A stretch of DNA of 43,371 nucleotides from a virus (IMGVR_UViG_3300020202_000036:1-43371), one strand, 5' to 3'. Shown: positions 1 through 43,371, counted from the stretch's first letter. Numbers and translations are program-made. The notes: a model not told the origin generated them from the letters alone.

Positions 1-117
1 CTTCGAAACGGACTGAACGCCATAAATCCATGCCTGGCGCTGACCAGGCATCGGGAGGCCTGTTGGCCCCTTCGGCGCGGACTTACGGGGTCACTTCCCC
101 AGCCCTGACCGAAATGA
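1..117 (-). promoter_or_regulatory. Structured leader ahead of the late operon
   Basis: On the minus strand this gene-free stretch lies between a terminator (117-148) and the first late gene, which starts at 43267 across the circle junction. It can form three short hairpins: GGGG/CCCC around 80-95, GGCC/GGCC around 56-70, and an eight-base-pair stem ATGCCTGG/CCAGGCAT at 30-51. I find no convincing sigma70 boxes, so a late promoter here would need a phage or host activator. That is inference from position only. Confidence 0.35.
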
Positions 118-127
118 AAAAAGGCCT
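1..127. repeat. Direct terminal repeat, left copy (circular overlap)
   Basis: These 127 bases are identical to the last 127 bases of the window (43245-43371). An exact overlap of this odd length at both ends is the usual output for a closed circular contig built with a k-mer of 127, so it is most likely an assembly overlap rather than a biological terminal redundancy. The window should be read as a circle of about 43,244 bp. Confidence 0.95.
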
Positions 128-148
128 AGACCCGCTTAGGGCCTAGGC
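117..148 (-). terminator. Rho-independent terminator (leftward)
   Basis: Read on the minus strand, GCCTAGGCCC (148-139) pairs with GGGTCTAGGC (133-124) in a 10-bp stem with one G-T pair and a five-base loop, followed by six T residues. It lies downstream of the leftward early genes and directly before the late region. It would stop early transcripts after they have crossed the toxin-antitoxin genes in antisense. Confidence 0.85.
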
Positions 149-291
149 TTCGTCGGACTCTTGAGATTGAGCTGACCGACTGTAATACAATAGCGCGTGC
201 CTCCGGCAATCATGACCGGGCGCTCAATCTCGCTATTAGTCTACTCGCTATTCAACCGTTTTAACAAGGATAAAAATCTGGAAATTTCCCC
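149..291. other. Gene-free stretch with a long-armed inverted repeat
   Basis: I see no gene between the terminator and the toxin-antitoxin promoter. It holds a perfect 10-bp inverted repeat, GAGATTGAGC (163-172) and GCTCAATCTC (222-231). A short hairpin CCGGCAATCATGACCGG lies inside it at 203-219, and a near-identical copy sits at 19195-19211. The bases before 291 are AT-rich, as expected upstream of a promoter. Confidence 0.4.
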
Positions 292-320
292 TTGACTTGG
301 TGTTGCACTAGTGCTACACT
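292..320 (+). promoter_or_regulatory. Promoter and palindromic operator of the toxin-antitoxin operon
   Basis: TTGACT (292-297) and TACACT (315-320) are 17 bp apart, close to the sigma70 consensus. A 20-bp palindrome at 300-319 (GCACTAGTGC core with GTGT/ACAC flanks, one mismatched pair) covers the spacer and most of the -10 box. This is what an autoregulating RHH antitoxin operator looks like. Transcription would begin near 327, so the ATG at 321 cannot be the normal start of the first gene. Confidence 0.8.
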
Positions 321-347
321 ATGGACAAGAAAGAAATGGAGGGGACA

Positions 348-605
348 ATGCCGACAACCTTGCCGCGAGTCATGATCTCTCTCAAGCCCGAGATTAACGA
401 AATCCTGGAAACGATCTCCAGACAGAGAAGGGCGTCAAAAGCCGAATTGGTAACGGACTTTGTAGAAGTTGCCTTGCGCCTCATGGAAGACATGGCATTG
501 GCTGAGATCGCCAACGAACGCCTTAAGACGTTCAATTTGGACGAGTCTTTTACATCTGACCAGCTTTTGGAACGGCTCAATTCCAGAAAACGGAAAAAGA
601 AATGA
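348..605 (+). CDS. Antitoxin, ribbon-helix-helix type
   Basis: An 85-residue protein beginning MPTTLPRVMISLKPE. The strand RVMISL followed by two helices (PEINEILETISR and SKAELVTDFVEVALRLME) is the layout of MetJ/Arc/CopG-type DNA-binding antitoxins, and the lysine-rich tail would wrap the toxin. I chose the ATG at 348 because GGAGGGG lies just upstream and because the predicted transcription start falls after the ATG at 321. Its stop overlaps the toxin start by four bases (602-605), giving the usual coupled translation. The palindrome in the promoter is its likely operator. The RHH assignment is from the pattern of residues, not from a profile search. Confidence 0.85.
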   Translation: MPTTLPRVMISLKPEINEILETISRQRRASKAELVTDFVEVALRLMEDMALAEIANERLKTFNLDESFTSDQLLERLNSRKRKKK

Positions 606-916
606 CGCTAGAATATAGCGTAAATTGGCATCCCAAGACAGAAGATGACTTAGCTATCCTGCCTTTAAATTTGGCTAGAGGCATCGTGAAAAATACGGAA
701 CATCGTCTGTCCTTGGCGCCGACAACCATTGGCGAACCGCTCAAAGGAACCACCAGCTTGCTTTGGAAATTCGGGTACAGCCAATACCGCGTTATCTATA
801 CGATCAAAGACGCCACGAAACAAGTTTGGGTTCTCTCCGTCCAGAAGCGAAGCAAGGTTTATCGGACTCAGCACCTAGAAAGTCTTATTCGGTTGGCGGC
901 TTCTCTTCAGCAGTAG
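602..916 (+). CDS. Toxin, RelE/ParE/HigB superfamily
   Basis: A 104-residue basic protein with the compact RelE-like order: an N-terminal strand and helices (TEDDLAILPLNLARGIVK), then GEPLKGTTSLLWKFGYSQYRVIYTI, with the K-x-RVIY strand typical of the family. Such toxins are mRNA interferases (RelE) or gyrase poisons (ParE), and which applies here cannot be read from the sequence. It follows the antitoxin with an ATGA overlap. Its last 32 bases overlap tail to tail with the final leftward early gene (885-1058). In a prophage, pairs like this usually stabilise the element or block other phages. Confidence 0.88.
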   Translation: MTLEYSVNWHPKTEDDLAILPLNLARGIVKNTEHRLSLAPTTIGEPLKGTTSLLWKFGYSQYRVIYTIKDATKQVWVLSVQKRSKVYRTQHLESLIRLAASLQQ

Positions 917-1058
917 GAGGCTTGCGCCTCGCATCGTAGACCGTCTGGATCGATATCTCGGGGAATTCCAGCTTCAACCGTTTCACAATGTCCTTCGCCC
1001 GCATCTTCCCCCGCTTCAAAATTGCCGCATACATCAGTCGAGCACGGCTATGGCCCAT
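885..1058 (-). CDS. Small DNA-binding-like protein, last gene of early operon
   Basis: A 57-residue basic protein (MGHSRARLMYAAILKRGK...). The stretch MRAKDIVKRLKLEFPEISIQTVYDARRK reads as a helix-turn-helix with a positively charged recognition end, so DNA binding is plausible. The ATG at 1058 was chosen for the GGAGGG just upstream. Its 3' end overlaps the convergent toxin gene by 32 bp. The family is not recognised. Confidence 0.65.
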   Translation of the reverse strand: MGHSRARLMYAAILKRGKMRAKDIVKRLKLEFPEISIQTVYDARRKPPTAEEKPPTE

Positions 1059-1113
1059 CCACCCTCCTTGTTGCCGAACCCCGCCTAGAATCGCAATCCT
1101 GAGGCCTTCCCGG

Positions 1114-1479
1114 TTATATCTTGACCTCATGCCCAACGGCCTTGAGCGCGGCGAGGCAGATGGCATGGGGTGCGGTGTCTGCGGATTCTGACGCGATCAC
1201 GCCACTCTCTGCTGGATGTGGGGCGATATCGCAATGGAAGAATTGTTCGCCTGCGATAATTTGCACAGTCAGTCCACGCCCGTGCATTTCCTCCACAACC
1301 AGCCATGCGGCCTCGATGTTGGTGGAGTAGGGCCACAAGTTGAGCATGTCCCCATGTTTTCTCGGTCGGCATCCGCATGTGATATTCTCTCGCGGTCTGA
1401 GAGCGTCTTGATACCGTTCCAGATGGCAGCCCAACACCTTCTCCGCGACCAGCGCGTCCAGTTCCCGGCCAGGTTTCAT
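1114..1479 (-). CDS. Phage ABA-sandwich domain protein
   Basis: A 121-residue protein with the landmarks of the small phage ABA-sandwich domain family: KPGRELDALVAEKVLGC at the N-terminus, PYSTNIEAAWLVVEEM in the middle, and APHAICLAALKAVG near the end. The family is widespread in early regions of temperate phages and has no settled function. It starts with an ATGA overlap on the preceding gene (1476-1479). Confidence 0.8.
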   Translation of the reverse strand: MKPGRELDALVAEKVLGCHLERYQDALRPRENITCGCRPRKHGDMLNLWPYSTNIEAAWLVVEEMHGRGLTVQIIAGEQFFHCDIAPHPAESGVIASESADTAPHAICLAALKAVGHEVKI

Positions 1480-1640
1480 ATCCTAGACTCTGCCTCCTGT
1501 TTAACCGGGACAATCGCTATCATGACTACGGTGTCCACTGGCAATAGGTCGCCTTGGACTTGGAAGTCCTGCACGACTTTGGGCCACTTGCCGACCATGA
1601 ATGCCACGGCGCCCTTTCGAATGATCTCTTCAGCGTCCAC
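1476..1640 (-). CDS. Hypothetical small protein
   Basis: A 54-residue protein with a GTG start preceded by GGGAGG. It has a short hydrophobic strand-rich middle (GAVAFMVGKWPKVVQDF) and ends in VDTVVMIAIVPVKQEAES. It is fully embedded in the overlapping operon: its start overlaps the previous gene by 11 bp and its stop overlaps the next start. The family is not recognised. Confidence 0.65.
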   Translation of the reverse strand: MDAEEIIRKGAVAFMVGKWPKVVQDFQVQGDLLPVDTVVMIAIVPVKQEAESRI

Positions 1641-1803
1641 GTGCCACCTCCCTTTCGACGAGTTGTTGGAGCTTGACCATTTGATGAATCTCCCAGCACT
1701 GTAGATTGACGCACTCTCTCGTATGTCTCTCAGCCCATGGATTAAATTTCTTCCATACGCTGTCCCAATCGACGCGGGGTTTGTTGGGATTGCGCTTAAT
1801 CAT
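1630..1803 (-). CDS. Small tandem-duplicated protein, copy 2
   Basis: A 57-residue protein containing KPRVDWDSVWKKF near the start and LQQLVEREVARG at the end. It is a clear paralogue of the gene immediately upstream (1800-1970), and the two share the PRVDWD-VW and QQLVEREVAR blocks. It starts at 1803 with an ATGA overlap. The middle carries two cysteines (RECVNLQCWE). Function is unknown. Confidence 0.75.
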   Translation of the reverse strand: MIKRNPNKPRVDWDSVWKKFNPWAERHTRECVNLQCWEIHQMVKLQQLVEREVARGR

Positions 1804-1970
1804 TTTCTCGCCACCTCCCGCTCGACGAGTTGTTGAATCTTTTTCTTCCCGTGCTCTTTCATGGCGCAGAGGATGGACTCGCAGGACAGCATATGCGGAA
1901 TTCTCCACGCTTCGTAGTTCCTCCACACCCTATCCCAGTCCACGCGGGGCGTTACTTTTTTCTTTGCCAT
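1800..1970 (-). CDS. Small tandem-duplicated protein, copy 1
   Basis: A 56-residue protein (MAKKKVTPRVDWDRVW...) ending KKIQQLVEREVARK. It is paralogous to 1630-1803. The conserved acidic and tryptophan-rich front and the charged C-terminal helix suggest a small helical protein, perhaps a binding partner. No family is recognised. The start at 1970 overlaps the end of the previous gene by 19 bp. Confidence 0.75.
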   Translation of the reverse strand: MAKKKVTPRVDWDRVWRNYEAWRIPHMLSCESILCAMKEHGKKKIQQLVEREVARK

Positions 1971-2143
1971 AGTGTTATCTTCGACAATACCCAGTGATGG
2001 AACATTTCGATCCCTTCGAGATTCACGAGCTCTATTCCAAGCCTCTCGGCGTCTGGAGCGCATCGGGAATAGAGAGTCTTATCTTGGCGCACTCCGCAGA
2101 ATAAACAGTAGGGCACTTCGCGGGGCTTGCGCTTAGTGGGCAC
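1952..2143 (-). CDS. Small zinc-binding-like protein
   Basis: A 63-residue protein with CLFCG at residues 13-17, another cysteine in SRCAPDAERLG and two histidines (MFHHWV). It is probably a metal-stabilised microprotein. The family is not recognised. Confidence 0.7.
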   Translation of the reverse strand: MPTKRKPREVPYCLFCGVRQDKTLYSRCAPDAERLGIELVNLEGIEMFHHWVLSKITLWQRKK

Positions 2144-2282
2144 GGTTTGCTCGTAGGTAATTCATTTCGATAGTCCCGACGATGTACTGAGTCTCCCATC
2201 GATTGACCGTGCCATCCCATAGAGCGCCTAGGCTAACGATGAGCGAGATCAGGGCGATGGTGAAGCGGAGCCTATCGCTCAT
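2133..2282 (-). CDS. Small single-helix membrane protein
   Basis: A 49-residue protein starting MSDRLRFTIALISLIV. The first 22 residues form one hydrophobic helix with a basic N-terminus, followed by a soluble tail. The ATG at 2282 overlaps the previous stop (ATGA). It could be an inner-membrane early protein. No family is recognised. Confidence 0.7.
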   Translation of the reverse strand: MSDRLRFTIALISLIVSLGALWDGTVNRWETQYIVGTIEMNYLRANRAH

Positions 2283-2437
2283 GGGAGCCCTCTTAAGTTC
2301 TTGAGCTGAATATTTATTGCCTCGATCGCCAGGATGCCGAGCGCGTTTGAAAGGGCGGTCCATACCCCCGTCTCGGTGTACACGCCGTAGACCAGAAACC
2401 CGCTCAACGTTATGCGAATTACCGTCGTCAACTTCAT
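2279..2437 (-). CDS. Small hydrophobic membrane protein
   Basis: A 52-residue protein (MKLTTVIRITLSGFLVYGVY...) with two short hydrophobic stretches and a basic C-terminus. It starts with an ATGA overlap on the lipoprotein-like gene upstream. It is holin-sized, but it is in the early operon and far from the endolysin, so I do not call it a holin. Confidence 0.65.
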   Translation of the reverse strand: MKLTTVIRITLSGFLVYGVYTETGVWTALSNALGILAIEAINIQLKNLRGLP

Positions 2438-2841
2438 CGGGCGGGCTCCTTACTCAAATGGTCGATGGCATAGATGATAGCGTCCCTATAGCCTTGGGCG
2501 TAGCCTTGAGCATATCCACGCTTTCGCCAAGCCTCTTTCAGACGAGCACCCAGAAGGCGATTCGTGCCGTCCCAATAGGCTCTGTCTGTACACCCCGCCA
2601 GGAGCAGAGAGAGGGCCATACTAAAAGTTACCGCGGTTCCCTTTAATAGGGGATTTCTTATTAAACGATGGCTCACCGTCCCTCCCTGGGCGGCCGGTGG
2701 TGGAGTCTTTATTGCGCTGACCACCTGCCCGCATCGCGGACATTTGAACCGAACGACTTTATTCCTATCATCAAGCACAACGTCGCTTACTGTCGAAGAA
2801 TGCCGCATCCCGTCATGGCATGGTTTGTCCCACTTACCCAC
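2434..2841 (-). CDS. Zinc-ribbon protein with in-frame internal lipoprotein start
   Basis: From the GTG at 2841 (GGAGG seven bases upstream) the frame gives 135 residues: a front part with a CPRCG zinc motif, then a back part with a lipobox, LLLAGC. A second in-frame GTG at 2676 has GGGAGGG upstream and would give an 80-residue protein beginning MSHRLIRNPLLKG, a textbook lipoprotein signal peptide ending at the lipobox cysteine. The C-terminus carries the repeat YAQGYAQGYRDA. Either this is a fusion, or, more likely to me, two products come from one frame: a zinc-ribbon/lipoprotein read-through form and a separate lipoprotein. Confidence 0.65.
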   Translation of the reverse strand: MGKWDKPCHDGMRHSSTVSDVVLDDRNKVVRFKCPRCGQVVSAIKTPPPAAQGGTVSHRLIRNPLLKGTAVTFSMALSLLLAGCTDRAYWDGTNRLLGARLKEAWRKRGYAQGYAQGYRDAIIYAIDHLSKEPAR

Positions 2842-3019
2842 GGTCAACCTCCGGGGCGGGGGCTTTGTGTGGACATCTCCCGGTTGCGTGATTCACGGTC
2901 TGCTCGTAGCCCCCAGAACACTCCTTGAATCGACGCTCTCCGTTCCAAAACTCTTTGCCGTCTATCCAGCGGGCGCGGATGCATCCATCGCAAATTTCTT
3001 CGTGGCTAAACAGGCTCAC
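2834..3019 (-). CDS. Small zinc-binding-like protein
   Basis: A 61-residue protein with CDGC near the N-terminus, ECSGG in the middle and RCPHK near the end, a spaced cysteine/histidine pattern. It has a GTG start at 3019 directly after the previous stop, with GGGGGAG upstream. The family is not recognised. Confidence 0.65.
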   Translation of the reverse strand: MSLFSHEEICDGCIRARWIDGKEFWNGERRFKECSGGYEQTVNHATGRCPHKAPAPEVDRG

Positions 3020-3262
3020 CTACTCCCCCACCCCTTCACCGAGGGCTTTGCGAGCCTGTTCACCGTCGTCAATATCCACATTGCTTTTGAAAGTCCCGTA
3101 GCCCTCCTGATAAACGATCATCCAGTTTTTCCTATCTGCGTAGAATTTCACCGCCTCCACCAGCCTCACCCGTTGCGCTTCCGAGGCGGCGAGATTGATC
3201 TGTAGACAGGACGCGCAGAAAGAGACGGCGCCCATCTTTGTCTCGCAAATGTGTTCTTCCAT
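3020..3262 (-). CDS. Hypothetical protein with CxxC motif
   Basis: An 80-residue protein, MEEHICETKMGAVSFCASCL..., followed by a helix (SEAQRVRLVEAVKFYAD) and a strand-rich end. Four cysteines lie in the first 23 residues. The start was chosen for the GGGGGAGGAG upstream. The family is not recognised. Confidence 0.7.
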   Translation of the reverse strand: MEEHICETKMGAVSFCASCLQINLAASEAQRVRLVEAVKFYADRKNWMIVYQEGYGTFKSNVDIDDGEQARKALGEGVGE

Positions 3263-3266
3263 CGTC

Positions 3267-3440
3267 CTACTCCTCCCCCGTCGCGGCGGGCTTGCTCTTC
3301 TTGGCCCACTCGTCGTCAAGGCGCTTCTGCTCCTCGCCGATACAGGCGTTGACGTGTTCTTCGTACCTGCCTCTTGAAACGAAGGGACGCGAACAAATTG
3401 GACATTCCTTACGGAGTGAGCCATAGCTCAATTCACTCAT
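3267..3440 (-). CDS. Small C2HC zinc-finger protein
   Basis: A 57-residue protein with a compact finger: CPIC at residues 13-16 and EEHVNAC at 28-34, giving C-x2-C-x14-H-x3-C spacing. Such fingers resemble the UBZ/BED-like or C2HC type. The rest is a charged lysine-rich helix. The start at 3440 has GGAGGG upstream. Nucleic-acid or protein binding is plausible. Confidence 0.75.
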   Translation of the reverse strand: MSELSYGSLRKECPICSRPFVSRGRYEEHVNACIGEEQKRLDDEWAKKSKPAATGEE

Positions 3441-3617
3441 CTATCTGCCCTCCTTCCCCCCTCGACGGCGGGCGCGGGGCTTTCTTCGAATATGTGGTCT
3501 TGTAGCTGCGAGATAGGCAGCGTAGTCGGTCATGCCCAATCGCCCCTCTGCGGCAGCGAGACAAACCGAAACAAAACCAAATCCGCTGAATAGACCAGGC
3601 TTCAAAGATTTCTTCAC
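3441..3617 (-). CDS. Small basic protein
   Basis: A 58-residue frame with a GTG start that overlaps the upstream stop as GTGA. It has a hydrophobic front (GLFSGFGFVSVCLAAA) and a very basic end (RRKPRARRRGGKEGR). An internal ATG (near 3531) preceded by GAGGGG could give a 30-residue product starting MTDYAAYLAATRP. It fills an otherwise empty slot between two good genes, which supports it, but the coding evidence is modest. Confidence 0.5.
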   Translation of the reverse strand: MKKSLKPGLFSGFGFVSVCLAAAEGRLGMTDYAAYLAATRPHIRRKPRARRRGGKEGR

Positions 3618-4321
3618 TCCGCCCCCCTCCCACTCCGACGGGCGAGGGCTCTGATCTTACGGGCGATTTTCTGTGCAACAATGATCTGCTCAAATGGCAC
3701 CTCTGCGCCCTGCTCTTGCTCTGCGTAAGCGTCCACGATCTTCGCCGCCTCCTCCAACGCTTGCCGCCGAACCTCCCAATCCAGTGGCGCGGGCTCCCAA
3801 TTCGTCGGCATTTTTGACACGCAGGCCAGCGTATCGCCTACGTGGGCTTCTTTCGGCTCCCCGCAATGGCGGCAGACGGGCGCGGGGGATGTAAGGCTAT
3901 CCACAACTTCGCGGTCCTCCAGTTTCTGCTCCAGGACGGCGTTACGATCATTGAGCGCCGCGATCTCCCGATCCTTGGCGTCGAGCAGGGCGAAGAGATA
4001 GGGGATGGCTTGGTGCGCGACGGCGATGAAGTTGGCGTTTTTGTGCGACCTTGGGCCGTTGCCCGTGTAGCAGATGACAAGATCGCCATTCTCATCCTTG
4101 GCGGTGACGCCCGCAAGATGCAGGCCCTCGCCCACGCTTTTATCGACAGACTTGCAGAGAAGCGCCTTGATCTCATCCTTGGATTTAATCGGCGTCCCAT
4201 CCTCGTTGCGGAAATTCGCCCACTCCCATTCCCCGGGCGTCGTTTGCTCCACCAGTTCACGGATCGCTTTCAGTTGCTCGTTCATGGTACTGATCTCCCT
4301 CACGCGCGCGTCGTCAGTCAT
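3614..4321 (-). CDS. Ead/Ea22-like early protein with zinc module
   Basis: A 235-residue protein. The front (MNEQLKAIRELVEQTTPGEW) and NANFIAVAHQAIPYLFALLDA followed by a coiled coil match the pattern of Ead/Ea22-like early proteins of temperate phages, whose role is unknown. Residues around 130-160 hold CRHCGEPKEAHVGDTLACVSK, a zinc module. A near-copy of that module is encoded as a stand-alone gene at 17019-17153 on the other strand. The start at 4321 overlaps the previous stop (ATGA). Confidence 0.7.
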   Translation of the reverse strand: MTDDARVREISTMNEQLKAIRELVEQTTPGEWEWANFRNEDGTPIKSKDEIKALLCKSVDKSVGEGLHLAGVTAKDENGDLVICYTGNGPRSHKNANFIAVAHQAIPYLFALLDAKDREIAALNDRNAVLEQKLEDREVVDSLTSPAPVCRHCGEPKEAHVGDTLACVSKMPTNWEPAPLDWEVRRQALEEAAKIVDAYAEQEQGAEVPFEQIIVAQKIARKIRALARRSGRGAE

Positions 4322-4509
4322 TGGATCTCCAAAATTGTTCTCAGCATATCGACCTTCACCCTCCACTCTGCGTCCGTCAAGTTCATCCGAGGGAACTTGT
4401 CCTCGACCAAGACGAACCGCCCAATTCCTGGAACGGAGAACGCTAGACCAAAACCCATCGGCGTCTTCACCTTTTCGATCATAATTCCACGCGGCGCGGC
4501 GTCAGTCAT
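4318..4509 (-). CDS. Hypothetical small protein
   Basis: A 63-residue protein starting MTDAAPRGIMIEKVK. It is strand-rich (GFGLAFSVPGIGRFVLVEDKF) with a C-terminal helix. The ATG at 4509 follows GGGAGAG and overlaps the previous gene by eight bases (ATGACTGA). The family is not recognised. Confidence 0.65.
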   Translation of the reverse strand: MTDAAPRGIMIEKVKTPMGFGLAFSVPGIGRFVLVEDKFPRMNLTDAEWRVKVDMLRTILEIQ

Positions 4510-4633
4510 GGGTGACTCTCCCTGTCGTAACGTGGACAAGAGTATCCGGCTTGAACAGGATGCGATAGCTCAACGCCATAGCAAAGACCATCCAGAAAAT
4601 TGCCGCGATTAGGCCAATTACTGCCCGCGCCAT
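4502..4633 (-). CDS. Small single-helix membrane protein
   Basis: A 43-residue protein, MARAVIGLIAAIFWMVFAMAL..., with one hydrophobic helix over residues 4-26. The ATG at 4633 has GAGGA upstream. The family is not recognised. Confidence 0.65.
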   Translation of the reverse strand: MARAVIGLIAAIFWMVFAMALSYRILFKPDTLVHVTTGRVTHD

Positions 4634-4656
4634 AAGAATTCCTCGTCGGAAGGGCC

Positions 4657-5211
4657 TCACGACGCGCCCTCCTGCGCTGAGTCCTTGGCCTGCCTCTTTG
4701 CCCCGCACTCCTCGCAGACCTCGACCTCGGGAAACTGGCCCCCACATTTGCAGGACCATGCCACATCCGCGTTCGACGGAGGGGCGGCCCCCGCCGCGCC
4801 CGGTTGGGGGTGGAGGGCGGCGTCGATTTCTTGGAGCGTAAACGGGTCCAAGATATGCGCCCGGTCCTTCACCTTTTGGAGTAGCCCCCTGGCCTTGTCC
4901 AGTTCGGCCTCATATTGCGTAGCGAACTTACAGACGTTCTCGTACTCCCATTTCCACTTGTCCCTCTCACGCTCCGCATCCTGGCGGGCCTGGCGCTCGG
5001 CTTCCATGGCCTTCTTCGCGTTTTTGTGGGCTTCGTCGTAGCTGGCGACCTGGGCCACGCCCCAATCCCCTTGATGGTCTTGGTGGGTCATGCACCACCA
5101 CCATCCCTTGCCGTCTCGGAACGCCGCCAAGCTCCGGCAATCGGGAACCCAACACTTGCGGACAATTAAGTCCTCCGGCGGCGCTAGCATCGAGTTATCG
5201 TTGTCAGCCAT
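4657..5211 (-). CDS. Coiled-coil protein with zinc motifs
   Basis: A 184-residue protein. A front zinc-like patch (RKCWVPDCR, WWWCMTHQDH) is followed by a long coiled coil (residues about 60-120, rich in A/E/K/R) and a C-terminal rubredoxin-like ribbon: CKCGGQFPEVEVCEECGAK. It looks like a structural scaffold between two metal-binding ends. The start at 5211 overlaps the previous gene by eight bases. Confidence 0.7.
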   Translation of the reverse strand: MADNDNSMLAPPEDLIVRKCWVPDCRSLAAFRDGKGWWWCMTHQDHQGDWGVAQVASYDEAHKNAKKAMEAERQARQDAERERDKWKWEYENVCKFATQYEAELDKARGLLQKVKDRAHILDPFTLQEIDAALHPQPGAAGAAPPSNADVAWSCKCGGQFPEVEVCEECGAKRQAKDSAQEGAS

Positions 5212-5521
5212 TGTTCTCCTCCGGCGCGGGCGTCGGGGTCTTCTCCCATAGAACGCATGCGGGCCATCTTTTGCGAATATCCGTAGCCGGGCCGCCGGTG
5301 TTCGGGGCCTTCGCGCACTTGAAATACGTTTTGCCGAGACGCTTCTCGCGGAGATGCGCGCATGTCCCGCATGTCTCGTTTCCAGCGCGGAGCGGCTGGC
5401 GGGTCGGGTGTATGCCCCCGGCGATCAAGCGCTCGTTCTTCAATGTGCGCTTCCTGTCGGCGCTCATGCTCGGAAGAGGCTCATGGAAAACTCGGACCTC
5501 CTCACCAAAAAGGTCAGCCAT
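5204..5521 (-). CDS. Four-cysteine phage early protein
   Basis: A 105-residue protein whose second half has CGTCAHLREKR, YFKCAKAP and RWPACVLWE with TDIRKRW before the last cysteine. This spaced four-cysteine pattern recurs in small early phage proteins of unknown function. The start at 5521 (MADLFGEEVRVF) overlaps the previous gene by eight bases. Confidence 0.75.
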   Translation of the reverse strand: MADLFGEEVRVFHEPLPSMSADRKRTLKNERLIAGGIHPTRQPLRAGNETCGTCAHLREKRLGKTYFKCAKAPNTGGPATDIRKRWPACVLWEKTPTPAPEENNG

Positions 5522-5867
5522 TGAAGGAGCCCCCCTTCCCGCCCTCGGCCGGGGGGACGAGAGATTCCACGGGGATGGCGCGGATGCGCTCAACGGTATC
5601 GTAGAGTTCGCCAGCGCGTAGGCTTTTCTCTTTCCGATCATCGGAATGGAGGGGCAACTTGCTCATCCAGGCGAACAAGGTGTCAGCCCGCTTCTTGGTG
5701 TCCTCCGCCGCCTTCTCCCTCATCGCCTCGGCGCCGGCGAGGAACTCGGCGTCGAAGGCGTCCATGATCTTCAACGTTACGCGAAGCCTATCCTTCGGCT
5801 CCATCCCGTAGACAAACTGCATGATCTCCCTCGCCCTCTCCTCCCTCCCCGCGCGCGGTGTGGTCAT
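5514..5867 (-). CDS. Hypothetical helical protein
   Basis: A 117-residue protein, mostly helical and charged (AREIMQFVYGMEPKDRLRVTLKI, AEAMREKAAEDTKKRADT). It starts with an ATGA overlap on the upstream gene. The family is not recognised. Confidence 0.7.
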   Translation of the reverse strand: MTTPRAGREERAREIMQFVYGMEPKDRLRVTLKIMDAFDAEFLAGAEAMREKAAEDTKKRADTLFAWMSKLPLHSDDRKEKSLRAGELYDTVERIRAIPVESLVPPAEGGKGGSFNG

Positions 5868-6046
5868 GGGCGTCTCCTGGTATCACGGGCTATGATTTCC
5901 CGTGTATCGCCACATTTAGAGCAGTAGAGCATTTGGTACGCGACAGCCTGGTCATATGTAGGCAAAGGGGTCCTCGCGTTCCCTGTCCCCTCTTTAAAAT
6001 AGGGTCCAGCCAACGGTCTAAAATCATGTACGCACTTTTCGCCCAT
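5864..6046 (-). CDS. Small zinc-ribbon protein
   Basis: A 60-residue protein with MGEKCVHDF at the start and LYCSKCGDTREI near the end, a split zinc ribbon. Its start lies directly against the previous stop (6047). The family is not recognised, though the shape is common in phage early regions. Confidence 0.75.
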   Translation of the reverse strand: MGEKCVHDFRPLAGPYFKEGTGNARTPLPTYDQAVAYQMLYCSKCGDTREIIARDTRRRP

Positions 6047-6412
6047 CTACCTGTCTCCTTCCATCACCACGCGGATCGTGCCGTCGGGGGAGACGATGAA
6101 TGTCTCATAACCCCAGCTGGTCGCCAACTCGATCGTTCGGCGCTTGCCCTCGGGGGTGGGCTTCTCGATTCCCAGGTTTTTCTTGATGAAATTGTCCAGG
6201 GTGTCGTGATGGAGTGGCTTGAATCCATGCCACTCGTCACGCTGTCTGACAACGCTACTGAACGCCTGGAGGATGTCCCCAAGGAACGCGGCCAGCATAT
6301 AATCAGGCGTGTTCGACCCATTCTCTACGCTGTGCCGATTGATAAGGCTCATTAACTCTTTTAAGAATTCCGGCTTAACTTCCACGCGGTCCTCCTTCAC
6401 CTCTTCCACCAT
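6047..6412 (-). CDS. Hypothetical protein
   Basis: A 121-residue protein from the ATG at 6412 (MVEEVKEDRVEVK...), chosen for GGGAG six bases upstream. It has a helical front (PEFLKELMSLINRH, MLAAFLGDILQAFSSVV) and a strand-rich end (ETFIVSPDGTIRVVMEG). The family is not recognised. Confidence 0.7.
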   Translation of the reverse strand: MVEEVKEDRVEVKPEFLKELMSLINRHSVENGSNTPDYMLAAFLGDILQAFSSVVRQRDEWHGFKPLHHDTLDNFIKKNLGIEKPTPEGKRRTIELATSWGYETFIVSPDGTIRVVMEGDR

Positions 6413-6603
6413 TTCGGCTCCCAGTTCCTGTTCGCCTCCTCGAAGGAGACGGGCCGGCTCCTCAGGCACATCCCGCAGTCGTCCGGAACATGAAGTTTCC
6501 GACGGTCAAGCTCTTCGACGAGGTACCACACCCACACAAAGAAGAGGACCAGAATCTCAAGGGCGAGGCGGGCGAAGAAGCGGTCGTCATCGGACTCGCT
6601 CAA
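6397..6603 (-). CDS. Small membrane protein with CxxC
   Basis: A 68-residue protein with one hydrophobic helix (LALEILVLFFVWVWYL) and a C-terminal domain containing DDCGMCL. It starts with an ATGA overlap on the signal-peptide protein upstream, so the pair may act together at the envelope. Confidence 0.65.
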   Translation of the reverse strand: MSESDDDRFFARLALEILVLFFVWVWYLVEELDRRKLHVPDDCGMCLRSRPVSFEEANRNWEPKWWKR

Positions 6604-6989
6604 GGTTTCACGGTCCCACTTGCCACATGCACCGGAACGAACGCCACGCCGTTGATGACGGGGAACGTCCCCCGCTTCACGATATAGCGCTCTATGGCGT
6701 TCTCAAGGCCCCGGATGTACTCTTCCTGGCCCTGGATCTTCTCGCTCAAGAAATTCGCCTCCCACATGGACCGTATGTACCGATGTTGCCAGGTCGCGGA
6801 CTCGAAGTTCTTAGCGTAGTAGGCTTGGAGGAGAGGACCTTTCAGCGTAGACGTGGACGCCGGTCCCCAGTAGTCCACCGACGAGATATCGACCTCATAC
6901 CGCGCCGGCTCATAGCACAGTTGTTCAGCCCTCGCCGGCAGGGCCAGGGCCACTAGCACAATCAAGACTTGCGCGATGAGCCTGTCCAT
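6600..6989 (-). CDS. Secreted early protein with Sec signal peptide
   Basis: A 129-residue protein from the ATG at 6989, chosen for GGGAGGAG upstream. MDRLIAQVLIVLVALALPARAEQ is a good Sec signal with a PARA-E cleavage site. The mature part is helical (AYYAKNFESATWQHRYI, EEYIRGLENAIERYIVK) with a strand-rich end. A secreted or periplasmic protein is unusual in a phage early operon and could act as an envelope or superinfection factor; that role is speculation. Confidence 0.7.
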   Translation of the reverse strand: MDRLIAQVLIVLVALALPARAEQLCYEPARYEVDISSVDYWGPASTSTLKGPLLQAYYAKNFESATWQHRYIRSMWEANFLSEKIQGQEEYIRGLENAIERYIVKRGTFPVINGVAFVPVHVASGTVKP

Positions 6990-7168
6990 GGCTTCTCCTC
7001 CCAGGTGTCCATGTCCTCCAGCCACAGTTTCCCGCAGCGCTTGCACTCGAACATCTCCTCCCGAATCCACCCGCCACCCGGCCTAGGTCGCGTGAACAGG
7101 GCCACGAAGTCACCGCCGCCCTGATGCCAGCCTATGGAACAGAGCCAGAAGAGGAACCGTCGGATCAT
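6962..7168 (-). CDS. Small zinc-knuckle-like protein
   Basis: A 68-residue protein with a hydrophobic front (MIRRFLFWLCSIGWHQ) and a CKRCGKLW motif at the C-terminal side. It overlaps the next gene by 28 bp and starts with an ATGA overlap at 7165-7168. The family is not recognised. Confidence 0.65.
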   Translation of the reverse strand: MIRRFLFWLCSIGWHQGGGDFVALFTRPRPGGGWIREEMFECKRCGKLWLEDMDTWEEKPWTGSSRKS

Positions 7169-7278
7169 GGCGCCCCCTCACACACGCAGCACTCCGCGCA
7201 CCGTCGGCAACACGCCTTCAACCGGTCGAAAAACTCATGACAGCCGATACAGTAGTGGGAGACGGGGAGGCGGGTCAT
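7165..7278 (-). CDS. Cysteine-rich microprotein
   Basis: A 37-residue protein (MTRLPVSHYCIGCHEFFDRL...) with eight cysteines, including CIGCH, CCRRCAECCVC. It starts with an ATGA overlap on the nuclease gene and ends in another. It is probably a metal-binding microprotein. The coupling on both sides supports it despite its size. Confidence 0.6.
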   Translation of the reverse strand: MTRLPVSHYCIGCHEFFDRLKACCRRCAECCVCEGAP

Positions 7279-7748
7279 CCAAACTTCCATATCTGCCGAA
7301 GATGTTCGTCCTGCTCGCGAAACTTGTCTAAGTCCACGAACGGAATCACTTCGGGCACTTGCCTTTGTTCATGTCGCTTTTTCTTGCGCTCTCTGACCTT
7401 GCGAATGTGATTAACCGCCCTCATGACTTCGCGCTTGAAGTAGTCGGGCCGCCAGATCACTTCGTCATTCGTGAAACGCAGAAACTGCCACTTCCTACGC
7501 CGATTCAGGATTTCCCATTCACGCAGAAGGTCCGAGGACTCTTCATGCTCCGGGCCGTCGATCTCAATGAACAAGCGGCATTCAGCAATCGCAAAGTCCA
7601 CGAACTTATGCCGAAACCGCCCAATCCTGACCGGCACGTTGCGCTCAAAGCGGACGCCGAGTTCCGTCAACATCTTGGCCGCCTTGATCTCAACATCGCT
7701 CTGAGCGTTCAGTTTCGCACGGCGCTTAGCCAGCCACTCGACGTCCAT
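7275..7748 (-). CDS. Restriction-fold nuclease, DUF559-like
   Basis: A 157-residue protein. After a helical front, the stretch VRFERNVPVRIGRFRHKFVDFAIAECRLFIEIDGPEHE gives the order expected of PD-(D/E)xK nucleases: D in VDFAI, then E-I-D in IEIDG, followed by W-E-x-L-x-R-R-x-W and a strand LRFT. This is the DUF559/VSR-like branch. The C-terminus is a basic extension (RKVRERKKKRHEQRQ). The start at 7748 shares one base with the stop of the initiator-like gene. It is probably a structure-specific nuclease of replication or recombination. Confidence 0.75.
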   Translation of the reverse strand: MDVEWLAKRRAKLNAQSDVEIKAAKMLTELGVRFERNVPVRIGRFRHKFVDFAIAECRLFIEIDGPEHEESSDLLREWEILNRRRKWQFLRFTNDEVIWRPDYFKREVMRAVNHIRKVRERKKKRHEQRQVPEVIPFVDLDKFREQDEHLRQIWKFG

Positions 7749-8464
7749 CAGGACCGCCGCGACAGGCTCGACGCCCAATCAATCGCGGTCTTCGCCGCCC
7801 AGGCGGCTTTCGACCGCAAGCTCTCGCGCCGCATCTTCACTTCCCCCAACAGCTCGCGGGTCATGCCCTCGCCCAACTGCCCCACCATTTTGCGCCAGAA
7901 GACGCGGCTTTTCTCGTCGTTGAGAACCCGCACGACTTCGTCCACAAGCGAGGACAGACCGTCCCCCGGCGGGGGGTTGGGGGTTTTTCCCTCAGCGCGA
8001 AGCGTCGTTGCCGTTGCCTTTGTAGTTTCGTCGTTTAACGACTCCGACAACGACTCTCGCCTCTCGCCTCCGACTAACGACTCTTGCCGTCGTATGACTG
8101 ACATATGACCGTCATGTGACCGTCGGTTGTCAGTCATGCCAGGCGGCGGCTTCGGAAACTTCGACTTCTTGGCCCTCAGCCGCTGTCCGAATTTCAGGAC
8201 CTCTAGGTACTCCTTATCCTCAACAGCGTAGAGACGTACGAGCCCGGCTTTCTCGCACTCGGCGGTCCAGCGTTGCACGTCGGCCTCTCGCACCTGTTCG
8301 AGGATCAAGGGGTACAGCATGGGTCTGAGGAGTTTCGGATTCGCGGTCAAACGGCCAAAATCGTCTGCCTTCATAATGATTCGCACAAGGTGGCGTTCTG
8401 CGTGAACGGTCAAGCTGTTCACGGGAGCTGAGTCCGTCCAGTCTCGCAGAATCCTGTTTGGCAT
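7748..8464 (-). CDS. Replication initiator-like protein (DnaD/O-type)
   Basis: A 238-residue protein. The front (MPNRILRDWTDSAPVNSL, LVRIIMKADDFGRL, then VQRWTAECEKAGLVRLYAVEDKEYLEVLKF) is the winged-helix pattern of phage replisome organisers that bind the origin and recruit the host helicase. A disordered, arginine/serine-rich linker (about residues 110-170) leads to a C-terminal helical region. The phage has no visible polymerase, primase or helicase, so this would be the handover point to the host replisome. Confidence 0.65.
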   Translation of the reverse strand: MPNRILRDWTDSAPVNSLTVHAERHLVRIIMKADDFGRLTANPKLLRPMLYPLILEQVREADVQRWTAECEKAGLVRLYAVEDKEYLEVLKFGQRLRAKKSKFPKPPPGMTDNRRSHDGHMSVIRRQESLVGGERRESLSESLNDETTKATATTLRAEGKTPNPPPGDGLSSLVDEVVRVLNDEKSRVFWRKMVGQLGEGMTRELLGEVKMRRESLRSKAAWAAKTAIDWASSLSRRS

Positions 8465-8528
8465 TGTTCCCTCGCTTTATCGCGTCGGAAAAATTTTGTG
8501 TTGCGATGTTTTACGCCGACTAGCCTTG

Positions 8529-8669
8529 CTATTTCTTCTCCCCTTGCTCCTCTTCTAGCGCCCTGATTAACCGTGCGGTCAGTTCCATAACCGTCGGACA
8601 ATTCCCGGCGCATTGATGGCGGCCGACGTGTAAAGCGATGCGTTGCTTGATCTGTTCGGACTTGGTCAT
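8529..8669 (-). CDS. Small helical protein with histidine/cysteine pair
   Basis: A 46-residue protein starting MTKSEQIKQRIALHVGRHQC. The HQCAGNC stretch may bind metal. It is mainly helical and ends EEEQGEKK. It starts with an ATGA overlap on the nuclease gene. The family is not recognised. Confidence 0.65.
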   Translation of the reverse strand: MTKSEQIKQRIALHVGRHQCAGNCPTVMELTARLIRALEEEQGEKK

Positions 8670-8995
8670 GCGGCCCTCTTCGGAAATCTCTCCTTGAGCC
8701 ATCTCGCCGCGTCTCCGTTTATGATGAGCTTGGCATCTGCGAACCGGTAGACGGTCCATTTCTCGGCGGCCGCGAAGTTGTACTTTTCGCAATCCTCGAT
8801 ATACCCGCGGCCCCGGTTGTGCCCGCCTTGCATCCAGACGCCGCCTTCAATCTCGACGGCGACCATAAATTCAGGCCACGCGAAATCGAACCGCCACTTG
8901 CGGGCCGCGTGAAACCGATGTTCCCTAATTGGCACTGGCATTTTGAGTATCCGAATCCACCCCGCAAACGCCTCTTCCAAGTCCGACTTACCCAA
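8666..8995 (-). CDS. Restriction-fold endonuclease, VSR/DUF559-like
   Basis: A 109-residue protein. EHRFHAARKWRFDFAWPE followed by VAVEIEGGVWMQGGHNRG and EDCEKYNFAAAEKWTVYRF is the highly recurrent phage nuclease pattern, with D in FDFAWP and E-I-E as the catalytic set. Proteins of this type replace RusA-like resolvases in many phages, so Holliday-junction or branch cleavage is likely; the exact substrate is inference. I chose the TTG at 8995 because AGGAGG lies six bases upstream. Confidence 0.8.
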   Translation of the reverse strand: MGKSDLEEAFAGWIRILKMPVPIREHRFHAARKWRFDFAWPEFMVAVEIEGGVWMQGGHNRGRGYIEDCEKYNFAAAEKWTVYRFADAKLIINGDAARWLKERFPKRAA

Positions 8996-9143
8996 TTCTC
9001 GCCTCCTGACGTCGCACGTCCCAAGTGATCCCGCACACGTGGCACTCAATGAGTCCCGGCCCCTTGTCGCGCATGGAGTTTGAGCACTTGGGGCAGATCA
9101 GTTCTAGGACAAGGTGAAGATGGTAAGGCGTTGAAGGAAGCAT
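8988..9143 (-). CDS. Small zinc-ribbon protein
   Basis: A 51-residue protein with CPKCSNSMRDKGPGLIECHVCG, a classical C-x2-C-x14-C-x2-C ribbon. The start is uncertain; the ATG at 9143 follows GGAG at a long spacing. It overlaps the TTG of the nuclease gene by eight bases. Confidence 0.7.
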   Translation of the reverse strand: MLPSTPYHLHLVLELICPKCSNSMRDKGPGLIECHVCGITWDVRRQEARIG

Positions 9144-9225
9144 CCTTGCCGCTCCGTGTAAGTGAAATTGTATGGGGGCTGTCGGCTCGACCCGACTTGG
9201 AATGCCCGTGGCCGCCCCCAATAGG

Positions 9226-9669
9226 TCAGAACGGGATGTCGGACCCGTCTCCTGTCTTGGGCGCGTCTAAGGCTTCGGTGTAGTCGTAGGGCATGACGTT
9301 CGTGACCTTGTTGTACCCCTTCTCGTCGATATCCACCGTGGCCTTAAGCTTTTTGCCAATCCAGCTATCCGTGTTCACCTTGAGCTTGCCTTCGAAGGGC
9401 TCCCCGATGGTCTTGAGAAAGTGAAGGGCCATTCCCGCGCCCTTCTCGCCTTCAGGGATAAAGACGACCGTATGATACCGGACCTTCCGCCCCGCGAACT
9501 GGAGGCTATCGATCACGCGGAAGTCCACCGTGACCTTGGGCCGGTTCGTCTCCTTGGTGTACCCCGCGACGGCAGACGTGATCTCCAGGTTGTAGATGCC
9601 CCTCGGCAACGCCTCGCGGCCTGAATCGGGCTTCACGTTCGTCGCATCGTATTCGAAAACTGGGCTCAT
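9226..9669 (-). CDS. DUF669-like protein, candidate ssDNA-binding protein
   Basis: A 147-residue protein from the ATG at 9669, which overlaps the ATPase stop (ATGA). The front FEYDATN, then ALPRGIYNLEITSA, followed by a beta-rich core and a glycine-containing end, match the phage DUF669 family, which regularly travels with Sak4-like ATPases. The last residues are GDGSDIPF. An acidic stretch ending in the D-I-P-F tip is the hallmark of bacterial single-stranded DNA-binding proteins, where it docks partner enzymes. I infer that this is the phage SSB substitute. Confidence 0.8.
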   Translation of the reverse strand: MSPVFEYDATNVKPDSGREALPRGIYNLEITSAVAGYTKETNRPKVTVDFRVIDSLQFAGRKVRYHTVVFIPEGEKGAGMALHFLKTIGEPFEGKLKVNTDSWIGKKLKATVDIDEKGYNKVTNVMPYDYTEALDAPKTGDGSDIPF

Positions 9670-10553
9670 ACTTTTACGACCTCCAATTTCTTGTTGAGAT
9701 AGTCCAGGCACTTTTGAATTTGTTCGCTCGTCATCTCGGACAGTTCGTTGACGCCCGCCTTGGTCAGCCATTTCTCAATGGTCCCGTCTTCGAGCTTAAC
9801 GATGCCAAGCAAGCGGTTCATCTCGGCCACCTGCGCGTCTGTCGCCATGTGTACCGGCTTGGCTTCCCGTTCAATGGCCTCGGCGCCGAAGTATTTGAGG
9901 AAGTTTGAGTAAGACCATTCGAATTCCGCAGGAAACTTGTTCTCCCCGAGTTCGGCCCGCTCCTTAATGGTCTTGGCGATCCGCTTCTCCCCGACCTTGT
10001 TGAGCTGGAAGATCAGGTCGAAGAAGTAGTCGTCGCCCTTGGCGCTGTCGTAGGTCGTCCCGAGGACCACCATGTTTTCTCCGTAGAGCGGCTTTTGGTG
10101 GGAGGTGACGATGACGTTCATGTCGAGCTGCGCCAACATCCGTTGAAGGCTCTTGTACTCGGATTTGACCTTGCCCCAGTAGCGAGGTCCGAAATCCTGA
10201 ATCTCCCGCTCTTTCTCAGAACGCGCATACTTCTCGAAGATGCGATTCCATTTCTCTTGAAGCGCGTTGTAATACTGCGTGATGGGGTCGATAATCAGCG
10301 TCTTGTAAGGGTGTTTCTCCGTCAAGAGCGCCTTGATCTCATCCTTGACCTCATCGGGGTTATTGGTCCTGAGGACGACGGATCCCATCTTATTGAGCGT
10401 CTTGGAATAGAAGTCCGTCCCGTTCTCCATGTCGATGACGTAAGCCTCTTTGAACTGGATCGAGGCCGTCGTCTTGCCGACGCCGGCGGGGCCGTAGAGA
10501 AAGAGTTTGAGCCTCTTTTCCACCGCCTCCGGCTTCTTTGCTTTGAGCGTCAT
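9666..10553 (-). CDS. Sak4-like RecA-fold ATPase
   Basis: A 295-residue protein. Walker A is GPAGVGKTT (residues 21-29), Walker B is LIIDP (86-90), and NVIVTSHQK (about 146-154) is a sensor-like strand. The order and length fit the phage AAA_24/Sak4 group of single-strand annealing or recombination ATPases. These act with a DUF669 or SSB-like partner, which here is the next gene. Residues 240-295 are a helical C-terminal extension. It probably drives recombination-dependent replication together with the host machinery. Confidence 0.85.
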   Translation of the reverse strand: MTLKAKKPEAVEKRLKLFLYGPAGVGKTTASIQFKEAYVIDMENGTDFYSKTLNKMGSVVLRTNNPDEVKDEIKALLTEKHPYKTLIIDPITQYYNALQEKWNRIFEKYARSEKEREIQDFGPRYWGKVKSEYKSLQRMLAQLDMNVIVTSHQKPLYGENMVVLGTTYDSAKGDDYFFDLIFQLNKVGEKRIAKTIKERAELGENKFPAEFEWSYSNFLKYFGAEAIEREAKPVHMATDAQVAEMNRLLGIVKLEDGTIEKWLTKAGVNELSEMTSEQIQKCLDYLNKKLEVVKV

Positions 10554-10592
10554 GCTGTCACCTCATGCGTTTAAGGCCCGCTTGGCCTTCTC

Positions 10593-10802
10593 TTAAAAAA
10601 CGAGTGGTTGAAATTCCAAAGCCGCCAGCTCCTGCCACCGTGAAAGAGCCGTATGCAAAAGGGGGTGAAACTCCTGCAAAACCCATCCGTCCCGCGTTCC
10701 TTTGTAGATGCCGAGCCCGTCGCGCCCATCCTTGACGGTGGGGCGCATCCTGTAGACCACCATCTCGCCGCGCAACGTCATTTCGATTTCAGCCGCGGGC
10801 AT
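10593..10802 (-). CDS. Hypothetical small protein
   Basis: A 69-residue, beta-rich protein (MPAAEIEMTLRGEMVVYRMR...) with RDGLGIYKGTRDGWVLQEF in the middle. It overlaps the upstream gene by 14 bp. No clear ribosome-binding site is visible, so the start could also be the ATG at 10781. The family is not recognised. Confidence 0.65.
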   Translation of the reverse strand: MPAAEIEMTLRGEMVVYRMRPTVKDGRDGLGIYKGTRDGWVLQEFHPLLHTALSRWQELAALEFQPLVF

Positions 10803-11001
10803 AGGTCACGAGGTCAAAGGCCTTGAAGTAACGCTCCATTTGCTCAGGGGACAGGTCCTCCACCTTGTCCTTCCCGATGATCTGATTGCACAGGTCAACG
10901 TGATCTTGGAGGATCAAAAGGAGCGTTGAGCCGTGTTTATTCCAGTCAATCGGCGGATGAGTGGCCATGCGTAGGACCTCCTGTCCGAAGGATTCTGTCA
11001 T
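10789..11001 (-). CDS. Hypothetical helical protein
   Basis: A 70-residue protein with helices (STLLLILQDHVDLCNQII, SPEQMERYFKAFDLVTYA). It starts with an ATGA overlap on the zinc-ribbon gene upstream. The family is not recognised. Confidence 0.7.
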   Translation of the reverse strand: MTESFGQEVLRMATHPPIDWNKHGSTLLLILQDHVDLCNQIIGKDKVEDLSPEQMERYFKAFDLVTYARG

Positions 11002-11153
11002 AGTGGGTGCCCCTTTTCGTCTACGGCCATGTATTCGAATTGATTTTCATTATCGTTGCCGCAAATAGGGCATTCCAGAATCTTCATTTCAAATCGATGT
11101 CGGCACCGCATACACTGAGCCATTAAACGCGGCTCCTTCGTTGTCTCGCTCAT
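10998..11153 (-). CDS. Small zinc-ribbon protein
   Basis: A 51-residue protein with CMRCRHRFEMKILECPICG, a C-x2-C-x11-C-x2-C ribbon, followed by a short acidic tail. It uses the ATG at 11153, which overlaps the preceding stop (ATGA). The shape resembles transcription-factor-like zinc ribbons, but no partner can be named. Confidence 0.75.
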   Translation of the reverse strand: MSETTKEPRLMAQCMRCRHRFEMKILECPICGNDNENQFEYMAVDEKGHPL

Positions 11154-11314
11154 TGTCTTTCCTCGGGCGGGACGCGAGAGAGGAGAGAATAAATTCTTTC
11201 AACGGTCATTTTTGAGCCCTGCAGCGGATTCGATGCAACATAGGGCAAGGCTTCGCGGAGGGCGTCCACCAGTTCCTTGTAAGTTGTCGGCTGGGCTGAT
11301 ATCGTCTCGCTCAT
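11150..11314 (-). CDS. Hypothetical small helical protein
   Basis: A 54-residue protein starting MSETISAQPTTYKELVDAL. It has two predicted helices and starts and ends in ATGA overlaps. The family is not recognised. Confidence 0.65.
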   Translation of the reverse strand: MSETISAQPTTYKELVDALREALPYVASNPLQGSKMTVERIYSLLSRVPPEERQ

Positions 11315-11508
11315 TGGGAGACTCCTTTCATGCGTTCGGCGAGCATGGCGTCGGCTGTTATATAGGCGATTTTGGCAGCATCATCGGCTGTTTTTAGAAT
11401 TTCTCCGTTCGCCCCGACGAACTTACCAGCAGGCGCCGCAAAAACTCCCGCTAACGCCTGACCCGCAAAGAAGTCTCTCAGTGCCGACTTTTCTTCGTCG
11501 TCAATCAC
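11311..11508 (-). CDS. Conserved phage early protein (DFFA-QAL-ADAML type)
   Basis: A 65-residue protein with SALRDFFAGQALAGVF at the front and AAKIAYITADAMLAERM at the end. This two-block pattern is seen in a very common phage and prophage protein of unknown function. It starts with an ATGA overlap. Confidence 0.8.
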   Translation of the reverse strand: MIDDEEKSALRDFFAGQALAGVFAAPAGKFVGANGEILKTADDAAKIAYITADAMLAERMKGVSQ

Positions 11509-11678
11509 CGTCTCCCTCCCATCATCGCTTCAAGCTCTAGACATGGACAATCCAATATCCCACCGCTCCACCGTGGATCGCATCCCGGCAATTCGTGCTG
11601 GGCCTCCAGGTCCATCTGCCATTCGGTCAATAGGACCTCGGGAGGCTCTAGAGGGCCGTCGAGGTTGGGGTCTGACAT
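11505..11678 (-). CDS. Hypothetical small protein
   Basis: A 57-residue acidic protein (MSDPNLDGPLEPPEVLL...) with CDPRW and DCPCLELE cysteine pairs. A perfect AGGAGG sits before the ATG at 11678. It restarts the operon after a 220-bp gene-free gap. Confidence 0.65.
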   Translation of the reverse strand: MSDPNLDGPLEPPEVLLTEWQMDLEAQHELPGCDPRWSGGILDCPCLELEAMMGGRR

Positions 11679-11900
11679 TGTGCTCCTCCTAAATCTGAGA
11701 GTAGGGGCCGGAATTGCACCGGCTTAGTCCATTTCCACTGTCATGGTCATTCTCCGTGCCCGTGGCTAGGAGACTGCGCCCCGTTAATTTGGACTGACGT
11801 ATATCCCCAGACGGGACCGAGCCGGGTAATTGCCGCGTTTCACTGTCAACGCCGCCCTACTCATACGCCGGACCCTCGCCCGGCCCTGCCCGCTGGATTT
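11679..11900 (-). other. Gene-free gap with tRNA-like pairing
   Basis: I find no gene here. AGTAGGG at 11700-11706 and its complement CCCTACT at 11855-11861 bracket 148 bases. Directly inside one end is a 5-bp stem with a seven-base loop (11707-11723, loop TGCAATT on the minus strand). Directly inside the other is a 4-bp stem (GCGT/ACGC) where a D arm would be. This imitates the acceptor, T and D arms of a tRNA, but no credible anticodon arm is visible and the T loop lacks the TTC. It may be chance, or a structured 5' leader for the next gene. Confidence 0.3.
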
Positions 11901-12101
11901 CTACCGACTCTCAGCGCGAGCGATGGCCTCCACGTGGCCACAACGAACGGGGATGCCGATCCTTTGCTCTCTCGCCCAACCCGTGACTGCCTCCAGAGCG
12001 TTCAGCAGATTGGTCGCGTCGGTCTTGAGCCGATCGAGGTCCTGAATCGTCGCATCGTCCAGGTCCGCCCACCAGGGTTTCAGAGATTTCGTCATCGCCA
12101 T
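11901..12101 (-). CDS. Hypothetical helical protein
   Basis: A 66-residue protein with helices DDATIQDLDRLKTDATNL and NALEAVTGWAREQR, then RCGHVEAIARAE. The ATG at 12101 was preferred over 12095 because GGAGGG lies nine bases upstream. The family is not recognised. Confidence 0.7.
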   Translation of the reverse strand: MAMTKSLKPWWADLDDATIQDLDRLKTDATNLLNALEAVTGWAREQRIGIPVRCGHVEAIARAESR

Positions 12102-12103
12102 GA

Positions 12104-12253
12104 CTACCGGCCCTCCACCATGGCGACGGCGGCGCGGAGTCCTTCAAGCGCCGGGTCGAATAGTATCCCCTCGAGCAAGGTCACGATCTGCTCGACTTCC
12201 GTGTAAAAGTCCAGCGCGGCGTCTTGAAGCGGGCTATTTTCGTTCGTCTGCAC
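12104..12253 (-). CDS. Hypothetical small acidic helical protein
   Basis: A 49-residue protein (MQTNENSPLQDAALDFYTEV...) with a GTG start at 12253 and AGGAGG upstream. It is mostly one or two helices. It is separated from the next gene by two bases. Confidence 0.65.
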   Translation of the reverse strand: MQTNENSPLQDAALDFYTEVEQIVTLLEGILFDPALEGLRAAVAMVEGR

Positions 12254-12593
12254 GATGTCCTCCTAAATTGACGCGGTGGTGGGCCGGTGGCTTAGTTACC
12301 GGCATCTTGGTGTTCCCTTCTCATCCTTATTGCGCGGGCGTTTTCCCCGATTCCACATTTCCCGCGCCAGCTGGATTCGATACAACAGGGAAGTGACTTG
12401 ACCTCTCAACGGTGGTCTGAAGGACTCGCACGAGACAGGGCTTTCACCTGAATCGCGGCTGGGTATGCTTTCCAGCCCTCGGGGGAGCCGTAGCCAGAGA
12501 CCATCCGAATCGAACTACACCACCACCGCAAAAATCCGCCCCGTCCGACGGCACTTCCCCGCCCATGCGGCCCCACCGGCCGCCCCGCTTCCC
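12254..12593 (-). other. Gene-poor stretch with strong RNA hairpins
   Basis: No convincing gene is visible in these 340 bases. On the minus strand they can form GGCTGG/CCAGCC and CCGGT/ACCGG hairpins, plus a 10-bp long-range pairing GCGGTGGTGG/CCACCACCGC that spans most of the gap and ends just before the AGGAGG of the next gene. Short frames exist, such as one ending LYRIQLAREMWNRGKRP, but none has a ribosome-binding site. It could be an untranslated structured element. Confidence 0.35.
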
Positions 12594-12767
12594 TCAAAAT
12601 TGTGAGATCGTCACCCAAATGATCCCGCATCCAATGAGCACGAGAATGAAGGACACCACCAGGGCCAGGACGGGCTTGTCCTTTTTGGGCGTGGGCTTCT
12701 CTCGGCCCTCGCAAGCCAACTTCGTCCATTGTTTCATGAGTCGCGAATCGTTCACGTCAAAGACCAT
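12594..12767 (-). CDS. Small tail-anchored membrane protein
   Basis: A 57-residue protein with a charged front (MVFDVNDSRLMKQWTKLACE) and a hydrophobic helix over residues 33-54 (VLALVVSFILVLIGCGIIWV). It lies nine bases after another small membrane protein. The family is not recognised. Confidence 0.65.
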   Translation of the reverse strand: MVFDVNDSRLMKQWTKLACEGREKPTPKKDKPVLALVVSFILVLIGCGIIWVTISQF

Positions 12768-12776
12768 ATACGTCTC

Positions 12777-12923
12777 CTATCCTTGATATCCAAACCCGAT
12801 CGGATTCGTCCGTGCCGAAAACTCCGCCGTTCCCTTCGCGTAGTCCATTTCGTTCCTTACGTTGCAAAAGAGCGTCACGAACAGGGCCAGGACGGCAATA
12901 CAGGCCAGGGTTTTCAGGTTCAT
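12777..12923 (-). CDS. Small signal-anchor protein
   Basis: A 48-residue protein starting MNLKTLACIAVLALFVTLFC, one N-terminal hydrophobic helix and a short polar tail. It starts with an ATGA overlap on the excisionase-like gene. It could be a secreted peptide or membrane anchor. Confidence 0.65.
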   Translation of the reverse strand: MNLKTLACIAVLALFVTLFCNVRNEMDYAKGTAEFSARTNPIGFGYQG

Positions 12924-13120
12924 GCGGCACTCTTGTTAATCCAGGCTAGGAAGCTGTCCCGCTCGGCGAGAATCCGATTGGGCGCGACGTTCCTGGCCGG
13001 CAATTGCATATGGTTGATTCGGTAAAGGATCATGTCATACCAGTTCTTCGGTTTTTTCTTACCCCAAATAAGGTCAGCGATTTGGTCTTGGTTTAGGATT
13101 TGGGGATCGTGGTAGGTCAT
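12920..13120 (-). CDS. Excisionase-like helix-turn-helix protein
   Basis: A 66-residue protein. LNQDQIADLIWGKK at the front, then YDMILYRINHMQLPA and a final FLAWINKSAA have the size and shape of AlpA/excisionase-type MerR-like winged helices. Being the second gene after the leftward promoter suits an excision or early control role. The start overlaps the previous stop (ATGA). The assignment is by pattern only. Confidence 0.6.
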   Translation of the reverse strand: MTYHDPQILNQDQIADLIWGKKKPKNWYDMILYRINHMQLPARNVAPNRILAERDSFLAWINKSAA

Positions 13121-13482
13121 GCAGTCCTCCTCTTGCGTTCTGAAATTTGTTCTTGCCTGAAACCAGGAAGCGCGATTTGATGTGACTGTGATACTGGATC
13201 AATCCACATGATTTCTGGAGCGCAGTTTTCCCAGTTCAGACGATTTTCAGGTTTCAGGTTCTGCTCAAATCCGAAGTGCTCGACCATGAAGCTATAGAAC
13301 TGGAAAGTAAATCCGACCTCGCCCTTGTAGAGCGCGAGCATCCACGAATAGGAAGGGCAATCTTCCCTCATCCATCGTTGACACTCTTTATGAAAGTCCG
13401 TCATATACTGAATGCGGCGCTCTCGAAGAAAGGCCCGAAATCGTTCTGAGTCCTCTCGATAAAACAGGTACTTTTGCTTCAT
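13117..13482 (-). CDS. Hypothetical protein, first gene of the early operon
   Basis: A 121-residue protein, MKQKYLFYREDSERFRAFL..., rich in aromatic and charged residues (SYSWMLALYKGEVGFTFQFYSFMVEHFGF). It is the first confident gene downstream of the leftward promoter, after a long leader. The family is not recognised. The first-expressed position suggests a host take-over or control function, which is inference. Confidence 0.7.
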   Translation of the reverse strand: MKQKYLFYREDSERFRAFLRERRIQYMTDFHKECQRWMREDCPSYSWMLALYKGEVGFTFQFYSFMVEHFGFEQNLKPENRLNWENCAPEIMWIDPVSQSHQIALPGFRQEQISERKRRTA

Positions 13483-14262
13483 CGCAAAATCCTGCGAGGC
13501 TCAGAATCCTGCGATTGACCGCAGGGGATTGCGATGGCCTTAAAAAAAGGGGGGGTGTATAATCCCCCTATGAAAATTTTGTCCACGGCCCGCACGGCCG
13601 GCGATACAGGCGACGGAGAGGTGGCCCAGATGCCGGCTTCCATCCCTTTCGGCGTGGACAAAAACAAAAGGCCGCGCCTGTCCCCTCGATGAGGAGATCG
13701 GCGCGGCCAGATGACTACATCAAAGAGTGCGGGCTGAGGGGATTGGATACCCCTCGGCGAAGTTTCCCCCGCCGCCCAAGCCCGCATAAAAAATGCCCGG
13801 GGCCGGTTACCGGTCCAGGGCTTCACTTTTCCCCTCTTTTATTTGGGCATTTAGGGTCATTTACTTATCCGTTTGTGCTAAAATGCGGGCAACCTGTCAG
13901 GCGGCCCGTGAGGGACGGGCGTTTTGCGTCCGTTTCCTCTATGACTTTAAGGCGGCTGGCCGGGCTATCCTCATCTTTTCCCGTGCCCTTATCGGGTACA
14001 CCCTCTGTTACCTGTCGGAGGTGTTGCTTACTCCGAGAGAGGGTGAATCGCAATGCGGGCGAGAAGTTCGAGGGGTCGAAAGATGCTGAAGCGCATCTTC
14101 GATTTCCTTGGGTTTGTGCTTGAACATCGGAAAGCCGTGTCTGCGTTAGTGAACACGCTGATCGACTACATCACTTAACCCGTGGGGCTCTGGCCCGGCC
14201 AGTTCGCTGATTTCTGAAAGATCGGTTTCGTCGTCGGTAACTTTTTAGTCGGCGTGGGAGCG
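13483..14262. other. Long untranslated leader / control region
   Basis: About 780 bases without a confident gene. On the minus strand this would be the leader of the early transcript. It holds several strong hairpins: a 9-bp stem GGCCGCGCC/GGCGCGGCC near 13669-13710, GAGGGG/CCCCTC near 13737-13756, and an AAATGCCC/GGGCATTT stem enclosing CCGGTTACCGG near 13790-13856. Short plus-strand frames run through 13883-14178; one is listed separately. An antitermination or regulatory RNA role is possible. Confidence 0.4.
14083..14178 (+). CDS. Possible small amphipathic peptide
   Basis: A 31-residue frame starting MLKRIFDFLGFVLEHRK with GAGGGG eight bases upstream. An overlapping frame ends inside its start (ATGCTGA), suggesting coupling. 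An alternative in-frame ATG at 14053 would add ten basic residues. It is antisense to the early leader. Size and amphipathicity fit a small membrane-active peptide or a random frame; I am not sure it is a gene. Confidence 0.35.
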   Translation: MLKRIFDFLGFVLEHRKAVSALVNTLIDYIT

Positions 14263-14336
14263 CCCTAAAAAAAAGTTCATTTGGCTACACTCAGGATACA
14301 CCTGGTGTAGCCACTAGTCAAGAACTTTTTTTAGGG
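14263..14336. promoter_or_regulatory. Nested palindrome at the genetic switch
   Basis: The outer arms CCCTAAAAAAAAGTTC (14263-14278) and GAACTTTTTTTAGGG (14322-14336) match over 15 bases with one A bulged. The inner arms TGGCTACAC (14282-14290) and GTGTAGCCA (14305-14313) match over nine, and CAGG/CCTG continues the stem to a five-base loop. The right outer arm contains the Shine-Dalgarno sequence of the gene at 14346, and the inner stem covers a leftward promoter. It can act as a repressor operator, an RNA hairpin that hides the ribosome site, or a bidirectional terminator, since A and T tracts flank the stem. Confidence 0.8.
14293..14321 (-). promoter_or_regulatory. Leftward early promoter
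   Basis: On the minus strand TTGACT (14321-14316) and TATCCT (14298-14293) are 17 bp apart, a good sigma70 promoter lying inside the nested palindrome. It points into the early operon and is the only strong leftward promoter I see upstream of it. Binding at the GTGTAGCCA half-sites would cover the spacer and the start site, so repression in the lysogen is expected. Confidence 0.7.
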
Positions 14337-14345
14337 GAGTGTTCA

Positions 14346-14630
14346 GTGCGCGGACCGCAGTTGAATATTAGGGGACTTACCGCCGAGGAGATACGCCAGT
14401 TTGATGATGCAAGGAAGGGCATCGGACCGGAAGGGTCTGATGTAACAAGGAAGATTTTTCTAAAGATGCTTTTGCGGGTATGGAAGGCTACTCAGGTTCG
14501 ACGATCTGGAGCGGAACGGGAACGGTTGGGAGAGGCGGTTGTAATAGAGACGCAAGCTGATGTAGAAGCTTTTCGGCAGCTCGGCGGGAAAGCAACACGG
14601 AGAACTCGGAAGAAGGGGACTGGCGGATGA
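14346..14630 (+). CDS. Ribbon-helix-helix-like regulator, candidate lysogeny repressor
   Basis: A 94-residue basic protein with a GTG start and GGGGAG seven bases upstream. QLNIRGLTAEEIRQFDDA gives a strand and first helix, and SDVTRKIFLKMLLRVWKAT the second helix, the Arc/CopG order. The rest is a charged tail ending RRTRKKGTGG. It lies directly downstream of the nested palindrome, so it probably binds it and represses the early promoter as well as its own expression. No CI-type helix-turn-helix repressor is visible nearby. The fold assignment is by eye. Confidence 0.6.
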   Translation: MRGPQLNIRGLTAEEIRQFDDARKGIGPEGSDVTRKIFLKMLLRVWKATQVRRSGAERERLGEAVVIETQADVEAFRQLGGKATRRTRKKGTGG

Positions 14631-14673
14631 TGATCTCAAACATCCCCTCACAAGGTTCAACACGTATATCCAC
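14488..14673 (-). CDS. Possible antisense-overlapping protein
   Basis: A 61-residue frame on the strand opposite the 3' half of the RHH-like gene. From a GTG at 14673 with GAGGGG upstream it reads MDIRVEPCEGMFEIII, then SSEFSVLLSRRAAEKLLHQL, which looks like a real strand-strand-helix protein. Two good frames on opposite strands over about 140 bases is unusual. Either could be the accident; the RHH gene has the better context. Confidence 0.4.
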   Translation of the reverse strand: MDIRVEPCEGMFEIIIRQSPSSEFSVLLSRRAAEKLLHQLASLLQPPLPTVPVPLQIVEPE

Positions 14674-14798
14674 AGAGCCCCTCGCCCCTCCCCCTAGGGG
14701 CTTCAATTCATTCAAATGATGCGAAATTATACAGCTTCACAAATGTAACGGTCAAGCAAACATTCTCATTTCTAAAATAGATATTCCTAGGATTTCCT
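14674..14798. other. AT-rich intergenic stretch
   Basis: Much lower GC than its surroundings from about 14700 onward. It ends in TAAAAT about 20 bases before the next gene, a possible -10 box without a clear -35. I see nothing else in it. Confidence 0.35.
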
Positions 14799-15044
14799 AT
14801 GTCTAAATCGGAGCGTGGTCAGTTTAACAAGAACATTAAAAAGAAGTTGGCGCGTGATTTTGAGCGCGCTTGTGATGAGGACAACATCCCATCAAACCGG
14901 CAGCTTGAAAATCTAATCGCGGATTGGTTGGCGAGTCGAAAGGGCGTAATTAAGAAGGCCGGGACATTACCAAGACGAAACAGTCGCGGCAAAAATATTG
15001 GCTTCCTAAAGGGTGCCCCGTTCATCTTCGAATTGGTGGGTTAA
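14799..15044 (+). CDS. Second ribbon-helix-helix-like DNA-binding protein
   Basis: An 81-residue basic protein. QFNKNIKKKLARDFERACDE followed by NRQLENLIADWLASRK fits a strand and two helices of an RHH domain (residues about 7-50); the tail is lysine/arginine-rich. It may be a co-regulator of the switch or an Arc-like partner of the 14346 gene. The evidence is pattern only. Confidence 0.6.
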   Translation: MSKSERGQFNKNIKKKLARDFERACDEDNIPSNRQLENLIADWLASRKGVIKKAGTLPRRNSRGKNIGFLKGAPFIFELVG

Positions 15045-15083
15045 GACCACTCGGCGGCGGTGAGTACAAGACGTGAGGCTTTT

Positions 15084-15488
15084 ATGAAATGGGCTATGCT
15101 GTCGGGATTGTTGATGACTGGATGCGTGGCCCACTTGCCGACGATGGTTTCAACAACTTCGCTTGGCGAGAATGAAAAACCCATTTGCATGGCAACGGGC
15201 AAGGCCTCATCGGTCTCCCTGTGGTTTTTAGGTCCTTTTGATGATGATTCCTTGCGCGCGGCAATTAAGGACGCCATAGGCCCCACCGATGCCGACACGA
15301 TGGTTAATGTATTCGTGGATCGTTCAATCTTTTGTATTCCGTTCTGTCAGTTTCCTTTGCTACTCATGAGAACAACGCAGGTCTATGGAACGCTAATCAA
15401 ATACACTGATTCCTCTTTTGCCCATACCGAATTGATTTCGGGGCATCCCGTCGATCCTGATAGTAACCCGCCTATTTGGGATAAGTAA
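15084..15488 (+). CDS. TRL-like lipoprotein
   Basis: A 134-residue protein from the ATG at 15084 with GAGG upstream. MKWAMLSGLLMTGC is a short lipoprotein signal with an LMTG-C lipobox. The mature part, ATGKASSVSLWFLGPFDDDSLRAAIKDA and then MVNVFVDRS and TTQVYGTLIKY, follows the order of the TRL-like lipoprotein family (GKA, small-residue loop, D-S-x-x-A, vyG). A lipoprotein between the repressor-like genes and integrase would be expressed from the prophage and is a good lysogenic-conversion candidate. Confidence 0.7.
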   Translation: MKWAMLSGLLMTGCVAHLPTMVSTTSLGENEKPICMATGKASSVSLWFLGPFDDDSLRAAIKDAIGPTDADTMVNVFVDRSIFCIPFCQFPLLLMRTTQVYGTLIKYTDSSFAHTELISGHPVDPDSNPPIWDK

Positions 15489-15496
15489 GCGCCTTT

Positions 15497-15697
15497 ATGA
15501 CCTGGCCTCTCTCCAAGGAACCCTCTTCCACCTGCCCCGAGTGCGGATCGGGGTCCTTTTCTTTTCAGAATCATCCGGTGCCGATTCCCGATAACTTGTC
15601 CTGGTGCTACCCCTACCCGGATTGCAAGCTGACCACGTCCCACGACCATTACACGTGCTTCCCCCACGAGCATAAATGGGTCCAGGAGAGGACGTAG
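15497..15697 (+). CDS. Small zinc-binding protein before integrase
   Basis: A 66-residue protein with CPECGSGSF near the front and CYPYPDC, HDHYTCFPHEH further on, a dense cysteine/histidine pattern. Its stop directly adjoins the integrase ATG, so the two are surely co-transcribed. It might be a recombination directionality or regulatory partner, but the family is not recognised. Confidence 0.75.
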   Translation: MTWPLSKEPSSTCPECGSGSFSFQNHPVPIPDNLSWCYPYPDCKLTTSHDHYTCFPHEHKWVQERT

Positions 15698-16735
15698 ATG
15701 GCAAAGCTGATCGTTCGCCAGGGCGTGTACTACTCAGATCTTCGCATCGGCAAAAAGCGCATCCGCCGCGCCCTCTCAACGGACAAGCGCATTGCCGAAA
15801 ACAAGCTGGCGGACCTCATCCAAGAACGCCAGGCCATGCGTCACGGACATGCCCCGGAGAACGCCTCCTGGGCCACGTTCCGGGACAAGTTCTTGGACGA
15901 GCAGAAGACCAAGGCCCGTCCTACTTACGACATCTACCGTCACGCCGTGGAACGCTTAGAAGCCTTCCGGCAAATCCACTATCTGCGCGAGATAACCCCC
16001 GCCCTCCTCAATGACCTCATGACGGACTGGCGCAAGCCCAAATGGAGAAAACGGGGTAAGAAGTTCAAAAACAAGAAATTCCCCATCGGCCTGTATATGC
16101 GGAACCGAATGCTTCGGGCGCTCAAGACCATGATGACGCGGGCCGAGTCCTACACCCTCGTAAAGCCCCAGAAATGGGCCAGCGTGGCCTATGACCGCGA
16201 GCCCAAGGGAAGACTCCTTTGGTACACGGCGGACGAGCTGCGCGGCCTCCTGGCCGGTTCCTCGGGGGTCTGGAAGACGATTGTCCTACTTGGGGCCAGG
16301 GCGGGTCTTCGGCGGGCGGAAATGTACCATCTGGAATGGTCTGATGTGGACTTTGCCAGGAACCGAATCCATATCGCCCCGAAGGCCGGCTGGAACCCCA
16401 AGGACTATGAGCGCCGCTGGATTCCCATGACGGCGGACCTCCGGGCGCATCTGGAAGCCCTGCCTAAAGGGCAATACGTCGTGGAAGAGGACGGCCAACG
16501 CCCGACCATCGGGGCTATGTCCGTCCTGTTCGCCCGACTTTTGAAGAAGGCCAATTTGAAAGGGTCGATCCATATCCTCCGGCACACCTTCGGGGCGCAT
16601 CTGGCCTCGGCGGGGGTCTCCATTTACAAGATTCAAGAACTCATGGGACATTCGGACTCGGAGACGACGGCGATTTACGCCCATCTCGCCCCCGAGTCCA
16701 TAGAGGACGCCGTTTCCCGCCTTCCTACCCTCTAA
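15698..16735 (+). CDS. int: Tyrosine-recombinase integrase
   Basis: A 345-residue integrase. Residues 1-45 are a basic arm-binding domain, about 55-165 the core-binding domain, and 170-345 the catalytic domain. Visible catalytic residues are R205 (GARAGLRRAEM), H292 and R295 (HILRHTF), H318 (MGHSD) and the nucleophile Y327 (AIYAHL). It integrates and excises the phage by site-specific recombination. A hairpin directly after the stop and repeats beyond it suggest attP lies at 16.74-16.95 kb. Confidence 0.95.
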   Translation: MAKLIVRQGVYYSDLRIGKKRIRRALSTDKRIAENKLADLIQERQAMRHGHAPENASWATFRDKFLDEQKTKARPTYDIYRHAVERLEAFRQIHYLREITPALLNDLMTDWRKPKWRKRGKKFKNKKFPIGLYMRNRMLRALKTMMTRAESYTLVKPQKWASVAYDREPKGRLLWYTADELRGLLAGSSGVWKTIVLLGARAGLRRAEMYHLEWSDVDFARNRIHIAPKAGWNPKDYERRWIPMTADLRAHLEALPKGQYVVEEDGQRPTIGAMSVLFARLLKKANLKGSIHILRHTFGAHLASAGVSIYKIQELMGHSDSETTAIYAHLAPESIEDAVSRLPTL

Positions 16736-16740
16736 ACGCC

Positions 16741-16782
16741 ACGAGGCCCGCCCACTTGGTCATGAAAGTGGACAGGCCTCGT
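16741..16782 (+). terminator. Hairpin after integrase
   Basis: ACGAGGCC (16741-16748) pairs with GGCCTCGT (16775-16782), with CCACTT/AAGTGG continuing the stem inside. No T tract follows on the plus strand. On the minus strand a T6 run lies just before it, not after it. It is a strong hairpin at the end of integrase, probably a weak terminator or part of the att region. Confidence 0.5.
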
Positions 16783-16952
16783 CGGAAAAAACTTGCGGGG
16801 GTAGCAAGTTACGAGGGAAACGTCCTGATACGAGGGAACAGGGCAAAAACAGCCTTCTCCGACGGAAAAAGCGTCAAATGCTGTTGGGCCCCGAAAAGCC
16901 TCACGAGGCAAGGCTTGGAACCAAAGCGGAACCTTGTAAATTCTCCCATGAG
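16783..16952. other. Candidate attachment region
   Basis: This gene-free stretch between integrase and the next promoter has two direct repeats TACGAGGGAA at 16810-16819 and 16829-16838, 19 bp apart, which could be arm-type integrase sites. An imperfect inverted repeat AAGCCT/AGGCTT lies near 16896-16916. Placement next to int is what is expected for attP, but no core can be proved without the host sequence. Confidence 0.4.
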
Positions 16953-16985
16953 TCTAGACAAATCTAGGATTGTCTAGAGTATAAT
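16953..16985 (+). promoter_or_regulatory. Promoter with inverted-repeat operator
   Basis: A perfect TATAAT (16980-16985) follows TAGACA (16955-16960) at a long 19-bp spacing. A perfect 8-bp inverted repeat, TCTAGACA (16953-16960) and TGTCTAGA (16971-16978), fills the promoter, including the -35 region. A repressor dimer here would shut it off, or an activator could compensate for the spacing. It drives the three genes at 17019-17541. Confidence 0.7.
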
Positions 16986-17018
16986 GGTCGCACCAAAACC
17001 TGGGGAGGATAAGACGTT

Positions 17019-17153
17019 ATGCCAAAGAAGACGCCAGTTTGCCGCCATTGCGGGGAGCCGAAAGAATCCCACGTAGGAGACAATTTGGCTTGCGTGTCCA
17101 AGTTGCCGACGAATTGGGAACCTGTGACAGACGGGGAGGACAAGGCGTCATGA
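17019..17153 (+). CDS. Stand-alone zinc module paralogous to the Ea22-like protein
   Basis: A 44-residue protein, MPKKTPVCRHCGEPKESH..., with GGGGAGG upstream. CRHCGEPKE, HVGD, LACVSK and PTNWEP are shared almost residue for residue with residues about 130-160 of the early protein at 3614-4321. The four ligands would be C-x2-C, H and C. It is first in a small operon behind an operator-like repeat. Possibly a mimic or competitor of the larger protein; that is speculation. Confidence 0.75.
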   Translation: MPKKTPVCRHCGEPKESHVGDNLACVSKLPTNWEPVTDGEDKAS

Positions 17154-17314
17154 CGTTCAAGAAAGCGCTGTTCTACGTGGGCTGGGCGGTCATTATTTCA
17201 AGCGGTTGGATTTGGGCCAGGGTGTTGGCGGGGACGGACGCTCCGCTGATCCTGGTGGCGCTTCTGGTCATGATGGCGGGCATCGTCATTCTTTGTTTTG
17301 GGGACCCGTCATGA
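17150..17314 (+). CDS. Small two-helix membrane protein
   Basis: A 54-residue protein (MTFKKALFYVGWAVIISSGW...) with two hydrophobic helices, about residues 6-24 and 31-50. It starts with an ATGA overlap. Small membrane proteins next to int are often superinfection-exclusion or morons; nothing here proves that. Confidence 0.7.
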   Translation: MTFKKALFYVGWAVIISSGWIWARVLAGTDAPLILVALLVMMAGIVILCFGDPS

Positions 17315-17541
17315 ATCAGCATGACCTCATGTACTGGAAAGTTAGCGCGGTATGGTTCTTGGGGATCTGGGGAATTCTCTTTTTTTTCCCCACTCAGGAA
17401 GAGAAGCGGGACGACAGGTTTCGAGTGTTTAAGGTCTTCTGTTTTATGGCCGGCGTCATCTCTGGCCTCATGATCCTGATCGGCCAAATCGGCGGGGTCG
17501 AGGTCATTCCTATCCCCGTGGGCGACCTGGGCGGGAATTAA
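17311..17541 (+). CDS. Small membrane protein
   Basis: A 76-residue protein from the ATG at 17311 (ATGA overlap) with hydrophobic segments SAVWFLGIWGILFFF and FCFMAGVISGLMILIG, separated by a charged loop (EEKRDDRFR). It ends at the convergent terminator. Confidence 0.7.
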   Translation: MNQHDLMYWKVSAVWFLGIWGILFFFPTQEEKRDDRFRVFKVFCFMAGVISGLMILIGQIGGVEVIPIPVGDLGGN

Positions 17542-17587
17542 AAGAGAACCCCCGGAGGGCCGAGGCTTAATCGGAGTTCTCCGGGGG
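17537..17587 (-). terminator. Convergent terminator at the end of the late operon
   Basis: CCCCCGGAG (17549-17557) pairs with CTCCGGGGG (17579-17587), with CCGA/TCGG inside. On the minus strand the stem is followed by TTCTCTTTTAATT. It ends leftward late transcription; the plus-strand genes also stop here. Confidence 0.75.
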
Positions 17588-17618
17588 CAATCCACGCCCC
17601 GACATGGGGGCCTATTTT

Positions 17619-17661
17619 ACCGGGATTCCCGGTGAATTCTATTTCTCCCGGGATTCCCGGG
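17619..17661. repeat. Two copies of a CCGGGATTCCCGG palindrome
   Basis: ACCGGGATTCCCGGT (17619-17633) and CCCGGGATTCCCGGG (17647-17661) are near-perfect palindromes 28 bp apart. The second lies inside the 3' end of the last late gene and encodes its repeated S-R-E residues. They are probably further hairpins of the transcript end. Confidence 0.5.
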
Positions 17662-17794
17662 ATTTGCGCTCTTCGGCCCCGCAGCCTTTCCGGCATATTC
17701 GGAACAGATAGGACCCGTGGCATGGACAATCGGGACCGCCCATCCAGTTTGACCAGAGGTGCCGGCAGATAAGGCGGCGCAGGGCTTTCAGCAT
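17639..17794 (-). CDS. Small cysteine-rich protein, last late gene
   Basis: A 51-residue protein (MLKALRRLICRHLWSNW...) with DCPCHGS and RICRKGCGAEE, a likely zinc site, and a repetitive basic tail (KSRESREK). Its start overlaps the previous stop. Confidence 0.65.
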   Translation of the reverse strand: MLKALRRLICRHLWSNWMGGPDCPCHGSYLFRICRKGCGAEERKSRESREK

Positions 17795-17916
17795 GGGGCG
17801 AGCCTTCGCACCCGCCCATAAGCCGCCCTTGCGCCCTGGATGCCCTTCCCGATCCCCGCCCCCACGAGCATGAGCGCGAAGGCGGTCAGGAAGCGAAGGA
17901 CCTGGCGGAGGGTCAT
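17788..17916 (-). CDS. Small membrane-associated protein
   Basis: A 42-residue protein (MTLRQVLRFLTAFALMLVGA...) with one hydrophobic helix over residues 8-25 and a basic tail. It starts with an ATGA overlap on the holin-like gene, so it probably belongs to the lysis set. Confidence 0.65.
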   Translation of the reverse strand: MTLRQVLRFLTAFALMLVGAGIGKGIQGARAAYGRVRRLAPC

Positions 17917-18194
17917 CCGACCTTGGTGTTAGCTGAAACGCGACCGTAGATTCCAATAGCCCCGAGAACCGTATAAACAAAAGGCGGAATTTCGGGGAGT
18001 TCCCAACCCATCTGCGGGGCAAGGGTAAGCCGAGTGCTCTCGTAAGTGCCGATCAAGACCGTCACGATACCCGCGAGGACGGCCTTACTTTGATACCAGG
18101 GTTTCTTATTTTCCATGGGAGACCCCTCCTTCAATTCGAGTTTCTTTGCGATCTTCTTTCCGATCATCCTGTAGACCACGTTTTTTAGGCCCAT
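17913..18194 (-). CDS. Holin-like membrane protein with two possible starts
   Basis: From the ATG at 18194 the protein is 93 residues; from the in-frame ATG at 18116 it is 67 and begins MENKKPWYQSKAVLAGIV. Both starts have good ribosome sites (GGAGG and AAGGAGGGG). The short form has two hydrophobic segments and ends IGIYGRVSANTKVG, the pattern of small phage holins of the PWYQSK type. The extra 26 residues are basic and amphipathic (VVYRMIGKKIAKKLELKEG), which could make the long form an inhibitor. It lies next to the M23 endopeptidase. Confidence 0.7.
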   Translation of the reverse strand: MGLKNVVYRMIGKKIAKKLELKEGSPMENKKPWYQSKAVLAGIVTVLIGTYESTRLTLAPQMGWELPEIPPFVYTVLGAIGIYGRVSANTKVG

Positions 18195-18266
18195 TCCGCT
18201 GCCTCCATAACAACTCTCTGAAGCTCGTGAACCGCCACTTGATGGAAATCCGCAAGGGGATGCGCA

Positions 18267-18767
18267 CTAGACGAACTCAACTCTGAGGAGTTCCCGGCTG
18301 GGCCATGTCTCAGGCTGAAAATGTAAATGCGCGGCCGAGCTATTGCCCGTATTCCCCACATGCCCGATGATCTGCCCCGCCTTCACCGTGTCGCCCTCAT
18401 TGACCAATATCTCGCGTAGGTGGCAGTAGCCAAATCGAATGGAGCCCGCTTGGGGATGAAGGCAGTGATGCCAGATGCGAAGGCCGAGAGGTCCTGGCGT
18501 CTCCCGCCCTGTCTCTTTGTCATAGAGGAGATGCGGCCCCGCGATGGCAATCCGACCATCCATCACCGCGTAGACGTTGGCTCCTAGGATTTCCCGAATA
18601 GGTTTCCCTTGGGCGTCCCGCTGTTTGCCGAAATCAATTCCCTTGTGATAGCTCTGCCACCGGGCGCCACGTTCCCCAGGCCCAGCGGTAATGGGAAATC
18701 CCGGGTCCACCGGGCGTTGAGCTAGGGAAAGGACGATTCCCTTGTTGCCAAACGTCTCAGTCGTCAT
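18267..18767 (-). CDS. M23 (LytM-type) endopeptidase, endolysin
   Basis: A 166-residue protein without a signal peptide. The zinc site is visible: H41 and D45 (HKGIDFG), then HLHF with H147 and H149, plus H116 in GYCHL. GDTVKAGQIIGHVGNTGNS is the typical lysostaphin-fold glycine hairpin. It cuts peptidoglycan cross-bridges and is the lysis enzyme, expected to need the adjacent holin for export. Confidence 0.9.
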   Translation of the reverse strand: MTTETFGNKGIVLSLAQRPVDPGFPITAGPGERGARWQSYHKGIDFGKQRDAQGKPIREILGANVYAVMDGRIAIAGPHLLYDKETGRETPGPLGLRIWHHCLHPQAGSIRFGYCHLREILVNEGDTVKAGQIIGHVGNTGNSSAAHLHFQPETWPSRELLRVEFV

Positions 18768-18912
18768 CTTCGTCGTCCTGGAGCCGCCGGGCGTCGGCTT
18801 TCTTCTGGAGGCATTTGAGACACGCTTTGTAGGCCGGCTCGTTGAACACTTTCACGTGTTCCGCAGGATTCCCGTCTTGTTTGATTGGGGAACGGCAGTA
18901 AAAGCAGATCAC
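18757..18912 (-). CDS. Small zinc-binding protein
   Basis: A 51-residue protein with a GTG start overlapping the previous stop (GTGA). It has CFYCRSP and CLKCLQKK, four cysteines of a split ribbon, and a very acidic tail (QDDEDDD). Confidence 0.7.
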   Translation of the reverse strand: MICFYCRSPIKQDGNPAEHVKVFNEPAYKACLKCLQKKADARRLQDDEDDD

Positions 18913-19184
18913 CGGACGCGCCTCAGGAGTTCCTTGATGTCTTTTCGCATCTCATCCTGGTCTTTGCTAAAGTGGGAAAGCCTCTCCACTTGGACGGCCT
19001 GGAACTGCTGGATGCTAATGATTTCCTTGGTATGAGCCTTCACCGTCTCAACCGTTTGGTCCCAGGTATGGCCCTTGATGATATAAGCGACGATGATCCC
19101 GCCCACTGTGACAACAATGGGCCAATTCTTCAGAAACCGGCTCCATCCCTTATCATCCGAACGTCGTCCCTCGATCACGGCCAA
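18909..19184 (-). CDS. Membrane-anchored coiled-coil protein of the lysis region
   Basis: A 91-residue protein: a short charged front, one transmembrane helix (WPIVVTVGGIIVAYII, about residues 21-37) and a long coiled coil (about 42-91) ending KELLRRVR. The topology is that of an i-spanin or a hemolysin XhlA-like lysis accessory. Position beside endolysin and holin supports that. Confidence 0.65.
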   Translation of the reverse strand: MAVIEGRRSDDKGWSRFLKNWPIVVTVGGIIVAYIIKGHTWDQTVETVKAHTKEIISIQQFQAVQVERLSHFSKDQDEMRKDIKELLRRVR

Positions 19185-19194
19185 TCCCTCCTAC

Positions 19195-19211
19195 CCGGCA
19201 ATCATGGCCGG
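19195..19211. repeat. Short hairpin repeated at 203-219
   Basis: CCGGCAATCATGGCCGG differs by one base from 203-219, and the change keeps the stem paired. A second hairpin (CCCGCC/GGCGGG) lies next to it in the same 63-bp gap between genes. Confidence 0.4.
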
Positions 19212-19247
19212 TGCCAATTCCCGCCAATCAGGGGCGGGCGCTCCTTG

Positions 19248-20972
19248 TCACTCGGCCTGAAACATTCTCGCCATGCTGGCGATACGCCCGGCAAGTTGTG
19301 CGGCTTGGGGAGTTCCAACGGGAGTGCGTACGCCCTGGGTCAAATATTTACGGCCAAATTCACTGAGGTACATGCGAGCCATTGTGGGAGGGGCTATAAC
19401 GGCAACCGCACCCTTCACGGGGTTCGTGATGAAGAATATTCCTTGCGCGAAAGAGATAACGTTCTGCGCGGTCCCGGAGGGGTTTCCAGCAATCTTCTCC
19501 GCTCCATGCGCCTTGGAAGCCACTTCCGCGAATTCCTTGAGAGCGTTGAGGGTCTTCGTCGGGATAGCGGCGGACAACGTGTCCTCGCCATATTTTTTGA
19601 GGTTGCTTACGAGGGCTTGGCTTGGGTTCTGGTTAGCTTGGCCCTGAAAGAGCCGGTTCACGAGGACATTCTGGAGATTGCGGAAGTCTCCCTTGTTGAC
19701 GGCTTTGCGTAGCAGCTTGACCTCCGTCGTTGCTCCCGGCTTGAAAACGGTATCTATCACGCGTTCAGGGTTCGCGTTGACCACCTTTTTAATATTGGAG
19801 TCTTCGGCAAGATTCTTTACCGCGCCGTGATACCAATTGGCCCTCTCCCAAGCCCTTTTGACTTCACCACCGGTGGAGATGGAATAATCCGCAATATCCT
19901 TATCCAATGCGGTTTTGAGGCGTTGGTATACGAATCCCTCAGGCGTTTTCTCATTGGCAATGGCGAGTTTTCCAAGGCGTTCCCGAAGGGACTTGGCCCC
20001 TTGGAAGGAAAGCCCCTCCTGCCTTAGCTTGGTCATTTCCGCGAGAAAGGATGAAATGCTGCCGACCTGGGCGGCTTTGGGCAGCTGCATCTCATTCTGA
20101 AGAAGGCCGTCTGCTGTCTCCTGAATATGGGTTGTAGGGACAACCGAGTCCTTCGGGACTTTTTGAGTCAAGCGATCATAAAGCTTGTCTCTCACCGCAA
20201 GACGTTGGATGTACTTCTTTTGAATGGCCCCCTGCACGGCCTGTCCCGCCGATTCTTTGGTTTCCGTTGAACCCACGGCTTGAATAAGGTTCTGCGCTGC
20301 ATCCTCCAGCTGTTGGGCTTGTCGACCCCGGAACCGCTGAATCATGCCCGCTGAGAAGGGAATCTTATCGAGCATAGATTCCAAGAGGGCAAGGGGCTTG
20401 GAGCCCGTTGCTTCAGCGGATGTCAGATCCACGCCAAACTTATTGGCCTTTTCTGCGATCTTGGCGGCCTGGGCCGTTGCGAAGGGTGTCGTGAAAGCTT
20501 GTAGGCCTTTCTGAAGGACGGTCCCGCCCGCTTCCGCCATGAGGCCTTCTTTGACCCCTTGGACAGCCTCTGTCATCCCTTCGGCCAGACCCTGAGGCGG
20601 GGATTTAATGCCCAATACCTCATCAACACGGGCGGCGGCCCCTTTTCCAGCTGCGAATCCGAGCGCTCCGCCGGCCACGGGAACAACTGGGGCGGCGGGA
20701 CCTGCCAGGGGCGCGGCGGGCGCGGCAAGAAGCCCGCCGGCCACGGCTCCGCTCGCCTCAAGCGCAGGGGTGTAAATCGCAGACGCCGCCTCGCGCAACG
20801 GCCTTTCTTGTGGCAGCTGCCCCACGTTCAGGGCGTTCATGGCCTTGGTCTGCTCTTCACGGGGAAGTCCCGCGAAGTCAGTATCTATGGCAATAAGCGC
20901 CTTTCGTTTTTCCTCGAAAGGAAGCGCCTGGAAATCCGGGTCTGCAAGAGCCTGATTAACGTCAATCGCCAC
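19248..20972 (-). CDS. Large ejection / internal virion protein
   Basis: A 574-residue protein from a GTG at 20972 that overlaps the previous gene. The front repeats a short unit (DPDFQALPFEEKRKAL then DTDFAGLPREEQTKAM), common at the N-termini of phage internal virion proteins. It is followed by a glycine/alanine/proline-rich hydrophobic stretch (about residues 80-120) that could enter a membrane, and then by a long helical body. Position after two other such genes makes it a DNA-ejection protein. No lytic domain is visible. Confidence 0.65.
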   Translation of the reverse strand: MAIDVNQALADPDFQALPFEEKRKALIAIDTDFAGLPREEQTKAMNALNVGQLPQERPLREAASAIYTPALEASGAVAGGLLAAPAAPLAGPAAPVVPVAGGALGFAAGKGAAARVDEVLGIKSPPQGLAEGMTEAVQGVKEGLMAEAGGTVLQKGLQAFTTPFATAQAAKIAEKANKFGVDLTSAEATGSKPLALLESMLDKIPFSAGMIQRFRGRQAQQLEDAAQNLIQAVGSTETKESAGQAVQGAIQKKYIQRLAVRDKLYDRLTQKVPKDSVVPTTHIQETADGLLQNEMQLPKAAQVGSISSFLAEMTKLRQEGLSFQGAKSLRERLGKLAIANEKTPEGFVYQRLKTALDKDIADYSISTGGEVKRAWERANWYHGAVKNLAEDSNIKKVVNANPERVIDTVFKPGATTEVKLLRKAVNKGDFRNLQNVLVNRLFQGQANQNPSQALVSNLKKYGEDTLSAAIPTKTLNALKEFAEVASKAHGAEKIAGNPSGTAQNVISFAQGIFFITNPVKGAVAVIAPPTMARMYLSEFGRKYLTQGVRTPVGTPQAAQLAGRIASMARMFQAE

Positions 20973-21966
20973 CGCCAACCCCCCATTTCTTGAGCCATCC
21001 TGAAGCCGTGCTGACCATACCCTTGGGCTTTTCTTCTGCCTTGGGCGCGGCAGGAGCACCAGCGGACGGCGCTCCCTCTTTCCTGGCCGGACGCTTCGCT
21101 CTAATTTCGATGATAACGTTCGACGGGTCTGCCCCCTGCTGAACGGCTAATCGCCGATATTCCGCTTCACGCTGCGAGTGAAGTTCATCTTGTCCCGCAT
21201 AGACGCCGTCCGCCGTGTTTAGGAAGTCCTGCCGTTGTTCCGGCGTCAGCTTCTCACCGGACAAGATTTTGTTGTACGTCGCACGGATAGATTCAGGAAC
21301 ACCACGGGCTTTTTCAGCCGTCGCGTACTCGCCCTCGCGTACAGTCGAGCCGGGGTCATAGAGCTTCATCAAAGAAAAGATGAGGGCCATATCACTTCCC
21401 GCCGTCGCATTGTTTCCAATGCTGACAATCCGGTTATAGGCGCTAGAGACCGTGGCGAAGTCCTTTGACTGACTGATGAATTCTTGACGTAAGTCAGATG
21501 CGGACTTTATCCCACGCTCCCGCTTCTCTTTTTCGAGCGCATCCGCGCTCTTAGCCATCTCGCCATGAATATCCGCCATCTTGAGGAGTTCTTCCTTGTT
21601 GTCGGGATACTCATTGAGAAGGTGAATCGTCGATTTCTGTTTGTCCCGGTCGCTCATGCCGGAATTCTCGATTTCTTGCAAGCGCTTGAAGAAGTCGGAC
21701 GGCGGCTCCCCGTTATACTCGGGGATCTCAATCCCCGCCGCCGCTGAGAGCACGGGCCGAAACTGACCCCAAAGCATCTTTCGAGTTTCCTTCGGAAGAT
21801 TCTTGTTCTCAAGGAGTTTTACGAAAGTATCAACTTTCCGTTCCGTCCACTGGTTTTCCATTTGCTTCTTTTGCATCTGCAACTGGTTTCCCATGAGAAG
21901 AAGCTGAGGCGTGGACTGTGCCGCCTGATTGATGCCGCCAAGTAAAGTCGGAAAAGGTTCCGCCAT
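20962..21966 (-). CDS. Ejection / internal virion protein
   Basis: A 334-residue helical, glutamine-rich protein. VPESIRATYNKILSGEKLTP followed by EQRQDFLNTADGVY is a block often seen in podovirus internal virion proteins. It ends in a low-complexity A/P/K segment and GWLKKWGVGGGD. Confidence 0.65.
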   Translation of the reverse strand: MAEPFPTLLGGINQAAQSTPQLLLMGNQLQMQKKQMENQWTERKVDTFVKLLENKNLPKETRKMLWGQFRPVLSAAAGIEIPEYNGEPPSDFFKRLQEIENSGMSDRDKQKSTIHLLNEYPDNKEELLKMADIHGEMAKSADALEKEKRERGIKSASDLRQEFISQSKDFATVSSAYNRIVSIGNNATAGSDMALIFSLMKLYDPGSTVREGEYATAEKARGVPESIRATYNKILSGEKLTPEQRQDFLNTADGVYAGQDELHSQREAEYRRLAVQQGADPSNVIIEIRAKRPARKEGAPSAGAPAAPKAEEKPKGMVSTASGWLKKWGVGGGD

Positions 21967-21977
21967 GGTCGTCCTCC

Positions 21978-23144
21978 TTATGCGACTTTCGGTTGTCGCA
22001 TTGCGTTAAAGAGCAAATAGCTGTTGGCTGTATTTCCAATCAGCCCGCCGATGTCCCTAAGATAGCCAGCGCGATTCGCTGAATTCTGATAGTCCGCCTG
22101 GAACTGTCCGACACGCTGATTCTGATAAGGCGCAAGAAGGTTGGAATACCCCTGAAGAAGTCCCGCGTTGCCAGCCGTCGTCGCGCCAGGTCCATAGGAC
22201 TGAGCGCCCGTCAAAAGTCCCAGTGCCTGTCCTCCAGGTGAATAGGAAACGGCGGGCGCATAGCCCGTCGCGATTTCCCCCCGTCGTTCCTGGTCTTCAA
22301 GAAGCCCATAGGTCCGCCGGAACTCGCCAAGCGCCTGCTGCGCGGGCGTAGAGGTCGCAACGGCCGTCTCCGGCGTGTCGCCATCCACCTTGTGCCCCAT
22401 GCGGCCAAGGTTTTCTTTAAGCAACTGGAACTCCTGTGCCTTACGCTGCATGAGGCCTTGGGAAACAGGCAGTTCGCCCCTGAGCGCCCGGAGCGTGCGT
22501 TCGGCCTGTTCTTTGCCGATTTGATCCTGAATGGTCTGGATCTCCGCATAGCGCGCCTTTAAGGCCTCCACGGCCGCAGGGTCCAATTGGCGCTGTTGGT
22601 GCGCGGGAATGACTTCGCCGGCAGTCACAACCCTTTGACCAAGACCATACTTGAGCGCGGCCTGGGGGTCATTCTTCGCTTGTGTCAGAAGTCGCATAAC
22701 TTCGGCGTAATACTTATTTTGATCCACCACGCCGCCACGTCCCATGGCAAGTGCTTGGGCTTCCGCCACAATCTGAGGAGGGAGGTTCGGTTGCGTCACG
22801 TTCCGAGCCCCAGCGCTGTTTGCGGAGCGGAAATGACTCATAAGTCTGTCAATACCCACTGTGTCAATCGTGACCGATTCGGTATCCGGCTTGCGCGATT
22901 CGGCCACTTCGGTTGTCTTATAAAGACCGGACACTTCCTGAAGGAGCCCTAGCACTTCTGCATTCTGATTGGCTTGGTCGAGTAGCTGTTGCTCCGACAC
23001 GCCAAGTATTTTCGAATACTGACTCAGAATTTGCTTCTCTTCGGGAGAGAGATCGGGGTAACTAATGGAGCCGCCCCCGCCGCCCCTGCTGCCTGCCATT
23101 GCTCCTACAGCCGCCGCTGCAATCCATCCCCAGGGCATAATCAT
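21978..23144 (-). CDS. Ejection / internal virion protein with N-terminal hydrophobic segment
   Basis: A 388-residue protein. MIMPWGWIAAAAVGAMAGS is a hydrophobic front followed by a glycine run; the rest is helical and glutamine-rich. The hydrophobic front and neighbours fit the first of three ejection proteins that form the trans-envelope channel of short-tailed phages. Confidence 0.6.
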   Translation of the reverse strand: MIMPWGWIAAAAVGAMAGSRGGGGGSISYPDLSPEEKQILSQYSKILGVSEQQLLDQANQNAEVLGLLQEVSGLYKTTEVAESRKPDTESVTIDTVGIDRLMSHFRSANSAGARNVTQPNLPPQIVAEAQALAMGRGGVVDQNKYYAEVMRLLTQAKNDPQAALKYGLGQRVVTAGEVIPAHQQRQLDPAAVEALKARYAEIQTIQDQIGKEQAERTLRALRGELPVSQGLMQRKAQEFQLLKENLGRMGHKVDGDTPETAVATSTPAQQALGEFRRTYGLLEDQERRGEIATGYAPAVSYSPGGQALGLLTGAQSYGPGATTAGNAGLLQGYSNLLAPYQNQRVGQFQADYQNSANRAGYLRDIGGLIGNTANSYLLFNAMRQPKVA

Positions 23145-23150
23145 CCCTCC

Positions 23151-24296
23151 TTATAGGACCGGGTTCGGGCCTACGCCCAAAACGCGGTCGAAGAATCCGT
23201 ACAGGGTGATGTCGTAAGCAATCGAAGACGCTGCCGTATTCCGCAGCTGGACGCCCTCGCTGGCGCTCCGTGGCGATTGGCCCATGACCAGAGTGCTGTT
23301 GCTCGGCACACGGGCATAATTTCGGACATCTCCGGAATCAGAGACAACGACGGTGGCAGCTACGGAAGCGGCCGCCCAGCCATAGACGCAGCCGGCGATA
23401 TTGCCTGGAATCTGTGCCGATCCAGTCCCGGTTGCATGTGTATAGGTCAATGTCGCCGCGCCCGCTGTATTTGCCAAAAGAATCCCAGACATCGGGGCGC
23501 CGGTAGACGTTGATCCGCCCGCGAGCGTGTTATTAAACGTTGTAAGATTCCCCATCTGAGAGAACGCCAGAATGTCTCCGGTCGCCCCGCCCCGGTCTCC
23601 GTTTCGAATGAGGCCAAGGTATACCCAACTATTCGCCCCAAAGTTGGTATTAAGCGTCGAGAAGTTTGCTTGAAGCGGGAGAGTGGTTGATCCGACGAGA
23701 ACGAACTTGGTCGAGTCAATCTGGCTCTTAACCGCGTAGATTGCATACCAGGTGTTCGTCGCCTCGCTCTCACCCGAGCGCATCCCGGAATCCTCAGTCC
23801 CGCTCGTAAAATTCGCTGTCGCCGTGATATCGAAACGCCGGTACTTCGTCGTGGAACTTGTGTCTTCCGTCACGGATCGCGCAGTCCCGTCCGGGAATAT
23901 GATCTTCGTTTCATTGGATGTCCCGGTGTTGTTCTCCACGTCCACAAGCGTAGCGCTGATCCAAGTGAGCGTGGGGCGCCTGTACCCATTGATGTTCGCA
24001 AGGAACGTCTCATAGGGAGTCGTCACGTCGTGGTACCACTGAGACAAGCCCAAATTGGTTTTCGCGACATAGCGCAAGCGCTGAAGTTCTCCCGCCAAGT
24101 CGGTCGCCAAGGATTCGGCGGAGGCAGGGTAAGGATCGACCGTCGCTTGCATGGCGGCGAGGTTTGAGGAGGCGTCATCAATATTGGATGGAACCCCAAC
24201 GTTCGTATAACCATTCTGAAATTCGTTGTTCCAGAGCGCCGCCGTAAGGGTTTGTCCTGTGACGACGGTGACAAGCTGGCTGACAGGGTAAGCCAT
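23151..24296 (-). CDS. Tail fibre/spike-like structural protein
   Basis: A 381-residue protein. The front (VSQLVTVVTGQTLTAALWNN) is a block typical of virion-attached tail appendages, followed by a beta-rich, threonine/serine/glycine-rich body. No enzyme motif is seen. It has no signal peptide, unlike the fibre-like proteins upstream of the terminase, so this is the better candidate for the virion's own receptor-binding protein. Confidence 0.65.
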   Translation of the reverse strand: MAYPVSQLVTVVTGQTLTAALWNNEFQNGYTNVGVPSNIDDASSNLAAMQATVDPYPASAESLATDLAGELQRLRYVAKTNLGLSQWYHDVTTPYETFLANINGYRRPTLTWISATLVDVENNTGTSNETKIIFPDGTARSVTEDTSSTTKYRRFDITATANFTSGTEDSGMRSGESEATNTWYAIYAVKSQIDSTKFVLVGSTTLPLQANFSTLNTNFGANSWVYLGLIRNGDRGGATGDILAFSQMGNLTTFNNTLAGGSTSTGAPMSGILLANTAGAATLTYTHATGTGSAQIPGNIAGCVYGWAAASVAATVVVSDSGDVRNYARVPSNSTLVMGQSPRSASEGVQLRNTAASSIAYDITLYGFFDRVLGVGPNPVL

Positions 24297-24297
24297 T

Positions 24298-24672
24298 CTA
24301 TTTCACCTTCTTTCCGGTTTTGACAGTTGCCAAATCTTTATATCGCGCCTTGACACGGTTCACTTCATCCGCGCTGAGTCCGCTTTTTTCCAAGGCTTTG
24401 TCATAGCCATTCTTGGCAACTTCAAGGCCCTTTTCTTCATCAATGGGCTTTTGAGCACATTCGTCACAATATTCCTGATACATGACCGACCCATTGGAGA
24501 GATGGACTTTGAACGTTCGGTAATTTGATAGATGCATAAAGCCAAAGACCATTTTTGATGGATCGCGTTGGCTTGGGATTTCAGTTCGTTTCTTTATGAC
24601 AGCATGGCAGGCAAAGCAATGGGAATAAAGCATGCCGTACTCGTCATACGTAATATGGTCTTTGTCGTACAT
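24298..24672 (-). CDS. Zinc-ribbon protein in the tail operon
   Basis: A 124-residue protein with SHCFACHAV and YCDECAQKP forming a four-cysteine site, followed by a helical lysine-rich end. It shares one base with the upstream stop. Possibly an assembly factor. The family is not recognised. Confidence 0.7.
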   Translation of the reverse strand: MYDKDHITYDEYGMLYSHCFACHAVIKKRTEIPSQRDPSKMVFGFMHLSNYRTFKVHLSNGSVMYQEYCDECAQKPIDEEKGLEVAKNGYDKALEKSGLSADEVNRVKARYKDLATVKTGKKVK

Positions 24673-26228
24673 TATGGTTGCGCTCCTAAGGGTTCGTGGT
24701 CGATAAGACCTTGACTGATGAAGAAGTCCTCGCCCGCATTGGAGTTCTCGAATTCCACCTGTATCCGTTTCCCAACAGCTCCAAGTTCGAAAGACGCTTC
24801 GTTAATCTCTTGACCGCCAAAGACTGCGGTTCCGAACAAACCGCTTCCGAAAGCAGCCCCTTGTCCGACAGTCGATATGGTTCTCATCGTCTGCTGTACG
24901 CCGTCCGCCCACCAGTTCACATTGACCGTGTAATTGCCCTGCGGCGCAAAGACCGCTCGGCCTCGGCGGTAGAGCTTCCGCGTCCTGGGATTGTCGAAGG
25001 GGAGCTGCGGGGTGCGCCAGCGGGTGTCATAACCGTTCCCGTCATCGCTCTTAGACGATGAGTTGAGCCGCCAGGTGAACCCCGAATAGTCCCCGGTCAA
25101 TACGCGCACGTCGCCTGCGGCGTTCCGATAAAGTGCCGCCACGTTGGCCCGATGACCGGAAGCATAGACCTGGTTGTCCTCAATCATCCATGCTTCATCG
25201 ATTGGACGGTCTAAATAGAAGACAAGACAGGTGTCGTTTTGGGATTGCCCGAAGCGCGTCACCCAAATTCGCACCGCCCTGATAACCGGATCATAAATGC
25301 CGTGAAAATTGTCGATATTGGAAAGGTTGACGTTCTCACGAATCCAGGTATGGATATAGGACGGACGGGCCAGGGATGCCTCTTTATAGTCGCCGTAGTC
25401 CTGCACGGCGTTGACGTTGTAAATATCACCGTCTTCCGTGAACGCCACGAGAAAGTTTGGAGTCTTGATAAGAAGTCGCTGATGGGCGACTCCGCCTTCC
25501 CATTGAGCGGCTTGATAGCCCCAAAGGCTCGTGTCTGAGTTCGTATCGTCAAGGATATACGCCTTGCGCTTACCGAATCCAATGAACCGATCACCAAAGA
25601 CGGTCCCCGCCACGATCCCGAAGCCGTCTCCCGTCTCGATATCTATCTTGACGACGCCCGTCACGTACTCTTTACCGTTCCCACTGGCCGAAAGATAAAG
25701 CGAATGCGGGTTGTTGGGGCAGCCAAAAGCAATCATCCTCTCAGAAGCGCCTCGCCCATGCTTGATTCCGTATTTGGGCCGGTTGCTTCCCGACCAATCG
25801 GCGGCCGGGTTCGTGACGGCGGACGTGGATGCCGCCGAGCCGTCCCAAAACTGCGGCACCGCCGCACCGTCAAAGATATAAAGCGTGTTGTCCATGACCT
25901 CGAACCAATACTTGTTCGTCGTGGACATGCCCGTCTTAATCGTCGTCGTGAAGTTCTTGTAGACAGCCCCGTCATTCCCCGCGAACATGAGGAACTGGTT
26001 TCCGTTCACAAGGCGAAAATCAAAGAGCCCCATGATCTGAGGCGTTCCCATAACGGCGGTTGAGTTGACTTTGGCCGTCCCGCCGCGCTTGGCCCGCCCA
26101 CCGTCTTGAAGGGCAATATTCTTGGTTGGGAAAACCATGGACTCAGGCTTAATAAGATCCAGGTTCGGCGAGTTGTTATACCCGCCCGGCAAACACGGAA
26201 TGACGTAAGTAAGGCCGTCGTAGCTCAT
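24672..26228 (-). CDS. Tail hub / DNA-stabilisation-like protein
   Basis: A 518-residue, beta-rich protein. PGGYNNSPNLDLIKPESMVFP and the following repeated strand blocks with aromatic turns (NTLYIFDGAAVPQFWDG, RFIGFGKRKAYILDD, FLVAFTEDGDIYNV) suggest a propeller like the P22 gp10-type tail protein that plugs the portal. It follows the adaptor gene, the usual podovirus order. Confidence 0.75.
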   Translation of the reverse strand: MSYDGLTYVIPCLPGGYNNSPNLDLIKPESMVFPTKNIALQDGGRAKRGGTAKVNSTAVMGTPQIMGLFDFRLVNGNQFLMFAGNDGAVYKNFTTTIKTGMSTTNKYWFEVMDNTLYIFDGAAVPQFWDGSAASTSAVTNPAADWSGSNRPKYGIKHGRGASERMIAFGCPNNPHSLYLSASGNGKEYVTGVVKIDIETGDGFGIVAGTVFGDRFIGFGKRKAYILDDTNSDTSLWGYQAAQWEGGVAHQRLLIKTPNFLVAFTEDGDIYNVNAVQDYGDYKEASLARPSYIHTWIRENVNLSNIDNFHGIYDPVIRAVRIWVTRFGQSQNDTCLVFYLDRPIDEAWMIEDNQVYASGHRANVAALYRNAAGDVRVLTGDYSGFTWRLNSSSKSDDGNGYDTRWRTPQLPFDNPRTRKLYRRGRAVFAPQGNYTVNVNWWADGVQQTMRTISTVGQGAAFGSGLFGTAVFGGQEINEASFELGAVGKRIQVEFENSNAGEDFFISQGLIDHEPLGAQP

Positions 26229-27112
26229 TAGTCCGTGATCCTCGCCTGAAGGTTGCTGTTGTCGCTATGGAATTCCAACTCACGAGCTGCCAATTCGCGG
26301 AGCATGGCCTGATAGATGGCCTCTTGCTCGCGGTAGCGTCTGTCGCTCTCCCCACTGAGAAGCCACACATAGACGCCCTGCGTTAGGATGCCAGCCCAAT
26401 TACGCAGGATGACGTTATAGATCGAGGCGGAAAGGTCCACTCGAAGAAGGTTTGCATAGTAACGGCGCATGATGCCGTACACCTTGTCAGGTGTTGGCGA
26501 GAGTTCGTAATACCCTTCCGAGCCGGACCCCAACGGGAAGTATTCCAAGGGCCTGTCCTTAAGACCCTGCAAGCGGTAGCGGTCGCGCGTCTGAATATCC
26601 CGCTTATTGACTTCATAGGAATACAAGCCGATCAAGTATCCGTCACCCGCGGCCGGCGTGGTCGTCCAATTCTGAGCCATGGTCGCCACTTTGGTTGAGG
26701 CGTTATAATCATCGATCTGCCGCCCCTGGTTGACTCCGGTTCCAGACGTGATAATGAGCATGGCCCCCTCGGCGTCTCCCTGAACGATGGATTCCGAAGA
26801 CGCGAGGGTCGCCGTCCCGGTGGCGGCGGTCTGAAGCGTTGATCGGCTGGGACCGTCGAATAGCGTCATGTCATAGCTCGTCTCAAAGTCCGTCGGATTG
26901 GAGACGCGGGAGACGCCGGCGCGGGTAATGTCAAAACGGGTCGTTATGAGGGACCGCCACTTCTTTCCCTTTATCCAAATATCGCGCTTGACCTTCTCTA
27001 TAGCCTCGCTCGTGGCCGTCGTAATCTGTCCAGCCGTGGGGGTAATATTGGCCCATCGGCGATAGGCTTCCGTGATAATGGTCGTGGCCGTGGGTTGAGT
27101 GGGCTCAGCCAT
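26228..27112 (-). CDS. Head-tail adaptor / tail tube-like protein
   Basis: A 294-residue protein. A helical front (IITEAYRRWANITPTAGQIT, AIEKVKRDIWIKGKKW) and helical back (YREQEAIYQAMLRELAAREL) flank a beta-rich insert, as in podovirus head-completion adaptors (gp4/tubular-A type). It lies directly upstream of the hub gene. Confidence 0.7.
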   Translation of the reverse strand: MAEPTQPTATTIITEAYRRWANITPTAGQITTATSEAIEKVKRDIWIKGKKWRSLITTRFDITRAGVSRVSNPTDFETSYDMTLFDGPSRSTLQTAATGTATLASSESIVQGDAEGAMLIITSGTGVNQGRQIDDYNASTKVATMAQNWTTTPAAGDGYLIGLYSYEVNKRDIQTRDRYRLQGLKDRPLEYFPLGSGSEGYYELSPTPDKVYGIMRRYYANLLRVDLSASIYNVILRNWAGILTQGVYVWLLSGESDRRYREQEAIYQAMLRELAARELEFHSDNSNLQARITD

Positions 27113-27362
27113 TCTTCATCTCCTCGCACTTGGGACAATCTTTCGTATAGCGTCCGAATCGCCCCTTGCCCGTGCATCCTTGGGAATGCACTATCTCAAC
27201 AACAGAAGAGATACCGGAGGGCACGACGGGAGGGGCTTCCGCGCTTTTCTTCGGCTCAAGCGTCTCCGAGTTCAAATCGAGGAGCCTTCCGTTGGGGGCG
27301 TCATAGACTTTCCCGTCTTCGACGTAGTACCTTGCAAAATCCTTACCGACAAAGTGACCCAC
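27105..27362 (-). CDS. Hypothetical protein with CxxC end
   Basis: An 85-residue protein with a GTG start and AAGGAGG upstream. ARYYVEDGKVYDAPNGRLLDL is a strand-turn front, and CTGKGRFGRYTKDCPKCEEM a three-cysteine end. It sits between the sugar cassette and the adaptor. The family is not recognised. Confidence 0.65.
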   Translation of the reverse strand: MGHFVGKDFARYYVEDGKVYDAPNGRLLDLNSETLEPKKSAEAPPVVPSGISSVVEIVHSQGCTGKGRFGRYTKDCPKCEEMKNG

Positions 27363-28347
27363 GACGGGCCTCCTTCCATTGCGCGTAAACCTTCTCCATG
27401 GCGTTCAAAATCTTCTCCGGGCGTAGATGCGCCATGCATACGGGCGATTTCACGGCCTTGTTTACGGGGCACTCATCAAGGCTATAAATCAGCTTGTGGC
27501 AAGGATGACAGGGGGCTTCCCGCTCCTCAGCCTCCACCGGATAACAGTTCTTCCAATGCTTGCTTAGGTTCTCATGGGACGAATGTGAAAGCATGACGAT
27601 TTTGGGCGTCTCAAAGCATCCGGCCGCGTTCAGGACGCCGGTTTCAGGTCCTACGACGAGGTCTGAATACTTGGTCATAATGAATGACTTCCGGATTCCC
27701 CAGACGCCAGAACGTCTCTTCGCGTGGGGATGATCGAACTCCAGAAGACGGCAAAGCTGCTCGCCCACTGTAAAAAAGACCGCGTCCGAATGCTGGTCAA
27801 GAAAGGCTTTTGCCACAAGTTCCGCGTATGGATACGATTTGTGGACGGAAGACCCCGACAGAGACCAGAGGACAAGGAACCGCCGGGCATGTTGTTCACG
27901 AATCATGCGCCCCCATCGCTCTTCCTCAGGACTAAAGAAGAGTTCGCCGTTCAGCCCTTTCATTCCCACGAACCCGCCGATTTCAAGTGTCCGGTCGTAA
28001 TAGTTCACGTCACAAGCCAGGTGCCGTTTCAGCTTGGGCCAAATATACTCTTCGTCTGCCTTCGTCTTTAAAAGGCCCTTTTCAATGGACCCGCTCAAGT
28101 TGACCACTCGGTCATACCCTTTAGCGAGATTTGCCCAGTGTTCATCCAACTTCTCATTCGGTACGGAATCGTCTTCATGTAAGAGAATGTCGTCCACATG
28201 CGGGTTATGTTCAAGGACGGCCTTCCCGCGCGGATTCACGTTCGCGGTCGTGTGCCAACCCGCCTCTTTATAAAGACGGAAGAGAGGGGAGGTCATGACC
28301 ACGTCTCCGAACGCGCCCAGCCGGATAATTAAGACTTTCTTTTGCAT
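27343..28347 (-). CDS. GT9 (heptosyltransferase-like) glycosyltransferase 2
   Basis: A 334-residue protein. KVLIIRLGAFGDVVMTSPLF is the classic N-terminal nucleotide-sugar strand and helix of GT9 enzymes. VGPETGVLNAAGCFETPKIV is the donor-binding motif of the C-terminal domain. A CHPCH-x8-DEC motif near the end is a likely metal site shared with its paralogue at 28834-29859. GT9 enzymes add heptose or similar sugars to lipopolysaccharide core. In the head-tail operon it may act on the virion or on the host surface late in infection. Confidence 0.85.
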   Translation of the reverse strand: MQKKVLIIRLGAFGDVVMTSPLFRLYKEAGWHTTANVNPRGKAVLEHNPHVDDILLHEDDSVPNEKLDEHWANLAKGYDRVVNLSGSIEKGLLKTKADEEYIWPKLKRHLACDVNYYDRTLEIGGFVGMKGLNGELFFSPEEERWGRMIREQHARRFLVLWSLSGSSVHKSYPYAELVAKAFLDQHSDAVFFTVGEQLCRLLEFDHPHAKRRSGVWGIRKSFIMTKYSDLVVGPETGVLNAAGCFETPKIVMLSHSSHENLSKHWKNCYPVEAEEREAPCHPCHKLIYSLDECPVNKAVKSPVCMAHLRPEKILNAMEKVYAQWKEARRGSLCR

Positions 28348-28880
28348 GCGAGCGTTATAATCGCGTGGGGATTCTCAGGGTCACGGATTTCCCCTTCCTC
28401 GTAGTTGTGGTCGAGTATCTTGTAACCGGCATGATCCAGAATGACGGTCAGGCTCGGCAGATCAAAGTAATGGATATGCTCGTAGGGCCTATAATGCCGC
28501 CACTGGCGGATATCACCACGGACTGACTCTAGATTCGGCGTGGAAAGAAAGACCCACTCGGCATCGATCTTCTTCAGCGCGGCGACGGGGTCCGGCAGAT
28601 GTTCAATGACATCCCACATCGTCAGAATGTCGATCTTCTCAGTCGGGATTTCTGTAAATCCGCAATGCGGGTTCACGTCATAGCCGAAAGCCTTGTACCC
28701 GTTCCGAGTTGAAAGATGGAACGCGCCGGAGGCGCACCCGTAGTCCAGAAGGGTCAAATTACCATGGCAATGCTTCTCGATAAGCGCCCACCGGGAGGCG
28801 TAAATACGCCGCCCGATCTCCGTGTTGGCTCTTTCAGCAAACCGGCGATGGTATGCGGCGTCGTAAATATTCGTGTACAT
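28329..28880 (-). CDS. Class I SAM-dependent methyltransferase
   Basis: A 183-residue protein from the ATG at 28880 (MYTNIYDAAYHRRFAERAN). LTLLDYGCASGAFH is motif I (SAM binding), DILTMWDVIEHLPDP motif IV, and TPNLES and HYRPYEHIHYFD the following blocks, as in sugar or lipid O-methyltransferases that travel with glycosyltransferases. It overlaps the gene before it by 47 bp and the one after by 19, so the three form one cassette. Confidence 0.85.
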   Translation of the reverse strand: MYTNIYDAAYHRRFAERANTEIGRRIYASRWALIEKHCHGNLTLLDYGCASGAFHLSTRNGYKAFGYDVNPHCGFTEIPTEKIDILTMWDVIEHLPDPVAALKKIDAEWVFLSTPNLESVRGDIRQWRHYRPYEHIHYFDLPSLTVILDHAGYKILDHNYEEGEIRDPENPHAIITLACKRKS

Positions 28881-29859
28881 GATCCACCTTCTGTAAGATT
28901 TCGTCGTAATCGAACCGTTTGACGCAGGCGGGGTACAGGGCCTCTCCCTTGTCGTCGTAGACCATGCTCTCGCAATCCTCTGCCGTATGTATGGCCCTGT
29001 GGCAGGGAGAGCAACCGATTTTCGCCTGCATCGAGAAATCGTTCTTGTGGTACTTCGTCGTCTGAAAGATACTCGATGCCGTGCAGAGCATGACCTTGGG
29101 CGTTCCCCACATCCCTGCCGCAACCATAAGACCCGTTTCTCCGCCTATCACCATGTCCGCTTGCTTAGTCATGAGGATGACTTGCTTAATCGGGGTATTG
29201 CAGGTATGTCTGATACGCTCGTGCTTCCAGGTAGCCTTTGTGAGACCAGCATCTCCGGCCAGATAGATAAAGGCGTCCGGATGCCTCTCAAGTATCTCTC
29301 GGGTCAGTCGGGGCATCTCATGATAGACCTTGTGGCATCGGCTCCCGGCGAAGGGAACGATGACGACGAACTGGTCTTTGTGCCGCTCGCGCCAGCGGTC
29401 CGCCCATTCCAACTGCTCCGGCGTGAAGTAAAGACCCTCAAGTTCCATCGTCTCGGGGATCGGAAGTCCGCATCTTTCGAAAACCGCTTCATAGAAGTTC
29501 CTTCCCCCAAATATCCGTTGACGCTCGATGACCGGCAGATGAAACTCGTCTTGGAAGCGCTCCGCGATGCATTGAACTTCGAGCGTCCCGTTGATGTTTA
29601 AAACACGGTCAGGCTTTAAGTCGGCAATCAACCTCTCTTGGCGCTCCTTAATCAATCGTTCAATCTGATCTTCCGGGTACCGTTCGAACTCGCACACGGT
29701 GATTCCCGTGAACCGGGGATCTCCGTGAAAGAGTTCGTGCCCTTTGATATTGATCTCAAGATGGATGTCATAGACCTTGAGCAATTCGTTGATGGCGGGG
29801 AGTGTGTATATCCAATCCCCGTAGGCGCGATACCCGATTAGTAGAAGCTTTTGTTTCAT
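28834..29859 (-). CDS. GT9 (heptosyltransferase-like) glycosyltransferase 1
   Basis: A 341-residue protein. KLLLIGYRAYGDWIYTLPAI is the GT9 front and IGGETGLMVAAGMWGTPKVM the donor motif. CSPCHRAIHTAEDC parallels the metal motif of its paralogue. It is divergent from housekeeping heptosyltransferases at the front (YRAYGD for the usual GxxGD). First gene of the sugar cassette, just after a strong terminator-like hairpin. Confidence 0.8.
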   Translation of the reverse strand: MKQKLLLIGYRAYGDWIYTLPAINELLKVYDIHLEINIKGHELFHGDPRFTGITVCEFERYPEDQIERLIKERQERLIADLKPDRVLNINGTLEVQCIAERFQDEFHLPVIERQRIFGGRNFYEAVFERCGLPIPETMELEGLYFTPEQLEWADRWRERHKDQFVVIVPFAGSRCHKVYHEMPRLTREILERHPDAFIYLAGDAGLTKATWKHERIRHTCNTPIKQVILMTKQADMVIGGETGLMVAAGMWGTPKVMLCTASSIFQTTKYHKNDFSMQAKIGCSPCHRAIHTAEDCESMVYDDKGEALYPACVKRFDYDEILQKVDHVHEYLRRRIPSPVC

Positions 29860-29878
29860 GAGAAAAACGGATTGGGCA

Positions 29879-29897
29879 GGGGGCCTTTCGGCCCCCC
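29879..29897 (-). terminator. Hairpin before the sugar cassette
   Basis: GGGGGCC-GAAA-GGCCCCC on the minus strand is a very stable tetraloop hairpin. A T5 run follows about ten bases later. It lies between the decoration-like gene and the first GT9, so it could lower expression of the cassette relative to the capsid genes. Confidence 0.6.
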
Positions 29898-29916
29898 ACC
29901 CTCACCGTCCCCTTAA

Positions 29917-30333
29917 TTAACCCGGGAAGTCCTCCACCCAGCCCACATTGATAATCACCTTCGGGGTGGACGCTGCCGTCCCCGCCCCGTTCGTAATGAC
30001 CAAGTGGTCTCCCGCCGCGAAGTCCGTGCTTGTGGGCGACACGCTGAACGCCGCATTGTTGGCGTTGGTGCCGAAGGCGTTGGTGCCGAACTGCGACACC
30101 GAACCCGTCCCCGCAAGCGATTTCCCGAACTTCAGCGTAGGTCCCGCCGCCGTGCCGCCGGTCATGGCGACAATGCGGATCTTGTCGATGGTGCAAGCGT
30201 CCGTAATCGGAATACGGAAAAGCTCCGTATCCGAAGCCGCCGTCCCCGGAACGGAGACACCGGTCGAAGCGCCCACTACCATCTGCTGGCGAGTGTGAAA
30301 CCTCGCGTCGTCGTACTTGTAAGAATCAGCCAT
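29917..30333 (-). CDS. Head decoration-like structural protein
   Basis: A 138-residue beta-rich protein, high in alanine, glycine, threonine and serine, directly after the capsid gene. No signal peptide or enzyme motif. Size, composition and place suggest a head decoration or stabilising protein. Confidence 0.55.
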   Translation of the reverse strand: MADSYKYDDARFHTRQQMVVGASTGVSVPGTAASDTELFRIPITDACTIDKIRIVAMTGGTAAGPTLKFGKSLAGTGSVSQFGTNAFGTNANNAAFSVSPTSTDFAAGDHLVITNGAGTAASTPKVIINVGWVEDFPG

Positions 30334-30354
30334 TGGTTTTCTCCTTTCCCTGGA

Positions 30355-31323
30355 TTAAGCGACTGCGCTGTCCCACTTGATGATGCGGGCGTTGGTGGCG
30401 TCCTCGCGGTCGATCTTCCAACCGCCGATGAAGTACCAGCCAATGCCCTTGGACCGACCGTAGTCCGTCTCAACCTTCATCCGGACGTGCTCGGGCTCCA
30501 CCACGGCTTCACGGACGGTACCCTGTCCGAAGAAGTAGGCGTCCAGAGACAGCGTGCCGGGCCAGGTCTTGGCAGAGGTCGTCCGAGCCGTGGAGTTGTA
30601 GGTGTAGAGGGACGCGAACGTATCCTCCACGAACCGAACCCCGTAGTATCGGCCGATCTCGCCGTTCCACACCTTGTTGACGCCCGAGTCCGTGTACTGA
30701 TTGATGGACTCAAGCGCGTCCTTCACGCCGCGAAGCGCCGTGGGGGACCCGATGCAGACGTAATCGCCGCCCGCCTGGGAATAGCCGGGGACATTGCGCC
30801 GACGGAGTTCATCCACGATGTTCTTGACGTGATACAGGTTGAGCGCAGACGTGTTGGTCGCGGTTGCCGTGCCGTTGGTGGTCAGGGCGTAGCCGCTGGC
30901 GGAGGTGCCGACGTAGCGGAGGAGGGTCGAATTGAACTGACGCTCAACCTCACCGTCCATCACCTTCACCATGTCGTCCATGAGACCGGAACGGATGATC
31001 TCTTCCACGTCGAACTGAGACAAGGCCTCAATTTTGTGCGTGAAGGGAATCGCATTCCCGTACTCCGTGACGGTCAGCGTGCCCCAGCTGAGGGACTGCT
31101 GCGTCTCGTTCATGGTCGCGGTTTCGACCAGCTTGCCGCCGATGGTGCTGACGTTCGCCACGCGAAGCCAGTTGACCGTCTCGCCCACCTGCTTGCCAAA
31201 GGCTTCCTTCAGAGACACGAACTGACGGTACTTGAGGAGCGGCTGCGCCTCGTACTGAATCAGCTTGTTCAGCTTGTTGTTGGTCAGATACCCGCTTTGG
31301 GTAGACCAGAGCATTCCAGGCAT
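30355..31323 (-). CDS. Major capsid protein, N4-gp56-like
   Basis: A 322-residue protein. VETATMNETQQSLSWGTLTV and EYGNAIPFTHKIEALSQFDV, then DGEVERQFNSTLLRYVGT, and DYGRSKGIGWYFIGGWKI near the end follow the N4-gp56 family of HK97-fold capsid proteins, at the usual length. It is preceded by a scaffold-like gene and followed by a decoration-like gene. Confidence 0.85.
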   Translation of the reverse strand: MPGMLWSTQSGYLTNNKLNKLIQYEAQPLLKYRQFVSLKEAFGKQVGETVNWLRVANVSTIGGKLVETATMNETQQSLSWGTLTVTEYGNAIPFTHKIEALSQFDVEEIIRSGLMDDMVKVMDGEVERQFNSTLLRYVGTSASGYALTTNGTATATNTSALNLYHVKNIVDELRRRNVPGYSQAGGDYVCIGSPTALRGVKDALESINQYTDSGVNKVWNGEIGRYYGVRFVEDTFASLYTYNSTARTTSAKTWPGTLSLDAYFFGQGTVREAVVEPEHVRMKVETDYGRSKGIGWYFIGGWKIDREDATNARIIKWDSAVA

Positions 31324-31335
31324 AATTAATCTCCC

Positions 31336-32232
31336 TTACTTTCCCTGCCCTCGACGCATTTTGAGGTAATCATCCATGGTCCAGGGCTTATCGGGACTGT
31401 CTTCCTTGGCAGGAGCGGAACCGGGGGAACCAATGAGAGCAACGTCCTTTTTCGCGTCCTTCTTCTCTTCCATCTTTTGCTTGATGAAGAGTTCCCGGAC
31501 ACTTGGGAACACGCTCTCGCGGTATATCTTTTTGAGCCCTTCCGGAGTGTTCAGGTGCTTGTTGGCTTCATCCTTTTGGATAAGTTTGTCCAACTCGGCA
31601 GCGACAAGAGGACGGAACCTGTTAAACCCCGGAAACCCGGCTTTCGCCAAGTCCGTGTCTATCTGGCCCAGCGTGGCCTCACGGCCTTCCGCCTCTTTGC
31701 GCTCCCTTTCCTGACGCTCCCAATCCGCCCTCTTGGAATCGCCCGTTTTCAAGGCTTCAATGGAAGCCTTGAGCGTTTTGATTTCCTCGGACTGCTGACG
31801 GATGACCTTATCTAAGTCCGTCTCGCCCGGGTCGTCACTCGGGCGCTCCATGGACTTCTTGAGGTCGTTGAGAAGGACGGCCTGCTGCTCTTCCAGGATT
31901 TTGATCCTGGCCGCAGACTCTTTCTCCCGCTTTTCCGCTTCCTGCCTCTTGATCCGCTCCTCATGCAGAGCCGCATGGGGAACCATCTCAACCTTGCCGG
32001 TTTCATCCGGCTTGGCCTCATCCACGCCCTCTTTCTTGGACGTTTCCTCTCCTTTGACGGGGTGAGATTCCGAAGCCCCCTTGTCGGCGGGGGCGGCCGA
32101 AATCGGCTGCTCTTCCTTCTTCTCCTCTACGGGCGGCTTCTCCTCCGCCAGCGGCTGCTGCGACTTCTCGAACTGCTCGTAGATGGCGGCGCGGGCAGGG
32201 TCCGCGACTTCCTGTTTCTTATCGTCAGGCAT
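31336..32232 (-). CDS. Capsid scaffold-like protein
   Basis: A 298-residue, highly charged protein (K/E-rich) with long coiled-coil segments (ERIKRQEAEKREKESAARIK and following) and a proline/glutamate-rich disordered front. Lying directly before the capsid gene it is the expected internal scaffold. Confidence 0.75.
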   Translation of the reverse strand: MPDDKKQEVADPARAAIYEQFEKSQQPLAEEKPPVEEKKEEQPISAAPADKGASESHPVKGEETSKKEGVDEAKPDETGKVEMVPHAALHEERIKRQEAEKREKESAARIKILEEQQAVLLNDLKKSMERPSDDPGETDLDKVIRQQSEEIKTLKASIEALKTGDSKRADWERQERERKEAEGREATLGQIDTDLAKAGFPGFNRFRPLVAAELDKLIQKDEANKHLNTPEGLKKIYRESVFPSVRELFIKQKMEEKKDAKKDVALIGSPGSAPAKEDSPDKPWTMDDYLKMRRGQGK

Positions 32233-32301
32233 TGCATTCTCCTTATCGGGGGAGTCCCGAAGCCCTTTTTACGTGGATGGCGGCACGAAATCTGTAGCGA
32301 C

Positions 32302-32348
32302 AAAAAAGGGGTCGTGAAGCCCACGGTTGCCCGTGAGTTCACGACCCC
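32302..32348 (-). terminator. Rho-independent terminator before scaffold
   Basis: GGGGTCGTGAA pairs with TTCACGACCCC with an inner CCACGG/CCGTG stem; six T residues follow on the minus strand. It separates the packaging genes (terminase, portal) from scaffold and capsid. A new promoter or read-through control is therefore needed for the capsid genes. Confidence 0.85.
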
Positions 32349-32423
32349 TAATGGTCGATAGTGCCGGTGGAGATTTAGGCTCCTAAAGGGGGATCAGCCC
32401 ACCCGGTAAATCTGTACGGCTTC

Positions 32424-32777
32424 TCAGCCGAATATGCGGTCTAGAAGCCCTCTCTTTTTGGCCTCGCCGAAAGCCAACTCGCCTTCTTGCTTATAGGTGC
32501 TGATAAGGCTATGAATGACGTTCCCGTAGAGTTTGACTATCTGCTGCAACTGAATGACATAAGTCTTGTTCTCCGGGTCCGCATCTTCCAAAGCCTTCCG
32601 CGCGCGCGCCGCCGTTCTTTTGCAGGCCGCGTCTATGATCTTCCATCCGGGCCGGACAACGATATCCCGGACTTCAGACGAATTCTCCAAAGCATCCAAA
32701 AGAGCGATATCGTCCATCTCTTCGTAGTTAAGGTCTAAATCCTTAGATTCCACCCGCGCCCCCACGTTGCAAGTCAT
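32424..32777 (-). CDS. Hypothetical protein after portal
   Basis: A 117-residue, helical, charged protein (EEMDDIALLDALENSSEVRD, NKTYVIQLQQIVKLYGNVI) overlapping the portal gene by 35 bp. It is probably a packaging or head-assembly accessory. Confidence 0.7.
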   Translation of the reverse strand: MTCNVGARVESKDLDLNYEEMDDIALLDALENSSEVRDIVVRPGWKIIDAACKRTAARARKALEDADPENKTYVIQLQQIVKLYGNVIHSLISTYKQEGELAFGEAKKRGLLDRIFG

Positions 32778-34581
32778 TCGCCGGGCTCAGGAGATCGCCC
32801 ACCTGAGGCTGCATGGACCCCCGCGGTCCCTGAGCGCCGGGATCGCCAGTTCCCCCTGACTCTGGGGGCGGCGGCGGGACGTTCATGATGTAGCGCTGAA
32901 CGTCGCGTTTCCCGAACTTGGGCAAAAGGTCCTCCACGACCGCCGTCATATCGAACATCTTAAGACCCGAAGGAGGAACCGCGCCGGATGAGAGGAGCGC
33001 GATAGCCGCTTGATTGGACATAATCATCCGGTCCATGACCATAAGACCGTTGCGTATTTCCACCTCACGTCCCACTGTTCCCGCCCCCACGTTTACGATG
33101 CAGTCCGCCTCAAAGTCATCGATCTCATAGATGTCGTAAGAGAGATTGATCCCGGTCTTTTCCCGAAACCGTTCGTTGGCAACTCGGTAGATCGTCTCAT
33201 CCGTTTCAAAACGCTGGATCATGAAGGCCAAGAGAGAGAAGATTTCCCGAACATACGTCTCTGCCACGATGGCAATAAAAAGGTCAATTTTGGCGTTGGA
33301 CTCCTGAAGATTTATGCTGGCCGTGGTTGCTTTTTCATTCCGGCTCATGCCGTTCTTGATGTCCGTGACGGCGGAAAGCTCCTGCATCATAGCGTCATCA
33401 ACCTGGGCTTCCAGATAGGCGCTCTGCGTCACGTCGTTAATGTCCCTCTCTTTGACCGCCGTCACGTCGTCCATAAGCGTGTACGCGCCCGCGCGAGAAT
33501 TAATGAGACTCTGCAAGTCCACATTCCCAAACCGGGAGACAAACGTATGCTTGTTCATGGCGAGCGCCACATTGTCCTTCCGACGGTTTAAAGTATCGTT
33601 ATAGGACTCCTGCGGCCCCTCCCAAACTTCCGGGAACCCCTCGCCAAAGAGCTTGTGCGCGACGGGGAGACAGATGCCAAGAACCGCCGGAATACGGTCG
33701 CCGTAGGGACTCTTGCGCGGCTTCTTGTGGTACGCGCTCATGTCGCCATTGGTGACGCAGTAGCGAATCTCTTTCCCCTGCCGGTAAAAGCATTGAAAAA
33801 CGCGGTACTTGCCCGTTTCACCGCCTTTGACTTCCCCGTTGTTGTAGCGGCCGGGCGTCGGGTACTCATTCTCACCAGGATTCTGAAGCGGATCGCGTGT
33901 GTTGTAATTCCGGGCGGCGCGGACCTGGTTGTAAGGAGCCTTCACGGGCGTCCCGTTCTCGATGTTGCTTAGGCCCATCTCTTCCATCTCTTCCTTCGAC
34001 AAATAGCTCTCGAAGTAGATATACCGCATCTTGTCTTTCGTGCTGGCCGCGAAATCGGGATACACCTGCTCGGGCGGGAACGAATCAAAGCAAGGCTCGT
34101 CCGTCTCCCCGTCGTAATTCCAATACATGATCGCGGGCGCCACGCCGCACTCAAGGATGTCGAGGAACCCATGGATCATCTTCATGAAGAAACCCTGCCG
34201 CCGCATCATGTAGTCGCGACGGTATTCCGTCATGAACTGAAGAACTTTGGCCTTGAAGCTGTCCTCAGGACCTCGCCCTTCGATCTTGAAGTTGTCCAAT
34301 TCACGAAGAAAAGCGTTATAGAAAGACGCCAAGAGCCGGACGTTGTTAGACCAGCCCTTACGAAAGAAAATCTTGGAGCGCCCGCGCACCTGGGACCGCG
34401 TCTTCTCGTCTTCACCCCAAATACCTTTGACCAATCTAAGGTTCTTAGCCCAACGAGCCTCGTAGCTTTGCCGGTCCTTCTCGGACTGGTCTTTATTCTT
34501 TTTAAGAAGCGCCAAGTCTTCAGCGAAATCGCCCCGGGGCTCCTTCTTATCGTTATCCAAGTCCATAACTCCCGTCGCCAT
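32743..34581 (-). CDS. Portal protein (podovirus type)
   Basis: A 612-residue protein. A charged helical front with SYEARWAKNLRLVKGIWGED, then FDSFPPEQVYPDFAASTKDK (wing region), DTLNRRKDNVALAMNKHT, and a long helical stem, ending in a proline/glycine-rich tail. This is the pattern of short-tailed phage portals. It directly follows the large terminase, with a one-base gap. Confidence 0.8.
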   Translation of the reverse strand: MATGVMDLDNDKKEPRGDFAEDLALLKKNKDQSEKDRQSYEARWAKNLRLVKGIWGEDEKTRSQVRGRSKIFFRKGWSNNVRLLASFYNAFLRELDNFKIEGRGPEDSFKAKVLQFMTEYRRDYMMRRQGFFMKMIHGFLDILECGVAPAIMYWNYDGETDEPCFDSFPPEQVYPDFAASTKDKMRYIYFESYLSKEEMEEMGLSNIENGTPVKAPYNQVRAARNYNTRDPLQNPGENEYPTPGRYNNGEVKGGETGKYRVFQCFYRQGKEIRYCVTNGDMSAYHKKPRKSPYGDRIPAVLGICLPVAHKLFGEGFPEVWEGPQESYNDTLNRRKDNVALAMNKHTFVSRFGNVDLQSLINSRAGAYTLMDDVTAVKERDINDVTQSAYLEAQVDDAMMQELSAVTDIKNGMSRNEKATTASINLQESNAKIDLFIAIVAETYVREIFSLLAFMIQRFETDETIYRVANERFREKTGINLSYDIYEIDDFEADCIVNVGAGTVGREVEIRNGLMVMDRMIMSNQAAIALLSSGAVPPSGLKMFDMTAVVEDLLPKFGKRDVQRYIMNVPPPPPESGGTGDPGAQGPRGSMQPQVGDLLSPANDLQRGGAGGI

Positions 34582-34582
34582 G

Positions 34583-36226
34583 TCAGTAGCCCGTCACTTC
34601 TGAAACCGGCTCGTACTCCGGTGTATATTGGACGGCGGGGAACCAGTTCGTAACCGACTGGTGGATATACCGAAACGCGGCGTGAGCATCATGCGGGCCT
34701 TCATTGATCTTGTCTTTCATGCCCTTCTTCTCCTCGTTTTGGTAAGTATCTCGTTCCATCGTCCTGAAAGCCTGGATAAGAGGTTTCATCTCGGGCGTAT
34801 TGAAAATGAAAAGACTCGGTTTACCCGTTAGCGGATTAATCTTGAGTCTCTGCTTAATCACGTCTACGCCGGCATGAATGGAGCCCGTGAACTTCTGCGA
34901 TTCAAAGAGCGCCGGGATTGCGTTCTTGCCGCGCTTCAGTTCGAGATAAATATTGCGGTCGCCTAAGGCATGGTTCGTCGAGTTCGCGGACCTGTCGCAC
35001 CGCGTCCAGCCCAACCGATAGTTCCGCTCCTGCGCCCTACGGGCAAGGTCCGCTTTAATGTCCTCGGTATCCGCTGCCCGCTGATATAACCCGCAAACAT
35101 ATTCATTCCCTTCGCGGTCGAAAGCGCTCTCGACACAAACCGTCGGCTTGGACGTGTGCGGGTCCAAACCCCGATAGACGACGAAATCCTGATAATTTAT
35201 CGGAAACGGTTCGATCAAATGAATTTGAGGATCGAACAAATTTCCATAAATCAGACCCGTCAATGAAACGTAGTCGCCGAGGATACGCATCTTCTTTTCC
35301 TGGTAGCTCGTGATGTCCTTCAGAATCTCCTCGACGATGGACAGATTGGCCCGCTTGTTTGTGACGGAACTGAGCTTAAACCACTGGATCTTGTTGCCGT
35401 GGTCGTCGTTGGCCTTGTTGCAAAGGACGTGATAGCTCCAGCTGAGCCCACCCGTCGGCGTCCATCCAAATTGCATGTCCATCCGCAAAGCCGTCACGAG
35501 GCGGACCAGGTTCTCTTTGTAAATCCGGTAATCCGGTTCCTCGTCGAAATCAATCCCGTCCATGGGCGGCCCCTGATGACTCATCTCATCGGCCTTGTTG
35601 GACATAAACTCAATGGTCGAAATCAGCCCCTTGTCCTTCGGATCGATGAGAGTCAATGTATTGCTCTTTGCCGCAAATGACTTTTCCCAGGAACGGTCGA
35701 TCAGATAATCGCGCGGAACCCATTCCTTGTATTTCGGAATGACGTTCTTCTCAAGTCCATTGATGAGGTCCACGCCCACCGTTCGGTAATGTCGGGGCCG
35801 CTTCTTCAAAATGATGTGCTCTGGGAAAATTCCCTTGAGTGCGTTGGGAATGGCCCCGGTCGCCAAGATCAGGCGCCGGATCGTCATGACAAGGGACTTG
35901 CCCGCCTGGTTTCCTCCGGACTCTCCCACCATGTGAGACTCACTCTTAAACACGTCCAGCTGACCGTCAAACCGCTGCGGAATGTCCTCTTCCTTCAGAT
36001 GCCGCCGTAGAAGCGCCATTCCCTCGGGCGTGACCGTTCCATCCGATGGCTCAAAAAACCAGAAGGGGTCCGCTGCTTTTGCTTGCTCGATCCGTTCCAT
36101 GGTGTCACGTTCCATCTCCCGGATTTCCTCTAGGAGACGCTTTTTTTCCTCAACGGACATACGGCTGACCGGCTTATTCAGCCGCCGTTTCAGCGAGGAC
36201 GATGGGTCAGCCTGGATTTGAGGCAT
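34583..36226 (-). CDS. terL: Terminase large subunit
   Basis: A 547-residue protein with a helical front, an ATPase domain with Walker A GESGGNQAGKS (residues 101-111) and Walker B MDGIDFDEE (222-230), and a C-terminal RNase H-like nuclease starting at YRGLDPHTSKP with a late acidic/histidine block (GPHDAHAAFRY). It cuts and pumps DNA into the procapsid through the portal encoded next. Confidence 0.9.
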   Translation of the reverse strand: MPQIQADPSSSLKRRLNKPVSRMSVEEKKRLLEEIREMERDTMERIEQAKAADPFWFFEPSDGTVTPEGMALLRRHLKEEDIPQRFDGQLDVFKSESHMVGESGGNQAGKSLVMTIRRLILATGAIPNALKGIFPEHIILKKRPRHYRTVGVDLINGLEKNVIPKYKEWVPRDYLIDRSWEKSFAAKSNTLTLIDPKDKGLISTIEFMSNKADEMSHQGPPMDGIDFDEEPDYRIYKENLVRLVTALRMDMQFGWTPTGGLSWSYHVLCNKANDDHGNKIQWFKLSSVTNKRANLSIVEEILKDITSYQEKKMRILGDYVSLTGLIYGNLFDPQIHLIEPFPINYQDFVVYRGLDPHTSKPTVCVESAFDREGNEYVCGLYQRAADTEDIKADLARRAQERNYRLGWTRCDRSANSTNHALGDRNIYLELKRGKNAIPALFESQKFTGSIHAGVDVIKQRLKINPLTGKPSLFIFNTPEMKPLIQAFRTMERDTYQNEEKKGMKDKINEGPHDAHAAFRYIHQSVTNWFPAVQYTPEYEPVSEVTGY

Positions 36227-36594
36227 TATCTCTCGTAAGTGACCTGGAGACTACCATCAGAACCGCTAACTTTCAGGAAGCGAAAGTTACGCAGGTTGTC
36301 ATACCCCGTGATGGAAATGGTATCCCCATCCGTCGCTTTGTGGCCGGACGTGCTCGTGGGAGAGCTTCCGTTAATGGTCCAGCGCAGAGTCGCGGTTTCA
36401 ACGGTCATAAACGCCGACGTATCGGGATTAATCGACGGACCGGGCGAAGACAGCCGCGTCAAATACGCACTTGTCAGCGTTCGTGTGGACGTATCAACGG
36501 TCAAGGTTTCGAACGCATAAGCCACTTTGGGTTGAGCTGCGTAAGAGTTAAGCGCGGACAACCCCACTAGCGCGATGGTCAGAATGAGTTTCAT
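36226..36594 (-). CDS. Secreted protein with signal peptide (cassette gene 5)
   Basis: A 122-residue protein. MKLILTIALVGLSALNSYAAQ is a clear Sec signal with an SYA-A cleavage site. The mature part is beta-rich with no known motif. Its ATG overlaps the stop of the lipoprotein gene (TAATG). Confidence 0.8.
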   Translation of the reverse strand: MKLILTIALVGLSALNSYAAQPKVAYAFETLTVDTSTRTLTSAYLTRLSSPGPSINPDTSAFMTVETATLRWTINGSSPTSTSGHKATDGDTISITGYDNLRNFRFLKVSGSDGSLQVTYER

Positions 36595-36824
36595 TACTTG
36601 CCCTCCGGATTGAAGGAGCGCTGAGCGCTCCAGGCTGATTCAAAGATGTCTTTAAGGCTTTGGTACTTGTCCCAAAGCTGGCGATAGTTCATTTCCAGCT
36701 CTCTGTAATCGGAAGATTTCTCCTCAAACAGAGCTTGATAATCAATTTTTGGCGTGACCGGGACCGATTTCCCGGAGCAGCCGGCCAACAAAAATCCGCC
36801 AAAAATCGCTGCCTTAATTCGCAT
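36594..36824 (-). CDS. Lipoprotein with coiled coil (cassette gene 4)
   Basis: A 76-residue protein. MRIKAAIFGGFLLAGCSGKS has an LLAG-C lipobox; the rest is a helical coiled coil (YQALFEEKSSDYRELEMNYR and following). AAGGAGG precedes the ATG. Could be an outer-membrane anchor for the neighbouring secreted proteins or an o-spanin, although it lies far from the lysis genes. Confidence 0.8.
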   Translation of the reverse strand: MRIKAAIFGGFLLAGCSGKSVPVTPKIDYQALFEEKSSDYRELEMNYRQLWDKYQSLKDIFESAWSAQRSFNPEGK

Positions 36825-36833
36825 AGCGCCTCC

Positions 36834-38717
36834 TTATCTGATTCCCGCCCCACCGCGCAGTCGTGCGCCCCGGGTTCCGGCGCCGCCAGTCGCGCCGGCC
36901 GCGGCACTCGTCGCGCCGTTGCCGGTCGAGCTGTTGGAGCCGGTGTTCCCGGCCGCATCCTTGGCCCGGACCCGGATGTAGTACACCGTCGAGGCAGAGA
37001 GGCCCGTGACCTGGTAGCTCGTCACGTTCCCCACGTTCAGGTCGTTGTAACCCGAGACCGGCGAGCCGAAGCCTGAATCGTCGTCCACGTCGATCTCATA
37101 GGCGCTGACCCCCACGTCGTCCGTCGCCGCGGTCCAGGACCAGGTGATGGCCGAGCTCGTCACGGCCGTCGTCGAGACGTTCGTGGGCGCCGTCGGGCTC
37201 GACGTATCGGCCGCGTAGGGCGAGGAGCCGTAGCCGTTCACCCACTCGGTCAGGGTGTAGGAGGTCCCGCACATGTCGGTCGAGTACGCCCGGCAAAGTT
37301 CCTGGCGGATGTGTGTTTCATTCGGCCAGGGCCAGAGGGCGTCAGCGGTCAGGGTGTTCCAGCCGGTCTCGCCGTAGAGTGTTCCGGAGGTCCCGATCTT
37401 GTTGACGATCTCGGCCCCGATCTGGCCGCCGGAGAGGCCCGCCGTCTTGAGCGTGGACCCCGACTCGATGCGCGTGAAGTAGCGCATGCCGTTGGTCCGC
37501 GGGTTGGAAGTGATCGTCCCCGTTCCCCCGCACGCCGACCCGCCGTTGCCCGAACAATCCAAGTAGGTCCCCGACACCCCGTTCAGGGCCGCCGTCGGCC
37601 AGTTGGCCAGGATCGTATTCCGGACGGTGATGACGGTCGAGCCCGAAGAGTAGTCCCCGAGCCCCGTCTTGTCGATGCCCGTGGTGCGCGTGGACACCAG
37701 GACCAGGGTATTGTTCTCGGCCAGGATGGTCCGGTCTTCGGTCCCCGCGCCGAAGGAGATGCCGCCGTTGTCCGTGTCGATGAAGGCGCAGTTGCGCACC
37801 GTGGCCGAGGAGATGTCCCGGCCGCCTTCAAAACGCATCCCGTAGACGTTGTCCGACTCATCCCCCTTGACCACGTTGACCACGACGCCGCCCTCAAAGC
37901 CGCTCTGGTTGGCGCTCATGGGGATCGAGTTCTCGTTGTTCACGTAGTAAAGAGCGGCCTCCATGAAGTCCGGGGGCGAGGTAATATCGAGAACGACCGG
38001 GTTCAAGATCCAGGTCTTCTCGGAGTTGTAGATCGTGAAGACGGCCGACGGATTGCCGCACGAGGAACAGGTGTACCCGTCGCCTACCCAGCCGACCACT
38101 CGCCGGGCGATGAACTCGCGGACGTTATAGGCGAGCATCTGGTATCGGGAAGAGCCGGTCGAGTAGCCCACGAAGTAGCAGTCCTCGATGAGGCCCCCGG
38201 ACGCGCCCGGCTTCGACGCCCCGAAATCGGACGTGCCAATGGACAGGTTGGAGTTGTTCCCGCTCGTCTCCCCGCCCTTGAAGCCGCAGTTGAAGAATTT
38301 CCACTGGTGCCCAGTGATGTTCTTTTGCGATGGATAGTCGAAGATGAAGCCATTGAACTGCGTGTACCAGGTTGTCTCGGCGAGAAGCGAGTTAACGTTG
38401 CCCATGTCGAGCGCGTTGTCCAGCGTGATACGAGCACCGAAACGATTCTCGGCCCGGATGGTGACAGAGGAGGCCCAGGACGTGCCCTTGTCCATGCCGT
38501 TGTCGAATTCCATCCCCGCATAGCTGTAAACGCCATCCTTCACCACGACATCCAGGGGAAGAGACGTGTTGACAGCCCAAACCTTGTCCAGGGTCTTATA
38601 GGGAGCGCTCGTGGACCCGTCGCCGGTGGTGTCATTGCCGTCGTCGTCCACGTAGTAGGTCGCCCCGAAGGCTTGGGTGGATGCCAGTAGAAAGAACAGG
38701 CCGAGGAAGCGCCGCAT
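36834..38717 (-). CDS. Secreted beta-helix protein with fibronectin type III domain (cassette gene 3)
   Basis: A 627-residue protein from the ATG at 38717 (TAATG overlap). MRRFLGLFFLLASTQAFGA is a Sec signal. ATYYVDDDGNDTTGDGSTSAPYKTLDKV is the front of right-handed parallel beta-helix (pectate-lyase-like) proteins, and the helix runs to about residue 500. Residues about 520-600 are a fibronectin type III domain (P-T-x-V-x-x-T, then SAITWSWTAATDDVGVSAYE and YYIRVRAKDAAGN). It ends in a glycine/alanine/arginine tail. A tailspike-like fold with export signal. Confidence 0.85.
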   Translation of the reverse strand: MRRFLGLFFLLASTQAFGATYYVDDDGNDTTGDGSTSAPYKTLDKVWAVNTSLPLDVVVKDGVYSYAGMEFDNGMDKGTSWASSVTIRAENRFGARITLDNALDMGNVNSLLAETTWYTQFNGFIFDYPSQKNITGHQWKFFNCGFKGGETSGNNSNLSIGTSDFGASKPGASGGLIEDCYFVGYSTGSSRYQMLAYNVREFIARRVVGWVGDGYTCSSCGNPSAVFTIYNSEKTWILNPVVLDITSPPDFMEAALYYVNNENSIPMSANQSGFEGGVVVNVVKGDESDNVYGMRFEGGRDISSATVRNCAFIDTDNGGISFGAGTEDRTILAENNTLVLVSTRTTGIDKTGLGDYSSGSTVITVRNTILANWPTAALNGVSGTYLDCSGNGGSACGGTGTITSNPRTNGMRYFTRIESGSTLKTAGLSGGQIGAEIVNKIGTSGTLYGETGWNTLTADALWPWPNETHIRQELCRAYSTDMCGTSYTLTEWVNGYGSSPYAADTSSPTAPTNVSTTAVTSSAITWSWTAATDDVGVSAYEIDVDDDSGFGSPVSGYNDLNVGNVTSYQVTGLSASTVYYIRVRAKDAAGNTGSNSSTGNGATSAAAGATGGAGTRGARLRGGAGIR

Positions 38718-39451
38718 TAGTCTTTCACCGCCACGCCGACGATTTCCCACTCATGGTTTGCCGAAAGAGTCCAGCTCATCGTTGTCGTCGCTCCGGTTGC
38801 TGTTTCGCGGCTCGAAGCACCCCACACGTCCTGGGTCGCCTCATCCGAATAGTTCTCGGTCTGGTTGGCGCCTAGGGACGGAGTGGCCGCCGCGTCGGCG
38901 AAATACTCAAGGCAATCCACGCAGACGTCGCCCGAGGCGCTCGCCACATCGACCGTCGCCGGAGTGGCGGTGCCGTTGGCGCCCGTGAAGGCGCCAAGCT
39001 GGGTTGTCTGATTGACGCCCGTGAACGACATTGCGCCGGCTTTCCATCCGCTCGTCGTTCCGCTCATCGTCACGACGACGTCATTCGCGCCGGATGGGGG
39101 GTTGTTCAGATACCACAGCTCCGCCGTGTCGTTGCCGCCGGAGTTCTTCTCGCGTCGGCCCAGCGTCATCGCCTGACCGCCGTAGGTGATGCCAGACACC
39201 TGCCGAACCGTGGCGCTATTCCAGTGAGAGACGCAGACCAAGAGGAACCGCTCGCTGCCGGAGGTGGTATGCGAGAACGTGAGCGAGGAAGCGTTCTCAG
39301 TCCCATCGGCGTGCGAGGCCGCATCGAACGTGAGAGCGCCCCCACCGCCCCCTGAAGATCCGGCCAAGAGCGGCCCCGCGTGCCGACGCGGTGACGCCCC
39401 CCAGCCGGACGCGGGCAGCAGGAACGTCAACAGAAGCACGGTCAGCTTCAT
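38717..39451 (-). CDS. Secreted beta-rich protein (cassette gene 2)
   Basis: A 244-residue protein. MKLTVLLLTFLLPASGWGAS is a Sec signal. After a glycine run, FSHTTSGSERFLLVCVSHWN and VSGITYGGQAMTLG, then LNNPPSGANDVVVTMSG and SFTGVNQTTQLGAF follow a beta-sandwich pattern seen in phage and bacterial surface proteins. The start overlaps the previous stop (ATGA). Confidence 0.8.
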   Translation of the reverse strand: MKLTVLLLTFLLPASGWGASPRRHAGPLLAGSSGGGGGALTFDAASHADGTENASSLTFSHTTSGSERFLLVCVSHWNSATVRQVSGITYGGQAMTLGRREKNSGGNDTAELWYLNNPPSGANDVVVTMSGTTSGWKAGAMSFTGVNQTTQLGAFTGANGTATPATVDVASASGDVCVDCLEYFADAAATPSLGANQTENYSDEATQDVWGASSRETATGATTTMSWTLSANHEWEIVGVAVKD

Positions 39452-40803
39452 CGGCTCGACTTCAGCTTCCTTCGGATATTCATGACCAAGTCCATCCCGT
39501 AGCTCGCCACGGTCGAAACGTCGGTCGTGGTCGCGTCCCCGCTCCGGGCCAAGTCGATCAACATGACCGTCCCCGCCGTCATGGCCGATCCCCAAGCCGC
39601 CGAGGTGTAGCGCACATACTCCAGGTCGTCCTGGGCGCCCGAGGCGTCCGCCGTGAACTGGAGCGTCACGGAGTTGGAGGTAATGTTGGAAGTCGTCGGC
39701 ATGGCCGCAGACGCCGCGTAGGTCGAGAAGGTCGCCACGTAGGTGTGCGAGGAGGTGTCGGCGGCCGAGAGTCGGAAATAGAAGCTCAGGACAACGTTGG
39801 TGGAGGTGTCGATGTCGTCCGGGATGACGTAGCGGTAGCGCACCCAGTTCGCGTTGACGTTCGCCGTCCCCGAGTAGGACGCCGACCCGAAGTAGGGGCT
39901 GGTCGAGGTCGTCACGGGCGTGGCGTTGGTCGAGTACTGCACGACCATGGGGTAGACGTCCTCACGGACATACATGGGCGAGACGGGCGTGATCGAGGAG
40001 GCGTTGAAGGTGTAGACGGTCGTCCCGCCGATCAGCACATTCCCCTGGTTGCCGGGGAAATAGAGCTGCTGAATCCCGTCGCCGTCCGAGTCCACCGATT
40101 CAAAGCCGGCGGCGTAGGCCGTCCCGGTGAATGTGGCCGACCCCACCACGTAGAGCTTGGCCGTGTTCCCGTTGAGCGTGTTCGTGCCAATGGCGACCGA
40201 ATCCGCCGTGGAGGTCGTCTTGACCAGGGTTCCAGATCGGTTCCATGGCGATTCAATGGCCGAGAGGTTCGTCAGGGCCGACCCGTCGCCGGAGAAGGCG
40301 GTCGCGGCCACGGTCCCCAAGACATGGATCTTGCTCGTGGGGTTGGAGACGCCGAAGCCCGTGTTGCCGTTGGTCGAGACGAACACGTTCTCGACCAGCG
40401 CCCCCGCGCTGGCCACGGCGACGCCAAACCCGCCCTGCTTCGCATACAGGCCCGCCAAGGGGTTCGCTTGGCTGTAGAAGGTCACGTCTGGGAAGTCCAA
40501 GCTCCCATACCCCGCCACCGCCCGTTGGAGCACAAGGTTCAGGGCCGAGGCCGTGTTCGTCGCCACATGCAACACGCCGTAGTTGGCGGTCGTGTTGATC
40601 GAAGTTTTTCCGACCGAAGGCTGATAGAGGTTGGAGTCACCGAGCGTCGAGCCGGCCGTCCAATAGGGCATATACCCGGCGGAACCGCTTCCGGAAACCG
40701 TGCCGGAGCCGCCGCCCGCCGGCTTATAAACGATCTCGGCCAGGGCCAGAACCGGCCCCGCCATGAGAGCCAACCCAAAAACCCCCTTCAGAAGTTTCCT
40801 CAT
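39448..40803 (-). CDS. Secreted tail-fibre-like protein (cassette gene 1)
   Basis: A 451-residue protein. RKLLKGVFGLALMAGPVLALAE is a Sec signal. Repeats such as VGKTSINTTANYGVLHVATN, NPTSKIHVLGTVAATAFSGD and GSALTNLSA are the shaft repeats of phage tail-fibre proteins. The ATG at 40803 was chosen because AAGGAG lies just upstream, after a terminator hairpin. A fibre with an export signal is not what a virion protein made in the cytoplasm needs. Confidence 0.8.
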   Translation of the reverse strand: MRKLLKGVFGLALMAGPVLALAEIVYKPAGGGSGTVSGSGSAGYMPYWTAGSTLGDSNLYQPSVGKTSINTTANYGVLHVATNTASALNLVLQRAVAGYGSLDFPDVTFYSQANPLAGLYAKQGGFGVAVASAGALVENVFVSTNGNTGFGVSNPTSKIHVLGTVAATAFSGDGSALTNLSAIESPWNRSGTLVKTTSTADSVAIGTNTLNGNTAKLYVVGSATFTGTAYAAGFESVDSDGDGIQQLYFPGNQGNVLIGGTTVYTFNASSITPVSPMYVREDVYPMVVQYSTNATPVTTSTSPYFGSASYSGTANVNANWVRYRYVIPDDIDTSTNVVLSFYFRLSAADTSSHTYVATFSTYAASAAMPTTSNITSNSVTLQFTADASGAQDDLEYVRYTSAAWGSAMTAGTVMLIDLARSGDATTTDVSTVASYGMDLVMNIRRKLKSSR

Positions 40804-40822
40804 CATCTCTCCTTCCCAACGG

Positions 40823-40870
40823 AAAAAGGCCGTGAACCCGATAGGCACCACACCTATCGAATCCACGGCC
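40823..40870 (-). terminator. Terminator or attenuator ahead of the secreted cassette
   Basis: GGCCGTG/CACGGCC and CGATAGG/CCTATCG form one long hairpin on the minus strand with five T residues after it. The fibre gene's Shine-Dalgarno follows at once, so the hairpin sits in the 5' leader. It either ends an upstream transcript or attenuates the cassette. Confidence 0.75.
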
Positions 40871-40880
40871 TCAATACCGT

Positions 40881-40933
40881 TGGTCAGCCTGGGAGGGATT
40901 GAGCCCTCGTGTTCCCCCGGATTATAAGCCCGG
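40881..40933 (-). other. tRNA 3'-half-like segment
   Basis: On the minus strand CCGGG-CTTATAA-TCCGG (40933-40917) is a good anticodon arm, with T33, anticodon UAU and A37. It is followed by GAGGG-CTCAAT-CCCTC, a T-arm-like hairpin, and the bases run into CCA (40883-40881). No matching acceptor or D arm is found upstream. It may be a tRNA remnant, a captured 3' end of a host tRNA gene (as in attP cores), or chance. Confidence 0.35.
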
Positions 40934-41100
40934 GCCAGGTCAGAATGTCAGATCAAATCCAGCCGTTAAACCTCGTGTCGTTCCTTACGCATCTCGTCCA
41001 CCCGCGACCATCCAAAAACTGACAAACGTTCGCCGCCAAATAGAACCATCGCCAGAATCGAGGATGTCGGCACGCCAAAAATGAAAATGCCTGCTCAAGT
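40934..41100. other. Intergenic stretch without gene
   Basis: No gene or clear promoter is visible in this part of the gap between the small leftward genes and the tRNA-like segment. Confidence 0.4.
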
Positions 41101-41268
41101 TCACGCATCTTCGGACTCCCGCCTTAATACTTCATGGTACCGGTCCACCAGCTCGTACTGCCTCGGATTGTGCAGCGCCATCCTCAACTGCCCGTCCGGG
41201 CACGTATAAATTATCAGGTACCCCTCAGGAAACATCCCGTCCAATGCCTCCTGATAGTCCTCCCTCAC
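41101..41268 (-). CDS. Hypothetical small protein
   Basis: A 55-residue protein with a GTG start overlapping the preceding stop (GTGA). It reads REDYQEALDGMFPEGYLIIY, then CPDGQLRMALHNPRQYEL, a strand-helix pattern. The family is not recognised. Confidence 0.65.
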   Translation of the reverse strand: MREDYQEALDGMFPEGYLIIYTCPDGQLRMALHNPRQYELVDRYHEVLRRESEDA

Positions 41269-41444
41269 CGCAATTCCCCCACCTTTACCCCATTCAAAAA
41301 CACGTCCACCAAGCGCACCCCACCCTCTTCCCTTACCTTCAAATCCAAAGATCCCCGCTTCGTCACGTACCCAGTCCCAAACCATTCCACCGATAAGCTC
41401 GATTCGTCACCCTTCGTCCCAAGGCGTATCGTCAACGAAGGCAT
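41265..41444 (-). CDS. Hypothetical small beta-rich protein
   Basis: A 59-residue protein, MPSLTIRLGTKGDESSLSVE..., made of alternating strands and glycine turns and ending FLNGVKVGELR. It is coupled to the next gene by GTGA. The family is not recognised. Confidence 0.65.
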   Translation of the reverse strand: MPSLTIRLGTKGDESSLSVEWFGTGYVTKRGSLDLKVREEGGVRLVDVFLNGVKVGELR

Positions 41445-41733
41445 ATCCTAACCTCAATTCGCTTTTTACCCATTTTTCAAAAAACGGATTCGCGTTTTAG
41501 GCCCGTGTATGGGGGAGGGGGAAGTATCTTTATTCACCTTGACCCCCGGGGGCTTTCTCCCCTCCCCACCCCCTGTAGCCATTATCAACAAACGTTACGT
41601 ATTCTCGCATCAACTTCTGATATCCCACGGTATGACGCATCCATACTCTTGTATAGCCTTATGCTTCATACACTTTCAAACGCGCTGAATATTATTGCGT
41701 TGAAGCGTCTTAACTAGCACTCAAAAGGCTTGT
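41445..41733. other. Gene-free stretch with G-quadruplex-like runs
   Basis: No gene is seen. The minus strand carries G5-T-G4-A-G4 and, eleven bases on, G5 (41573-41543), a four-run G-quadruplex motif. The plus strand carries G5-A-G5 near 41512-41522. It follows the small-terminase candidate and has an AT-rich side at 41590-41700. Confidence 0.5.
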
Positions 41734-42264
41734 CTACTCAACACTTTCAGAAGCCATCAATTCGTCAACATCCGTAACAATCTCAGCGTCGATGACCATA
41801 CTTTTCTCGATTTCTTGACGCCGCTTTTTCAAAAGTTCAAGTTCTGAACTTAGCCCTTCCGTCACACTTTTCACGCTGACATTCTCGGTAGACTCGCCTC
41901 TCAGGAGCCTTGCCTTATCAGTTGCCGTGGCAGCTCCTATCATAACGCTGAGGGCTCTTTCCTTCTCCCAGCGTTCAGGGGTTAACGTGGAGAGTGCCAT
42001 ATCGGCTTGATGTTCGTAGATAGCCGCCATGGTTTTCCGTCTACGCTCGACCACTTCGGGGTTAATGATATCTTGAATCTGAGGATCTTTGACAGCGGCA
42101 TTGATGGTAGCGAGGGCAACGCCATGTCTTGTGGCAACATCTCTATACGAATACCCAGCGGCGACATCCTCAGCTATGGCGATTCTCTTGGCGAGACTAT
42201 ACCGAATGGCCTGGGGTTTAATTTGGTCTAGAGGTGTTCGACTATGTGCCAGATGCTTGCCCAT
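41734..42264 (-). CDS. Small terminase-like DNA-binding protein
   Basis: A 176-residue protein. RIAIAEDVAAGYSYRDVATRHGVALATINAAVKDP is a helix-turn-helix (about residues 27-62) of the resolvase-like type used by small terminase subunits. NPEVVERRRKTMAAIYEHQA and the charged helices after it would form the oligomer body; the acidic tail could contact the large subunit. GGAG precedes the ATG. Five genes for secreted proteins, plus two small ones, lie between it and terL, which is unusual. A plain transcriptional regulator is the alternative. Confidence 0.65.
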   Translation of the reverse strand: MGKHLAHSRTPLDQIKPQAIRYSLAKRIAIAEDVAAGYSYRDVATRHGVALATINAAVKDPQIQDIINPEVVERRRKTMAAIYEHQADMALSTLTPERWEKERALSVMIGAATATDKARLLRGESTENVSVKSVTEGLSSELELLKKRRQEIEKSMVIDAEIVTDVDELMASESVE

Positions 42265-42268
42265 ATTC

Positions 42269-42451
42269 TTACTCCAGGGTTCTAGGTCTGACTGATGCTG
42301 TCATATGCCTATCCCAATCTCTCTGATCCAGTTCATACACAAGGTTGCGGTCCAAGTCTGACTGATTAAACGTCTTGGCTTCCTTGAGGCGTTGTTTCTG
42401 GAAGTCCCATTTGACGTAGACCTTGCCTGATTTCCTCAATGACTTGGGCAT
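42269..42451 (-). CDS. Hypothetical small basic protein
   Basis: A 60-residue protein (MPKSLRKSGKVYVKWDFQKQ...), helical and charged, four bases ahead of the small-terminase candidate. GAGGA precedes the ATG. The family is not recognised. Confidence 0.65.
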   Translation of the reverse strand: MPKSLRKSGKVYVKWDFQKQRLKEAKTFNQSDLDRNLVYELDQRDWDRHMTASVRPRTLE

Positions 42452-42783
42452 ACTGTCCTCAAAAGGTCCATGTCCACGCTAGAGAACGTGAACATGGATA
42501 GATTGAATATGGACTCAATGGATAGAGTCCGGGCTTTAGACGAGCGCTATGCATTTTGGGCGCGTCTTGGTTGTTGCTATGGGTCGGGATCAATAGCTCT
42601 CTCACGGATTCGGACTGTCCGCCTTCTATCGTCCGATTGTTAGGCTCCAGACGGTCCTTGACCTGGATACCAGTTAGCGACGCGCTGGCTTACTCCGGTT
42701 CACAAGCCACTTGGCCGGTCAGCCCTTGGCTTTCCCTGGACTGAACCACTCCGCGACCGGCCTCGGATTGAGCTATAGTCAAA
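42452..42783. other. Gap with hairpins and two weak opposing frames
   Basis: Hairpins lie at 42468-42497 (CCATGT/ACATGG with CACG/CGTG inside) and 42511-42530 (GGACTC/GAGTCC). A plus-strand frame of 57 residues (42470-42643, MSTLENVNMDRLNMDSMDRV...) and a minus-strand frame of 48 residues (42459-42605) overlap here, and neither has a good ribosome site. I would not call either. A promoter for the genes to the left may lie here. Confidence 0.35.
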
Positions 42784-42969
42784 TTATCGGTACCAACCCC
42801 AGCCATTCGCCTTGGCCCTGGGGCGCGCCTTCTTCTCGGGCTTCAACTTGCCCGCATGGGCCTCGCAGACGATCGCCCACTTCTCATCCGGCCCTATGTA
42901 CAATTGGCCGGCTTGGGGCTTCACCTCGACCTTGCAAAAGGCGCAAGGCCCTCCGTACTTGTTCCGCAT
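42784..42969 (-). CDS. Small zinc-binding protein
   Basis: A 61-residue protein with CAFCKVEV near the front and IVCEAHAGK in the middle (C-x2-C and C-x2-H), then a basic tail (KKARPRAKANG). Second gene of the late region. The fold looks like a short treble-clef finger. Confidence 0.75.
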   Translation of the reverse strand: MRNKYGGPCAFCKVEVKPQAGQLYIGPDEKWAIVCEAHAGKLKPEKKARPRAKANGWGWYR

Positions 42970-43000
42970 AGTTCACCTCTCTAGTTGTGAACTCCAGCCT

Positions 43001-43267
43001 TCAAATCCCTTCGGCCTCTATGGCCTTCAGCTCCGCGTCTGTGGGCTCCCTGACCGCGTCCAAGGCCCTCGTATTGAGCCCAAACAGGTCCCGCGGCGCA
43101 TATTGGTGCTGTTTCCACTTCCACCAGGCCATGAGCGCCTTGTGGCTCATGGGCGACTCGGACTTGCGGTAGTCCACCCGGCCCTTGTGCCGAAAAATCC
43201 GGCTCGGCATCTTGGGCGAGGAGGGCGGCTTGTACTTCCGGCCCCTTCGAAACGGACTGAACGCCAT
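43001..43267 (-). CDS. Hypothetical basic protein, first late gene
   Basis: An 88-residue protein with a very basic front (MAFSPFRRGRKYKPPSSPKM...) and an acidic end (VREPTDAELKAIEAEGI); the middle is tryptophan-rich (LMAWWKWKQHQY). Its start lies inside the circular overlap, so the ribosome site is at bases 22-40 of the left end. No family is recognised. Confidence 0.65.
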   Translation of the reverse strand: MAFSPFRRGRKYKPPSSPKMPSRIFRHKGRVDYRKSESPMSHKALMAWWKWKQHQYAPRDLFGLNTRALDAVREPTDAELKAIEAEGI

Positions 43268-43371
43268 AAATCCATGCCTGGCGCTGACCAGGCATCGGGA
43301 GGCCTGTTGGCCCCTTCGGCGCGGACTTACGGGGTCACTTCCCCAGCCCTGACCGAAATGAAAAAAGGCCT
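43245..43371. repeat. Direct terminal repeat, right copy
   Basis: Identical to bases 1-127; see the left copy. It contains the start of the first late gene and its structured leader. Confidence 0.95.

Follow-up and report, generated by a model that had tools for sequence, protein, structure and literature searches.

Introduction

In the textbook view, the fibers of tailed phages are built in the cytoplasm and carry no signal sequences. Small exclusion or conversion proteins are among the phage products that are exported, and lysogenic conversion by surface adhesins has been proposed for Lom-type proteins. Otherwise, most phage proteins known to be exported are lysis enzymes, such as Lys44 of Oenococcus phage fOg44 and the SAR endolysins (PMC6116005). 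T5 Llp is an exclusion lipoprotein whose gene is adjacent to that of the receptor-binding protein pb5 (PMC9586334), and PblA and PblB of phage SM1, although tail proteins, bind to cell surfaces as well, which they reach after lysis (PMC3675006). Among bacterial proteins, the mosaic adhesive trimer (MAT) fibers of Bdellovibrio bacteriovorus consist of a signal peptide followed by a phage-tail-fiber-like shaft and adhesin modules; behind the signal lies a conserved domain of ~130 aa, and an S74 chaperone is frequently present as well (PMC10769870).

Here, we describe a phage cassette of consecutive fiber-type genes with predicted export signals. A search of open-access papers found no precedent for signal-bearing fiber cassettes in tailed phages.

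Organization of the Cassette

The window, i.e., the whole virus record of 43,371 bases analyzed here, has its late genes transcribed from the minus strand. Five consecutive minus-strand genes at 40806–36226 lie between a probable small terminase gene (TerS; 41734–42264, minus strand, called only from its HTH and position) and the large terminase gene (TerL; 36226–34583, minus strand, 23–33% identity to annotated terminase homologs), after which comes the portal gene. In order, they encode a fiber-shaft protein of 452 or 451 aa, depending on the start (P0005; 40806 or 40803 to 39448), a 244-aa protein with a minor-tail-like domain (P0004; 39451–38717), a 627-aa beta-helix protein with an FN3 domain (P0003; 38717–36834), a small predicted lipoprotein of 76 aa (P0002; 36824–36594), and a small protein of 122 aa (P0001; 36594–36226); all but the lipoprotein carry a predicted Sec signal.

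The genes are tightly joined. P0005 and P0004 share an ATGA overlap, TAATG overlaps link P0004 to P0003, P0002 to P0001, and (stop to start) P0001 to terL, and a 9-nt gap separates P0003 from P0002, where an AAGGAGG site belongs to P0002; the junctions match the 1- to 10-base spacing or overlaps described in the initial annotation. To judge from these junctions, ribosomes very probably translate the cassette and the packaging ATPase one after the other, as part of lytic late expression, since stop/start overlaps that run into terL mark a late-lytic unit rather than a separate lysogeny moron. This bears directly on lysogenic conversion, in which prophage-made surface adhesins would benefit the lysogen. 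An integrase gene at 15698–16735 makes lysogeny plausible, and bacteria do have secreted fiber adhesins (the MAT proteins, PMC10769870), but the TAATG coupling puts the genes in the packaging operon and thus disfavors lysogen-only expression, and a promoter search across the cassette region returned none better than chance; we consider this explanation very unlikely.

A strong hairpin at 40826–40872 (minus strand; a folded stem of 21 bp followed by TTTTT; −49.6 kcal/mol including flanks) ends ~20–25 bases upstream of the P0005 start codon and is a possible terminator, attenuator, or mRNA 5' stabilizer. Just upstream of it, at 40890–40945 (minus strand), lies a tRNA-like fold without a D-arm, made up of a stem, an arm with a 7-base loop, and a T-arm-like hairpin, followed by CCA; neither ARAGORN at default settings nor Rfam called a tRNA here, and a lower threshold gave noise.

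Base composition divides the cassette. P0005, P0004, and P0003 have a GC content of 64% and GC3 values of 0.87, 0.79, and 0.87, respectively, compared with 53–57% and 0.60–0.71 for most other late genes (the major capsid gene, at 60% and 0.84, is an exception) and a GC content of 49–53% for P0002 and P0001 (P0002 alone, 0.485). Because its values exceed those of most late genes and of P0002 and P0001, the trio looks like an imported block that is newer at the locus than the two small genes.

Predicted Signal Sequences

Signal calls were made with a simple home-made scoring rule rather than SignalP. All five products were positive, with values of 7.8–10.1, within or slightly under the 7.9–10.4 obtained for 13 textbook E. 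coli signals, and all five combine a basic start and an uncharged hydrophobic core with an end of the signal peptidase I or II type. Sec cleavage is predicted between MMRKLLKGVFGLALMAGPVLALA and EIV in P0005, between MKLTVLLLTFLLPASGWGA and SP in P0004, between MRRFLGLFFLLASTQAFG and ATYYVD in P0003, and between MKLILTIALVGLSALNSYA and AQ in P0001, the cut points of P0004 and P0003 having been set by eye; P0002 has the lipobox LAG/C with Ser at +2.

Across 122 related or reference loci, the base rate of signal-bearing ORFs (at least 100 aa) was 19/1308, or 1.5%, and none of the 23 T7 ORFs of at least 150 aa scored above 5. The chance of a five-gene signal run among ~60 genes is 3.6e-8 at the 1.5% rate and 5e-4 at a generous rate of 10%, and the original description of five consecutive secreted-type genes between the terminase genes therefore stands. 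The scorer does have false positives: in an E. coli region it returned 4 positives among 43, including the cytoplasmic CarB (8.4), so that the hydrophobic N-termini could be retained anchors or chance stretches instead of export signals. Against this speak five such N-termini in a row, their basic starts and hydrophobic cores, small residues at −3/−1, one lipobox, and predicted cleavage positions that fall where signal-less homologs begin (see below), and we regard the idea as highly improbable. A further gene with a signal-like N-terminus (129 aa) lies in the early region (6600–6989, minus strand).

Protein Classes

Fiber-type sequence domains are present in three of the products. P0005 contains a GDGSALTNL-type shaft motif and no cysteines; its shaft stretch, of a kind common to phage fibers, is 54.9% identical over 51 aa to HTVC131P gp46, and no S74 or other family match was found for it in the libraries scanned. 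P0004 gave hits to PHROG families of minor tail proteins (3.7e-12). A genuine FN3 domain (Pfam, 1.8e-10) is present in P0003, which also has beta-helix relatives in phage loci and a conserved C-terminal region (RIESGSTL...IGAEI...GTLYGETGWNTLTADALWPWPNE) that contains LWPWPNE. For P0002, whose only cysteine is that of the lipobox, the libraries scanned gave no family match, and AlphaFold yielded no meaningful fold for P0001 and P0004 (pLDDT 39 and 36). Among the classes assigned initially, the "coiled coil" of P0002 and the "beta-rich" label of P0001 are still impressions.

The composition of P0003 also allows a different reading, a secreted polysaccharide-cutting set in which a lyase-like beta-helix depolymerase with FN3/sandwich binding modules would be exported late, dissolve host matrix, and free the progeny. 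The beta-helix family profile matches the alginate lyase BcAlyPL6 (E 2.5e-7, N-terminal cap region only, profile 41–133), the FN3 domain resembles that of chitinase A1, and signals with a modular build are typical of secreted carbohydrate enzymes. However, a match to the PL6 cap comes without a demonstrated active site, the helix has no enzyme family match in Pfam, PHROGs, or NCBIfam, and the other four proteins would be left unexplained, which makes this reading quite unlikely.

The Phage and Its Sister Loci

This podophage has a portal of the SU10/P22 type, a major head protein of phrog_1357, and an M23-type endolysin. Its nearest relatives by major capsid protein are contigs L047–L060 (capsid identity 58–62%), which we read as marine; the most syntenic relatives found by the same route are L062–L064. 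In L062 and L063, the interval from the TerS-like gene to terL encodes a 102/103-aa protein and a fiber-like protein of ~570–660 aa, both signal-less, and the fiber-like protein of L062 has a match to a virion structural family (1e-11). The same interval in the L047/L055 lineage holds membrane-protein genes and one short peptidase-like gene. Since its content differs among relatives, the TerS–TerL interval is a replaceable slot, in which fiber-like genes are not unusual but signals on them are. Scans of viral contigs for close relatives, with P0001, P0003, P0004, P0005, and TerL as queries, gave no matches. Homology between P0001 and the small sister-phage protein (P0006) was considered and rejected (hhalign probability 0.1%).

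A separate, signal-less virion fiber candidate proposed in the initial annotation is confirmed: this 381-aa protein (P0014; 23151–24296, minus strand) is conserved over its N-terminal ~90 residues in the sister phages L062 and L063. Amid the structural genes, at 27343–29859 (minus strand), two paralogous glycosyltransferase-9-like proteins (the Pfam match is weak, and for one paralog only) flank a methyltransferase (PF13489, 1.4e-19); this block, also conserved in L062–L064 and related contigs, hints at glycosylation of the virion or host surface. Elsewhere, a ParE-type toxin gene (PF05016, 3.6e-5) stands behind a short probable antitoxin gene at 348–916 (plus strand), and the proteins of L008, a 5.9-kb contig from a different metagenome sample, are 99.6–100% identical to those encoded in a segment of the structural region of the window.

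Comparable Cassettes in Unrelated Phages

A relative of P0003 (E 7e-11) occurs in Caudoviricetes sp. vir555 (BK063671), within four consecutive signal-bearing genes annotated only as hypothetical proteins. These encode a small protein (P0012, 133 aa), a fiber (P0011, 768 aa), a sandwich protein (P0010, 241 aa), and a beta-helix (P0009, 524 aa), and directly follow a tail protein gene whose product has a fiber N-terminus of the T7 type and no signal. Three consecutive signal-bearing genes, for a fiber, a ~240-aa sandwich protein, and a WPWPNE-type beta-helix, thus stand in the same order in the window and in vir555, with the helix alone detectably homologous. The vir555 record is labeled as a Methanomicrobiales virus; its gene order is T7-type, with tail, internal virion, and endolysin genes, and the host label may be wrong.

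A viral contig scan revealed three further relatives (L142, L143, and L144). L142, a 43-kb contig with overlapping ends, has a tape-measure-like gene and therefore looks siphovirus-like; its cassette, situated after the tail tip and before probable lysis genes, consists of a lipoprotein fiber, a BppU-like small gene, a Sec fiber with Mtd_N (PF18454, 7.8e-9) immediately behind the signal, and a 905-aa Sec beta-helix. In all, three signal-bearing cassettes were found (window, vir555, and L142), and each of these phages also encodes signal-less fiber-like proteins. Related phages had been named as the place to look for the same cassette; comparable ones came instead from two unrelated phages, the fiber-like genes of the sister phages being signal-less. 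Single fiber/spike-type proteins with Sec signals occur within the same capsid family (L041 8682–9740, L079 14784–15650, and L012 10279–11289); that of L041 has a tail collar domain (4.1e-20), and one of the three is pectate-lyase-like.

A common host gene as the source was unsupported by searches of genomes from three phyla, which may not be those of the hosts: the C-terminal part of P0003 was not found in the 299 genomes that represented the first phylum or in the 149 that represented the second, and the vir555 beta-helix gave one weak N-terminal match alone in 148 genomes of a third.

The beta-helices of L143 and L144 have no signal. In L144, where the gene adjoins the terminase genes, the helix begins M-ATYYVDGG, matching the predicted cut AFG/ATYYVDDD of P0003, and the predicted cut of the vir555 helix is IHA/ATYYM. 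Similarly, the L142 lipoprotein fiber (C/GSQQDF...) is 58% identical over the first stretch to the signal-less fiber of Roseobacter phage CRP-811 (MSQNDF). Because the signal-less relatives begin at or near the mature ends, the signals appear to be modules added to fiber-type proteins. In the conserved C-terminal stretch, P0003 scores 65% against signal-less L144 and 45% against signal-bearing vir555; as P0003 is closest to the former, signals may have been gained or lost more than once, a suggestion drawn from five sequences, too small a set for a firm tree. The signals are not an oddity of this one phage: within the same families, some phages encode the protein with a signal and others without. 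Long serine runs were observed in fiber-type proteins of L143 (SSSSSSCRSSSSSS, ~10350–10640) and L144 (poly-Ser, ~5980–7050; all positions estimated from those in the proteins) and are perhaps variable-length linkers.

These loci also provide the main arguments for exported virion fibers, that is, receptor-binding parts of the particle that would fold or wait in the periplasm and join virions once lysis opens the inner membrane. Fiber-type domains stand immediately behind the signals (Mtd_N and the CRP-811-like fiber of L142), two cassettes lie at fiber loci (after the T7-type fiber in vir555 and after the tail tip in L142), and the TerS–TerL interval of L062 and L063 holds signal-less fiber-like genes; Mtd_N directly behind the L142 signal suits a virion fiber better than a free surface protein. 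Yet a lipidated fiber would remain in the membrane, signal-less fiber-like proteins are available for the virion in all three phages, and tailed phages assemble in the cytoplasm; to our knowledge, there is no established case of post-lysis fiber loading among them. We regard this explanation as unlikely, and a shade more so the general proposition that some tailed phages finish their particles outside the cytoplasm, with Sec-exported fibers or spikes that mature in the envelope and join virions at lysis.

Proposed Function

The reading we tentatively favor, with somewhat less than even confidence, is that of a late-expressed cassette of fiber-type binding proteins exported for action in or around the host envelope. 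At the sequence level, it draws on the signals, the coupling to terL, the recurrence in two unrelated phages, and the existence of signal-less beta-helix relatives. During lytic growth, SecYEG would export the cassette proteins, Lgt/LspA (signal peptidase II) and signal peptidase I would process them, and the mature proteins would work at the cell surface, within the periplasm, or in the immediate surroundings of the cell. Their fiber shaft, beta-sandwich, and beta-helix modules would bind surface glycans or receptors, which the helix may also cut; the lipoboxes of P0002 and of the L142 fiber point to membrane anchoring, P0002 being the putative anchored component, and the signal-less P0014 would serve the virion itself. 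The likeliest benefit would be that the phage's own receptors are occupied or removed in the dying cell and its debris, sparing progeny and rival phages unproductive adsorption.

The exported surface apparatus envisaged initially is thus retained in part: export has good support and is repeated in unrelated phages, but lysogen-only expression is disfavored by the terL coupling, and a decoy, a lysogen adhesin, an exclusion layer, and an unknown assembly route are not separable from sequence. More generally, in some phages, fiber-type proteins are probably delivered to the host envelope, either before their incorporation into particles or in place of it. A recurrent signal-bearing cassette of fiber-type genes tied to the packaging operon would represent either a multi-protein late envelope program, serving receptor occupation, exclusion, or matrix removal, or an unrecognized post-export route of virion assembly.

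Comparison with Known Systems

Unlike virion tail fibers, which are signal-less and assembled in the cytoplasm, all five cassette proteins carry predicted Sec or lipoprotein signals. P0005 resembles the MAT fibers in that a signal precedes a phage-fiber-like shaft and in its proposed action outside the producing cell, although those fibers are encoded by a bacterium, whereas the cassette belongs to a phage late operon and gave no S74 match. Like Lys44 and the SAR endolysins, the cassette proteins are late phage products predicted to use host Sec, but they are of fiber type and not lytic enzymes. PblA and PblB differ from them as particle components released by lysis, the cassette proteins having signals of their own. 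The vir555 cassette shares the order of fiber, sandwich, and beta-helix, all with Sec signals, and a homologous beta-helix; it belongs, however, to a T7-type phage, follows the tail fiber gene, and includes no lipoprotein. Finally, P0002 recalls T5 Llp and Cor as a small predicted lipoprotein beside receptor-binding-type genes, though it has a single cysteine, hence no intramolecular disulfide, and no family match, and whereas Llp acts without fiber-like partners, P0002 adjoins fiber-type genes; the purpose proposed here for the cassette would nonetheless be comparable to that of T5 Llp.
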